The notes under the pieces are model-generated. The model was not told where the DNA came from, made no database searches, and saw nothing but the letters and a program-made list of their open reading frames with translations. Positions 1 through 49,474 of a DNA stretch of 49,474 nt are shown piece after piece. The position numbers and the translations under genes are program-made. Source of the stretch: Hydrotalea sp. (GTDB lineage Bacteria; Bacteroidota; Bacteroidia; Chitinophagales; Chitinophagaceae); the NCBI GenBank assembly GCA_027364735.1, contig DAHXOT010000053.1:1-49474 (forward strand), written 5' to 3'. The stretch's first letter is position 1, and each line of letters opens with the position of its first letter.

Positions 1-1109
1 GTCGTAACCATCCATTTGGGTGGGAAGCCGAAGAAGCTGTAGATTATGCTCGTGAGCAAGTAGCCCAATTAATAGGTGCCGATCCTAAAGAAATTATTTT
101 TACATCGGGGGCTACCGAAGGAGATAACCTTGCCATTAAAGGCGTTTTTGAGATGTATGCCAGTAAAGGTAACCACATAATTACTGCGGTTACTGAACAT
201 AAAGCAGTATTAGACACTTGTAAACATATTGAAAAATTGGGTGGAGATGTAACCTATTTACAAGTAAATGCCGAAGGTTTAATAGACCTAAAAGAATTAG
301 AAGCTGCTATAAAACCTGCCACTATACTTATTGCCATTATGTATGCCAATAATGAAGTAGGCGTTATTCAGCCGGTAAAAGAAATTGCAGCTATTGCTAA
401 AAAACATGGCGTTTTATTTTTTACCGATGCTACACAAGCAGCAGGTAAAATTCCGGTAGATGTAATTAAAGATGGAATAGATTTATTGACATTTAGCGGT
501 CATAAAATGTACGGACCAAAAGGAATTGGTGCTTTATATGTTCGCCGTAAAAATCCGCGTGTAAAAGTTACTGCTCAAATGGATGGTGGCGGACATGAGC
601 GTGGTATGCGTAGCGGTACATTAAACGTTCCAGGTATTGTAGGTTTTGGCAAAGCGTGTGAATTATGCAGATTAGAAATGGAAGAAGATACTAAACGTAT
701 TAGCCAATTAAGAGATAAATTAGAAACATCGTTATTACAATTAGAAGAAGCCTATGTGAATGGCAGTCGCCAACATCGTTTACCGCATGTAAGCAATATT
801 TCTTTTAAATATGTTGAAGGTGAAGGATTAATGATGGGTTTTAATAAAAATATTGCATTAAGCTCGGGCTCTGCATGTACCTCAGCCTCATTAGAACCAA
901 GTTATGTTTTAAAAGCATTAGGCTTAGGTGATGATTTAGCACACAGCTCATTACGCTTTGGCTTAGGACGATTTACAACAGAAGAACAAATTGATTATAC
1001 TATTGAGCAAGTTTCTCAAACAGTAAATAAATTAAGAGAAATGAGCCCATTATGGGAAATGTATAAAGAAGGAATTGATTTAAACAGCATTGCGTGGGCA
1101 CATCACTAA
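1..1109 (+). CDS. iscS: Cysteine desulfurase IscS (5' end outside window)
   Basis: PLP enzyme that takes sulfur from cysteine and passes it as persulfide to the IscU scaffold. The reading frame is open from base 3, and the first visible residues ([17 protein letters not shown]) match the IscS region about 35-40 residues from the N-terminus, so the start codon lies upstream of the window. The PLP lysine is in [10 protein letters not shown] (codon 504-506) and the catalytic loop cysteine is in [10 protein letters not shown] (codon 876-878). The HKAVLDTC segment is typical of IscS rather than SufS. iscU and iscA follow on the same strand, so this is an ISC-type operon. The first ATG inside the window (153) is internal and should not be taken as the start. 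Confidence 0.96.
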
Positions 1110-1166
1110 GCTAAAAGTTTCTTTTTTAAACCAGTTCTTTTAACAATAGTCAACTAAATATAAAAT

Positions 1167-1209
1167 CCTACCGCCTCGTAGGTTAAAATCCTATCGAATG
1201 GATAGAGGC
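1167..1209 (+). promoter_or_regulatory. Possible structured leader upstream of iscU
   Basis: Two short hairpins lie back to back in the iscS-iscU gap: CCTAC (1167-1171) with GTAGG (1178-1182), and CTATC (1191-1195) with GATAG (1201-1205). The loop of the first contains GCCTC (1173-1177), which is complementary to GAGGC at 1205-1209, eight bases before the iscU ATG. This would allow a pseudoknot or an alternative fold near the start codon. The stems are short and no known RNA family is recognised, so this is a weak call from sequence alone. Confidence 0.3.
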
Positions 1210-1217
1210 AAAATAGT

Positions 1218-1637
1218 ATGGCATATTCAGAAAAAGTAATAGATCATTATAACAACCCTAAAAACGTTGGAACTTTAGACAAATCAAACAAAAACGTTGG
1301 AACCGGATTGGTTGGAGCTCCAGAATGTGGCGATGTAATGCGTTTACAAATTGAAGTAGATGATACTACCGGAATTATTAAAGATGCCAAATTTAAAACT
1401 TTTGGTTGCGGATCTGCTATTGCCTCATCTTCATTAGCAACAGAATGGCTAAAAGGCAAATCGGTGGATGAAGCTGTGAAAATTGATAACATGGATATAG
1501 TAGAAGAATTAAATCTTCCTCCGGTAAAAATTCATTGCTCTGTATTAGCAGAAGATGCCATTAAAGCGGCTATTAATGATTATAGAAAAAAAAATGGATT
1601 AGAAGAATTACAATTTGATGAAAAAGGAGTTCATTAA
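1218..1637 (+). CDS. iscU: Fe-S cluster assembly scaffold IscU
   Basis: Scaffold on which [2Fe-2S] clusters are built with sulfur from IscS. The 139-residue protein has the three conserved cluster cysteines: C37 in PECGDVM (with D39), C64 in FGCGSAIASS and C107 in KIHCSVLA. The LPPVK motif at 100-104, just before the third cysteine, is the site recognised by the HscA chaperone in other bacteria. It lies 108 bp after iscS and 2 bp before iscA, so the three are probably one transcript. No hscA, hscB or ferredoxin gene follows, although the LPPVK site suggests that such a partner exists elsewhere in the genome. Confidence 0.97.
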   Translation: MAYSEKVIDHYNNPKNVGTLDKSNKNVGTGLVGAPECGDVMRLQIEVDDTTGIIKDAKFKTFGCGSAIASSSLATEWLKGKSVDEAVKIDNMDIVEELNLPPVKIHCSVLAEDAIKAAINDYRKKNGLEELQFDEKGVH

Positions 1638-1639
1638 TT

Positions 1640-1996
1640 ATGAGTACAGTTGCAACAGATAATGCAATATTAGTAAGCGAAAAAGCAAAAGCTAAAGTAC
1701 AGCAATTGATGAAAGATGCTGGGATTGACACCGATTCATCTTACTTTTTACGAGTAAGTGTTGTTGGCGGCGGATGCAGCGGCTTAAGCTATAAATTAGA
1801 TTTTGATAACGAACAAAAACCCATGGATCAAGTATTTGAGGATAATGGCGTAAAAGTAGTTACCGATTTAAAAAGTTTCCTTTATCTCGTAAATACCGAA
1901 TTAGATTTCTCTGATGGTTTAAATGGCAAAGGATTTTATTTCAATAATCCTAATGCAAGTAGAAGTTGCGGTTGCGGAGAAAGTTTTGCAGTTTAA
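1640..1996 (+). CDS. iscA: IscA/HesB-family Fe-S assembly protein
   Basis: A-type carrier that receives or delivers iron or Fe-S clusters downstream of IscU. The 118-residue protein carries the family's cysteine triad: C46 in GGGCSGLSY and C110/C112 in the C-terminal SCGCGESF. The N-terminus is about ten residues longer than in E. coli IscA. The start is 2 bp after the iscU stop, which indicates co-translation. A strong terminator follows 24 bp after its stop, so the operon ends here. It could equally be named ErpA or SufA, since the family members cannot be told apart with confidence by motif; iscA is chosen from context. Confidence 0.9.
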   Translation: MSTVATDNAILVSEKAKAKVQQLMKDAGIDTDSSYFLRVSVVGGGCSGLSYKLDFDNEQKPMDQVFEDNGVKVVTDLKSFLYLVNTELDFSDGLNGKGFYFNNPNASRSCGCGESFAV

Positions 1997-2020
1997 TTGT
2001 GAGCAAGTATATGATAGCTT

Positions 2021-2049
2021 TAACCTGTTACTTTTCGTAACAGGTTTTT
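2021..2049 (+). terminator. Rho-independent terminator of isc operon
   Basis: A perfect 10-bp stem, AACCTGTTAC (2021-2030) with GTAACAGGTT (2036-2045), has a 5-nt loop TTTTC and runs into a T-tract. It is 24 bp after the iscA stop and before the next gene on the same strand. Confidence 0.9.
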
Positions 2050-2103
2050 TGTTTATAATACTTTAAAATTAAAATTTGGTTTTATTTCAATTCAACTATC
2101 ACT

Positions 2104-2111
2104 TAGTTTTG
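2104..2111 (+). promoter_or_regulatory. Candidate -7 box upstream of gldF
   Basis: TAGTTTTG matches TAnnTTTG, the -7 element of Bacteroidota housekeeping promoters. No good TTTG box is found 19-21 bp upstream. The box ends only 4 bp before the gldF ATG, which would give a nearly leaderless transcript. This is a weak call. Confidence 0.3.
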
Positions 2112-2115
2112 AATT

Positions 2116-2835
2116 ATGTGGATGATTTGTAAAAAAGAATGGCAACAGTTTTTTAGTAGCTTAACAGGCTACATTGCCATTATTGTTTTTTTATTGGTAA
2201 ACGGATTAATTTTATTTGTTTTCGAGAATAATATTTTTTCGTTTGGTTATGCCAGTTTAGATAAGTTTTTTCAGTTAGCTCCTTGGATTTTATTATTCCT
2301 CATTCCTGCCATAACCATGAAAAGCTTTTCGGATGAATTTAAAACAGGCACTTACGAAGTTTTAGAAACACTACCATTATCTACCAAACAAATAGTGATA
2401 GGCAAATTTTTAGGGAATTTATTGGTAGCATTAGTAGCATTAATTCCTTCATTTATTTATATTATTTCTATTCAACAACTTTCTTCAGGAATAGGTTTAG
2501 ATATTGGTGCAACAATTAGCTCATACATTGGTTTAATTTTTTTACAAGCAGTATTTACAGCCATTGGCATTTTTATTAGCAGCTTTACCAATAATGCGGT
2601 AATTGCTTTTATACTAAGTGCAATTTCTTGTGCATTACTTTATTATGGATTTAATGCCATAAGCAAACTACCATTTTTAATGGGTGGTGCAGATTATTAC
2701 ATTGCAATGGCAGGAATAGACTTTCATTACAGCAATATAAGCAGAGGTGTAATTGATTCAAGAGATGTTATTTATTTTATAAGTATTATACTGCTGTTAC
2801 TTTTATTTACAGAACGAAAACTATTAATAAAATAG
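2116..2835 (+). CDS. gldF: Gliding-associated ABC transporter permease GldF
   Basis: Membrane permease of the GldA-GldF-GldG ABC transporter, linked to gliding motility in Flavobacterium and widespread in Bacteroidota. The 239-residue protein has about six hydrophobic segments and the ABC-2 permease signature in the first third (PWILLFLIPAITMKSFSDE, then a KTGTYEVLETLPLS turn). The ATG at 2116 aligns with the N-terminus of known GldF proteins as I remember them. gldG follows 15 bp later. The ATPase gene gldA is not adjacent and must be elsewhere. Presence of gldFG alone does not prove that the cell glides, because many non-gliding relatives keep these genes. Confidence 0.9.
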   Translation: MWMICKKEWQQFFSSLTGYIAIIVFLLVNGLILFVFENNIFSFGYASLDKFFQLAPWILLFLIPAITMKSFSDEFKTGTYEVLETLPLSTKQIVIGKFLGNLLVALVALIPSFIYIISIQQLSSGIGLDIGATISSYIGLIFLQAVFTAIGIFISSFTNNAVIAFILSAISCALLYYGFNAISKLPFLMGGADYYIAMAGIDFHYSNISRGVIDSRDVIYFISIILLLLLFTERKLLIK

Positions 2836-2850
2836 TATACTCTATTTCAA

Positions 2851-4554
2851 ATGCAAAAATTAATTAAACATAAATTAGGATGGATACTATTGCTAATTCT
2901 ATTTTTAATTGTAAATGTATTGGCTGCCTTTATACATACAAGATTTGATTTAACCAAAGAGCAACGTTATACCATTAGTAAATCAACAAAAAATATTATA
3001 CAACAATTAGAGGATAAAGTGGAGATACTTGTTTTTTTAAATGGAGATCTTCCCACCGGATTTAAAAAATTAGCTTCAGCTACTGACGACTTCTTACAAT
3101 TGCTTAAAGAAAATAACAGCTCCAAAATACAATACAAATTCATTTCTCCTAACGAAGAAATGAATGACTCAAACAAACAGTATCAAGATACATTAATTGG
3201 AATGGGGGCCACTCCTATTAACTTAACTATACAAATAAAACAAGGGCAACAAAACAAACTTATCTTTCCGTATGCATGGATAAAATATAAAGGAAAAAAT
3301 AAATTAATAGCCTTATACAAAGGTGGTAATAGATTTATTACTCCTGCCGAAATGAATAGTGCAGAAGCAATGTTAGAATATAATTTTGCTAAAACATTGA
3401 ATGCTTTAATCAACCCACAAAAACCTTTGCTGGCTTATGCTACAGGAAATGGAGAAATAACAGATGCCAGAACCTACGACCTTTTACAAACTGTAAAAAA
3501 CGATTATTCTCTATTTACACTCGATATTAATAAACAACCTTTTATTCCCGATACATTTAAAGTACTTCTACTTGTAAAACCAAAATATAAATTTACTGAA
3601 GATGAAAAATTAAAAATTGACCAATATCTATTACATGGAGGAAAAATTATTTGTTTTATAGATAACTTATATGCAGAACAAGATAGCTTACAAATAAAAC
3701 CAGAACTAATTGCGTATGACAGAAATTTAAATATTACTGACCTGCTATTTAAATATGGTGCAAGAATTAATACAGATTTGCTATTGGATTTACAATGCGA
3801 TTTTATGCCCTTTGCAGTTGGCGGTACTGCAGAAAATCCTCAATTCGAATTTTTACATTGGAATTATTATCCATTATTCGAAAGCAAAAACAATCATCCC
3901 ATAAATAAAAATCTTGGACTGGTAGCCGGAAGATTTGTAAATTCAATAGACACAGTAAAAGCCAATGGAATTTCAAAAACAATACTATTAAGTTCCTCTG
4001 CCAATTCAAGAATATTAAGTACTCCGGCATTAATAAGTTTAAATGAAAACAGAAATACACCGGAAGATGTATTATTTAAACAGCAAAATATACCTGTTGC
4101 CGTATTATTAGAAGGAAAATTTACTTCGTTATATAAAAACAGAATATCACAAACAACTATAGATTCTTTACAGTTGCAAGGCATTTCTTTTATAGATAAA
4201 AGCATTAACGATGGTAAGCTAATTGTGGTTGCCGATGGCGACATGGTATTAAACGATGTAAGCCAAAAACAAGGTCCTTTGCCAATGGGAATGAATTTAT
4301 TTACTTCAGGAACTCAATATGAATATCAATTTGCCAATAGAGATTTTTTATTAAATTGTTTAGAATATCTAACCAATAAAGAAGCGATTATTGAAACAAG
4401 AAATAAAGATATTGTACTACGATTATTAAATACGCAACAAGTAGAAGAAGATAAAACCATGTGGCAACTTTTTAATATTGCTTTCCCTATTGCAATAACT
4501 ATTATCTGCGGTGTTGTATATCAGCAAATACGAAAAAAACGAAATACTGCATAA
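2851..4554 (+). CDS. gldG: Gliding-associated ABC transporter component GldG
   Basis: Partner of GldF, usually described as the substrate-binding or auxiliary component of the complex. The 567-residue protein has a membrane segment near the N-terminus (about residues 11-29), then TRFDLTKEQRYTIS, the opening typical of GldG and related ABC auxiliary proteins. A long extracytoplasmic region follows, and a second membrane segment lies near the C-terminus (NIAFPIAITIICGVVY) before a basic tail. Length and order match the family. It is 15 bp downstream of gldF and 26 bp upstream of the TerC gene, so the three may be transcribed together. The transported substrate is unknown. Confidence 0.9.
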   Translation: MQKLIKHKLGWILLLILFLIVNVLAAFIHTRFDLTKEQRYTISKSTKNIIQQLEDKVEILVFLNGDLPTGFKKLASATDDFLQLLKENNSSKIQYKFISPNEEMNDSNKQYQDTLIGMGATPINLTIQIKQGQQNKLIFPYAWIKYKGKNKLIALYKGGNRFITPAEMNSAEAMLEYNFAKTLNALINPQKPLLAYATGNGEITDARTYDLLQTVKNDYSLFTLDINKQPFIPDTFKVLLLVKPKYKFTEDEKLKIDQYLLHGGKIICFIDNLYAEQDSLQIKPELIAYDRNLNITDLLFKYGARINTDLLLDLQCDFMPFAVGGTAENPQFEFLHWNYYPLFESKNNHPINKNLGLVAGRFVNSIDTVKANGISKTILLSSSANSRILSTPALISLNENRNTPEDVLFKQQNIPVAVLLEGKFTSLYKNRISQTTIDSLQLQGISFIDKSINDGKLIVVADGDMVLNDVSQKQGPLPMGMNLFTSGTQYEYQFANRDFLLNCLEYLTNKEAIIETRNKDIVLRLLNTQQVEEDKTMWQLFNIAFPIAITIICGVVYQQIRKKRNTA

Positions 4555-4580
4555 TTGGTTATTTTTATGCATAAATAAAT

Positions 4581-5525
4581 ATGAGTACACATCAATTAAT
4601 ATACTTAGTTTTTATTCTTGCTTTAATTATTGCATTATCGTTCGATTTAGGTTTACTTAGTAAAAAAAGTAAAAAAATAAGTATTGCCAAAGCCATTTGG
4701 CAAACAGCCTTTTGGGTAAGCTTAGCTATTGCATTTTTCGTTTTTTTATTAATAGAAGAAGGCCATAAAACCGGTCTCGAGTATTTAAGTGCTTACTTAA
4801 TGGAATGGAGTTTAAGTATAGATAATATTTTTGTTTTTATACTTATATTCAATGCATTTAAAGTTAAAGAGCATTTTTATGGCAGGGTATTACTTGTAGG
4901 AATTTTAATGGCTATAATTTTAAGAATAGCTTTTATTACTATTGGTGTTGAATTAGTTGAAATCTTTCATTGGATATTATATTTATTTGGAGCATTTCTT
5001 GTGTATACCGGATTTAAAATGTTTAAAGAAAAGGAAGAAAAAGAGTTTAATCCGCAGCAAAATAAAGTATATCAATTTTTACAAAAATTTTTACCCTTAT
5101 CGCCAACCGATGGAAATGGAAAATATATTATTAGAGTAAATAAAAAACCACAGTACACTATTTTATTTGTAGTAGTTGTTATGCTATCAACAGTTGATGT
5201 AGTTTTTGCCTTAGATTCTATTCCGGCAGTAATGGGCATTTCGCAAGATAAATTAGTCATTTATACCTCTAATATTTTTGCAGTATTAGGTTTACGAAGT
5301 TTATTTTTCTTATTAAAAGGTGCTGTTCATAAATTTAAATTTTTGCAACAAGGTATTTCAATTGTTCTAATTTTTATAGGAATTAAAATGTTAGGTGAGT
5401 ATTTTATTTCTTCTATTCTTAGTAAAACCATACAAGTTATTTTATCGCTCATAATTATTGTTTTTTGTATTGGAGGTTCAATTGTTTATTCAATTTGGCA
5501 TTCTAAAAAAACTTCTATTCATTAA
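4581..5525 (+). CDS. TerC/Alx-family integral membrane protein
   Basis: Multi-pass membrane protein of the TerC family, members of which are linked to manganese or other metal homeostasis and tellurite resistance. The 314-residue protein has about eight or nine hydrophobic segments. Two acidic family motifs lie in membrane helices: MEWSLSIDNIFVF near residue 75 and STVDVVFALDSIPAV near residue 210. No CBS or transporter-associated C-terminal domain is fused, so it is the short form. It lies 26 bp after gldG. Its stop is one base before the start of murF-alr, which suggests translation coupling. The substrate is not deducible from sequence. Confidence 0.88.
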   Translation: MSTHQLIYLVFILALIIALSFDLGLLSKKSKKISIAKAIWQTAFWVSLAIAFFVFLLIEEGHKTGLEYLSAYLMEWSLSIDNIFVFILIFNAFKVKEHFYGRVLLVGILMAIILRIAFITIGVELVEIFHWILYLFGAFLVYTGFKMFKEKEEKEFNPQQNKVYQFLQKFLPLSPTDGNGKYIIRVNKKPQYTILFVVVVMLSTVDVVFALDSIPAVMGISQDKLVIYTSNIFAVLGLRSLFFLLKGAVHKFKFLQQGISIVLIFIGIKMLGEYFISSILSKTIQVILSLIIIVFCIGGSIVYSIWHSKKTSIH

Positions 5526-5526
5526 A

Positions 5527-7986
5527 ATGAACTACACAATCAGTCATATTGCTTCTATCATACAATCAAAAAACCAGATATCATCTACCGAAAAAATTAA
5601 CTACTTACTAATTGATAGTAGGAAAATTGTATTTCCAAACCAATCGCTATTTTTTGCATTAATTGGCGCAAGACGTAATGGGCATGATTTTATAGAAGAA
5701 GCCTACGAAAGAGGTGTTAGAAATTTTGTGATTAGTGAACCCATAAAAACAACATCATTTGCTGATGCCAATTTTTTAATAGTTGATAACACATTAACAG
5801 CTTTACAAACAATTGCATCTTATCATAGAAAACAATTTCAATATCCCGTAATTGGCATTACCGGAAGTAACGGAAAAACAATTGTAAAAGAATGGCTAAA
5901 TCAATTACTTCAACCCGAATTTCATATTATTCGCAGCCCCAGAAGTTATAACTCTCAAATTGGTGTTCCGCTAAGTGTATGGCAAATGAACGCACAACAT
6001 ACACTCGCTATTTTCGAAGCGGGCATTTCTACCATTGAAGAAATGAGCCAATTAGAAGCAATTATTCAGCCCACAATTGGCATTCATACCAATATAGGCG
6101 AAGCACACAGCAAAGGGTTTAGGAATAAAGAAGAGAAACTAAAAGAAAAAATTAAATTATTTAAAAATTGCACCTCTATTATTTACTGTAAAGAAGATAT
6201 TGAAGAAAGTCTTTTACCAACAGAAATAGAAAAATTTTCTTGGAGCAGAAAAACTACAGCCGATTTTTTTATTAAAGAAGAAATTAAAAAAAACTCTGAA
6301 ACAATACTCGAAGTTGTATATAAGAACCAATCGCATACTATTTCAATTCCTTTTACAGATGCCGCTTCTATTGATAATAGTATTACTTGCTGTTGTACTT
6401 TATTGCAATTAGGCTATAATTTTACCACGCTTGCACCTCGTTTACAACAGCTTCAAGCAGTTGAAATGCGTTTACAATTAAAAAAAGGAATAAATAATTG
6501 TACCATTATTAACGATAGTTATAGCAACGATATTTCATCGCTTAGCATTGCATTAGATTATTTAACTCAACAAGCAGGCAATCATACAACAACTGTAATT
6601 CTTTCCGATATTTTGCAATCGGAATATAACGAGGAAACCTTGTATCAACAAATTGCAACAGAGTTCAAGCATAGAAATATTCAACGCCTTATTGGAATTG
6701 GAGAAACCATCTTTAAATATAAAAATGCGTTTAATTCAATTCCGCAAACAGAATTTTTTATTTCAACAGAAAACTTTTTAACGCAACAATCTACACATCA
6801 ATTCAAAAATGAATTTATTTTATTAAAAGGAGCCAGAATATTTTCTTTTGAACGAATTAATAATTGGTTAGAACAAAAAGTACATCAAACAGTTTTAGAA
6901 ATTAACTTATCGGCAATAGCACATAATTTAAAAGAATATCAAAAACATTTATTATCATCTACCAAATTAATGGCAATGGTAAAAGCCTTTAGTTATGGAA
7001 GTGGTAATGCAGAAATAGCAAGGGTATTACAATTTCATAAAGTTGATTATCTGGCTGTGGCTTATACCGATGAAGGCATTGATTTGCGAAATGCAGGTAT
7101 CAGTTTACCAATTATGGTTATGAATATTGATGAAGCAGGTTTTGATGCGATTATTGAATATAACTTAGAACCCGAAATTTATTCATTTCCCATTTATCAA
7201 TCATTTCATAAGTACTTACAGCAACAAGCCATAAACAATTTTCCTGTGCATATTAAAATTAATACGGGAATGAATAGATTGGGATTTGATTTAAATGAAA
7301 TACAATCTCTATCCTTAGCTTTAAAACAAAATAATACCATGACGGTAAAATCTGTATTAAGTCATTTAGCCGCAAGCGATAATAGCTTATTCGATGATTT
7401 TACTTTTCAGCAAGCAACTTTATTAAACAATGCATGTGAACTATTACAAAATAGTATTGGATATACTTTTATTAAACATATAGCCAATTCTGCCGCCATT
7501 TTTCGGCATCAAGAATTACAAATGGATATGGTTCGCTTAGGTATTGGTTTATATGGGATTGATATTACCAAAAATACAGAACTAAATTTGGCCACAGTTG
7601 CCACACTAAAATCTACCATTGCACAAATAAGAAATCTAAAAGCTGGTGAAACGGTAGGTTATAATAGAAATGGAAAAATAAATAAAGACAGTACCATTGC
7701 AATTATAAGAATTGGATATGCCGATGGGCTTAGTAGAAAAATGGGAAACGGTAATGGCTATATGTTTTTAAAAAATACAAAAGTGCCAATTATTGGTGAT
7801 GTTTGCATGGATATGACCATGATAGATATCACCGGCATTTTGGAGGAAGTAAAGGAAGGAGATGAAGTAGAAATATTTGGAAGAAATATCAACATTAACA
7901 CCATTGCCTCATTAATAGGAACTATTCCGTATGAAGTGATGACAGGAGTTAATCAACGTGTGAAAAGGGTATATTTAGATGAATAA
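5527..7986 (+). CDS. Bifunctional MurF ligase / alanine racemase
   Basis: Fusion of two cell-wall enzymes, known from Bacteroidota. The N-terminal half is UDP-MurNAc-tripeptide:D-Ala-D-Ala ligase, with the ATP loop GITGSNGKT at 110-118, E164 in FEAGIS, H194 in TNIGEAHSKGF, the likely carbamylated-lysine segment KEKIKLF near 206-212, and NDSYSND near 329-335. The C-terminal half (from about 455) is a PLP alanine racemase, with the PLP lysine K486 in MVKAFSYGSG and the second catalytic tyrosine Y731 in GYADGL. It thus couples D-Ala supply to D-Ala-D-Ala addition. The frame is open further upstream to 5458, but that overlaps terC; the ATG at 5527 begins the MurF homology and follows the terC stop by one base. 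All key residues are present. Confidence 0.95.
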   Translation: MNYTISHIASIIQSKNQISSTEKINYLLIDSRKIVFPNQSLFFALIGARRNGHDFIEEAYERGVRNFVISEPIKTTSFADANFLIVDNTLTALQTIASYHRKQFQYPVIGITGSNGKTIVKEWLNQLLQPEFHIIRSPRSYNSQIGVPLSVWQMNAQHTLAIFEAGISTIEEMSQLEAIIQPTIGIHTNIGEAHSKGFRNKEEKLKEKIKLFKNCTSIIYCKEDIEESLLPTEIEKFSWSRKTTADFFIKEEIKKNSETILEVVYKNQSHTISIPFTDAASIDNSITCCCTLLQLGYNFTTLAPRLQQLQAVEMRLQLKKGINNCTIINDSYSNDISSLSIALDYLTQQAGNHTTTVILSDILQSEYNEETLYQQIATEFKHRNIQRLIGIGETIFKYKNAFNSIPQTEFFISTENFLTQQSTHQFKNEFILLKGARIFSFERINNWLEQKVHQTVLEINLSAIAHNLKEYQKHLLSSTKLMAMVKAFSYGSGNAEIARVLQFHKVDYLAVAYTDEGIDLRNAGISLPIMVMNIDEAGFDAIIEYNLEPEIYSFPIYQSFHKYLQQQAINNFPVHIKINTGMNRLGFDLNEIQSLSLALKQNNTMTVKSVLSHLAASDNSLFDDFTFQQATLLNNACELLQNSIGYTFIKHIANSAAIFRHQELQMDMVRLGIGLYGIDITKNTELNLATVATLKSTIAQIRNLKAGETVGYNRNGKINKDSTIAIIRIGYADGLSRKMGNGNGYMFLKNTKVPIIGDVCMDMTMIDITGILEEVKEGDEVEIFGRNININTIASLIGTIPYEVMTGVNQRVKRVYLDE

Positions 7987-8130
7987 AAAATACAGTTAAC
8001 CCGTTGGAAGCATAATATAAAATAATAAATTGGCTAATTCGCTTTAGTAAAAAAATATTCTACCTAGATTAAACTCACACTATTCGTATAAGCTTTCAAA
8101 TTTTAAGGAAATGAAAAGAGCAAAAACAAG

Positions 8131-8161
8131 TTCGGCTATTGCCAAAAATCCCCTACTTTTG
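8131..8161 (+). promoter_or_regulatory. Promoter of tRNA-Leu (and probably tig)
   Basis: TTCG (8131-8134), a 19-bp spacer and TACTTTTG (8154-8161) fit the Bacteroidota promoter (TTTG, 19-21 bp, TAnnTTTG). The -7 box is exact and the -33 box has one mismatch. It ends 13 bp before the mature tRNA, the expected distance. No terminator was seen between the tRNA and trigger factor, so this promoter may serve both. Confidence 0.65.
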
Positions 8162-8174
8162 CAACCCATTTTAT

Positions 8175-8256
8175 GCGGGTGTGGCGAAACTGGCAGACGC
8201 ACTAGACTTAGGATCTAGCGGAGCAATCCATGTAGGTTCGATTCCTATCACCCGCA
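8175..8256 (+). tRNA. tRNA-Leu, anticodon TAG
   Basis: The acceptor arms GCGGGTG (8175-8181) and CACCCGC (8249-8255) pair perfectly, with discriminator A at 8256. The anticodon stem CTAGA/TCTAG encloses the loop CTTAGGA, giving anticodon TAG (8209-8211), which reads CTN leucine codons. The T-arm is TAGGTTCGATTCCTA. The long variable arm marks a class II tRNA. The CCA end is not encoded. Confidence 0.97.
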
Positions 8257-8281
8257 CTTTACTAATAAATTTTGGCAAGTT

Positions 8282-9652
8282 ATGGCTACAGTTAACAGAG
8301 AAAATATTGGTTTATTAAACGACAAAATAACCGTTACACTATCGAAAGATGATTATTACGGAAACTTTGAACAGAGTTTAAAAAAGTATGCAAAAACTGC
8401 TAATATTCCCGGATTTAGAAAAGGAATGGTACCATCAAGCTTGGTGAAAAAAATGTATGGCCAAAGTGTATTTACCGATGAAGTATTACGCACTGTGGAA
8501 AAATCGCTAACCGATTATTTAACCAACGAAAAATTGGAAATCTTTGCTCAACCGCTGCCATTAAATAATGATGCCAGAGCATTAGATATGAACAATCCTA
8601 CTCACTACGATTTTTCATTTGAGGTTGGTTTAAAGCCCGAATTTACAATAGACTTAAACAGTTTAAAAGCCACTCGCTATAAAGTATCCATAACCGAAGA
8701 AATGATTAATGAAGAAGTTAGTCGTTTACAAACTCGTCATGGAAAGTTAACCGAACCCGAAATAGCAGATAATGAAGAAAATGTTTTAAACGTAAAGTTC
8801 ATTGAGTGCGATAAAGATGGTAACGAAATTGCAGGTGGAATTACAAAAGATAATTCTTTATTAATAAAATATTTTGCCCCAGATTTTCGTAAAAATTTAT
8901 TAGGTAAGAAAAAAGATGATTCAATTGTTTTACAATTAAACAAAGCTTTTGAAGACAAAGAATTGGATGTTATGATAACTGATTTAGGTTTAAATAAAGC
9001 CAATAGCGATAATGCCGATAAATATTTTAAACTGATTATTACAAAACTTGGTTTAGTAAATAAAGCCGAATTAAATAACGAATTCTTCATAGCAGTTTAT
9101 CCTAATAAAGAAATAAACACAGAAGCCGAATTTCGTACAGCTATTAAAGAAGAAATTGAAAATTATTATGCAGCTCAAAGTAGAAATCAAATACACGACC
9201 AAATATATCATCACTTATTAGATAATACGAAAATTGAATTTCCTCAAAATTTCTTAAAAAGATGGTTACAAACCGGAGGCGAAAAACCCAAAACTGCCGA
9301 AGAAGCCGAAAATGAATATCCAAATTTTGAAGATCAATTAAAATGGACATTAATTTCAACTAAACTAACTACAGATAATAATATTGAAGTAAATCCGGAT
9401 GATATTCGTGATTTTGCAAAACAACAATTATTTCAATACATGGGTGGGCAATTGGGAAGTTTATCCGACAATCAACAATGGGTAGATGATTATGCCAACA
9501 GAATGATGCAGGATAAGAAATTTGTTGAAGAAAGTTATCATCGTATCAGTACCGAAAAAATGTTTAGCAACTTAGAACTTAAGGTATCTGCTATTGAAGA
9601 AGAAATAAGTGCAGAAGATTTTGCAAGTAAACTGCACCACCATCATCATTAA
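8282..9652 (+). CDS. tig: Trigger factor (ribosome-bound chaperone)
   Basis: Chaperone that binds the ribosome exit tunnel and shields new chains. The 456-residue protein has the ribosome-docking signature GFRKGMVP at 44-51. The middle region is divergent and lacks clear FKBP-type prolyl isomerase motifs, and the C-terminal part is long and helical, as in other Bacteroidota members. The C-terminus ends in five histidines (KLHHHHH), an unusual natural tail that may bind metal. The ATG is 25 bp after the tRNA-Leu, with no terminator seen between them, so the mRNA may be released by 3' processing of the tRNA. A TAAATTTTG sequence in that gap resembles a -7 box with one extra base, so a separate start is possible. 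A bidirectional terminator follows. Confidence 0.93.
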   Translation: MATVNRENIGLLNDKITVTLSKDDYYGNFEQSLKKYAKTANIPGFRKGMVPSSLVKKMYGQSVFTDEVLRTVEKSLTDYLTNEKLEIFAQPLPLNNDARALDMNNPTHYDFSFEVGLKPEFTIDLNSLKATRYKVSITEEMINEEVSRLQTRHGKLTEPEIADNEENVLNVKFIECDKDGNEIAGGITKDNSLLIKYFAPDFRKNLLGKKKDDSIVLQLNKAFEDKELDVMITDLGLNKANSDNADKYFKLIITKLGLVNKAELNNEFFIAVYPNKEINTEAEFRTAIKEEIENYYAAQSRNQIHDQIYHHLLDNTKIEFPQNFLKRWLQTGGEKPKTAEEAENEYPNFEDQLKWTLISTKLTTDNNIEVNPDDIRDFAKQQLFQYMGGQLGSLSDNQQWVDDYANRMMQDKKFVEESYHRISTEKMFSNLELKVSAIEEEISAEDFASKLHHHHH

Positions 9653-9671
9653 AAAAATATTTCTATACACT

Positions 9672-9705
9672 AAAAATGCCACACTCTAAAAGCGTGGCAT
9701 TTTTT
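9672..9705. terminator. Bidirectional terminator between tig and queD
   Basis: The hairpin ATGCCAC (9676-9682) with GTGGCAT (9694-9700) is flanked by A-tract on the left and T-tract on the right, so it can serve both converging genes. The related sequence ATGCCACACTTTAAA occurs in the hairpin after hemL. Confidence 0.85.
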
Positions 9706-9720
9706 ATTAAACATATTTTC

Positions 9721-10128
9721 TTATCCAAAATATTCCACAAACGATCTGTGCGATTCAAATAGTTTTACACAATGCATTTGCACTCCTTCCGGAAGTTTAG
9801 GTGCTAATAATTTCCAAATTTCTATTGCTAAAACTTCTGCACTGGCCATTTTCCCTTGCATAAAATCAACATCTAAATTCAAATTTTTATGGTCTAACCT
9901 CGCAATTACATACTCACGCATTAATTTTCCTAAATCTTTTAAATTCATCACAAAACCCGTTTCAGGATCTATTTCTCCTTTTACCGTTACATACAAATCG
10001 AAATTATGACCATGCCAATTTTCATTAGCACAACCTTCAAAAATTTCTTCATTTTTTTCCTTACTCCATTTTGGATTATACAATTTGTGTGCAGCATTAA
10101 AATGCTCTAACCTTGTTAAATATACCAT
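9721..10128 (-). CDS. queD: 6-carboxytetrahydropterin synthase / 6-pyruvoyl-tetrahydropterin synthase family
   Basis: Zinc enzyme acting on dihydroneopterin triphosphate. In most bacteria it makes 6-carboxytetrahydropterin for queuosine (7-deazaguanine) synthesis. Zinc ligands are H14 (FNAAHKL), H39 and H41 (NWHGHNF). Catalytic residues are C33 (GCANEN), D79-H80 (ARLDHKNLN) and E125 (LFESH). The 135-residue length is slightly above the usual 120. It stands alone and faces the tig terminator, with the futalosine genes on the other side. The QueD role is favoured over a pterin-cofactor role because that is the common bacterial function; the sequence cannot settle it. Confidence 0.88.
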   Translation of the reverse strand: MVYLTRLEHFNAAHKLYNPKWSKEKNEEIFEGCANENWHGHNFDLYVTVKGEIDPETGFVMNLKDLGKLMREYVIARLDHKNLNLDVDFMQGKMASAEVLAIEIWKLLAPKLPEGVQMHCVKLFESHRSFVEYFG

Positions 10129-10148
10129 CGCGTCATTTCATTTTGCCG

Positions 10149-10179
10149 CAAAGGTAATGTTTGAGAATTAAAATGAAAA
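10149..10179 (-). promoter_or_regulatory. Promoter of queD
   Basis: On the minus strand, TTTC (10179-10176), a 19-bp spacer and TACCTTTG (10156-10149) fit the Bacteroidota consensus with an exact -7 box and one mismatch in the -33 box. It lies 20 bp upstream of the queD ATG. Confidence 0.6.
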
Positions 10180-10255
10180 TGCATTTGAATTTTGCAGAAC
10201 TCATTTTCAAACCCGACCTTTACAGCTCTTCCCTAAACCAATAAATTTTAATTAT

Positions 10256-10924
10256 ATGAAAGTGGTTGTAACTGCAGCAACTACAGGAGAATGGATGCCT
10301 GCTTTATTAAATATTCCCGACTTATATACCAGCAATAGCCATCGGTTTAAAGTTTTATTTCATCAAAGTGGTGTTGGCATGTTAGCCTCAGCCGTTAATT
10401 TAACCTGCTTAGCCATTAACGATAAGCCGGATTTTATTATTCAAATGGGCATTGCCGGTGCTTTTGATAAAAAAATTAATTTGGGTAAAGTAGTAGCGGT
10501 AAAACACGAAATGTTAGGCGATATGGGAGTAATTGAAGAAAATAAATGGAAAGATATTTTTGATTTAAAATTAGAAAAAAGCAGCTACCACCCTTTTGAA
10601 AAAAGAAAATTAACCAATCAGTTCTTAGAAAAATTTAATTTACTGAAATTGGCTGAAGTAAATGCAGTTACAGTGAATGAAATAACCACACACCCCGATC
10701 GTATAAATCAACTAATTAAAAAATACGAACCATCAATTGAGTCGATGGAAGGAGCTGCCTTACATTATGTTGCCAAAGAATTTAATATTCCTTTTATACA
10801 ACTAAGAGCAATTAGTAATTATGTTGGAGAAAGAAATAAAAATAATTGGAAACTACCAGAAGCAATTGATAACCTCAATCAAATGGTACTAAAGTTTATT
10901 GATAAATTATATAAACTTGCATAG
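10256..10924 (+). CDS. mqnB: Futalosine hydrolase MqnB
   Basis: Hydrolase that removes the nucleobase from futalosine in the futalosine route to menaquinone. The 222-residue protein belongs to the nucleoside phosphorylase fold: GVGMLASAVNL near 40, IIQMGIAGAF near 60-70 and the substrate-binding SMEGAALHYVAKEFNIPF near 161-178, where the SMEGAA glutamate contacts ribose. It is followed by mqnD, a later step of the same pathway, which supports MqnB over a methylthioadenosine nucleosidase. No mqnA, mqnC or mqnE is in the window. The gene is divergent from queD across 127 bp. Confidence 0.88.
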   Translation: MKVVVTAATTGEWMPALLNIPDLYTSNSHRFKVLFHQSGVGMLASAVNLTCLAINDKPDFIIQMGIAGAFDKKINLGKVVAVKHEMLGDMGVIEENKWKDIFDLKLEKSSYHPFEKRKLTNQFLEKFNLLKLAEVNAVTVNEITTHPDRINQLIKKYEPSIESMEGAALHYVAKEFNIPFIQLRAISNYVGERNKNNWKLPEAIDNLNQMVLKFIDKLYKLA

Positions 10925-10980
10925 TTTTTAAGGACCAATTGATTTACTATTCACTAAGCTATAATCTAAATAATTCAACC

Positions 10981-11820
10981 TTGAAATATACACTCGGATT
11001 TTCACCTTGTCCTAACGATACGTTTATTTTTGATGCTTTGGCTAATCATAAAATTGATACAGAAGGATTAGACTTTGAAATATTTTTAGAAGATGTTGAA
11101 ACGCTTAACCAATGGGCATTAGAGGAAAAGTTAGACTTTTCGAAAGTTAGTTATGGCGTATTACCATTGGTATTAGAAAAATACCTTGTTTTAAACAGCG
11201 GCGGAGCTTTGGGAAAAGGCGTAGGCCCATTATTAATTACAAAATCAGCAGTTGGCAATGAATGGACTGTAGCTAATAAAAGCATTGCAATACCCGGAGA
11301 AAACACCACTGCTCATCTATTATTTTCATTAGCCTATCCACAGGCAAAAAACAAAATATTTACAACATTTAATGAAATTGAAGATGCGGTTTTGCACGAA
11401 ACAGTAGATGCCGGAGTAATTATTCATGAGAACCGATTTACCTACCATTTAAAAGGTTTACACAAAGTGGTTGATTTAGGTGAATATTGGGAAAGAAGTG
11501 TACATGCACCATTACCATTAGGAGGCATTATTGCAAAAAGAAATCAGCCTACTACATTAAGTATAAAAGTAGATAACTTAATTAAACAGAGTGTATTGTA
11601 TGCCTATCAACACCATCATAAAGAACTATCTAACTATGTGCAATGCCATGCACAAGAAATGAGTGAAGATGTAATGCGTCAACACATTAACTTATACGTA
11701 AATAATTATTCTATTAATTTAGGCGATGAAGGTAAAAAAGCAATAAATCAATTACTAAACGTATATCACCAATTACATCCTGAAATAAAACGTAGTGAGA
11801 ACAATATTTTCATCAGCTAA
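10981..11820 (+). CDS. mqnD: 1,4-dihydroxy-6-naphthoate synthase MqnD
   Basis: Converts cyclic dehypoxanthine futalosine to 1,4-dihydroxy-6-naphthoate, the ring precursor of menaquinone. The periplasmic-binding-protein-like fold is recognisable from the N-terminal LGFSPCPNDTFIFDAL motif and LDFSKVSYGVLPLVL. No in-frame ATG precedes the conserved start. TTG at 10981 gives MKYTLGFSPCPNDTF, which matches the family N-terminus; another TTG at 10939, preceded by AAGGA, would add 14 residues. I chose 10981 on family alignment, but the upstream one cannot be excluded. The 3' end overlaps the converging photolyase gene by 8 bp. Confidence 0.9.
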   Translation: MKYTLGFSPCPNDTFIFDALANHKIDTEGLDFEIFLEDVETLNQWALEEKLDFSKVSYGVLPLVLEKYLVLNSGGALGKGVGPLLITKSAVGNEWTVANKSIAIPGENTTAHLLFSLAYPQAKNKIFTTFNEIEDAVLHETVDAGVIIHENRFTYHLKGLHKVVDLGEYWERSVHAPLPLGGIIAKRNQPTTLSIKVDNLIKQSVLYAYQHHHKELSNYVQCHAQEMSEDVMRQHINLYVNNYSINLGDEGKKAINQLLNVYHQLHPEIKRSENNIFIS

Positions 11821-13126
11821 TCTTTTGCAAAATTTCTGCATACGCCTGCAAACATCTTGCACGAGCTTTCTCATGTATCACAATGGACTGAGGATATTGA
11901 AAAGAATCTAATTCCGGTACCCATTTTCGAACATACTGCAAATCTTTATCGAATTTTTTTGTTTGCAATAATGGATTAAATATGCGAAAATAAGGTGCTG
12001 CATCACAACCACTACCTGCCGCCCATTGCCAACCGCCATTATTTGAAGCAAAATCAAAATCGAGTAACTTTTTAGCAAAATAAGCTTCACCCCAACGCCA
12101 ATCAATTAATAAATGTTTCACTAAAAAAGAGGCAACAATCATTCTAACTCTATTATGCATAAATCCGGTTTCGTTCAACTCTCTTATACCTGCATCAACA
12201 ATTGGATATCCGGTTTTTCCTTCGCACCACAATTTAAATTCGGTTTCATTATTACGCCAATTAATTAAATCGTACTGCCTTTTAAAAGCCAATCCTTGAT
12301 TAATGTGAGGAAAATGCCAAAGAATCATTTGATAAAAATCTCTCCATATTAATTCGTTCAAAAAAACTTCATTTAACTGCAAAGCTTTTGCAGCCAATTG
12401 CCGAATACTGATTGTTCCAAAACGCAGATGCACACTAAGTTTAGACGTTCCATTAAGTGCCGGATAATTTCTGAGATCGGAATATTTTTTTATACTGCTT
12501 TCATCAATAATTGCAGCAGGAATTTCTGCATCAGATGGAATAAACCCAAAATCATTTATGGCTACAATTTTTTTGGGTTGTTGCTTATAAAAATTATAAA
12601 AATATTTTTCAGTAGGATAGGTTTGCAAAAAAAAGGAACTTAACTTCTCTTTCCACTTTCTGCTATATGGCGTAAACACTGTATAAGGCATTCCATCATT
12701 CTTCACTATTTCATCTTTTTCAAAAATCACCTGATCTTTAAATAGTTGTAGTGTTGCATGGTGTTTAACAAGCAATTGCTCAATTGCTACTTCTCTATCT
12801 TTAGCATATTGTTCATAATCAGAATTAGCAAAAACTTTTTCTATTATATAGTTTAGTAATAATTTTTCAAATGCTTCAATAGGTGTTGCATACATAATTT
12901 CGAAACTACTGCCCAATGCAACCAATTGCTGTTGTAATGTTAGTAAAACAGAATAAATAAAGTTTACTCGCTTATCGGTTTTATCTTCTAATCTGTCTAA
13001 AATATTTTTATCAAATATAAAAATGGGTACAACAGGATTTTTATCAATTAAAGCATAATATAATGCAGTGTTATCTTGCAAACGCAAATCGCGTCTAAAC
13101 CACATAATATTAACAACAGGTTTCAT
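11813..13126 (-). CDS. phrB: Deoxyribodipyrimidine photolyase (cryptochrome/photolyase family)
   Basis: Light-driven FAD enzyme repairing cyclobutane pyrimidine dimers. The N-terminal antenna domain starts MWFRRDLRLQDNTALYYAL. The C-terminal FAD domain shows TSKLSVHLRFGTIS, ELIWRDFYQMI, TGYPIVDAGIREL, HNRVRMIVASFLVKHLL and SNNGGWQWAAGSGCDAAPYF, the core FAD- and DNA-binding motifs of class I enzymes. The ATG at 13126 gives 437 residues; an upstream TTG (13147) adds seven non-conserved residues. It is followed on the same strand by nothing close, and preceded by the class IV aminotransferase gene 39 bp upstream, so the two may be cotranscribed. A cryptochrome or (6-4) activity is possible but less likely. 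Confidence 0.9.
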   Translation of the reverse strand: MKPVVNIMWFRRDLRLQDNTALYYALIDKNPVVPIFIFDKNILDRLEDKTDKRVNFIYSVLLTLQQQLVALGSSFEIMYATPIEAFEKLLLNYIIEKVFANSDYEQYAKDREVAIEQLLVKHHATLQLFKDQVIFEKDEIVKNDGMPYTVFTPYSRKWKEKLSSFFLQTYPTEKYFYNFYKQQPKKIVAINDFGFIPSDAEIPAAIIDESSIKKYSDLRNYPALNGTSKLSVHLRFGTISIRQLAAKALQLNEVFLNELIWRDFYQMILWHFPHINQGLAFKRQYDLINWRNNETEFKLWCEGKTGYPIVDAGIRELNETGFMHNRVRMIVASFLVKHLLIDWRWGEAYFAKKLLDFDFASNNGGWQWAAGSGCDAAPYFRIFNPLLQTKKFDKDLQYVRKWVPELDSFQYPQSIVIHEKARARCLQAYAEILQKIS

Positions 13127-13164
13127 TGAGAGTTTTGTAAAGAACAATTTGAAAGTAAAAAGGT

Positions 13165-14010
13165 TTAGAAATATAATGGTACAATAAACTTATTGTGTAG
13201 TTGCTTAGAAATTGTAAAATTATATTTAGTATTTCTTATTTCTTTTACCCAACGAATACCATACACAGAGTTTGTAAAAAAAACTTCTGATGCTTGCAAT
13301 ACATCTTCTATTGTCAATGGTTTTTCTTCAAAAGGAATATTATTTTCTTTGAGAGATTTTAACAAGTATTTACGTAACACTCCCGAAATACATCCTTCCG
13401 ACAAAGGAGGAGTTTTAATAATGTTATTTTCAACAATAAATATATTGGCAAGTGTTGAATCGGCAACTCGGTTTGAAGTGTTTAAAATAATTGCATCATT
13501 AAGTTTATTTTCTTTGGCCCATAAAGCAGCCATTGTATAACATAAAAAATTATTGGTTTTCAAATGCGAGAAAGTATCATAACTTTTTTTTGCTTGCCAA
13601 TAAAAATCAACTGTTAAGCCATTTTCATTAAAATTATTGTTCATCGAATTTAAGTCCCATGTTTGAATTACGTAATTAGGAAAATGATTTTCAACATCAT
13701 AAAGTCCTCCATTCCCACGTGCAATTGTTATACGCACTCTGGCTGCTTTTTTATGCTTATTTTTTTTAGAGAGTTCAATAATTTCATCCCTAAATTGATG
13801 AGAAATAAAAAAGTTAGGTTTATTAAATTGAAGTATTTGAAGTGAAATAAATAGGCGTTCCCAATGATAGGCTTCTAAAATAATTTTACCGTTCAAGATT
13901 TTCAAAGTTTCAAAACATCCATCACCATATCGAAAAGAATGATTATCGGCATAAATAATTGGTTTATCATTCTTGAGTACCTTTCCATTAAAATTAATAA
14001 AGGATTCCAT
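13165..14010 (-). CDS. Class IV aminotransferase, likely aminodeoxychorismate lyase
   Basis: PLP fold-type IV enzyme. The family includes aminodeoxychorismate lyase (PabC, folate synthesis), branched-chain and D-amino acid aminotransferases. Visible motifs are YADNHSFRYGDGCFETLK near the N-terminus, the PLP lysine in HLKTNNFL, NRVADSTLANIFIV and EGCISGVLRK. The 281-residue size and the FRYGDGCFET opening favour a PabC-like lyase, but no pab genes are nearby, so no symbol is given. ATG at 14010 is used; a TTG at 14040 would add ten residues. The gene is divergent from the Nif3-like gene with only 46 bp between them. Confidence 0.78.
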   Translation of the reverse strand: MESFINFNGKVLKNDKPIIYADNHSFRYGDGCFETLKILNGKIILEAYHWERLFISLQILQFNKPNFFISHQFRDEIIELSKKNKHKKAARVRITIARGNGGLYDVENHFPNYVIQTWDLNSMNNNFNENGLTVDFYWQAKKSYDTFSHLKTNNFLCYTMAALWAKENKLNDAIILNTSNRVADSTLANIFIVENNIIKTPPLSEGCISGVLRKYLLKSLKENNIPFEEKPLTIEDVLQASEVFFTNSVYGIRWVKEIRNTKYNFTISKQLHNKFIVPLYF

Positions 14011-14056
14011 AAAGTTTGCATTTAATTTATCAATAAACAAGTAAAAAACATGCTAT

Positions 14057-15154
14057 ATGAAGTTGAAACAAATTATTGAAAAGTTAGAAAATATTTCATC
14101 ACCTTTTTTTCAGGAAACGTATGATAATTGTGGATTATTAATTGGCAACGAAGCATGGGATTGTTCGGGAATATTATGCACACTTGATGTAACAGAAGAT
14201 GTTGTGAAAGAAGCTATAAAAAATAATTGCAACTTAATTGTTACACATCACCCTATTATTTTTAATTCTATAAAAAAAATTAATTACCATAATTACATTG
14301 AAAAGTGCATAATCCTTGCTATAAAAAATGATATTGCCATTTATGCCATTCATACCAATTTAGACAATATTATAACAGGCGTTAATGATGTAATAGCCCA
14401 AAAATTAAATTTAATAAATAAAAGAATTTTATTGCCGAAAACAAATACGCTAAAAAAGCTTTTCACATTTGTACCAATAGCTTACGCTAATAAAATAAAG
14501 TCGGCACTTTTTGAAGCAGGAGCCGGAAATATTGGCAATTATTCGGAATGCAGTTTTGGTGTAGAAGGAATTGGCACTTTTAATGCAAATACTACCGCTA
14601 AGCCCTTTATTGGCGAAATTGGAAAACAACAAGAAGAAAAAGAACTAAAAATTGAAGTGGTTTTTCCAACTTACCTCGAAAAAAATATAGTAACTACTTT
14701 ATTAAAAGTACATCCCTACGAAGAAGTGGCGTACGATATTATTGAACTAAGTAATACAAACAGTTCTGTGGGAAGTGGATTAATTGGCGAGTTACCTGAA
14801 GCAAAAGACGAGCAACTGTTTTTACACCAAATTAAAGCTGCATTTGGGTTACAAGTTATAAAACACACTGAATTATTATATAAAAACGTTAAAAAAGTAG
14901 CCATTTGTGGAGGAGCTGGCAGTTTTTTAATAAAAAAAGCATTAGCCGCTGAAGCCGATTTTTTTATTACTTCGGATATAAAATACCACGAATTTTTTGA
15001 TGCCGAAAGTAAAATGGTAATTGCCGATATTGGACATTGGGAAAGCGAACAATTTACACCCAATTTATTGGTTGAAATTTTACGGGTAAATTTCCCTACT
15101 TTTGCCGTCCTTAAAAGTAATGTACATACAAACCCGGTGAGGTATTTTATATAA
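14057..15154 (+). CDS. Nif3-like dinuclear metal centre protein
   Basis: Member of the NIF3/YqfO family, hexameric toroids with a two-metal site and often annotated as GTP cyclohydrolase I type 2 homologues, although the function is unsettled. The 365-residue protein is the long form with a PII/CutA-like insert in the middle (about residues 130-235). Metal ligands are visible in VTHHPIIF, AIHTNLDN and, near the C-terminus, DIGHWESEQF. The start follows the divergent aminotransferase gene closely. The coiled-coil zinc-ribbon gene follows 100 bp later, a neighbour pairing that I believe is common in Bacteroidota but did not check. Confidence 0.88.
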   Translation: MKLKQIIEKLENISSPFFQETYDNCGLLIGNEAWDCSGILCTLDVTEDVVKEAIKNNCNLIVTHHPIIFNSIKKINYHNYIEKCIILAIKNDIAIYAIHTNLDNIITGVNDVIAQKLNLINKRILLPKTNTLKKLFTFVPIAYANKIKSALFEAGAGNIGNYSECSFGVEGIGTFNANTTAKPFIGEIGKQQEEKELKIEVVFPTYLEKNIVTTLLKVHPYEEVAYDIIELSNTNSSVGSGLIGELPEAKDEQLFLHQIKAAFGLQVIKHTELLYKNVKKVAICGGAGSFLIKKALAAEADFFITSDIKYHEFFDAESKMVIADIGHWESEQFTPNLLVEILRVNFPTFAVLKSNVHTNPVRYFI

Positions 15155-15254
15155 GAACGGAAAAAATAGACTAAGAATAATAAGTTACCAGAGGAAAAAA
15201 CAGTATAAAATACTAAACCGATAACCAATAAATCATAAATCTTTAATTGATATT

Positions 15255-16013
15255 ATGGCAACAATTAACAAAGAATATTCCGTTGAGGAAAAATTAGTTG
15301 GCTTAATTAAGCTTCAAAAAATTGATAGCAAATTAGATGAATTTGAGATTTTAAAAGGAGAATTACCTATTGAAGTAAGTGATTTAGAAGATGAAATTAC
15401 AGGCTTGCATAGCCGACGTACTCGTGTAGAAGAAGAAATTAATGGCATTAGCGAATTTATTGAAAGCAAAAAAAATGCTATTAAAGAAGGTGAAGCAATG
15501 GTAAAAAAGTATGAGAAACAAACCGAAAACGTAAAAAACAGTCGCGAATTCGAAGCACTTTCTAAAGAAACTGAAATGCAACAATTAGAAATTAAGCTTT
15601 GTGAAAAACACATTCGTGATGCAAATGAAGAATTAGCCGAAAAAGCAAAACTATTAGAATCGGTTAAAAAGCAAATTACCAGTAAAGAAGGTGTTTTAAC
15701 TCATAAAAAAAGTGAACTGGAAAAAATTATTGCAGATACCGAAAAAGAAGAAAAACATTTTAAAAAATTAAGCGATGCAGCACGCGAAAACATTGATGAT
15801 CGCTTATTGTATAGCTACGATCGTATTAGAAAAAGCTATCACAATGGCTTATCGGTAGTTCCTGTTGAACGTGATGCTTGTGGAGGCTGTTTTAACGCCA
15901 TACCTCCTCAACGCCAAAGCGAAATTCGCTTGCACAAAAAAGTAATTGTTTGTGAAAACTGTGGAAGAATTTTAGTTGATAGCGATTTAAACGACAGTAT
16001 TGAAGTTAAATAA
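15255..16013 (+). CDS. Coiled-coil protein with C4 zinc ribbon
   Basis: A 252-residue protein with a long heptad-rich coiled coil (about residues 10-185, very rich in E and K) and a C-terminal zinc ribbon with two CxxC pairs, CGGC and CENC, separated by about 20 residues (DACGGCFNAIPPQ ... VIVCENCGRILV). This is the architecture of the DUF164/zf-RING_7 family, members of which occur in many bacteria and may bind nucleic acid. No enzyme motif is present. It is followed by a strong hairpin terminator. Biological role unknown. Confidence 0.85.
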   Translation: MATINKEYSVEEKLVGLIKLQKIDSKLDEFEILKGELPIEVSDLEDEITGLHSRRTRVEEEINGISEFIESKKNAIKEGEAMVKKYEKQTENVKNSREFEALSKETEMQQLEIKLCEKHIRDANEELAEKAKLLESVKKQITSKEGVLTHKKSELEKIIADTEKEEKHFKKLSDAARENIDDRLLYSYDRIRKSYHNGLSVVPVERDACGGCFNAIPPQRQSEIRLHKKVIVCENCGRILVDSDLNDSIEVK

Positions 16014-16034
16014 ATACTTAACACATATTTTTAT

Positions 16035-16066
16035 AAATAAGGACTTTCAAATGAAAGTCCTTATTT
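16035..16066. terminator. Strong hairpin terminator, 12 bp before next ATG
   Basis: A perfect 14-bp stem, AAATAAGGACTTTC (16035-16048) with GAAAGTCCTTATTT (16053-16066), has an AAAT loop and a T-rich tail. It ends 12 bp before the ATG of the TPR gene, leaving little room for a separate promoter. Confidence 0.85.
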
Positions 16067-16078
16067 ATTTTCGATACA

Positions 16079-17566
16079 ATGAAAAAGTTAATAGCCATTT
16101 ATTATTTACTACTACTCACCTCTTATACAAAAGCACAGAAAGTATATGAGTTTAACTCAACTTGCCAACATGCCTATCAAGAAATAACTAAACTAAAATT
16201 AAATATTGGATTAGCTTTAATTGAAAAAGAAAAAAAACAAAATCCTAATAACCTTATTCCAATAATATTAGAAAGTTATGCCGATTTTTTTGTACTTTTT
16301 TTTAATGAAGATGCCCAAGAATATCATCTTAAAAAGAAAAAAATAGATGAAAGAATAGCACTATTAAAATCGGGCCCGGATTCTTCTCCATTTTATAATT
16401 TTTGTTTAGGTGCAGCCTATATTCATAAAGCAGTTATTGCCATAAAATTTGGAGAAACTTTTACAGCAGGATGGGATATTAAAAAAGCCTATCAATATAT
16501 CAAACAAAATAAAAAAGATTATCCAACTTTTATTCTTAATGATATCCTTTACGGAAGCATGGAAGCTGCTATTGGCACCATACCTAAAGGATATAAATGG
16601 CTTACAGATTTATTAGGCATGAAAGGCTCGGTAAAAAAAGGTATGAAACTATTGGAAAACACAGTGTATAGTAGCGATCCTTTTGCCAAATTAATGAACA
16701 ACGAATCCACTTTTATTTATTGCTTTATGAACTTTCATCTTGAAAATAAAAAGAATGAAACACTGCAATTTATAAAAGAAAGAAAATTAGATGTAGTTAA
16801 TAATCATCTTTTAGCGTACATGGCGGCTAACCTTTATAAAAACAATCAACAAACAAGTATTGCAAAAAGTATTATAATCAACAGAAATAAATCGCCCGAA
16901 TATCTTCAAACAGAACTATGGAATTATGAATTAGGGTATTGCCAAATACATCATCTGGAAATTAAAGAAGCCATTGTATCGTTTGAACATTTTACCCATC
17001 ATTTTAAAGGAAATTTTTATGTAAAAGATGTTTACCAAAAATTAAGTTGGTGTTACTATTTATTAGGCAATATGGAAGCAGCAAAAAATGCAAGAAATAA
17101 TGTTTTACAAAAAGGCAATACCATTACCGATGCCGATAAACAAGCTTTAAAAGAATCCAGAAAAAATCCATGGCCCAATAAACAATTATTAAAAATAAGA
17201 ATGCTGAATGATGGTGGTTATAATAACGAAGCATTACAACTTCTTTTAGAAAAAAACATTTATGATTATACATTATTACCCGAAAAATTAGAATACACCT
17301 ACCGCTTGGCCAGAGTTTACGACGATTTGGGGAATTATAAAGATGCTATTCAAAATTATTTACAAACAATACAACTGGGCGAACACAGAAGCGAATATTT
17401 TGCAGCTCGTGCTGCATGGCAAATAGGACTTATTTATGAACATGAAGGCAATAAACAACAGGCAATAAATTTTTATAGAAAATGCTTAGAAATGGATGAT
17501 CATGATTATAAAAATTCATTAGACCAAAAAGCAAAAACCGGCATTGCCCGTTGCAAAGGAGATTAA
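16079..17566 (+). CDS. Exported tetratricopeptide-repeat protein
   Basis: A 495-residue protein of unknown function. The N-terminus is a signal peptide (MKKLIAIYYLLLLTSYTKAQ, cleavage probably near residue 20), so it acts outside the cytoplasm. The remainder is helical, with TPR-like repeats, clearest at the C-terminus: YRLARVYDDLGNYKDAIQNY and WQIGLIYEHEGNKQQAINFY. Earlier repeats are degenerate. It has no catalytic motif and may be a scaffold. The ATG is supported by the signal peptide, yet a strong terminator hairpin ends only 12 bp upstream, which is odd for expression. recN follows 75 bp later. Confidence 0.8.
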   Translation: MKKLIAIYYLLLLTSYTKAQKVYEFNSTCQHAYQEITKLKLNIGLALIEKEKKQNPNNLIPIILESYADFFVLFFNEDAQEYHLKKKKIDERIALLKSGPDSSPFYNFCLGAAYIHKAVIAIKFGETFTAGWDIKKAYQYIKQNKKDYPTFILNDILYGSMEAAIGTIPKGYKWLTDLLGMKGSVKKGMKLLENTVYSSDPFAKLMNNESTFIYCFMNFHLENKKNETLQFIKERKLDVVNNHLLAYMAANLYKNNQQTSIAKSIIINRNKSPEYLQTELWNYELGYCQIHHLEIKEAIVSFEHFTHHFKGNFYVKDVYQKLSWCYYLLGNMEAAKNARNNVLQKGNTITDADKQALKESRKNPWPNKQLLKIRMLNDGGYNNEALQLLLEKNIYDYTLLPEKLEYTYRLARVYDDLGNYKDAIQNYLQTIQLGEHRSEYFAARAAWQIGLIYEHEGNKQQAINFYRKCLEMDDHDYKNSLDQKAKTGIARCKGD

Positions 17567-17603
17567 ATTAAAATTTAAACCAAAATTGAAAGGGAGTTAA
17601 TAT

Positions 17604-17630
17604 ATTGCAAGCTATAATTTAATTGCAAGC
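17604..17630. repeat. Direct repeat ATTGCAAGC upstream of recN
   Basis: Two copies of ATTGCAAGC (17604-17612 and 17622-17630), 18 bp apart, lie just before the recN start. They could be a binding site for a dimeric regulator or could be chance. No known operator is recognised. Confidence 0.3.
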
Positions 17631-17641
17631 ACCATTATAAA

Positions 17642-19297
17642 ATGCTTCAAAAACTACACGTTCAAAACTATGCTATTATTGATGAGTTGACAATTCACTT
17701 CTCATCGAACTTAAATATTATTACCGGCGAAACGGGTGCAGGTAAAAGTATTTTAATTGGTGCCATGAGTTTAATTTTAGGAGAAAGAGCCGATACATCA
17801 ATTTTGCTGCATCACGAAAAAAAATGTTTTATTGAGGGCGTTTTTGGAGTTACAAACAAAAAAGAAATACAACACTTTTTACAAGAAAATAATTTTGACG
17901 AAACAAACGATATAATACTAAGAAGAGAAATTAGTGCAAATGGAAAATCAAGAGCTTTTATTAATGATACACCTGCCAGTTTACAACAACTAAAACAGTT
18001 GGCTTCACTACTTGTTGATTTACATCAACAATTCGATTCGCTTGAATTAGGTAATAGCAATTTTCAAAGAGAAATTATTGATGCATTAGCTAACAATCAA
18101 ACTATACTTCCATCTTATCAAATACAATATCAGCAATGGTTACAAGCAAAAAGAGAGTTAGAAGAATTACAAAATAAAAAAAATAAGTTTAATAAAGAAT
18201 TCGATTATCATCAATTTTTATTTAATGAATTAACAGAATTAAACTTACAAGAAAATGAGTTAGAGAATTTAGAATCGGAATTAAAATTATTAAGCAATAG
18301 TGAAGATATTAAAATCGCTTTAACCAAGGCATATATTAGTTTAAATGAAAGTGAACAACCACTCATTCAATCTTTAAAACAAATAATCAATCAAATAACA
18401 AATTATAGTTCACTACATCCTTCACTTGCAACAATAATTGAAAGATTACATTCGGCCCAAATTGAACTAAGTGATATTGCTTATGAAATTGACTCCACCA
18501 ACAATTCAATTCATTTTGATGAAGAAAGAATTCAATTAGTGAATGAACGATTATCATCAGGCTATAAACTTTTAAAAAAACATGGCGTAACTACCACCGC
18601 TGAATTATTAAAAATTCAGCATGAATTATCTGAAAAATTAAAAAATGTTTTAGCCATTGATGATGCTATTATTATAAAAGAAAAAGAGGTTAATACATTA
18701 TTACAACAAGCTATTACAATAGCAAACAGTTTATCAACTAACCGAAAAAATAAGGTACAGTTAATAGAAGAAAAAATACATGCACTATTGATTAAAGTGG
18801 GAATGCCAAATGCAAAAATTAAAATAAAAATAACGGAAACTAATTTATATGAGTTTGGACAAGATGTGATTGAATTTTTATTTGATGCCAATAAAAGCAA
18901 TAAATATGAATCACTTAGAAAAGTAGCAAGTGGTGGAGAATTAAGTAGGCTAATGCTTTGTATTAAATCGTTAGTAGCACAGCATATAGATTTGCCTACT
19001 ATGATATTTGATGAAATTGATACAGGAATAAGCGGAGAAGCAGCCAAACAAGTGGGTATTATTATGAAAGAACTATCAAAACAAAGGCAAATAATTTGTA
19101 TAACCCATCAGCCGCAAATTGCAGGAAAAGCAGATGCCCATTATTTTGTATACAAAGAAGTTAGTAATAGCGGCGTAACAACAAGTATTAAATTATTAGA
19201 TAAAAACGAAAGAATATTATCCATTGCCAAAATGTTAAGCGGAGAAAAACCTACTGCCGCTGCATTAGAAAATGCCAAAGAAATGTTGCAAGCATAA
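17642..19297 (+). CDS. recN: DNA repair protein RecN
   Basis: SMC-like ATPase used in double-strand-break repair. The 551-residue protein has the Walker A loop GETGAGKS near residue 33 following the NYAIIDELTIHF opening, a central coiled coil (about 150-365), the ABC signature VASGGELSRL near 430, Walker B TMIFDEIDTGISG near 455 and the CITHQPQIA histidine loop. All motifs are intact and the length is normal. The start is the first ATG and begins the family homology. A direct repeat lies in the leader. fabI follows 136 bp later on the same strand. Confidence 0.95.
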   Translation: MLQKLHVQNYAIIDELTIHFSSNLNIITGETGAGKSILIGAMSLILGERADTSILLHHEKKCFIEGVFGVTNKKEIQHFLQENNFDETNDIILRREISANGKSRAFINDTPASLQQLKQLASLLVDLHQQFDSLELGNSNFQREIIDALANNQTILPSYQIQYQQWLQAKRELEELQNKKNKFNKEFDYHQFLFNELTELNLQENELENLESELKLLSNSEDIKIALTKAYISLNESEQPLIQSLKQIINQITNYSSLHPSLATIIERLHSAQIELSDIAYEIDSTNNSIHFDEERIQLVNERLSSGYKLLKKHGVTTTAELLKIQHELSEKLKNVLAIDDAIIIKEKEVNTLLQQAITIANSLSTNRKNKVQLIEEKIHALLIKVGMPNAKIKIKITETNLYEFGQDVIEFLFDANKSNKYESLRKVASGGELSRLMLCIKSLVAQHIDLPTMIFDEIDTGISGEAAKQVGIIMKELSKQRQIICITHQPQIAGKADAHYFVYKEVSNSGVTTSIKLLDKNERILSIAKMLSGEKPTAAALENAKEMLQA

Positions 19298-19368
19298 TTA
19301 TAATATTGAAATTGCATTATTAAATACAGCAACATTATTTTACACCCAACATTATGCATTTTGCCTTT

Positions 19369-19398
19369 TTTGCTTTCAAAGAAATTCAATTACATTTA
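19369..19398 (+). promoter_or_regulatory. Candidate fabI promoter
   Basis: TTTG (19369-19372), an 18-bp spacer and TACATTTA (19391-19398) resemble the Bacteroidota promoter, with one mismatch in the -7 box and a slightly short spacer. It lies 35 bp before the fabI ATG, in the recN-fabI gap. Confidence 0.35.
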
Positions 19399-19433
19399 CC
19401 GCCGCAATTAAAACACATCAAAACAAAATTGCT

Positions 19434-20252
19434 ATGTCGTATAATTTATTAAAAGGAAAAAGAGGTATAATTACTGGTGCTTTAGACGAAAATTCAATTG
19501 CATGGAAAGTTGCTGAAAAAGCAAATGAAGAAGGCGGAACATTTGTATTAACCAATGCCCCAATAGCCATGCGAATGGGGGAAATAAATAAATTGGCAGA
19601 AAAAACCGGCTCACAAATAATTCCTGCCGATGCTACGAGTGTAGAAGATTTAACCGAACTTTTTACAAAAAGCCAAGAAATATTAGGCGGAAAAATAGAT
19701 TTTGTTTTACATTCAATTGGGATGAGTGTTAATATTCGTAAAAAAATTCCTTACACAGAATTGAACTATGAATATTATACCAAAGGAATTGATGTTTCTG
19801 CATTTTCTCTTCACAAAATGCTTAGTGTTGCCAAAAAATTAGATGCCATAAATGAATGGGGAAGTGTAGTAGCTTTAACTTATGCCGCAGCCCAAAGAGT
19901 ATATCCTTTTTATACCGATATGGCCGATATTAAAGCCATGTTGGAATCTATTACACGAAGTTTTGGATATCATTATGGCATAGAAAAAAAAGTTAGAATT
20001 AATACAGTTTCTCAATCTCCTACAAAAACCAAAGCAGGTTCGGGAATTAAAGGCTTTGGCGATTTTTTCGATTACGCAAATGCCCTTTCACCATTAGGTA
20101 ATGCCAGTGCAGAAGATTGTGCCAATTATTGCATTACACTTTTTTCGGATCTTACAAGAATGGTTACCATGCAAAATTTATATCACGATGGTGGTTATTC
20201 TACTACAGGCGTAAGCGATGTTTTACTGAAGAAATTAGGTATTGAAGGATAA
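19434..20252 (+). CDS. fabI: Enoyl-ACP reductase FabI
   Basis: NADH-dependent reductase completing each cycle of fatty-acid elongation, and the target of triclosan-type inhibitors. The 273-residue protein has the nucleotide-binding GIITGALDENSIAWKVAEKA, and the catalytic Y150, Y160 and K167 with the same 10- and 7-residue spacing as E. coli FabI (ALTYAAAQRVYPFYTDMADIK). The C-terminus (LTRMVTMQNLYHDGGYS) is of a divergent type compared with E. coli. The frame is open upstream to 19272, but the ATG at 19434 begins the family homology. It precedes a SemiSWEET gene by 16 bp. Confidence 0.93.
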   Translation: MSYNLLKGKRGIITGALDENSIAWKVAEKANEEGGTFVLTNAPIAMRMGEINKLAEKTGSQIIPADATSVEDLTELFTKSQEILGGKIDFVLHSIGMSVNIRKKIPYTELNYEYYTKGIDVSAFSLHKMLSVAKKLDAINEWGSVVALTYAAAQRVYPFYTDMADIKAMLESITRSFGYHYGIEKKVRINTVSQSPTKTKAGSGIKGFGDFFDYANALSPLGNASAEDCANYCITLFSDLTRMVTMQNLYHDGGYSTTGVSDVLLKKLGIEG

Positions 20253-20268
20253 TAAACTGAAATGTTAT

Positions 20269-20535
20269 ATGAATTGGATTGATATAGTAGGATACACAGG
20301 TTCTTTATTAACCTCCATTACTTTTATACCACAAGTATATAAATCTTGGCAAACAAGAAGTGTTGGCGATTTAAGTATTTGGATGATTTTAATTGTAATT
20401 ACCAGTACCACCGTTTGGTTGCTTTATGGATTTGCTATTAACAGCGGACCAGTTATTTCGGCTAATATAGTTGTATTAATTCTATCGTTATTATTACTAT
20501 ACTTTAAACTAACTTTTAAAAGAAATATTAAATAA
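20269..20535 (+). CDS. SemiSWEET sugar transporter
   Basis: An 88-residue membrane protein with three predicted helices and the PQ-loop motif FIPQVYKSW, followed by RSVGDLSIWM and the third helix after TVWLLYG. This is the bacterial SemiSWEET layout, in which two copies form a sugar uniporter. ATG at 20269 gives the typical start MNWIDIVGYTGSLLTS; a TTG at 20242 overlaps fabI and adds a non-conserved extension. The substrate cannot be told from sequence. A terminator shared with the opposing DUF2795 gene follows. Confidence 0.9.
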   Translation: MNWIDIVGYTGSLLTSITFIPQVYKSWQTRSVGDLSIWMILIVITSTTVWLLYGFAINSGPVISANIVVLILSLLLLYFKLTFKRNIK

Positions 20536-20552
20536 TAAAAATATTATTCAAT

Positions 20553-20585
20553 AAAAAAAGTTCCGATAATATCGGAACTTTTTTT
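20553..20585. terminator. Bidirectional terminator
   Basis: The stem GTTCCGAT (20560-20567) with ATCGGAAC (20571-20578) and loop AAT is extended by seven A on the left and seven T on the right. It serves the converging SemiSWEET and DUF2795 genes. Confidence 0.9.
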
Positions 20586-20598
20586 ATACCTAAGTAGT

Positions 20599-20820
20599 TT
20601 AATATTCATCCTCATTAAACATAAAATCTTCCTGACTTGGATAATCAGGCCAAATATCTTCAATACTTTCATACACTTCGCCTTCATCATCTAATTCTTG
20701 CAAATTTTCTACTACTTCAATAGGAGCACCACTACGAATAGAATAATCAATCAATTCGTCTTTGGTAGCAGGCCAAGGTGCTTCTTCTAAATAACTCGCT
20801 AATTCTAAAGTCCAGAACAT
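20599..20820 (-). CDS. DUF2795-family small acidic protein
   Basis: A 73-residue acidic protein (many D and E, C-terminus EDFMFNEDEY) beginning MFWTLELASYLEEAPWPATK, typical of a small conserved protein of Bacteroidota annotated with the DUF2795 domain. The repeated pattern of about 16 residues around LASYLEEAPWPATKDELIDY is a small helical domain of unknown function. It has a well-formed promoter 17 bp upstream and a shared terminator downstream, so it is a monocistronic gene despite its size. Confidence 0.85.
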   Translation of the reverse strand: MFWTLELASYLEEAPWPATKDELIDYSIRSGAPIEVVENLQELDDEGEVYESIEDIWPDYPSQEDFMFNEDEY

Positions 20821-20836
20821 AGCTTCAAATTTTTTG

Positions 20837-20867
20837 CAAATGTAACCGTATAAATGAAATTTCCAAA
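20837..20867 (-). promoter_or_regulatory. Promoter of DUF2795 gene
   Basis: On the minus strand, TTTG (20867-20864), exactly 19 bp, then TACATTTG (20844-20837) match both boxes of the Bacteroidota consensus without mismatch. This is the best promoter seen in the window. Confidence 0.78.
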
Positions 20868-20961
20868 TGCAAGTTTGCTAACAAAGCGTAAATAAATTAT
20901 TAAAAACGCTTAATACAACATTGCTGTTGTAAGTTTACACCCCAAAAAAGAGTATTTTATT

Positions 20962-21630
20962 ATGCTAATAGCCGAGAACATACATAAAAAGTATGATAAA
21001 CTAGAGGTATTAAAAGGTGTGAATATTTCAGTTAATGCAGGAGAAATTGTATCTATTCTTGGATCTTCAGGTGCGGGAAAAAGCACTTTATTACATATTT
21101 TAGGAACCTTAGATGCTGCCGATAGCGGTACTATTTTATTAAATAATACGCCTTTGCACTTATTAAAAGGAAAAAAACTGGCCGCATTTAGAAATAAGCA
21201 TATTGGATTTGTGTTTCAATTTCATCACTTATTACCCGAATTTTCGGCTATTGAAAATATTTGTATTCCGGGTTGGGTTGCTCAACGCAAAAAAAAGCAG
21301 GTAGAAGCCGAAGCAATAGAATTATTGAAAATATTAGGATTAAAAGATAGGGCTCATCACAAACCTCAAGAATTAAGTGGTGGGGAACAACAAAGAATTG
21401 CCGTTGCAAGGGCTTTAATAAATAAACCGTCTATTGTATTTGCCGATGAGCCTACAGGAAATTTAGATAGTAATAATGCAAAAGAACTGCATCAACTATT
21501 TGTACAACTTAGAAAAGATTTTAACCAAACTTTTTTAATTGTTACGCATAATGAAGAGTTGGCTCAATTAAGTGATAGGATATTACACATGAAAGATGGA
21601 TTAATTGTAGATTCAATTATTACAACTTAG
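20962..21630 (+). CDS. ABC transporter ATPase, LolD-like
   Basis: ATP-binding subunit of a LolD/MacB-type exporter, a class that uses ATP to work on the outer leaflet, for example lipoprotein release. The 222-residue protein has Walker A GSSGAGKST near residue 35, the Q-loop in GFVFQFHHLLPEF, signature LSGGEQQRIAVARAL, Walker [13 protein letters not shown] and H-loop VTHNEELA. No permease gene is next to it, so its partner is elsewhere. LolD is the best match by size and by the FQFHHLLPEF segment, but sequence alone does not prove lipoprotein transport. Its 3' end overlaps the opposing adenosyltransferase gene by 11 bp. Confidence 0.88.
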   Translation: MLIAENIHKKYDKLEVLKGVNISVNAGEIVSILGSSGAGKSTLLHILGTLDAADSGTILLNNTPLHLLKGKKLAAFRNKHIGFVFQFHHLLPEFSAIENICIPGWVAQRKKKQVEAEAIELLKILGLKDRAHHKPQELSGGEQQRIAVARALINKPSIVFADEPTGNLDSNNAKELHQLFVQLRKDFNQTFLIVTHNEELAQLSDRILHMKDGLIVDSIITT

Positions 21631-22180
21631 GTTTCCAAACAATTTCTGCTACTTGCAATAAATGAGCAATATATCGGGCTAACACAAAGAGATAATCGCT
21701 TAACCGGTTTAGGTATTTTATAATTAAATCATCAATAACCATTTTATGCTCTATCATATTTACACAAACTCTTTCTGCTCTTCTACAAACACATCGGGCA
21801 ATATGCGTGGTTGATACAGCAATATGCCCTCCGGGCAAAATAAAGTTCTTCATTTCAGGTAAAACTTCATTCATTCTATCTATTTCATTTTCTATAAAAT
21901 AAATATCTGTTTCATTTAAATCCGGAATTTTTAAGCTTGTTTCTTTTTCCGGATCACAAGCAAGAGAAGAACCAATGGTAAATAATCTATCTTGAATTGT
22001 ATTTAATACTTGCTTGATAGATGCATCGGTTAAATAATCGGATACTAATCCTATAAAACTATTCAATTCATCAATAGTTCCATAGCTTTCTATACGAAGA
22101 TGATTTTTGGCAACTTTTGTACCACCTATTAAGCTGGTTTTACCTTTATCTCCGGTTTTTGTATAAATTTTGAGTGCCAT
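21620..22180 (-). CDS. Cob(I)yrinic acid a,c-diamide adenosyltransferase (PduO type)
   Basis: Adds the adenosyl group to cobalamin or its precursor to make coenzyme B12. The 186-residue protein has the PduO-type N-terminal ATP-binding motif KIYTKTGDKGKTSLIGG, the YGTIDELNSFIG segment and RCVCRRAERVCVN with the conserved arginines. No cobalamin-dependent enzyme or other cobalamin gene lies in the window. It has its own promoter, whose -33 box abuts the terminator of the gatC-ABC operon upstream. Confidence 0.92.
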   Translation of the reverse strand: MALKIYTKTGDKGKTSLIGGTKVAKNHLRIESYGTIDELNSFIGLVSDYLTDASIKQVLNTIQDRLFTIGSSLACDPEKETSLKIPDLNETDIYFIENEIDRMNEVLPEMKNFILPGGHIAVSTTHIARCVCRRAERVCVNMIEHKMVIDDLIIKYLNRLSDYLFVLARYIAHLLQVAEIVWKPKL

Positions 22181-22211
22181 TTCATCCTTATTTTTTTGAT
22201 GTATACAACAA

Positions 22212-22242
22212 CAAAAATACTATGGGTTGGTTCATTAATAAA
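22212..22242 (-). promoter_or_regulatory. Promoter of adenosyltransferase gene
   Basis: On the minus strand, TTTA (22242-22239), a 19-bp spacer and TATTTTTG (22219-22212) give an exact -7 box and a -33 box with one mismatch, 31 bp before the ATG. Confidence 0.55.
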
Positions 22243-22263
22243 AAAAGAGAGACAATGTCTCTC
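22238..22263 (-). terminator. Terminator of gatC-ABC operon
   Basis: Read on the minus strand, GAGAGAC (22263-22257), loop ATT and GTCTCTC (22253-22247) are followed by a run of T. It lies 24 bp after the stop of the ABC ATPase gene. Confidence 0.85.
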
Positions 22264-22287
22264 CACAAATTTTCTACTAAAGCCAAA

Positions 22288-23001
22288 TTAACGATGAAGA
22301 TGGCTAAATATTTCATTTTCTCTTAAGTTATCTGTTTCAATTAAACCATCACGCAGTCGCACAACACGTTTGGCATAATTGGCAATATCTTCTTCGTGAG
22401 TAACTAAAACTACCGTATTACCGGCTTCTTGAATTTTTCCAAATATTTCCATTACTTCTACAGAAGTTTTAGAATCTAAGTTTCCGGTAGGCTCATCGGC
22501 CAATAATAAGGAAGGATTATTAACAATGGCTCTCGCAATGGCCACACGCTGAATTTGTCCTCCACTTAATTCGTTGGATTTATGATGGCTTCTATCAGAT
22601 AAACCTACTTTTCTAAGTGCTTCCATTGCACGTTCTGTTCTTTCCTTTTTACTAATGCCCGAATAAATTAATGGAAGTGCCACATTTTCAGCAGCACTTA
22701 ATCTGGGTAATAAATTAAATTGTTGAAATACAAATCCTATTTCGTTATTGCGAACATCGGCCAAATCATCATCCGGCATTTTACTTACATCTTTTCCATT
22801 TAAAATATATTTACCGCCTGTAGGAGAATCTAAACATCCTAAAATGTTCATTAGCGTGCTTTTACCACTACCCGATGGCCCCATAAGTGCAACATATTCA
22901 TTTCTGAAAATTTCAAGCGAAATACCTTTTAGTACAGGAATGGCTTGAGAACCCATGAAATAACTTTTCTGAATATCGTCTAACCGGATGATTGATTCCA
23001 T
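22288..23001 (-). CDS. ABC transporter ATPase, MacB/LolD-like
   Basis: ATP-binding subunit of a MacB-type exporter. The 237-residue protein has Walker [11 protein letters not shown]-loop [15 protein letters not shown], signature [15 protein letters not shown], Walker [13 protein letters not shown] and H-loop [11 protein letters not shown] at 23001 is chosen ([17 protein letters not shown]); a TTG two codons earlier is possible. It lies 13 bp after gatC and before a terminator, so the two form a short operon although their functions are unrelated. No permease is adjacent. It is a second MacB/LolD-like ATPase in the window and differs clearly from the one at 20962. Confidence 0.88.
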
Positions 23002-23014
23002 AAGCAAGTTTAAG

Positions 23015-23305
23015 CTACTTTTTAATTACTTTAGGCACTAAGAAAAAATTATTATCTTTTTTTGGTGCATTTTTTAATGCCAATTCCTGACTAATACTTT
23101 CTACTAACACATCCTCTCTTAAAACATTTACCGTATCGCTAAGATGCAATAAAGGCTTTACATTGGTGGTATCTACTTCTTTCAATTGCTCAACAAAAGT
23201 GATCATCCGTTGTAAATCTGTTTTAAATTCGTTTTTTCCCAAATCAGTAAATTGTAATCGGGCTAAATGAGCCAAATTTTCAATCATTATATCATTAACT
23301 TCCAT
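23015..23305 (-). CDS. gatC: Asp/Glu-tRNA amidotransferase subunit GatC
   Basis: Small subunit of GatCAB, which converts mischarged Asp-tRNA(Asn) or Glu-tRNA(Gln) to the amide form. The 96-residue protein shows the family pattern: [14 protein letters not shown] near the N-terminus, [18 protein letters not shown] in the middle and [10 protein letters not shown], ending [12 protein letters not shown]. The size is normal. gatA and gatB are not in the window. It has its own promoter and is followed by an ABC ATPase gene. Confidence 0.93.
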
Positions 23306-23310
23306 AATAA

Positions 23311-23342
23311 CAAAAATAACCGAATTAGAAGAATTCTATAAA
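23311..23342 (-). promoter_or_regulatory. Promoter of gatC operon
   Basis: On the minus strand, TTTA (23342-23339), a 20-bp spacer and TATTTTTG (23318-23311) give an exact -7 box and a -33 box with one mismatch. The -7 box ends 5 bp before the ATG, so the leader would be very short. Confidence 0.45.
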
Positions 23343-23415
23343 TGTTTTTGACAGGCGTTAAAAGAATGGCTTAAATAGTTTTAACTTGCCTGATGTTCGG
23401 TTAACTCTTCATTCT

Positions 23416-24216
23416 ATGGATACTACAACTCTCTCAATAAATAAATTAGGAAAACTAAAAGTGCTTATTGCAGAAGATAATGAAATAAGCAAACTAATTC
23501 TTACAAGCATGTTGCATCAATGGGGATTTGAAACCCAAATTGCCAGTAATGGATATGAGGTAATTGAATTGATGCATGCATTTTATTTTGATCTTGTTTT
23601 AATGGATATTCAAATGCCCTTAAAAGATGGGATTGAAGCTACTATAGAAATAAGAGCATTAGAAGATGAACAAAAAAAGAATGTACCTATTATTGCATTA
23701 ACAGCCAATGCGGTAAAAGGTGAAGAAAAAAAGTATTTTGAAGCTGGAATGAATGCCTATCATACAAAACCTTTTACCGAAAAAAATTTGTATGAATTAA
23801 TTGAATCTGTTTTATTGAATACAAATAGGAAACCAATAAACTTGGCCAAGAAAAATACTGTTGCACATTCTACTGAAAAAAAATATTCACTTAATTTGGT
23901 AAAAGAACTTACCGGTAACAATGAAATTCTAATAAAATCTGTAGTAGAAACTTTTATTACTACTGTTCCATTATTAAATAAGGAATTATACCAAAATGCT
24001 CTCGAAAAAAATTGGATACAGGCAGCCAAAATAGCTCATAACCTTAAATCGAATATTGATACATTTATTATAAAAGATATTCAGGCTGATATAAGAAATA
24101 TTGATACATGGGGTAAGCAAAACATACATATTGAAGCAATTTTTGCTCTGGTTGAAAAAGTTCATGCTACTCTTAATGAATGTATCATTCAATTAAAAGA
24201 AGAATTCAACTTATAA
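23416..24216 (+). CDS. Receiver-HPt two-component protein
   Basis: Phosphorelay protein without an output domain. The receiver domain (about residues 14-133) has the acidic pair E20/D21, phospho-acceptor D64 in LVLMDIQMP, T97 in ALTAN and K118 in HTKPF. The C-terminal HPt domain (about 165-262) has the phospho-histidine H208 in AKIAHNLKSN. The receiver resembles those fused to hybrid histidine kinases, so the gene may be a separated relay module. No kinase or DNA-binding gene is adjacent. ATG at 23416 is used; a TTG at 23386 would add ten residues. The 3' end overlaps the opposing hemJ by 6 bp. Confidence 0.88.
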   Translation: MDTTTLSINKLGKLKVLIAEDNEISKLILTSMLHQWGFETQIASNGYEVIELMHAFYFDLVLMDIQMPLKDGIEATIEIRALEDEQKKNVPIIALTANAVKGEEKKYFEAGMNAYHTKPFTEKNLYELIESVLLNTNRKPINLAKKNTVAHSTEKKYSLNLVKELTGNNEILIKSVVETFITTVPLLNKELYQNALEKNWIQAAKIAHNLKSNIDTFIIKDIQADIRNIDTWGKQNIHIEAIFALVEKVHATLNECIIQLKEEFNL

Positions 24217-24765
24217 CTTATTTTTTTCTCTTATTTTTTTATAAATTTTAATTGCACTCATCAATACAACAATAAAAATTATGAGGCCAATTAATCCCCA
24301 AACAAAACTAATGCTTTGCTTTACGGTTACCAATAGTACAATTGCTATTAAAAGTATGGTAGCCACTTCATTCCATAATCGTAATTGTTGAGATGTGTAT
24401 TTGAATATTCCTTTCGCCTGCTGACTTACAATTTTTTGTAATGATAGATGATACAAATATAGAATTACAACAAAAATAAGTTTAATAAACAACCATCTTC
24501 CTTCCGGTAATAAAATTAGCCTATAATAGCCGCTGTTAATTAAAACTACACATCCAAATATTAATGTTAAAATAGCCGAAGGCCATGTAATACCATACCA
24601 TAAACGCTTTATCATTATAACAAACTGCTGATGGAGTATTTTTTTTGCCTCGGCAGGTTGTTCGTTAGCTTCTGTATTATAAATAAATAGTCTGGGCAAA
24701 TAAAACAAACCGGCAAACCATGTTACCACAAAAATAATATGCAATGCTTTTAGGTATAAATACAT
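24211..24765 (-). CDS. hemJ: Protoporphyrinogen oxidase HemJ
   Basis: Membrane enzyme that oxidises protoporphyrinogen IX to protoporphyrin IX, the step before ferrochelatase. The 184-residue protein has about five membrane helices and the family signature LKALHIIFVVTWFAGLFYLPRLF at the start, shown here as KALHIIFVVTWFAGLF with the key histidine at 9. A conserved lysine lies in FIKLIFVVILYLYH. Some databases call this family CopD-like. Position directly downstream of hemH in a haem locus and absence of hemG/hemY support HemJ. The genes are 58 bp apart on the same strand. Confidence 0.9.
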   Translation of the reverse strand: MYLYLKALHIIFVVTWFAGLFYLPRLFIYNTEANEQPAEAKKILHQQFVIMIKRLWYGITWPSAILTLIFGCVVLINSGYYRLILLPEGRWLFIKLIFVVILYLYHLSLQKIVSQQAKGIFKYTSQQLRLWNEVATILLIAIVLLVTVKQSISFVWGLIGLIIFIVVLMSAIKIYKKIREKNKL

Positions 24766-24823
24766 AAAACAAGATTATTAAATAAAATATATTGCTACAA
24801 TTTAAAATTTCTTTATTGGCTTT

Positions 24824-25852
24824 TTATAATTTGTTCTTAATTAATTTTTCAATAGTTGCTACCCACAAAGCATTTGTATTTAAACAGGGAATCATAGTAA
24901 AACTTTCGCCACCGGCTTCTAAAAAACTTTGTTTGCCTTGTTCTGCAATTTCCTCTAAAGTTTCTAAACAATCACTAACAAATGCCGGACAAACCACTAA
25001 TAATTTTTTAATTCCTTCCTTTGGCAATTCAGATAATCGCTTTGCTGTGTATGGTGTAAGCCATTTATCTCTTCCTAATCTTGATTGAAATGTTTGTTCC
25101 ACCTTATTATCAGGCAATGCCAATAGTTCTGCTGTTAGCTTTGTAGTAACAAATGTTTGATGCCTATAACACTGTTGATGTGCTTTTGATGCAACATTAC
25201 AACAATCATTTACTTTCAAACAATGGCATCCGGTAGTATCTCCCTTCATAATATGCCTTTCAGGAACTCCATGATAACTGAATAATAATTTATCGAAATC
25301 GTTTTTTAAATAAGGAACAATACTTTCAGATAATGCTTTAATGTAATCCGGATTATTATAATATGGTTCAACAGTAGTTAATTTAAATCCGTATTTATTT
25401 TTTTTATGCACTTCATACATATAATCAACAGCGGTTTCGTAACTACTCATTGCATAGTGTGGATATAGGGGGAATAGAATTACTTCCTCTATATCCGGAA
25501 TTATTTGTAATAAATTATTGAATGCCGCTGTAGGATTGGGATTGCCGTATCGCATGGCTATTTCAACAGGTATATCAAATTTTTGCTGAACAACTTGTTG
25601 CAACTGCTTAGTTATTGCAATTAAGGGAGAGCCATCTTTAGTCCATATTGTTTGATACGCATGTGCCGATTTGGGAGAACGAAAAGGAACTATTATTCCT
25701 TTTACTAAAATTGAACGAATAATAAATGGAATATCAATTACTTTTTCATCCATCAAAAATTCATTCAAATATTTTTTAACATCTTTTATTTGTGTAGAGT
25801 CGGGCGAACCTAAGTTCATTAAAATTATTCCCTTTTTAATTGTTGTTGCCAT
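24824..25852 (-). CDS. hemH: Ferrochelatase HemH
   Basis: Inserts iron into protoporphyrin IX to make haem (or into coproporphyrin in other lineages). The 342-residue protein has the catalytic histidine H194 in LLFSYHGVPERH, the opening GIILMNLGSPDS and the conserved E in DCLETLEEI. Between residues 209 and 228 it has C209, C211, C217, C218 and C228 (GCHCLKVNDCC), a cysteine-rich insert that might bind a [2Fe-2S] cluster, as in some other ferrochelatases; this is inference. hemJ is the downstream neighbour, which supports the protoporphyrin route. Confidence 0.94.
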   Translation of the reverse strand: MATTIKKGIILMNLGSPDSTQIKDVKKYLNEFLMDEKVIDIPFIIRSILVKGIIVPFRSPKSAHAYQTIWTKDGSPLIAITKQLQQVVQQKFDIPVEIAMRYGNPNPTAAFNNLLQIIPDIEEVILFPLYPHYAMSSYETAVDYMYEVHKKNKYGFKLTTVEPYYNNPDYIKALSESIVPYLKNDFDKLLFSYHGVPERHIMKGDTTGCHCLKVNDCCNVASKAHQQCYRHQTFVTTKLTAELLALPDNKVEQTFQSRLGRDKWLTPYTAKRLSELPKEGIKKLLVVCPAFVSDCLETLEEIAEQGKQSFLEAGGESFTMIPCLNTNALWVATIEKLIKNKL

Positions 25853-25866
25853 AAATGAAATGATTG

Positions 25867-25898
25867 CAAATGTAACAGAACAAAGATGTAGTGGTAAA
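25867..25898 (-). promoter_or_regulatory. Promoter of hemH-hemJ
   Basis: On the minus strand, TTTA (25898-25895), a 20-bp spacer and TACATTTG (25874-25867) give an exact -7 box, with 14 bp to the hemH ATG. The -7 region TTACATTTGCAA is the same as at the DUF2795 promoter. Confidence 0.55.
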
Positions 25899-25970
25899 GT
25901 TTATTGTCATAAAAATGTCTGTTAGCAGATAAAAAATTGTTAGAATATCGTCATTAAAAGATTTTACACT

Positions 25971-26014
25971 AAAGATGACAATAAAATGACAGTGGATTGA
26001 TGAAAGTCATCTTT
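25971..26014. promoter_or_regulatory. Inverted repeat in hemH/hemA divergent region
   Basis: AAAGATGAC (25971-25979) and GTCATCTTT (26006-26014) form a perfect 9-bp inverted repeat with a 26-bp spacer, followed by Ts. It lies just before the candidate hemA promoter. It could be an operator shared by the two divergent haem operons, or a terminator-like hairpin. No known regulator site is recognised. Confidence 0.35.
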
Positions 26015-26041
26015 TTTCGGGCATCTAACCAAATAATTTTG
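26012..26041 (+). promoter_or_regulatory. Candidate hemA promoter
   Basis: TAATTTTG (26034-26041) matches the -7 consensus exactly. The best upstream box is TTTT (26012-26015) at 18 bp, which is poor. It is 22 bp before the hemA ATG, a sensible distance. The -33 box overlaps the right arm of the inverted repeat at 25971-26014. Confidence 0.4.
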
Positions 26042-26063
26042 TTGTAACAAAGATTTTAGAGAA

Positions 26064-27284
26064 ATGCACTATCAGCAGTTTTTTGTAGCAGGAATAAATT
26101 ATAAAAAAACCGACACATCGGTACGAGGTGATTTTGCTATTAATAATACCCAATATCAATCATTACTTCAAAAAGCCGCTTCTGTACATGTAAAAGAAAT
26201 TTTTATTTTAAGCACTTGTAACAGAACCGAGATATATGGATTGGCACCTTCGGCCGAATTTTTAATAGATTTATTGTGCAACGAAACCACTGGAACAAAA
26301 GATATTTTTTTAACCAAATGTTACATTAAGCAAGGTGCAGAAGCTGTAGAACATATTTTTTCGGTTGCCGCAGGATTAGATTCGCAAATATTGGGTGATT
26401 ATGAGATAATAGGGCAAATGAAAAATGCTTTCAAATTTTCGAAAGAACATGGCTTAGTTGGCCCGTTTTTAGAAAGACTATTTAATACTGTTTTACAATC
26501 GTCAAAAATTATTAAAAATCAAACGGCTTTAAGCGGCGGTACAGTTTCGGTTGCATTTGCAGCGATACAATTTTTAAAAGAAGCTTATTCGAATTTTTCT
26601 GATAAAAAAATATTATTGGTAGGCACAGGTAAAATTGGAAGAAATACCAGCAAAAACTTAATAGATTATTTAGAAACAACCAATATTACCATCATAAACC
26701 GTACTACCGATAAAGCAAAAGAATTAGCTGAAGAATTAGGTATACAATTTGCCGATTATACACAACTAAACCAACATATTCAAACTGCAGATATTATAAT
26801 TGTTGCTACTAATGCACAAGAGCCAATAATATTAAAATCGGATTTGCTTCATTCATCTAAAAAAGTATTATTAGATCTTTCTATTCCCAATAATATTGAA
26901 GTAGCTGTAAAAGAACTATCGCATATTACTTTAGCCAATGTAGATGATTTGTCTAAAATTAATGATGCCACTTTGCAAAAAAGGATAGAAGAAGTTCCTA
27001 AAGCTAAAGCCATTATTCAAGCATATATGAATGAATTTCATGAGTGGAATTGTATGCGTAAACATGCTTCTGTGCTAAGATCTTTAAAACAAAAATTACA
27101 CGATTTACATCAAAGTAATTTATTCAAATCAGCTTTTGATTGTGAAGAAGCTCCATTAGCAGATGCAGAATCTATTCAAAAAGTAATCAATAATTTGGCA
27201 ATAACCATGCGCAGCCAACATACACCGGGTTGTAACTATATTCAAGCAATAAATAATTACATTGCACAACCGGTTTTAGCCTAA
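26064..27284 (+). CDS. hemA: Glutamyl-tRNA reductase HemA
   Basis: First enzyme of the C5 route to tetrapyrroles, reducing Glu-tRNA to glutamate-1-semialdehyde. The 406-residue protein has the catalytic C52 in ILSTCNRTEIYG, an NADPH-binding KILLVGTGKIGRNTSKNL near 187-204 and a C-terminal dimerisation region. It heads the rightward haem operon, and hemC follows after 10 bp. The product is used by HemL at the far end of the same cluster. Confidence 0.96.
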   Translation: MHYQQFFVAGINYKKTDTSVRGDFAINNTQYQSLLQKAASVHVKEIFILSTCNRTEIYGLAPSAEFLIDLLCNETTGTKDIFLTKCYIKQGAEAVEHIFSVAAGLDSQILGDYEIIGQMKNAFKFSKEHGLVGPFLERLFNTVLQSSKIIKNQTALSGGTVSVAFAAIQFLKEAYSNFSDKKILLVGTGKIGRNTSKNLIDYLETTNITIINRTTDKAKELAEELGIQFADYTQLNQHIQTADIIIVATNAQEPIILKSDLLHSSKKVLLDLSIPNNIEVAVKELSHITLANVDDLSKINDATLQKRIEEVPKAKAIIQAYMNEFHEWNCMRKHASVLRSLKQKLHDLHQSNLFKSAFDCEEAPLADAESIQKVINNLAITMRSQHTPGCNYIQAINNYIAQPVLA

Positions 27285-27294
27285 CTAATATTTC

Positions 27295-28245
27295 ATGAAA
27301 AAAAAATTACGCATTGGCACAAGAGACAGTCAATTAGCAGTTTGGCAAGCAACCCTTGTATTGCAATTACTGAAAGAAAAAGGCATCCCCAGTGAGTTGG
27401 TTTATATGAAAAGTGAAGGGGATATTGATTTAGTAACACCATTATATGCCATGGGCGTTCAAGGTGTTTTTACAAAAACTTTAGATGCCGCATTACTAAG
27501 TAACACTATTGATATTGCAGTTCATTCAATGAAAGATGTGCCAACACAATTAGCCAAAGGAATTGTTCAAGCGGCAGTTTTACCAAGAGCCAATTATAAA
27601 GATATTTTGGTAGTAAAAGATAACTTTACAACCATACAAGAAATACTTAATAAACCTCATACTACAACAAGCCATTTACCACTCACTATTGCTACCAGCA
27701 GTATTCGCCGAAAAGCACAATGGCTAAACCGTTACCCCAATCATCATATTGAAAATCTTCGTGGTAATGTTAATACACGTTTAAAAAAAGTTACTGATAA
27801 TAATTGGCACGGAGCAATTTTTGCGGCAGCAGGATTAGAAAGAATTAATCTTCGCCCCAATACCTCTATAGAGCTGAATTGGATGCTTCCTGCACCAGCA
27901 CAAGGTGCTATTACTATTGTATGTAAAGAGGAAGATAATAACACAAAAGAAATTATAAGTTTATTGAATGATACCAATACAGACATTTGTACAAAAATTG
28001 AAAGAGATTTTTTAAAAACATTAATGGGTGGTTGCTCTACTCCAATAAGTGCTTTAGCCGAAATTAAAAATGATACAGTTTATTTTAAAGGAAATATTTT
28101 TTCATTAGATGGAAAAGAAAAAAAAGAAATAGAAGTAACTACCTCTATCAACGAATCAAATAACGTAGGAATAGATGCCGCAAAAAACTTATTGAACAAT
28201 GGTGCCGATAAAATTGTTGAAGCAATAAAAAATGAGGGAAAATAA
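27295..28245 (+). CDS. hemC: Hydroxymethylbilane synthase (porphobilinogen deaminase) HemC
   Basis: Joins four porphobilinogens into hydroxymethylbilane. The 316-residue protein has the RIGTRDSQLAVWQA opening, HSMKDVPTQLAKGI with the catalytic aspartate, SSIRRKAQWL and the dipyrromethane-cofactor cysteine C247 in MGGCSTPIS. It overlaps hemD by 14 bp, so the two are translationally linked, and hemD uses its product. Confidence 0.96.
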   Translation: MKKKLRIGTRDSQLAVWQATLVLQLLKEKGIPSELVYMKSEGDIDLVTPLYAMGVQGVFTKTLDAALLSNTIDIAVHSMKDVPTQLAKGIVQAAVLPRANYKDILVVKDNFTTIQEILNKPHTTTSHLPLTIATSSIRRKAQWLNRYPNHHIENLRGNVNTRLKKVTDNNWHGAIFAAAGLERINLRPNTSIELNWMLPAPAQGAITIVCKEEDNNTKEIISLLNDTNTDICTKIERDFLKTLMGGCSTPISALAEIKNDTVYFKGNIFSLDGKEKKEIEVTTSINESNNVGIDAAKNLLNNGADKIVEAIKNEGK

Positions 28246-28948
28246 TATTACAATATTATGTACCAGACCATTGAATGAAAATATCATTCAAAAAGCAGCT
28301 ATGCAAAATATTTCTATTGATTGCTATTCTTTTATTGAAACAAACCAAATATTATCGCCAGAATTAATTGCCGATATTCATCACTTGGCTCAAAAAAAAT
28401 ATGCAATTATTTTTACCAGTATGAATGCTGTTAATGCGGTAATTAATCATTTACAATTGATACCTAATTGGGATATATACTGCATAAGTGGTACTACAAA
28501 AGATATAGCAACTAATTTTTTTGGAGAAGCCAAAATAAAAGCAACTGCAAAAAATGCATCTGAACTTGCTACAATTATTTCTGCAGATCATTCTATTACT
28601 GAAACTATTTTCTTTTGTGGCAATCGGCGATTAAACGAATTACCCGAAGAACTTACTTCAAAAGGAATTCGAGTAATTGAAAAAGTGGTTTACACTACTA
28701 TTCAAACACCTCATAGCATTGAAAAAAATTATTCTGCAATACTTTTTTTTAGTCCAAGTGCTGTTCACAGTTTTTTTTCAGTAAACAATGTACATAATAA
28801 CACCATTTTTTTCTCTATCGGAAATACAACAACAGCAGCCATAAAAACTTATAGCAATAACAAAATAATTACCAGCGAATGGCCCGGAAAAGATGCAATG
28901 ATTAATTTATCTATACAATACTTTACAACTTTACAACATACAACATGA
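28232..28948 (+). CDS. hemD: Uroporphyrinogen-III synthase HemD
   Basis: Closes and inverts ring D of hydroxymethylbilane to give uroporphyrinogen III. Sequences in this family are poorly conserved; the call rests on the two-lobed Rossmann-like pattern ([17 protein letters not shown] at the start, [16 protein letters not shown] near 55, [17 protein letters not shown] near 128 and [15 protein letters not shown] near 170) and on its position between hemC and hemE. The 238-residue length is normal. Its start lies inside hemC, and its stop overlaps the hemE start in ATGA. Confidence 0.9.
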
Positions 28949-29985
28949 ACATCATACAAAACGATTTATTATTAAGAACATTAAAAGGCGAATTTACCGA
29001 ACGTACTCCTGTATGGATGATGCGTCAAGCAGGAAGGTATTTGCCGGAGTATATGGTACTGAGAGAAAAATATGGATTTTTTGAAAGATGCCAAACTCCA
29101 GAATTAGCTGCTGCCATTACTTTACAGCCCGTTGATATTATTGGCGTTGATGCAGCTATTTTATTTTCGGATATTTTAGTGGTGCCACAAGCCATGGGAT
29201 TGGAAGTTCAGTTGATTGAAAGTAAAGGACCAATTTTACCCAACCCAATTAAAACTATTAACGATTTAACGCGTATTCGTGTACCAAATGTTGATGAAAC
29301 ACTGGGGTATGTTTTTGATGCAATAAAATTAATTAAGCAACAATTAAATGGAAGAGTGCCTTTAATTGGTTTTGCCGGTGCACCGTGGACAATTCTTTGT
29401 TACATGGTTCAAGGTAAAGGTTCCAAAACTTTCGATGAAGCCAAAGCATTTTGCTATATGCAACCAGAATTGGCACATCAATTATTGCAAATGATTACCG
29501 ATACAACCATTGCCTATTTAAAAGGACAAGTTGCGGCTGGTGCCGATACCGTTCAAATATTTGATAGCTGGGGCGGATTATTAGGCCCTGCTGATTTTGA
29601 AAATATTTCCCTACAATATATTCGTCAAATTGTTGCTGCATTAAAAGATGATGTGCCTGTAATTATTTTTGCAAAAGGTGTATGGCATAGCTTAGATGCA
29701 ATGGCGGCAACAGGTGCAGCAGGTTTGGGAATTGATTGGTGTATACAACCGAAAATGGCACGACAATTATCAGGAAATAATATCACACTTCAGGGTAATT
29801 TTGATCCGGCAAAATTATTATCGCCTATTCCTGTAATTAAAAAAGAAGTGAAGCAAATGTTGCAGGCTTTTGGAAAAGGTAAATATATTGCCAATTTAGG
29901 TCATGGTATTTTACCAAATGTTCCTGTAGATCATGCAAGAGCATTTGTGGATACGGTGAAAGAGTTTAAAATGTCTGATGTTTGA
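28945..29985 (+). CDS. hemE: Uroporphyrinogen decarboxylase HemE
   Basis: Removes four carboxyl groups from uroporphyrinogen III to give coproporphyrinogen III. The 346-residue protein has the signature [17 protein letters not shown] near 20-36, the conserved aspartate in [11 protein letters not shown], and [16 protein letters not shown] near 143-158. The final residues (MSDV) are encoded by one copy of the ATGTCTGAT repeat that surrounds the next gene, so the natural C-terminus probably ended near EFK. This is a sign that the following element was inserted exactly at the 3' end of hemE. Confidence 0.96.
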
Positions 29986-30030
29986 TTTGATGATGTCTGA
30001 TATTTTGATGTTGATTTATTTATGTCTGAT
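29971..30030 (+). repeat. Three direct copies of ATGTCTGAT
   Basis: Identical 9-mers at 29971-29979, 29993-30001 and 30022-30030, separated by related TTTGATG/TGATGTTGAT words. They span the hemE stop codon and lead into the four-helix-bundle gene. Similar words occur downstream of that gene. Confidence 0.85.
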
Positions 30031-30055
30031 TTAAATTGCAGCATAAATTTTTCTT

Positions 30056-30415
30056 ATGAACAGAAAAGAATTACAAAGCAGAACAAAAAAATTTCATGTA
30101 GATATTATTAAACTTTGCGATGATTTTCCTAGAAATGCTGCAGGCTTTGAAACGGCAAAACAATTGATAAGATCAGCAGGTTCAGTGGGTGCGAATTACA
30201 GAGCAAGTGTTAGAGCAAAATCAAATGCAGATTTTATTTATAAAATTGAAATTGCTTTAGAAGAAGCAGACGAAAGCCATTATTGGTTGGAGGTTATTAA
30301 AGAAGCTGAAATAAAAACCGGATTTGAAATTGACAGATTAATCAATGAAGCGAATGAATTAACAGCCATATTCGCTGCCACTGATAAAACTGCAAAAGCA
30401 AACAAAAGAAAATAA
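30056..30415 (+). CDS. Four-helix-bundle protein (23S rRNA intervening-sequence family)
   Basis: A 119-residue helical protein of the S23/intervening-sequence family, named after genes found in 23S rRNA inserts. The related Avd protein works in diversity-generating retroelements. The family core is visible: AKQLIRSAGSVGANYRAS, RAKSNADFIYKIEIALEEADE and HYWLEVIKEA. The function of stand-alone members is unknown. It interrupts an otherwise tight haem operon (hemE before, hemB after) and is flanked on both sides by short repeated words, so it looks like an inserted cassette. No reverse transcriptase or variable repeat is in the window, so a retroelement is not supported. Confidence 0.88.
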   Translation: MNRKELQSRTKKFHVDIIKLCDDFPRNAAGFETAKQLIRSAGSVGANYRASVRAKSNADFIYKIEIALEEADESHYWLEVIKEAEIKTGFEIDRLINEANELTAIFAATDKTAKANKRK

Positions 30416-30420
30416 ATAAA

Positions 30421-31479
<1,059 letters not shown>

Positions 31480-31495
31480 CCCTTAATAATTTTTT

Positions 31496-31801
31496 ATGTA
31501 TATCATTGAATTAACTTATAGAGTTTCTGCCGAAGAAATAGATAAGAATTTAGAGGCACACATGAATTACATTGAGAAGTATTACAATACCGGCCACTTT
31601 TTAGCCTCCGGACGCAAAGAACCACGCGATGGTGGAATTATATTTGCGAGAGCAAAAAGCAGAGAAAGAATTGAAGATATTGTTTCTAAAGATCCTTTCA
31701 ACATCAATGGTTTTGCCGATTACAGAATCATAGAATTTAAAGCAACCAAAAAAACAAAAGGCTACGACGAGCTTGTTGGAGAAGAATATACATTTGAATA
31801 G
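31496..31801 (+). CDS. YciI-family protein
   Basis: A 101-residue protein of the YciI family, small alpha-beta dimers related to muconolactone isomerase in fold, mostly of unknown function. Visible features are the MYIIELTYRVSAEEIDKNLEAH start, the GHFLASGRKEPRDGGIIFARA segment with a conserved glycine and basic residues, and DPFNINGFADYRIIEFKA, typical of the C-terminal strand. It is placed between hemB and hemL in the haem operon, 16 bp after hemB, so an accessory role is possible but not shown. Confidence 0.85.
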   Translation: MYIIELTYRVSAEEIDKNLEAHMNYIEKYYNTGHFLASGRKEPRDGGIIFARAKSRERIEDIVSKDPFNINGFADYRIIEFKATKKTKGYDELVGEEYTFE

Positions 31802-31840
31802 AAACCTATTTTTTACCAAGCTATAGAATTTGCCACAGCT

Positions 31841-31867
31841 ATCGTTGCGTCGCACACTTGTACTTCA
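31841..31867 (-). repeat. 27-nt repeat, copy 1 (upstream of hemL)
   Basis: The core ATCGTTGCGTCGCACACT (31841-31858) is GC-rich for this genome. Its reverse complement occurs without mismatch at 33278-33295 after hemL. Over 27 nt the two copies agree at 24 positions. Copy 1 lies in the 96-bp gap before hemL. Confidence 0.85.
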
Positions 31868-31897
31868 TCAGGTACATCAACTAAAATATTATTTTAT

Positions 31898-33187
31898 ATG
31901 AACATTTCTAAAAGTCAGGAACTTTTTTCACGAGCACAACAATCTATTCCGGGTGGAGTAAATTCCCCCGTTCGTGCATTTAAAAGTGTTGGTGGCACGC
32001 CTTTATTCATATCAAAAGCCAAAGGAGCTTATTTATATGATGCCGACGGAAATAAGTATATCGATTATATTGCATCTTGGGGACCTATGATTTTAGGCCA
32101 TGCTTACGAACCGGTTATTAAAGCCATACAAGAACAGGCAACCCTCTCTACATCTTACGGAGCACCCACCGAATTAGAAATTGCAATGGCCGAATTAATT
32201 AAATCAATGACTCCCAACATCGATTTAATAAGAATGGTAAGCAGCGGCACAGAAGCTTGTATGAGTGCAGTACGTGTTGCACGTGGTTATACCGGAAAAA
32301 ATAAAATTATCAAATTCGAAGGGTGTTATCATGGCCACGCCGATGCATTTTTAGTAAAAGCAGGAAGTGGTGTAGCTACATTTAATATTCAAACAGTACC
32401 AGGCGTAACAGCAGGTGTAGCCAATGATACATTGACTTGTGCCTATAACGATTTAGATGCAGTAAAGAAGTTAGTAGAAGAAAATAAAAATGAAATTGCA
32501 GCTATCATTACCGAACCTGTTGTTGGTAATATGGGATGTATTTTACCCGAAGCAGGATTTTTAGAAGGACTTAGAAAAATTTGTGATGAAAATAATATTG
32601 TTTTCATTTTTGATGAGGTGATGACAGGTTTTCGTTTAGCAAAAGGCGGTGCACAAGAAAGATTACATATTAATGCCGATTTGGTTACTTATGGAAAAGT
32701 AATTGGTGCAGGGTTACCTGTTGGTGCATTTGGCGGAAAAAAATATATTATGGAATCGGTTGCCCCGTTAGGAAATGTATATCAGGCAGGAACATTGAGT
32801 GGAAACCCTATTGCAATGATTGCAGGTTATACTTTATTAAATATTTTAAATAACGAGCCTTCTATTTTTAAAGAATTGGAAGAAAAAACTATTTACTTAA
32901 AAGATGGCTTAACCAAAGTATTACAAGCAAGTGGAACACCTTATGTTATTAACCAATTAGGAAGTATGATTAGTGTACATTTTAGTGATCATGCAGTTAC
33001 TAATTTTGAAACAGCCGCATCGGCTAATAATGATTTATTTAAGAAATTTTTTCATGCCATGCTACAACGTGGTGTGTATTTGCCACCATCGGCATTTGAA
33101 AGTTGGTTTTTAAATAATGCATTAACTAAAAAAGATTTAGATTATACTATTGAAGCAACCGAAGAAAGCTTAAAAGAAATATTATAG
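31898..33187 (+). CDS. hemL: Glutamate-1-semialdehyde 2,1-aminomutase HemL
   Basis: PLP enzyme converting glutamate-1-semialdehyde from HemA to 5-aminolevulinate for HemB. The 429-residue protein opens [18 protein letters not shown], has [18 protein letters not shown] near 115, [10 protein letters not shown] near 143 and the PLP lysine at about 267 in [17 protein letters not shown]. Order in the pathway is HemA, HemL, HemB, although hemL is last in the operon. It is separated from the yciI gene by 96 bp that hold a repeat copy, and it may have its own promoter, but none was recognised. Confidence 0.96.
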
Positions 33188-33196
33188 CTCTCTTTT

Positions 33197-33234
33197 AAAG
33201 ACAATGCCACACTTTAAAGTATGGCATTGTCTTT
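33197..33234. terminator. Hairpin terminator after hemL
   Basis: AAAGACAATGCCA (33197-33209) pairs perfectly with TGGCATTGTCTTT (33222-33234); the loop itself contains the palindrome ACTTTAAAGT. The T-tail is short. It lies 9 bp after hemL and can also serve the converging glycosyltransferase operon. Confidence 0.8.
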
Positions 33235-33268
33235 AATAACTATTTTATCAATTAGCTGATCAACGATA

Positions 33269-33295
33269 TGCAGTAGCAGTGTGCGACGCAACGAT
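33269..33295 (+). repeat. 27-nt repeat, copy 2 (downstream of hemL, inverted)
   Basis: AGTGTGCGACGCAACGAT (33278-33295) is the exact reverse complement of copy 1, so the copies face each other around hemL. CAACGAT also occurs at 33261-33267, 28 bp before its place in the core. Confidence 0.85.
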
Positions 33296-33328
33296 GTTTA
33301 ATTGAAATACAAAAGCTTACTAAAAAAA

Positions 33329-34495
33329 TTATTTTCTTTTTGCCTTATCCCAAAGTACAGATGCTTTTTGTGTAAAGAAATAGCGGTACATGCCTGCCAA
33401 CATACAGTAATTCATAAAACAGAAATAATAGGGTATAAATAATATTTTAACCCGTATTTGCCTGCTTTCTAACAACCACCCTACCACTGCTGAAGTATAA
33501 AAACCAATTTGTGCAATTAATAATACAACAAAAATTGTACTGGCAGATTGCGCAACAATTATGCAATTTAATAGTAAGGAAAGAAGCATTAAAAACGGGG
33601 TGATTGTCCACCGTAATACACGATGACTAATATATTGAAAACCTAGTAATGGTCTGAAAAAAGGATTGAATAATTTACGGGTTCTAATTGTTGATTGAAT
33701 ACCGCCGGCAGCAATTCGAACCTTTCTTTTTAATTCCTCTTTTAAATTTTCTGAAGAGCTCTCTACTGCATACGCATCGGGATCGTAAGCAATTTTATAA
33801 CCCTTCATTGCAATCTTCATAGAAATCATAAAATCATCTAATAACGTATCAGGCTCAACCGGTTCGTATAAATTGGTTCTTACACTAAATAATTCACCTG
33901 CAGCGCCAACAACTGAATATAATTCGGCATCCCATTTTTTAAGTTTAGATTCATATTTCCAATAAAATCCTTCTCCGGCTGTTGCATCTGATGCATCTTC
34001 AATATGCACCCGCTTTTCTCCGGAAACTGCCCCAACTTTAGGATTAACATAATACTTGGCAATACGCAATAAAGCTTCTTTATTTAAAAATGTATTAGCA
34101 TCGGTAAATACCACAATTTCTGTTTGTACATGTTGCATAGCACGATGCACTGCGGCAATTTTACCACTTCTACCCTCTTGATGTAATAATTGAATTTGTG
34201 GATAATTGGCAATAATAGAAGCGGTTTTATCGGTAGAACCATCCGTTATAAAAATGATACGAAATTTATTTTCCGGATAATGAAGCAATAATGTATTTTT
34301 TATTTTTTCTTCAATTACCTGTTCTTCATTGTAAGCAGCTACAATTAATGTAAGTGAAGGCGTATAACTACCATCGAATAATGCTACAGGCTTTATAAAA
34401 AAGCTTTTTATTTTAACCAAAAAATATAAAACTATACCATAACCAACGTAGGTATAGAAAACAATAAAAAGACTAATCCAAAATATCCATTTCAT
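33329..34495 (-). CDS. Membrane glycosyltransferase, family 2
   Basis: GT2 enzyme anchored in the inner membrane. The 388-residue protein has an N-terminal membrane helix, the GT-A domain (SLTLIVAAYNEEQVIEEKI, FITDGSTDKT, the metal-binding FTDANTF and the acceptor-site LLDDFMIS) and several membrane helices at the C-terminus. This resembles processive polysaccharide synthases, but without a clear QxxRW motif (KVRIAAGGIQSTIRTRK in that place). It is the last gene of the short operon flippase, GT2, GT2. Donor and acceptor sugars cannot be told. Confidence 0.85.
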   Translation of the reverse strand: MKWIFWISLFIVFYTYVGYGIVLYFLVKIKSFFIKPVALFDGSYTPSLTLIVAAYNEEQVIEEKIKNTLLLHYPENKFRIIFITDGSTDKTASIIANYPQIQLLHQEGRSGKIAAVHRAMQHVQTEIVVFTDANTFLNKEALLRIAKYYVNPKVGAVSGEKRVHIEDASDATAGEGFYWKYESKLKKWDAELYSVVGAAGELFSVRTNLYEPVEPDTLLDDFMISMKIAMKGYKIAYDPDAYAVESSSENLKEELKRKVRIAAGGIQSTIRTRKLFNPFFRPLLGFQYISHRVLRWTITPFLMLLSLLLNCIIVAQSASTIFVVLLIAQIGFYTSAVVGWLLESRQIRVKILFIPYYFCFMNYCMLAGMYRYFFTQKASVLWDKAKRK

Positions 34496-34499
34496 AGAA

Positions 34500-35414
34500 T
34501 TATTTTAAAGGGTAACCTAATTGATTACTATTAGTATTATGCGTAAAGTTCCACCAAATTGCTTTAAATAACCAAGTAATAAAATTATATTGTTTGCCTT
34601 TTATATAACTGAATACGTTGCGAGGTGTTACTACTATTAAAAAAAATAAAATAAAAATAAAATATTGAAAATAATTGGCATTTCTTCTTTCAAATAAGAT
34701 TCTATTTCGATTCATAAAATATTCCTTCAATGCACTTTTTTTTCCAACAGAAATCGATTCTTTATGATAAATTAAAGCATCGAGGTTGGTCCATATTTCA
34801 TAACCTTGCTTTTTAATTCTTGCACACCAATCCATTTCTTCGTAATATAAAAAAAAGTGTTCAGCCATCAATCCTGCTTTATCAATTGCTTCTCGTTTTA
34901 TCATCATTGCAGCGCCATGTGCAAATCCTGTTTTACCGGTAAGTTGATTGTATTGACCATTATCTATTTCAAATTGACCAATTTGCAGATTTCTTCCGGT
35001 AAAATAATTCATTTCGGTATACCCTACATACTGTAACATATTAGGCTGATCGAAATATTTTATTTTAGGAGAAACAATGCCAACTTGTACATTATTGTTT
35101 AAAGTATCTACTAATTTTTCTATTAATCCTTCTGTGAAAACTGTATCATTATTTACAAAAAACAGGTATTCGCCCGATGCAGCATGTACGCCAATATTAT
35201 TACCACCTGCGAAACCGGTATTTACTTCACTTCGTATAAATTGTACATGAGCATATTTTTGTTTCCATGCCGGAACGGGATTAATTTTACTTCCATTATC
35301 TACTACAATTATTTCAATATCTTGATAGGTATTTTTTGCAGCTATAGAATCTAACATTTCATCAGTAACATGACTGTGATTAAAGTTGACAGATATGATA
35401 GAAACTTTTTTCAT
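34500..35414 (-). CDS. Glycosyltransferase family 2, rhamnosyltransferase-like
   Basis: A 304-residue GT2 enzyme similar in pattern to WbbL-type rhamnosyltransferases: VSIISVNFNHSHVTDEML at the start, EIIVVDNGSK, GFAGGNNIGVHAASGEYLFF, the DxD-equivalent VNNDTVF and YYEEMDWCARIKKQGYEIW. One hydrophobic segment lies near 250-270 (YFQYFIFILFFLIVV). It probably adds one sugar to a lipid-linked repeat unit at the inner membrane. It lies 5 bp after the flippase gene and 4 bp before the next GT2 gene, so the three are one operon. Confidence 0.86.
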   Translation of the reverse strand: MKKVSIISVNFNHSHVTDEMLDSIAAKNTYQDIEIIVVDNGSKINPVPAWKQKYAHVQFIRSEVNTGFAGGNNIGVHAASGEYLFFVNNDTVFTEGLIEKLVDTLNNNVQVGIVSPKIKYFDQPNMLQYVGYTEMNYFTGRNLQIGQFEIDNGQYNQLTGKTGFAHGAAMMIKREAIDKAGLMAEHFFLYYEEMDWCARIKKQGYEIWTNLDALIYHKESISVGKKSALKEYFMNRNRILFERRNANYFQYFIFILFFLIVVTPRNVFSYIKGKQYNFITWLFKAIWWNFTHNTNSNQLGYPLK

Positions 35415-35419
35415 AGGTT

Positions 35420-36772
35420 TTATTTGGAAGATATTGGGCGTTTATTTAAAACCTTTTCTCTTAAAAAAACTAATGACTCGGTATATCCCGTAATAATAAT
35501 ATCGCGAAGAGAATATTGCATGTGCTTTTTTAAATGATAGTACCCGAAAACAATGCCTGCAAAAAGTGTAAACGGCACCGCAACAGCAACACCCCAAATA
35601 TTGTGGAAAATATACATGCCTATAAAAGCAGCAGGAATATTCACTGCCATCATTATTAGAACTTTATAAAAATTAATTTTTTGCTGATGCAAAATATCTA
35701 AAGTAACTCCGTTAAATCTATCGATAGGATAAAATAAAGAGAAAAACATTAAGAGTCTGAAGATATTAGCAGCCTCTGTTCCGGCATATTTTCCACCACC
35801 TAATAATCCTACAAAAATATCGGCAGTAAAAAACGAAAAAATAACAATTGGAATAAATGCAAAAGTTAATACCCCTGCATATTTTTTAGACACAAAATAT
35901 AAATGATACATGTTATTGGTATTGTATGCAGTAGCCATTGCCGACATGCCTGTACCGGCAAAACTCCGTAAAGGAATTTCAACTATTTCCATTAACCGTT
36001 GTGGTAAATTATAAACAGCTAATACAGCAGGACCTAACATAAATGTTATAATAAATGTATTAATACTTCCTAATAGATTAGAGCTAATAGTTGTGCCTAA
36101 ACTGTATTTACCAAAATGTGCTATTTCAAGAATAGTTTCTTTTGCTCTATATACTAACGTTTTAATTTTACTGTAGCCTAATAGTATTGCAACTAAACTG
36201 GTTAATAAATTGGTTAATGCATTTACCAATAAAATATTATACAATGTTGCTATTTTTAAAACTGCCATTACTAATATGATAATAATCATTGAGCCGCTAT
36301 TAATTAAACGTAGCCATAATATTTTTGAGTAATCTTCTTCTGCCATTAATATCCAGTAGGTAACAGAGTAGGGCAAGGAAGTAATAAAAGTAAATCCTAT
36401 CCAATCAATAACAATAATAAGTTGATGGTTAGTAATTAGATTTTGTAAGGGTATAAAAGCCATACTAACTATCACTACTAACAATGTTATTGCAATAGCT
36501 AAATACCAAACCGAACCTAAAATAACAACGCCTTTTTCTTTGGTTGTTCCGGCATAATATTTTACTGTTGCAGTATTTAAAAACCCATTACGCAATGCAT
36601 CGGCCAACCCATAAACGGTAAGAAAGAAGAACCAAGTACCAGTATCGGTTTTAGTTAATGTTCTATACAATAAGGCAATGGTTAAAACACCAACACCCGA
36701 AATAATTAAATTTCCTACAAGAGCAAGAAAATGTTTGTTCCTGAGTTTTGAAACAAGATTAATAATAGTCAT
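35420..36772 (-). CDS. Polysaccharide flippase (Wzx-like)
   Basis: Multi-pass transporter of the MOP/polysaccharide-export superfamily that flips lipid-linked repeat units to the periplasmic face. The 450-residue protein has about 12-14 hydrophobic segments, with LALVGNLIISGVGVLTIALL at the start and a long loop near the middle. ATG at 36772 is chosen; a GTG at 36790 would add six residues. It heads the operon with two GT2 genes. The flippase is on the same strand as the main cluster but separated from it by the plus-strand ATP-grasp gene. The class is clear; naming it wzx is inference from context. Confidence 0.85.
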   Translation of the reverse strand: MTIINLVSKLRNKHFLALVGNLIISGVGVLTIALLYRTLTKTDTGTWFFFLTVYGLADALRNGFLNTATVKYYAGTTKEKGVVILGSVWYLAIAITLLVVIVSMAFIPLQNLITNHQLIIVIDWIGFTFITSLPYSVTYWILMAEEDYSKILWLRLINSGSMIIIILVMAVLKIATLYNILLVNALTNLLTSLVAILLGYSKIKTLVYRAKETILEIAHFGKYSLGTTISSNLLGSINTFIITFMLGPAVLAVYNLPQRLMEIVEIPLRSFAGTGMSAMATAYNTNNMYHLYFVSKKYAGVLTFAFIPIVIFSFFTADIFVGLLGGGKYAGTEAANIFRLLMFFSLFYPIDRFNGVTLDILHQQKINFYKVLIMMAVNIPAAFIGMYIFHNIWGVAVAVPFTLFAGIVFGYYHLKKHMQYSLRDIIITGYTESLVFLREKVLNKRPISSK

Positions 36773-36969
36773 TTGGTTTTTCCTTCCCACAAAGGGTATA
36801 AGATATTTTAAAACTTCCTTAAATTTAAAACCTTTTTATTAAATAAACCATTTCCTGTTCTTTTTTTTATTTAAAAAATAACTATCCTATTTTGTTTTAA
36901 ACTGGCTACATTTTTTTACCTTACACCAAGTAAGCTTATTTGTTAAGCATAACTATTATCCTCCTTACT

Positions 36970-38106
36970 ATGAAAAATATACTACTTGTATCTATCAACA
37001 GCTTTTTTGATACCCTGGCAGAAATCCCTTTTTTATTTAAGAAAGCAGGCAAAAATGTTAATATAGAAGTGCTTTGCCCTAAAAACTCTTGGCTCTTATC
37101 AAATCGATTTCATGATAAGTGGATTGAAGTTCCAGAAGATGCAGAATTAATTAAACTTAAACTATTACAATTAGTAAAAGATAATCCCAACTATTATTTT
37201 TGGATAATACTGTTAGATGATGAAACTGTTAAACTAATGAACGATGGCATTGAATCGGAAGAATTGTTTAAAAAAATAATGCCCATTAATAAAATAGAAA
37301 ATAGAGAAGTATTATCGTCAAAAGCAGGCTTATCAAATTTTTGTGCAACACACCATATTGCAACACCAAAATTTATTACCTATTCTCAGCAAGATAATAT
37401 TGACTCTATTATTAACACCCTTCAATTTCCTATTTTATTAAAGGAAGATTTTAGTTTCTCTGGATTAGGCATTCAATACTGTGAAGAGCCATCTATGTTA
37501 GCTTCTTGCTTAAATAAAGTAAATAATACTTCTAATTTAGTTTTACAAGAATTTATTAAAGGAAAAGATATTGGTTTAGAAGCATTATTTAGAAATGGTG
37601 AATTGGTTATGTATAATTGTGCCGAAATTTTATCATACATGTACAATCAATTTTCATTCACAACCAGAAGATTGTATTATCAAGATAAAAATATAGAAGA
37701 ACACTTACATATATTGGGCAAAAGTCTTGGGTTAAATGGATTTGCCAGTATTCAATATATCTATCATCCGGAAAGGAAAATATATTATTTAATTGAAGTT
37801 GATGCCAGAGTAAATTTATGGATGGCTTATTCAAGATTTACGGCAAATAATTTTTCTGAAGGAATAAAAAGAATTGTAGAAGAAAAAAATATTGAACCTA
37901 TTGTATTTACTGATAAAAAATATGAAGTAGCCATTTTTGATAGAGATATTAGGCGATGCATTAAACATAAAGATATAAAAGGATTTATGCGATGGATTTT
38001 TAACTACCGTGGTTATTGGAAGTTTATTCCATTACACGATTTAAAACTTTTTAAACGCATATTTAAAAAGCTACTGAAAGATTTATTTCATAAATTTTTA
38101 AAATAA
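36970..38106 (+). CDS. ATP-grasp family protein
   Basis: A 378-residue ATP-grasp protein, the fold of carboxylate-amine and carboxylate-thiol ligases. The nucleotide-binding segment FPILLKEDFSFSGLGI holds the adenine-contacting lysine and a glycine loop, LVLQEFIKGKDIGLEALF the next strand, and YLIEVDARVNLWMAYSRF the metal-binding E and N. The N-terminal region is a Rossmann-like preATP-grasp domain. The substrate is not recognised. It is encoded opposite to the surrounding glycosyltransferases but lies inside their locus, so it may add an amino acid or similar group to the glycan. ATG at 36970 is used; TTG at 36940 is possible. Confidence 0.8.
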   Translation: MKNILLVSINSFFDTLAEIPFLFKKAGKNVNIEVLCPKNSWLLSNRFHDKWIEVPEDAELIKLKLLQLVKDNPNYYFWIILLDDETVKLMNDGIESEELFKKIMPINKIENREVLSSKAGLSNFCATHHIATPKFITYSQQDNIDSIINTLQFPILLKEDFSFSGLGIQYCEEPSMLASCLNKVNNTSNLVLQEFIKGKDIGLEALFRNGELVMYNCAEILSYMYNQFSFTTRRLYYQDKNIEEHLHILGKSLGLNGFASIQYIYHPERKIYYLIEVDARVNLWMAYSRFTANNFSEGIKRIVEEKNIEPIVFTDKKYEVAIFDRDIRRCIKHKDIKGFMRWIFNYRGYWKFIPLHDLKLFKRIFKKLLKDLFHKFLK

Positions 38107-38131
38107 AAAAGCTATAATTGCCAATAGTTAT

Positions 38132-39025
38132 TTAAAACAGCTTATCAATAATATTTCTTATCTTTTTTACATACCTATTCATTTCACCAATTGGCTGCAG
38201 GTTTTTCCATTTAGTTTTATTTAAATAACTAAAAAATATTTCTTTATAAATGAGGCTATTATTATACGATTGATAAATAGGCTTTCGTTGAACAAAATGA
38301 ATGATATAGGGAGAAGGATGCTCAAACACACAAAAATGATTCCATAAAGAATTTAACTCTACCCATTGATTAGCCAATACAATATTTAAAGCATACTGAT
38401 CGGGATAGTTAGCAAATTTTCTATTATCATAAATACATTGCATTATTTTTTCGGTAACATTTAACTCTTTCCATTTTGGAATGTTCATTAACAATAGTCC
38501 GGTATTAAAATATTTAGTATCGCCTGGTATACCTAACGCTTTATAATTTAAAACCCCACCCCATGAATTATCGAAAGTTAGTATTCTTGGGTCTAAAACA
38601 GCTCCAACAACATGATTATTTAAATCAACTTCAAAGAGCTCAGTAATATCTTTTTGTACTATCATATCTACATCCAAATACAAAACTTTTTCAACATCAT
38701 CAGGAACAAAAAAAGGAATAAAAAATCTAAAATAAATGTTCATAGGATAAGAGCTATTATCCACTGGCAACTTCATTTTATTGGCAATAATTTTTCTAAT
38801 AATAGAACGAATAGGTTTCCAAATAAGTGTTGTTATTTCAGGATTAATAGATTGTTGTAATTTGTTTCTATTTCTATTACTTACATTGTCTTCAATAATA
38901 TACAAATTTACTTTTTGGCCTTCGCGAATATTTGCTTCAATTGATTTTATAAGTGCTGCCAATAACATAATGTAATGATTATCGCAGGCTACTCCAATGC
39001 TTATTGGCTGATTGGTTTGTAACAT
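38132..39025 (-). CDS. Glycosyltransferase family 8
   Basis: Retaining GT8 enzyme, the family of lipopolysaccharide glucosyl- and galactosyltransferases. The 297-residue protein has ISIGVACDNHYIMLLAALIKSI at the start, the DxD metal motif in VLYLDVDMIVQKDI near 104-117, YFNTGLLLMNIPKW near 165, the YPDQYALNIVLA segment and the late IIHFVQRKPI containing the second metal-binding histidine. It is last in the large minus-strand operon, 3 bp after the GT4-type gene. Confidence 0.88.
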   Translation of the reverse strand: MLQTNQPISIGVACDNHYIMLLAALIKSIEANIREGQKVNLYIIEDNVSNRNRNKLQQSINPEITTLIWKPIRSIIRKIIANKMKLPVDNSSYPMNIYFRFFIPFFVPDDVEKVLYLDVDMIVQKDITELFEVDLNNHVVGAVLDPRILTFDNSWGGVLNYKALGIPGDTKYFNTGLLLMNIPKWKELNVTEKIMQCIYDNRKFANYPDQYALNIVLANQWVELNSLWNHFCVFEHPSPYIIHFVQRKPIYQSYNNSLIYKEIFFSYLNKTKWKNLQPIGEMNRYVKKIRNIIDKLF

Positions 39026-39028
39026 CTA

Positions 39029-40240
39029 TTATTTTATTAAAATATGATTAATTGCAGCATAGATAGCTTTAACGCTATTTTCCCAAGTATGCGATGCAGC
39101 AAATGTTTTTCTTTCGCTTTGTAGTTTTTCGTTATCTTCTTCTAAAGCTTTTTCAATTAACGATAAATAGGCTTCTTTAGATTCTGCTAAATATACATAA
39201 TTACTAAAAATACTCATTGCTTCTGTTTTAGTGGCTACAACCGGTTTCCCTACAGCTAAATATTCGTCAATTTTTCTGGGATAATTTCCAATAGTAACCT
39301 GATTAACAATTTGAGGATTGATGCATATATCGAATGAATTAATATAAGCAGGTAATTCATTCGGATCTTTTGCTCCTAAAAAATATACATTACTATGCGA
39401 ATGAAGTGCACTTTTCTTAAACGCTTCATCTTCGGGCCCTACTAAAACAACGCTCCAATGCGGTTTTAATGTTGCAATGTGATCGATGATATGTATATCT
39501 AATCGTAAATTTTGCAATGCACCAACATATCCAATTATTGGTTGATGAATGGTTGCAATATCGGTAGGCGTTGATGTATTTTTTGCATTATTAAAAGGCT
39601 CTAACTCGCAACCTTGTCCTACATAAAAAGAGTTGGCATTATATTTTTTACAATAGTTAGCTAAGTAAACCGAATTGGCTACACATATATCGCTTTTGGC
39701 AATTAATTTGGGCTCTAATTTTTCACCATGCTTTTTCCAATAATCAACCGCTAACATAAAATCTCTTGAATAATAAATACTTATTGCCGGTTGTAAATAT
39801 TCTTTTAAATAAAAACAGCGAAACATATCATTATCATTAAAAAGAATTACATTTTTAAACTGTAATTCATTGATAGCTTTTTGAATAGTTTTAGCTAATT
39901 TTTTATTATTTCTTTTATTGAAATATTTAAAAACGGAATGAATAGAAATCCAGTTGATTGATTCTATTAATTCATCGGGATACAAATTCCATAAATTATT
40001 TTTTATTGGAACAATTGAATTTTGTTGATGTTTAATTACATCAATACGTTTTTTAATTTTCGCTTCATTTTTTCTTTTAAGCAATGTAATTCTATCTAAA
40101 GGAGAGTTTACGTATAAAACGCGGTTATGCTTCGCCATTTCTAAAGCAATATCTTTACAATTGCTTCCAATTTCAACATCCCAAGGTTGTTGCCCAACAA
40201 TAACAATATCTCTGCCTGAAATGATTTCATTGTTATTCAT
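39029..40240 (-). CDS. Glycosyltransferase, GT4-like
   Basis: A 403-residue GT-B fold enzyme. The N-terminal domain opens RDIVIVGQQPWDVEIGSN and the C-terminal domain has PIIGYVGALQNLRLDIHII, WSVVLVGPEDEAF, VYFLGAKDPNELPAYINSFDICINP and YPRKIDEYLAVGKPVVAT, the E-containing donor-binding motif of GT4-type enzymes. The donor sugar is unknown; some relatives transfer galactofuranose or teichuronic acid sugars. The start overlaps the polymerase stop by 8 bp, and GT8 follows after 3 bp. Confidence 0.83.
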   Translation of the reverse strand: MNNNEIISGRDIVIVGQQPWDVEIGSNCKDIALEMAKHNRVLYVNSPLDRITLLKRKNEAKIKKRIDVIKHQQNSIVPIKNNLWNLYPDELIESINWISIHSVFKYFNKRNNKKLAKTIQKAINELQFKNVILFNDNDMFRCFYLKEYLQPAISIYYSRDFMLAVDYWKKHGEKLEPKLIAKSDICVANSVYLANYCKKYNANSFYVGQGCELEPFNNAKNTSTPTDIATIHQPIIGYVGALQNLRLDIHIIDHIATLKPHWSVVLVGPEDEAFKKSALHSHSNVYFLGAKDPNELPAYINSFDICINPQIVNQVTIGNYPRKIDEYLAVGKPVVATKTEAMSIFSNYVYLAESKEAYLSLIEKALEEDNEKLQSERKTFAASHTWENSVKAIYAAINHILIK

Positions 40241-41738
40241 ATATGCCAGATTTTTGTTGCTCCTGATCTATTCTATAAGTAATATTCATTAAAGCAACCG
40301 TTAAATAAAAAATTACATTTGAAGGATATTGCACCAATGCTTCTTGAGGAAAATTGGCAATATTCCACGCAAAAACCATTAATACCATTGCTAAACAATA
40401 CGACTTTAATTCTGGATCTTTAATTTTAAAATAATTATTAATTCCTGTTTTTAAAATGGTAAAAATTAAAACACAAAATATAGTTAAGCCAATCCATCCT
40501 AATTCTACAGTGGTTCTTACATAACCACTATCGGGCGGAAAGCTGGATAAGAAAGAACCGGGTGCAAATTTTTTTCCCCATTCGCCTGTAGAACCTAATC
40601 CACCACCCATTGGATGCGACCATACATAAGGTTTTATTCTTGCCTGATTAATTTTTCGTACTTTATAGGAAGCATCATCATTTGGTCTAAAAGCCGATTG
40701 AAATCGCAAAATATTTTGGTTAGATGTTGGCATAAATATTAACCCTACTACAAATACTGTAGCTACTGCAGTTAATTTTAAAATATTTTTACTGTAATTT
40801 AAAATGGCGTATAACATTAAACTGGCAGGCACTAATGGAAAAGCTCCACGTGTTCCTGAATACAACATATTTAATAATAAAACCCCAATTATAATTACAA
40901 GAATTAGTTTATGAATTTTTATTAATGGCCCCGTTAATAACCCTATACAAAGTAAACTTGCAATAGCCATGTTATAAGCGAAAGTTACCGGATCGGAAAA
41001 AATAGAATACTTACGCCAATGGCCTGCAATAAAAAGCAATAAAGGAACTCCTTCGGAATTGTTATAGCGATCTTCAAAATCAAAAAAACCAAAATATTCT
41101 TGCTTAAATGCATATAAAGCTGCAATTACCATAAAAGCAAGCCACCATTTAAAAATAAATCGAATAAATTTTTTAGTTCGAATATTATACAAAAAAATAA
41201 AATACATTAAAGTAACTAATGCCATTGAACGTATGGTATATATCCAAGCCATTCTCGATTCGGTTGTAGGATTAAAGAGCTCTAAAACATTATAACCAAT
41301 CCAAATTAAAATCCATGTACTTATCGGCCCTTTTAATATTTCCCAATTAGGTTTTTTCTTTTGCTGAATAAAAAAATGCAGTGCAAATAAAAGTAACATG
41401 CCATCCATTAATGTACCTAAAGGAAAATTAACCCCATACCGCAGTAAAAACATAATAGTAAAAGCCATAGTTAAATACACAATTATTCCAAATTGTATAT
41501 TTAATAGCAACGCACCCACAACTACTACTGCAACAAAAAACAATATCATTAAAATGCCAAATACAAGTCCAACTTTAGCAATACCAAGAGATAAAATTAT
41601 AGACATTAATATTAAAATACCTACACCAAAAATGTTATACATTTTATCAATAAGAATCCATTGCGTTAATTTTTGTTTAATTAACTGCCAATTACTTTTG
41701 GGTAATTCTTTAATAGGTATTTGTGTATAATTTATCAA
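40233..41738 (-). CDS. O-antigen ligase/polymerase family protein (Wzy-like)
   Basis: Integral membrane protein of the Wzy/WaaL class that joins lipid-linked repeat units or transfers the polymer. The 501-residue protein has about 11-12 hydrophobic segments and a large periplasmic loop (about residues 330-400) containing SGTRGAFPL just before it, the usual location of the family motif, and HPMGGGLGSTGEWG within it. The start is TTG at 41738, which overlaps the stop of the 49-codon gene upstream as TTGA; this coupling supports the start. The next ATG is 33 codons later and would drop the N-terminal cytoplasmic stretch. In this Wzx/Wzz context polymerase is more likely than ligase. Confidence 0.85.
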   Translation of the reverse strand: MINYTQIPIKELPKSNWQLIKQKLTQWILIDKMYNIFGVGILILMSIILSLGIAKVGLVFGILMILFFVAVVVVGALLLNIQFGIIVYLTMAFTIMFLLRYGVNFPLGTLMDGMLLLFALHFFIQQKKKPNWEILKGPISTWILIWIGYNVLELFNPTTESRMAWIYTIRSMALVTLMYFIFLYNIRTKKFIRFIFKWWLAFMVIAALYAFKQEYFGFFDFEDRYNNSEGVPLLLFIAGHWRKYSIFSDPVTFAYNMAIASLLCIGLLTGPLIKIHKLILVIIIGVLLLNMLYSGTRGAFPLVPASLMLYAILNYSKNILKLTAVATVFVVGLIFMPTSNQNILRFQSAFRPNDDASYKVRKINQARIKPYVWSHPMGGGLGSTGEWGKKFAPGSFLSSFPPDSGYVRTTVELGWIGLTIFCVLIFTILKTGINNYFKIKDPELKSYCLAMVLMVFAWNIANFPQEALVQYPSNVIFYLTVALMNITYRIDQEQQKSGIYE

Positions 41739-41884
41739 GGAGCTAACATTTTATAAAAGAAAAATGCAACAATAAATAGAGAAAAATAAATAGCTACTTT
41801 TCTGGTAATTTCTGCAGTCTTCTTTTTTTTTGCGGCTTCTGCAATTGGATTAAATAATATTTTCTTCTCAGGATAAGTTCTCAT
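41735..41884 (-). CDS. Small single-pass membrane protein, 49 residues
   Basis: A previously unlisted short gene read from ATG at 41884 to TGA at 41735. The product begins MRTYPEKKILFNPIAEAAKK, has a very basic stretch (AAKKKKTAEITRK) and one membrane helix (VAIYFSLFIVAFFFYKML), giving an inside-positive orientation with the C-terminus outward. It fits exactly into the gap: 5 bp after the FkbM gene and overlapping the polymerase TTG start as TTGA. Such packing and the amphipathic-to-hydrophobic order argue for a real gene. It may be a partner of the polymerase or the Wzz protein; no family is recognised. Confidence 0.72.
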   Translation of the reverse strand: MRTYPEKKILFNPIAEAAKKKKTAEITRKVAIYFSLFIVAFFFYKMLAP

Positions 41885-41889
41885 TGCAC

Positions 41890-42624
41890 TTACATATTTG
41901 GTAAAAAGAAAAAATTAGTTTCTTCCTGATCAGTAAAATTTACTAACGAAGTGCCATCAAATATTTTTACAGAATATTCCATCTCTTTAAAATAATTAAT
42001 ACACTTCATTCTATTCTCATTTTTCCAAAGTTCGGCATAAACAATTGGTCTATTTTTTCGGATTAATGAAGTTGCACCACACAATACTTCAAACTCATAA
42101 TTTTCAACATCTATTTTAATTGCGGCAATTTTTTGCTTTAAGTTTTGCAGTTCAATATCATCTAACTTATACACTGGAACTGAAAATACTTCTCCTGTAT
42201 TCCAAGCTTCGGTATTGTTTGCTTGTAATACATGGCTCAGTCCTTGCCGCTTTGAGTTTTTAATAATTGGCGTTACCATATCAATTTTTCCATTAGCATT
42301 ACCTAAAGCAACTTCAAGCAATTGCACATTCGATATTTTGTACCAACGAATTACTTTTTTAATGGTATTACTATTAGCCGGAATAGGTTCAAAAGCAATT
42401 ACCTTTTTTTCAGGAAATTTTTTTGCCATGGCAATACTCATAAAACCAATATTTGCACCTATATCTAATAATACACCATCTTCAGATACGATATGTAAGA
42501 AATAACGAAACGATTGTTCATATTTACCCCAATTCATTCTCTCAATACAAAAGAGAGAAAAAAGAAAAAGATAATTATCGTATCCCAGTATTTTTTGAAA
42601 AAGAGCTCTTAAGAAATTTTTCAT
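41890..42624 (-). CDS. FkbM-family methyltransferase
   Basis: SAM-dependent O-methyltransferase of the FkbM type, often acting on sugars of surface glycans. The 244-residue protein has the SAM motif LLDIGANIGFMSIAMA near 54-69, AFEPIPANSNTIKK for motif II and AAIKIDVENYEFEVLCGA, the FkbM signature, near 167-184. The ATG at 42624 is used; a GTG one codon upstream is possible. It lies 32 bp after a GT2 gene and 5 bp before the small membrane protein gene. Confidence 0.86.
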   Translation of the reverse strand: MKNFLRALFQKILGYDNYLFLFSLFCIERMNWGKYEQSFRYFLHIVSEDGVLLDIGANIGFMSIAMAKKFPEKKVIAFEPIPANSNTIKKVIRWYKISNVQLLEVALGNANGKIDMVTPIIKNSKRQGLSHVLQANNTEAWNTGEVFSVPVYKLDDIELQNLKQKIAAIKIDVENYEFEVLCGATSLIRKNRPIVYAELWKNENRMKCINYFKEMEYSVKIFDGTSLVNFTDQEETNFFFLPNM

Positions 42625-42656
42625 CACTACTTCAATTTATTGATTCACTATTAACC

Positions 42657-43847
42657 TCATTTCAGTTCATCAATTTTCTTATCATAATAATGTTGCGTTG
42701 CAACCGATACCTTATTAGCTTTTCTAACTTTCAATAATGATAATACTTGATAAAAAATAAACTTAGGAATATTCCATAATGAATGATAAATACGTTTATC
42801 TGTTTTAGAACTCAATAATGCAATAAAAAAACCAAGAATAAATAATGCTACTGCAACCAACCAATATATGGCATAAAGAGGCATCAAGAATATATTAATT
42901 ACCATAAACAATAAAGATAATAATAAAAAAATAAATAACGGTGGCCGAAGTAATACAATGCCAAATAAAAACTGGTTCCAATTAAAATTAGTAATGCCTT
43001 TAAATAATAAAACAAAACCAAATTTAAAATACTTAAACCAGGTGTTAATCCATCGTGCACGTTGTTTAACTAATTGATCGGATCGAGTTGTTTTTTCGTC
43101 GTAAACAATTGCTTTATCGGCAAAGGCAATTCGTTTATTTTGTATAACAATTTGCTTTTGCAAAACCTTATCAAAGCCGGCTCCGGTAATATCCAAACGT
43201 TCCAAACAATCTTTGTATAATTTCACGGTAAAAGCCATACCCGATCCTGCAAGTGTGGCCGATGCACCGGAAGCAAATAAAAGTTTGCCATCATAAAAAT
43301 GATAATAAATATCTCTTGCTGCATCTAAACAAGCATAATTTGTATTTAAATTTTTTGCTTTTCGCTCTCCCTGCACAGCTTCAAATCCGGCATCAAATAG
43401 TTGATTTAATTGAAGCAAATAATCTGGTTTTACTAAGTTATCGCTATCAATAATTGTTAATCGTTCGTGATTGCGTTTGAAGTTTTTAATAGCATAAAAA
43501 TGAGATCGTGTATTGCTTGCCAATACTTCTTCGGGACGTAAAATAATTACTTTACTGCTATCAAAATGCAGGTTAGTTACATCGCATTTATCAGCAACAA
43601 TATAAATTAAATAATTAGTGTATTGTAACTGTAAAATAGAATCTATTACAGGCGGCAAAGTATGTGTTTGCTCGTAAGCAGTTACAATAATTGCATAATC
43701 GGCTTCTGCAGTTGATGGGTTAATTCTTGTTTGAACAAATATATTTCTTACATAATACCATATAAAAAGCAGTATAGGAAATACTAAATTAAACCCAATA
43801 ATACATTGAATAATATTCCATAAAATATGAAAAATAGCGAGTATCAT
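42657..43847 (-). CDS. Membrane glycosyltransferase family 2 (processive type)
   Basis: A 396-residue GT2 enzyme with an N-terminal membrane helix, a cytoplasmic GT-A domain and three or so C-terminal helices. Motifs are YAIIVTAYEQTHTLPPVIDS, the metal-binding LTIIDSDNLVKPDY, GSGMAFTVKLY with ITGAGFDKVLQ for the acceptor site, and QRARWINTWFKYF, the QxxRW-type motif of processive or large-product GT2 enzymes. It lies 11 bp after the Wzz-like gene. Donor and product are unknown. Confidence 0.86.
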   Translation of the reverse strand: MILAIFHILWNIIQCIIGFNLVFPILLFIWYYVRNIFVQTRINPSTAEADYAIIVTAYEQTHTLPPVIDSILQLQYTNYLIYIVADKCDVTNLHFDSSKVIILRPEEVLASNTRSHFYAIKNFKRNHERLTIIDSDNLVKPDYLLQLNQLFDAGFEAVQGERKAKNLNTNYACLDAARDIYYHFYDGKLLFASGASATLAGSGMAFTVKLYKDCLERLDITGAGFDKVLQKQIVIQNKRIAFADKAIVYDEKTTRSDQLVKQRARWINTWFKYFKFGFVLLFKGITNFNWNQFLFGIVLLRPPLFIFLLLSLLFMVINIFLMPLYAIYWLVAVALFILGFFIALLSSKTDKRIYHSLWNIPKFIFYQVLSLLKVRKANKVSVATQHYYDKKIDELK

Positions 43848-43858
43848 AGTTTAAAGGA

Positions 43859-46033
43859 TTAAAAGTTTTTTTTCTTTTTTATTTTTTTGATTGGCCTATC
43901 GGATACTTTATTTAAGACCCAGCCAATAAATTTATTGTTTAATGATTTTAAATATTGAATTTGTTGTTGCATATCTAAAGAAATAGACTGATTAGCTTCG
44001 AACACCACTAAAACTTTATCAACAACACTAAACCATTCTTTTGCTTTGTTTAAACTGGTTAATGCAGAAGTTTCTACAATAATAATATCATACACACTTT
44101 TTAGTGTTTCAAATTTTTGAAGTATAGTAGCTTCTTTACAAATTTCAAATAAAGAAATATCTCCTTCCTTTACACCTAAAACATTAATTAATTCCTCTGA
44201 CTGATTTGCCGGATGTATTTTTTCGGTATTTAAGTAATCTTCCAAATACAATTGTGCATTTGATATTTTAGTAATACCGGCATTATAAAAATTACCATCA
44301 ATTAATAATACTCGCTTATTAATTTTTGTGTAAGCATATGCTAATCCAAAAGCAAACAATGTTTTTCCCTCTGCAGGTTTTAAACTTGTTATACCAATTA
44401 TTTTCAATCCATTTAATTCGGCATCAAGCTCAAAACGAATATCTCGCAATAAATTTCTACTATTTTCACTTTCTTTATTTTCACCATGCCACAAATCATC
44501 TAAATCAAGTAAAGAAGATTTTATATAGGGCAAAAAACCTAATGTAATAATTTCTGTTTTGTTCGATAACTCTTTGGGGAGTTTAATAGAATCATCTAAA
44601 TAATATAAAACAAATAAAACAAATAAGCAAAGTACAAAACTTACAATACCTCCTACTATGGTTAATAACACTTTTTTAGAGGGTTGTGCAATGCCCGGTA
44701 TGCCCGCTTCTACTTGTCGGAGTTGAATGGATAATGTAGATTCAATGCTTGTTTGATTATACTTTTTAAGAATTTCAATATATTCTTTACTGGCAAAATC
44801 GATAGACTCTTCATAAGCTTGAATAACAGCTTCGTGCGGAACTAATTTATCGAACTTTTCATTCAATCGCTGTAGCTCATCAGTTAAAGATTTTACACTA
44901 AACTTTGCAATATCTAAATTAACTTCTATGTTAATTTTTTGAAGCACTAAGCTTTCTTTAGCTGCCAGAGGATTTAAGATATATTTATCGGTTGATTGAT
45001 GAATTTGTGATGTTAAAATGTTTTTTACAGAATCAACTTTTTGTTTAAGTTTTGGATCATAATTACTTTTTATGTAATCGTCATTTAATTGCTTTAAAAT
45101 ATTTTTTGTATCAATAATATCTTGATTGATTTGAACAAATGTGCTCTCGAGATATTTTTTGTCTTTAGGATTAAATTTATCTTCTATACTTTTTAAAGCT
45201 CCCGAATAAGCTAAAATATCTTTATCTGCCAATTCTTTTCTGGTTTCAAAATCGGAGATTTGTGCATATAAACTTTTTGCTTGTTCATTTAAATTTAAAA
45301 CTCTATTATCAATTTTATATTTTTTCAGTTGATTTACTTGCGTATCCATTAACGCCTTTTTTTTCTGGAGGATACTATCTAAAAACGCAACAGCTTTTAA
45401 TTCATTTTGCCTAACATTTTCGGAATAATAATTTATAAATTCTTTACAAAAAGTATTTACTACAAAAGCAGATAATAATGGAGAATCCGATTCGTATTCT
45501 ATATCAATATAATCGCTATTATTGGCTCTATAAATTAATAGTTTCTTTGTTAAAGATGCATCATCGTACCCCATTCGTTGCATTGCTTTTTTTAATCCTA
45601 CCTGATCATCAATCCATAACTTAAAATCGCTTTTAGTATCGTATAATTCAGTAAATATTTTTGTAGCATGTTTGCGTGCAATAGTCGATAGTTCTTTTAA
45701 TTGCTTGTTATTAGGATGAAATGCCGAATCGGAAGTAAGGTCATGAATCATTAACTGAAAAGAAACCTGATTAACAACTTTTTTTAGTTGCATCATCTGA
45801 ATAAGGTTACTAAACTGAAGATTAATTTTTGATTCCTGCGGTTCAGATTGGGTATTATCGATAAGTTGTTTTTGCGATTGATCGATTAATCCGGTTGCTA
45901 TTCTGGCATGAGAAGTATAACTATCGGGTAAATGGCGAACAGAATAATAAGTAATAATAACCGCTAATATAGGAATAGCAATAATTATATATTTCTGACG
46001 CTTTACTAATGATATAAAATTATTTTGTTCCAT
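43859..46033 (-). CDS. Wzz/GumC-type copolymerase with degenerate tyrosine-kinase-like ATPase domain
   Basis: Inner-membrane protein that controls chain length and export of polysaccharide. The 724-residue protein has a membrane helix at about 14-32 (YIIIAIPILAVIITYYSV), a long periplasmic coiled coil, a second helix near 460-485 (VLLTIVGGIVSFVLCLFVLF) and a cytoplasmic ATPase-like domain. That domain keeps Walker A in SLKPAEGKT near 550, but the A' motif reads LLIDGNFYNAG (N instead of the second D) and the Walker B place reads IIIVETSALTS (E instead of D). There is no C-terminal tyrosine cluster; the tail is basic (KKIKKKKNF). Kinase activity is thus doubtful. It lies 3 bp after the TolC-like gene. 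Confidence 0.87.
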   Translation of the reverse strand: MEQNNFISLVKRQKYIIIAIPILAVIITYYSVRHLPDSYTSHARIATGLIDQSQKQLIDNTQSEPQESKINLQFSNLIQMMQLKKVVNQVSFQLMIHDLTSDSAFHPNNKQLKELSTIARKHATKIFTELYDTKSDFKLWIDDQVGLKKAMQRMGYDDASLTKKLLIYRANNSDYIDIEYESDSPLLSAFVVNTFCKEFINYYSENVRQNELKAVAFLDSILQKKKALMDTQVNQLKKYKIDNRVLNLNEQAKSLYAQISDFETRKELADKDILAYSGALKSIEDKFNPKDKKYLESTFVQINQDIIDTKNILKQLNDDYIKSNYDPKLKQKVDSVKNILTSQIHQSTDKYILNPLAAKESLVLQKINIEVNLDIAKFSVKSLTDELQRLNEKFDKLVPHEAVIQAYEESIDFASKEYIEILKKYNQTSIESTLSIQLRQVEAGIPGIAQPSKKVLLTIVGGIVSFVLCLFVLFVLYYLDDSIKLPKELSNKTEIITLGFLPYIKSSLLDLDDLWHGENKESENSRNLLRDIRFELDAELNGLKIIGITSLKPAEGKTLFAFGLAYAYTKINKRVLLIDGNFYNAGITKISNAQLYLEDYLNTEKIHPANQSEELINVLGVKEGDISLFEICKEATILQKFETLKSVYDIIIVETSALTSLNKAKEWFSVVDKVLVVFEANQSISLDMQQQIQYLKSLNNKFIGWVLNKVSDRPIKKIKKKKNF

Positions 46034-46036
46034 TGA

Positions 46037-46714
46037 TTAATGAATGTCTGATAATTTTTTTCCAACAATTTCTTCCAAGCTGCTTTTCGCAACCATTATA
46101 GCACTTTGAGAAACAACTATAAATTGTTTTTGATTAGAAGCAGCTACCAGAGCTTTATTATAGTTTTCAAAGGTTTCTTCTCCTTTTTCAAATTTATACT
46201 TTACTTGTTTAAATACACTTTCCAGATCTAAATAGGTATCATTTTGCAATTTCAAAATTGTTTGTTGTTCAATATATTTATAGTATCGGCTTTTTACTTC
46301 AGCTTCAATATTCAAATCATATTCTTTCTTATTTAGTTTAGCAATAGCCAACTCTTCTTTGGCTTGTTTTATATTATGTGGTTTAAATAAAACATTACCT
46401 AAATTAAAATATATTCCAAACTGATAACCTGTTAATGTAGGTGCTACAATGGTGGTTGCGCCTGAAGGGCTATAAGAAAATGAAAAAGTAAATAAATCGA
46501 ACCAAGACACTTGGTTCTTTTTTACATTGTCTTTTGCAATAATTATTTTATGATTAAAAGTTCCCATTCTGGGATAATATAATTTTGCAGTATCAATTAA
46601 TTTATGAAGAAAAACAGAATCTACTTCAGGAATCATTGAATCTTGAGCACTACAGAAAAAAGTACTACATACAAATACAACTTGAACAAATAGGTATTTC
46701 ACAGATAACGGCAT
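46037..46714 (-). CDS. Short TolC-family outer-membrane protein
   Basis: A 225-residue exported protein: signal peptide MPLSVKYLFVQVVFVCSTFF followed by CSAQ. It then has one pattern of helix, beta pair (FTFSFSYSPSG; YQFGIYFNLGNVLF) and long helices with the TolC-type YYKYIEQQTILKLQND and EKGEETFENYNKALVAASNQ. Usual TolC proteins have two such repeats in over 400 residues, so this is a half-length version. It is directly upstream of the Wzz-like gene, where a Wza-type export protein is often found. ATG at 46714 is chosen because it starts the signal peptide; TTG at 46735 is possible. It heads the large operon. Confidence 0.78.
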   Translation of the reverse strand: MPLSVKYLFVQVVFVCSTFFCSAQDSMIPEVDSVFLHKLIDTAKLYYPRMGTFNHKIIIAKDNVKKNQVSWFDLFTFSFSYSPSGATTIVAPTLTGYQFGIYFNLGNVLFKPHNIKQAKEELAIAKLNKKEYDLNIEAEVKSRYYKYIEQQTILKLQNDTYLDLESVFKQVKYKFEKGEETFENYNKALVAASNQKQFIVVSQSAIMVAKSSLEEIVGKKLSDIH

Positions 46715-46757
46715 TATTGGATATTCTTTATTCAATTACCTTATGATACTTTTTTTT

Positions 46758-46765
46758 CAAAAGTA
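46758..46765 (-). promoter_or_regulatory. Candidate promoter of the polysaccharide operon
   Basis: On the minus strand TACTTTTG (46765-46758) is an exact -7 box, 43 bp before the TolC-like start. No convincing -33 box lies 19-21 bp upstream. It sits within an 8-bp inverted repeat, ATACTTTT (46746-46753) and AAAAGTAT (46759-46766). Confidence 0.42.
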
Positions 46766-46930
46766 TATTTGGTTTAATTTGTTTATTCTTAAAGGTAATG
46801 AAAATACTTTTCTTTAAACTAAACATTTCAATTTTTTAAGCAATTAATCGGCTAAATGAAAAATATTTTTTAAGCAGTAATATAATTTTACTTCGAAAAA
46901 GGATTAATTTAGAGTATATAATCCTATGCC

Positions 46931-47545
46931 ATGTCCTTTAAAAATACCATCAAAAACAATCCGCAACTAAAAAAAATTGTTCACCGTTTATTAATTCCTA
47001 AAAACGAAGCCAGACCAAGGTTATGGGTTAAATGGTTCATAAATCCATTTATTCATAAACGTGGAAAAAATGCTACCATTAGGCGTAATATTCGATTAGA
47101 TGTTTTGCCTTTTAACCAATTTTATTTGGGTAGTAATTCTACCATTGAAGATTTTAGTACAATTAATAATGGTGTAGGTGATGTTATTATTGGTCATCAT
47201 ACTTTAATTGGAATGGGGAACACTATTATTGGTCCAATTACAATTGGCAATAATGTAATTTTAGCCCAAAACATTGTTGCAAGTGCTTTAAATCATGAGT
47301 ATCGAAATATTAATTTGCCAATTCATGAACAAAAAATATTAACTGCACCTATTATAATTGAAGATGATTGCTGGATTGCTGCCAATGCTGTAATTACTTC
47401 GGGAGTTACCATTGGCAAACACAGTGTAATTGCAGCAGGTGCTGTTGTTACTAAAAACATTCCTCCCTATTCTGTAGCAGTTGGTAATCCGGCTAAAGTT
47501 ATTAAACAATATAGTTTTGAAATGAATGATTGGATAAGAGTATAA
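46931..47545 (+). CDS. Hexapeptide-repeat acyltransferase
   Basis: Left-handed beta-helix transferase of the WbbJ/maltose-acetyltransferase type, likely acetylating sugars of the polysaccharide. The 204-residue protein has hexapeptide repeats from about residue 60 on (DVIIGHHTLIGMGNTIIG, PITIGNNVILAQN, APIIIEDDCWIAANAVITSG, VTIGKHSVIAAGAVVTKNIP) and the closing PPYSVAVGNPAKVIKQY. The active-site histidine is probably in ALNHEYR near 122. It is on the plus strand, divergent from the TolC-like operon and convergent with the sugar transferase gene. Confidence 0.87.
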   Translation: MSFKNTIKNNPQLKKIVHRLLIPKNEARPRLWVKWFINPFIHKRGKNATIRRNIRLDVLPFNQFYLGSNSTIEDFSTINNGVGDVIIGHHTLIGMGNTIIGPITIGNNVILAQNIVASALNHEYRNINLPIHEQKILTAPIIIEDDCWIAANAVITSGVTIGKHSVIAAGAVVTKNIPPYSVAVGNPAKVIKQYSFEMNDWIRV

Positions 47546-47547
47546 CA

Positions 47548-47606
47548 ATTGCAGAATTAATTAAGAATATTCATTTATAATTTTCTTAATTAAACAAATT
47601 TGCAAT
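47548..47606. terminator. AT-rich hairpin between converging genes
   Basis: TTAATTAAGAA (47557-47567) pairs with TTCTTAATTAA (47583-47593) around a 15-nt loop, and ATTGCA (47548-47553) with TGCAAT (47601-47606) outside it. It lies between the acyltransferase and sugar transferase 3' ends and probably ends both transcripts. Confidence 0.6.
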
Positions 47607-47612
47607 AAGTTC

Positions 47613-48848
47613 CTATACATTTTCCTTCTGAAATAATGCAGGAATTGTTTTCAAGATAAGTTTGATATCGTTAATAAAACTATGATTTTGTGCATATACA
47701 TTATCCAACATCAATCTTTCTTCTTCACTCATTTCTCCTTTGCCACCACGTTTTTCAACTTGCCATAAACCTGTAATACCTGCAGGAGCTAAAAACCTAA
47801 GCGAATATTTATCGGTAGTTAATTTTTCAGCTTCATACAAAGGCAATGGCCTATTGCCAACAATACTCATATCGCCAATAATTACATTCCACAATTGAGG
47901 TAATTCATCTATACTGGTATTGCGAATAAATTTTCCAATTTTGGTTATACGCGGATCATCTTTGATTTTAAAAAATGCGGAGCCCGATTTAGTTTTCTTT
48001 ACATCCATATATGCTTTTTCGCACCACTGATTTTTATCGGCATATATAGGAAATTGGCAAGAAGTTCCTGCTGTTCTGCATGTTTCACACAAATAAACAT
48101 CTTCATCGGTACTGGCTGCTGCCGATTCACCAACAGTTTTAGTTGCGTTATTATATTGATTTAAATGTTTTAAATCTTTTAATCTTTTATCGGCATCTAC
48201 ATACATTGACCGGAATTTAAAAAATTTAAACACTCGATATCCCGTTCCTACGCGTAAGGAATAATAAAATACAGGTCCTTTTGATTCTAACCGTATTAAA
48301 ATATAAATCAATAAAAATATAGGCGATAGCATAAGCAAAGCAAGCCCTGCAAAAAAAATATCAAACACTCTTTTTATAAAAGGTGTTTTATAACGTGTAA
48401 ATCGTTTATGGCTATTTTTTTCGCTTATCTCTTTCCAATGGTCAATTAAAAAATTGGCTCGTATTTCTATGCTTTCTTTATTTAATGGTAAAATAAATAC
48501 CTCAGCAATACCTGCACGTAATGCCAGATTTTTATTATTATCATTAATATGCCGTGGAGGAATTATTAAAAAGAACGGAACATTGGGAAATTTCTTTTTT
48601 TGAAATGTTTCTAATAATGAAATTCCGGCAACAGATAAAATTTCGCTTTGAGAAAAAATAGCAACAATATTTAGTTTTTCTTTTTGCCATCTGTTGGCAA
48701 TTTCAAGCCCATTATTAAAACTAATTATTTGACGTTGATTAAAATTAATACTTGAAAAAAATTCTTTTACAGTATCATCGCACTGTATTAATGCAATAAT
48801 TTCGTTAGTATAATTGGTAGAGGTATTGTTAGTCATAGGATGTAGCAT
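47613..48848 (-). CDS. Initiating sugar transferase with pseudo-receiver domain
   Basis: Transfers the first sugar phosphate to undecaprenyl phosphate to start repeat-unit assembly. The 411-residue protein has three parts. Residues 15-140 look like a response-regulator receiver with lost acceptor site (IVAIFSQSEI where D is expected, ILPLNKE where KPF is expected). Then come one membrane helix near 161-187 and the bacterial sugar transferase domain: KFRSM (211-215), DDPRITKIG (297-305), DELPQLWNV (314-322) and GNRPLPLYE. An insert at about 216-292 carries C254, C257, C264 and C276 (CETCRTAGTSC), like a zinc site. A true receiver gene lies 4 bp upstream. Sugar specificity is unknown. Confidence 0.9.
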   Translation of the reverse strand: MLHPMTNNTSTNYTNEIIALIQCDDTVKEFFSSINFNQRQIISFNNGLEIANRWQKEKLNIVAIFSQSEILSVAGISLLETFQKKKFPNVPFFLIIPPRHINDNNKNLALRAGIAEVFILPLNKESIEIRANFLIDHWKEISEKNSHKRFTRYKTPFIKRVFDIFFAGLALLMLSPIFLLIYILIRLESKGPVFYYSLRVGTGYRVFKFFKFRSMYVDADKRLKDLKHLNQYNNATKTVGESAAASTDEDVYLCETCRTAGTSCQFPIYADKNQWCEKAYMDVKKTKSGSAFFKIKDDPRITKIGKFIRNTSIDELPQLWNVIIGDMSIVGNRPLPLYEAEKLTTDKYSLRFLAPAGITGLWQVEKRGGKGEMSEEERLMLDNVYAQNHSFINDIKLILKTIPALFQKENV

Positions 48849-48852
48849 TAAG

Positions 48853-49257
48853 TTAAGATTTACCGGCTCGCCTTAAAATAACTTTAATTCTCGATTCAAG
48901 TTCTCTTGGATTAAATGGTTTTACTACATAATCATCTGCACCGGCATTCAAACATTTAATACGCATTTCGGAACTTTCTTCTCCCGATAGAATCATTATG
49001 GGTACTAAATTAAAAAAGTCGCTCGCTTTAATTTGAGTAATTAGCTCTAATCCATTTAGCTGAGGAACATTTAAATCTGAAATAATTAAATCGGGAATTT
49101 TGCCACTTTGCAAATACGATAATGCATCCATTCCATTGGTAGCTGTTTCTACATCAAACATGGGCGATAAGTATTCGTTCAAAATGGTTTGCATGTAAAT
49201 ATCATCTTCCACAATAAGGATTTGGGCTTTACCGGAATTAGGATTCTTTGAAGTCAT
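48853..49257 (-). CDS. Single-domain response regulator
   Basis: A 134-residue receiver with no output domain. It has the acidic pair ED in LIVEDDIYMQT, phospho-acceptor D61 in LIISDLNVPQLNG, S91 in MILSGEES and K113 in YVVKPFNPRE, so it should be phosphorylated. It is co-oriented with, and 4 bp upstream of, the sugar transferase that carries an inactive receiver-like domain, which suggests that phosphorylation of this protein controls the start of polysaccharide synthesis by contact with that domain. No kinase gene is in the window. Confidence 0.92.
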   Translation of the reverse strand: MTSKNPNSGKAQILIVEDDIYMQTILNEYLSPMFDVETATNGMDALSYLQSGKIPDLIISDLNVPQLNGLELITQIKASDFFNLVPIMILSGEESSEMRIKCLNAGADDYVVKPFNPRELESRIKVILRRAGKS

Positions 49258-49474
49258 AAGGATATTATTTGGATAAAGGTTATATCATCTAAGATACAGA
49301 AAATATATATTACACTATAATTAATTTTTGCTTCTTAGAAGCTGTTTGAGTTAAATTAGAAAAAAGTTGTAAAGTTTTTGATGAATAGACAAAAGAAGGA
49401 AATCGGTCGTTAAAGAGTTAATGACAAAAAAAACAAATTTTCAACCGACTTCCAGTGGCAAATTTTAGAAAGTT
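49258..49474. other. Gene-free end of window
   Basis: This 217-bp AT-rich stretch upstream of the receiver gene has no supported gene. It contains the short palindrome GCTTC-TTA-GAAGC (49330-49342). A promoter for the receiver-sugar transferase operon is expected here, but no exact TAnnTTTG box was found close to the start. Confidence 0.5.

Follow-up and report, generated by a model that had tools for sequence, protein, structure and literature searches.

Control of polysaccharide synthesis can act on the enzyme that commits the first sugar to it, and a work on Myxococcus asks how cells time the use of their limited lipid carrier and sugar donor for any one polysaccharide (PMC12802240). The locus studied here, at the end of a 49,474-nucleotide contig of Hydrotalea sp. 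(Chitinophagaceae; DAHXOT010000053.1 of assembly GCA_027364735.1; the whole contig is hereafter the window), poses this question in a specific form: does a phosphorylated receiver protein switch an initiating sugar transferase by binding to a degenerate receiver at the transferase's own N-terminus? A first-pass annotation of the window had proposed such a switch from two neighboring genes. The reading that we favor, to which we assign a probability of about 0.7, is a dedicated phosphorelay running from a kinase to the receiver and on to the pseudo-receiver-transferase, which would control polysaccharide initiation post-translationally.

A receiver gene and a transferase with a degenerate receiver

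The first of the two genes encodes one receiver domain without an output domain, as in single-domain response regulators, and its phosphorylation residues E17, D18, D61, S91, and K113 are all intact, as the first-pass annotation had read them. The second is the sugar transferase gene that had been reported 4 bp away (Table 1). This transferase matches PF02397 and has no transmembrane bundle N-terminal of its catalytic domain, as in small phosphoglycosyl transferases (PGTs) of the PglC type, and PglC was the first-ranked Foldseek match of its predicted structure (8g1n, E 8.3e-12). The residues ahead of the PF02397 match form a receiver-like domain, hereafter the N-domain. Since the downstream neighbor, a hexapeptide-repeat transferase gene (46931-47545), lies on the + strand, the receiver and the transferase form a two-gene unit. 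The unit sits at the edge of a polysaccharide cluster whose members include a 724-aa protein of Wzc-like appearance with an AAA/CbiA-type domain, an outer-membrane efflux-type protein, glycosyltransferases, an O-antigen-ligase/Wzy-like protein, and an FkbM methyltransferase, together with additional glycosyltransferase-like open reading frames (ORFs) recognized by eye.

Table 1. Coordinates of the features discussed, on the numbering of the window
Feature	Position	Strand	Evidence
Single-domain response regulator (receiver), 134 aa	48853-49257	-	ORF; PF00072, E 1.9e-27; phosphorylation residues
Small monotopic PGT with N-terminal pseudo-receiver, 411 aa	47613-48848	-	ORF; PF02397, E 4.4e-59
PGT catalytic domain, residues 159-406, SIDELPQ motif	47631-48374	-	PF02397; alignment
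Gap of 4 bases, receiver stop codon to transferase start codon	48849-48852	-	Sequence
Predicted pseudo-receiver, residues about 16-140, Gln67 at the acceptor site, Leu120 at the lysine site	48429-48803	-	hhalign; AlphaFold; residue columns
Four-cysteine insert, about residues 232-290, C254, C257, C264, C276	47979-48155	-	Alignment
Part of a multi-copy repeat, probably IS-like, at the contig end upstream of the receiver	49338-49474	.	Repeat copies; IS nature inferred

The N-domain was the least certain element of the original proposal, which had described it as resembling a receiver devoid of the acceptor aspartate and the conserved lysine. The first 161 residues of the transferase gave no Pfam match at E up to 10 in a search run with the HMMER filters on, which drop most weak matches. 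Alignment of profiles by hhalign, with 29 N-domains on one side and 28 neighboring receivers on the other, returned a probability of 98.4% and an E value of 8.7e-15 over 126 columns; a profile of 99 N-domains of the same class matched one of 177 receivers at E 1.8e-20. A second class of N-domains is more distant, and 57 of these matched the receivers at E 1.9e-12. On these comparisons, a chance resemblance to a receiver was rejected. AlphaFold2, supplied with 30 homologues, predicted a (beta-alpha)5 arrangement at residues 17-148, with pLDDT values of 78-92 by block for residues 11-140, and Foldseek placed the receivers of PorX, FixJ-N, and CheY below PglC and WbaP among the matches to the transferase model. 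As a full-length model it has a pTM of 0.47 and is of low quality over the catalytic part and the cysteine insert. At the positions that correspond to E17, D18, D61, S91, and K113 of the receiver, the N-domain carries Gln, Cys, Gln, Ile, and Leu, so that the acidic pair is lost and all five phosphorylation positions are changed. By profile and predicted fold, the N-domain is receiver-derived and degenerate, departing from PF00072 in its residues and its Pfam score; the predicted fold does not bear out the objection that the N-terminal region might not be a receiver, and the description given in the first-pass annotation holds.

Many of the weak sequence matches to the N-domain outside its own family are proteins of about 520 aa, which are taken to be PorX from their length and the PDB match. 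PorX, which consists of an intact receiver and a PglZ-type phosphatase domain, shares with the window N-domain its occurrence in Bacteroidota and a weak match, but differs in its intact receiver and in its output domain.

The catalytic domain of the window transferase contains an insert whose four cysteines (C-x2-C-x6-C-x11-C) are invariant in 30 of 30 aligned close homologues. In five proteins of the more distant class (L037, L068, L069, L077, L122), 31-35 residues replace about 80 and carry no such cysteines. Our guess is that the insert forms a metal or redox site; since the model is poor here, no structure can be claimed for it.

Conservation of the pair across Bacteroidota

If the two genes function together, transferases that carry the N-domain should rarely lack a receiver neighbor. 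The transferase's own family was searched across 195 genomes, and loci were drawn from 88 of them, 30 through L001 and L009-L037 and 58 more through L068-L127. A receiver gene lies directly upstream in 32 of the first 33 loci examined, the remaining one (L034) being a receiver fused to the PGT, and in 59 of another 60 loci that belong to the more distant class, where the exception (L104) falls at a contig edge. Counted by genome, a separate receiver stands beside such a transferase in 87 of the 88 own-family genomes, and the other one is a contig end. Another 80 named loci were added, the best 80 of 549, together with 29 that came from a search of the phylum; at E 1e-60 this search had matches in 42 of 395 genomes.

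A pair was defined as a same-strand receiver ORF of <260 aa within -260 to +250 nt of the transferase, identical ORFs were dropped, ORFs of <170 aa were left out, and the counts rest on open frames rather than annotated starts. Under this definition, a receiver on the same strand stands directly upstream of 175 of the 180 distinct transferase ORFs that measure ≤460 aa and carry an N-terminal extension. The tally stood at 169/174, became 173/178 once four misbinned loci had been moved, and reached its final value with two more; the four (L032, L070, L073, L216; all paired) were moved by hand into the N-domain class because the catalytic profile began inside their N-domains. The N-domain of L068 contains masked letters.

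The five unpaired loci differ in kind. Two, L104 and L147, are at contig ends. L003 is a paralogue from the same genome as the window, and neither of the two profiles, receiver or N-domain, matched its extension; it was counted as an exception, and many extensions of the distant class likewise miss the N-domain profile. L034 (1501-2715, - strand) has no separate receiver gene beside it because an intact receiver is fused directly to its PGT. At L215, a histidine kinase lies directly upstream of the PGT, there is no free receiver, and the N-domain keeps the acceptor aspartate; the same place, read as L240 (6271-8435, - strand), shows a FIST-domain protein as well as the histidine kinase directly upstream of the PGT.

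Against these numbers, none of 11 long PGTs (>460 aa) is paired, and among PGTs without an N-terminal extension only 5 of 18 are (L223, L226, L227, L236, L308). The pairing is strongly conserved, far above chance. It occurs in other families of the phylum too and is directly testable, since the pair is present in isolates with names, from Pedobacter, Mucilaginibacter, Sediminibacterium, and Cyclobacterium. Mere syntenic relatedness was considered as a source of the pairing and rejected, as the neighboring genes vary and the long and most of the short PGTs are unpaired. The first-pass annotation had asked for co-conservation of the two genes, and these counts do not refute its proposal.

The same counts bear on the possibility that the two genes are simply co-transcribed in a polysaccharide locus, with the receiver regulating something else and the adjacency being historical. 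The position of both window genes at the edge of the cluster would suit this account. What speaks against it is the persistence of the pair in the own-family genomes and in other families, the turnover of the genes around it (in a clustering of the 80 named loci, the best 80 of 549, the transferase is present in all 80, the receiver in 77, and the next most common neighbor family in 43), the unpaired state of the long PGTs, and the natural fusion at L034. We regard mere co-transcription as very improbable.

Among Mucilaginibacter loci (L131, L139, L163, and others), recurrent genes downstream of the PGT resemble, by reading of their sequences, an anti-sigma kinase, an anti-anti-sigma (STAS) protein, and a receiver-bearing protein of 380 aa.

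From a candidate kinase to a docking model

Upstream of the receiver gene, 217 bases remain before the window ends, and the region beyond was read in a sister genome (G037), where the transferase is 97% identical and the receiver identical by eye. There, a divergent gene 215 bp from the receiver (L257, 1901-5854) encodes a 1317-aa hybrid kinase with the domain order PAS-HisKA-HATPase-REC-Hpt, a strong positional candidate for the kinase whose identification the first-pass annotation had called for. The window's genome has a 94% identical orthologue, located where a different contig (C45) ends, so that by synteny the kinase and the receiver would be adjacent there as well. Both contig ends (49338-49474 in the window; L290, 9040-9302) carry repeats with several near-identical copies elsewhere in the genome, and for this reason an IS-like element probably separates kinase from receiver here, in the divergent promoter region, unlike in G037. 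A protein within the window (23386-24216, + strand, 276 aa) was considered as the kinase and rejected, as it has a receiver domain but no Pfam kinase domain; its C-terminal part looks Hpt-like by eye (HNLKS), with no Pfam Hpt match.

Upstream sequence of 5 kb or more was available for 93 loci, which are partly non-independent because organisms overlap between the two samplings. Of these, 34 have a kinase less than 5 kb upstream of the receiver, 15 of them at 600 nt or closer, and the other 59 have no upstream kinase within 5 kb. The Hpt tail of the G037 kinase was matched by 30 of the 34. Downstream, a kinase occurs within 5 kb in 9 of 74 loci. With 22 HisKA matches in 2.77 Mb, the window's genome holds about one per 126 kb; at that density a few per cent of loci would be expected to have a kinase nearby, and 34/93 would lie above this figure, although other genomes may be richer in kinases. 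At L250-L252, a kinase, a receiver, and a PGT without a pseudo-receiver stand in a single same-strand run, which in L250 (5014-8278, - strand) comprises a hybrid kinase of the order HisKA-HATPase-REC-Hpt, the receiver, and the PGT.

The phosphorylation residues were compared across relatives. In 177 neighboring receivers, the acceptor aspartate is present in 172 and the lysine in 171 (167 in one alignment, with 4 gaps). In the 177 N-domains, the acceptor position holds Asp in 43, Glu in 39, and Gln in 54; the aspartate is kept in 12 of 104 N-domains of transferases with the cysteine insert vs 31 of 73 without it, acceptor aspartate and lysine occur together in 9 of 177, and the complete set of five residues is found only in the fused L034. 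Five Cyclobacterium N-domains (L192, L200-L203) keep the aspartate, the lysine, and a glutamate at the D18 position, missing only the Ser/Thr and one acidic residue despite the presence of a free receiver. The acceptor aspartate is absent from the neighboring receiver in L075, L076, L079, and L086 (Asn or Ser) and in L232 (Glu), so some pairs may have drifted. At L086 (G152) there is a possible swap of roles: Ser occupies the acceptor position of the free receiver, and it is the PGT's N-domain that retains Asp and Lys, though without the D18 acid and the Ser/Thr.

Retention of acceptor aspartates in a quarter or so of the N-domains, and the nearly intact ones of Cyclobacterium, would be understandable if the pseudo-receiver had an input of its own, binding or, in some species, being phosphorylated by the hybrid kinase or its Hpt domain, and if the free receiver were a phosphate sink or served another target. 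Kinases near the pair in 34 of 93 loci, 30 of them with an Hpt-like tail, and the PGT that directly adjoins a kinase at L215 would also fit. Yet the adjacency of the receiver is much tighter than that of the kinase (175/180 vs 15/93 within 600 nt), and none of the five phosphorylation residues survives in the window N-domain, which together make an independent input improbable.

Under the favored reading, the hybrid kinase would pass phosphate through its Hpt domain to the stand-alone receiver, and the phosphorylated receiver is predicted to dock on the N-domain of the transferase, receiver to pseudo-receiver. How the two might fit was modeled in relatives where the receiver and the N-domain lie in one frame with a single intervening stop, as they do in 35 loci. 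The pair of a close relative, L128, was folded as one chain with the stop read as Gln, on an alignment of 26 joined and 42 single-domain rows; 26 of the 35 in-frame loci entered the joined alignment, the nine others being more distant or having other stops. AlphaFold2 returned a pLDDT of 91.1 and a pTM of 0.80 for these 279 residues, the cognate receiver and N-domain alone. Since freely hinged domains of equal size would, by our estimate, score a pTM near 0.5, the placement appears to be predicted with some confidence, although the two are related receivers and covalent linkage may favor docking. Mean-field coupling over 173 receiver/N-domain pairs (Neff 140) gave top inter-protein scores above the mean of 12 shuffles; one shuffle came near the real value (1.289 vs 1.361), the inter-protein scores were scattered, and the shuffles break shared phylogeny.

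PleD, a protein in which a phospho-receiver and a degenerate receiver adaptor precede a GGDEF output, occupied the first ten ranks when the joined model was searched with Foldseek. Both receivers match, but their placement relative to each other differs from that in PleD (for the match at rank 1, TMq 0.42 and rmsd 14.8 A). Of the 50 VIA-align rows, nearly all are confined to the first receiver and so are uninformative on the second. The top ranks of PleD fit an active and a degenerate receiver acting jointly. In both systems an intact and a degenerate receiver would control an enzyme; in PleD, however, the domains share a single chain and the output is a cyclase.

Docking would alter the activity of the transferase, most likely turning it on, so that with the signal present the first sugar-phosphate would be loaded onto the lipid carrier. 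Activation is favored by analogy, because phosphorylated EpsW activates EpsZ in Myxococcus (PMC12802240). A receiver paired with an enzyme that bears a degenerate receiver probably forms a fast switch; the phosphotransfer, the sign of the effect, and its physiological consequence are what we infer.

A different route would have the receiver act through the catalytic domain or through another protein, leaving the pseudo-receiver as a module of its own, by which the transferase self-associates or is positioned at the membrane. The five paired PGTs without an N-domain are what such a route would produce, and they mean that a pseudo-receiver is not required for every such pairing; EpsZ, moreover, is regulated by EpsW, and the available text of PMC12802240 describes no pseudo-receiver in it. 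This route leaves the steep difference in pairing between transferases with and without the extension (175/180 vs 5/18) unaccounted for, as it does the joined model that places both domains and the single intact receiver that stands in place of the pair at L034, and we judge it unlikely. The switch proposed in the first-pass annotation, a phospho-receiver acting through the pseudo-receiver, is in this way borne out in part: the predicted fold, the pairing, the candidate kinase, and the EpsW-EpsZ precedent (PMC12802240) favor it, and the 5/18 pairs and the near-intact Cyclobacterium N-domains speak against an exclusive receiver-to-pseudo-receiver pairing.

Comparison with known systems

The closest described system is that of Myxococcus xanthus, in which phosphorylated EpsW, a single-domain receiver, stimulates the PGT EpsZ post-translationally (PMC12802240, mBio 2025). 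According to that source, EpsZ is a large monoPGT with a four-helix bundle and a DUF, its regulation is proposed to proceed via dimerization, and the phosphate of EpsW is supplied by the Dif chemosensory system. The likeness to the window pair is considerable, since in each a stand-alone intact receiver encoded at the locus is genetically tied to an initiating monoPGT, and the phosphate comes, or here would come, from a kinase system. The window PGT differs from EpsZ in being a small, PglC-type enzyme rather than a large monoPGT with a transmembrane bundle and a DUF lacking the beta-hairpin, in its N-terminal pseudo-receiver, and in the arrangement of the two genes as an adjacent pair; phosphate would probably come from a PAS hybrid kinase with an Hpt domain, whereas Myxococcus uses the Dif system. 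The same paper describes small PGTs as functional monomers, so the dimerization mechanism of EpsZ may not transfer to the window enzyme (PMC12802240). It also mentions receiver domains fused to small monoPGTs, from O'Toole, Imperiali, and Allen 2021, and these, as far as that mention goes, resemble the present case in joining a receiver domain to a small monoPGT.

As a class of mechanism, post-translational control of a monoPGT by a single-domain receiver is already published, in 2025, for a large monoPGT (PMC12802240). The string 'Bacteroid' is absent from the main text of that paper in a text search, and a literature search of open-licence papers, in which absence is weak evidence, found no report of receiver-PGT pairs from Bacteroidota. 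The form described here, a small PGT with a degenerate receiver, an adjacent intact receiver, and an Hpt hybrid kinase, seems to be unreported.

If the favored reading is true, the pair would bring the committing enzyme under direct phosphorelay control, of which no report from this phylum was found, and the intact pairs, the fused L034, the kinase-PGT arrangement at L215, and the PGTs without a pseudo-receiver provide natural test cases. A broader generalization is possible, though we hold it to be doubtful: the pair may constitute a split PleD-like switch, with the active receiver in trans and the degenerate one in cis, which turns on normally monomeric small PGTs by phosphorylation-dependent assembly, is widespread in Bacteroidota, is fed by dedicated Hpt hybrid kinases, and takes a second, metal or redox, input through the four-cysteine insert.
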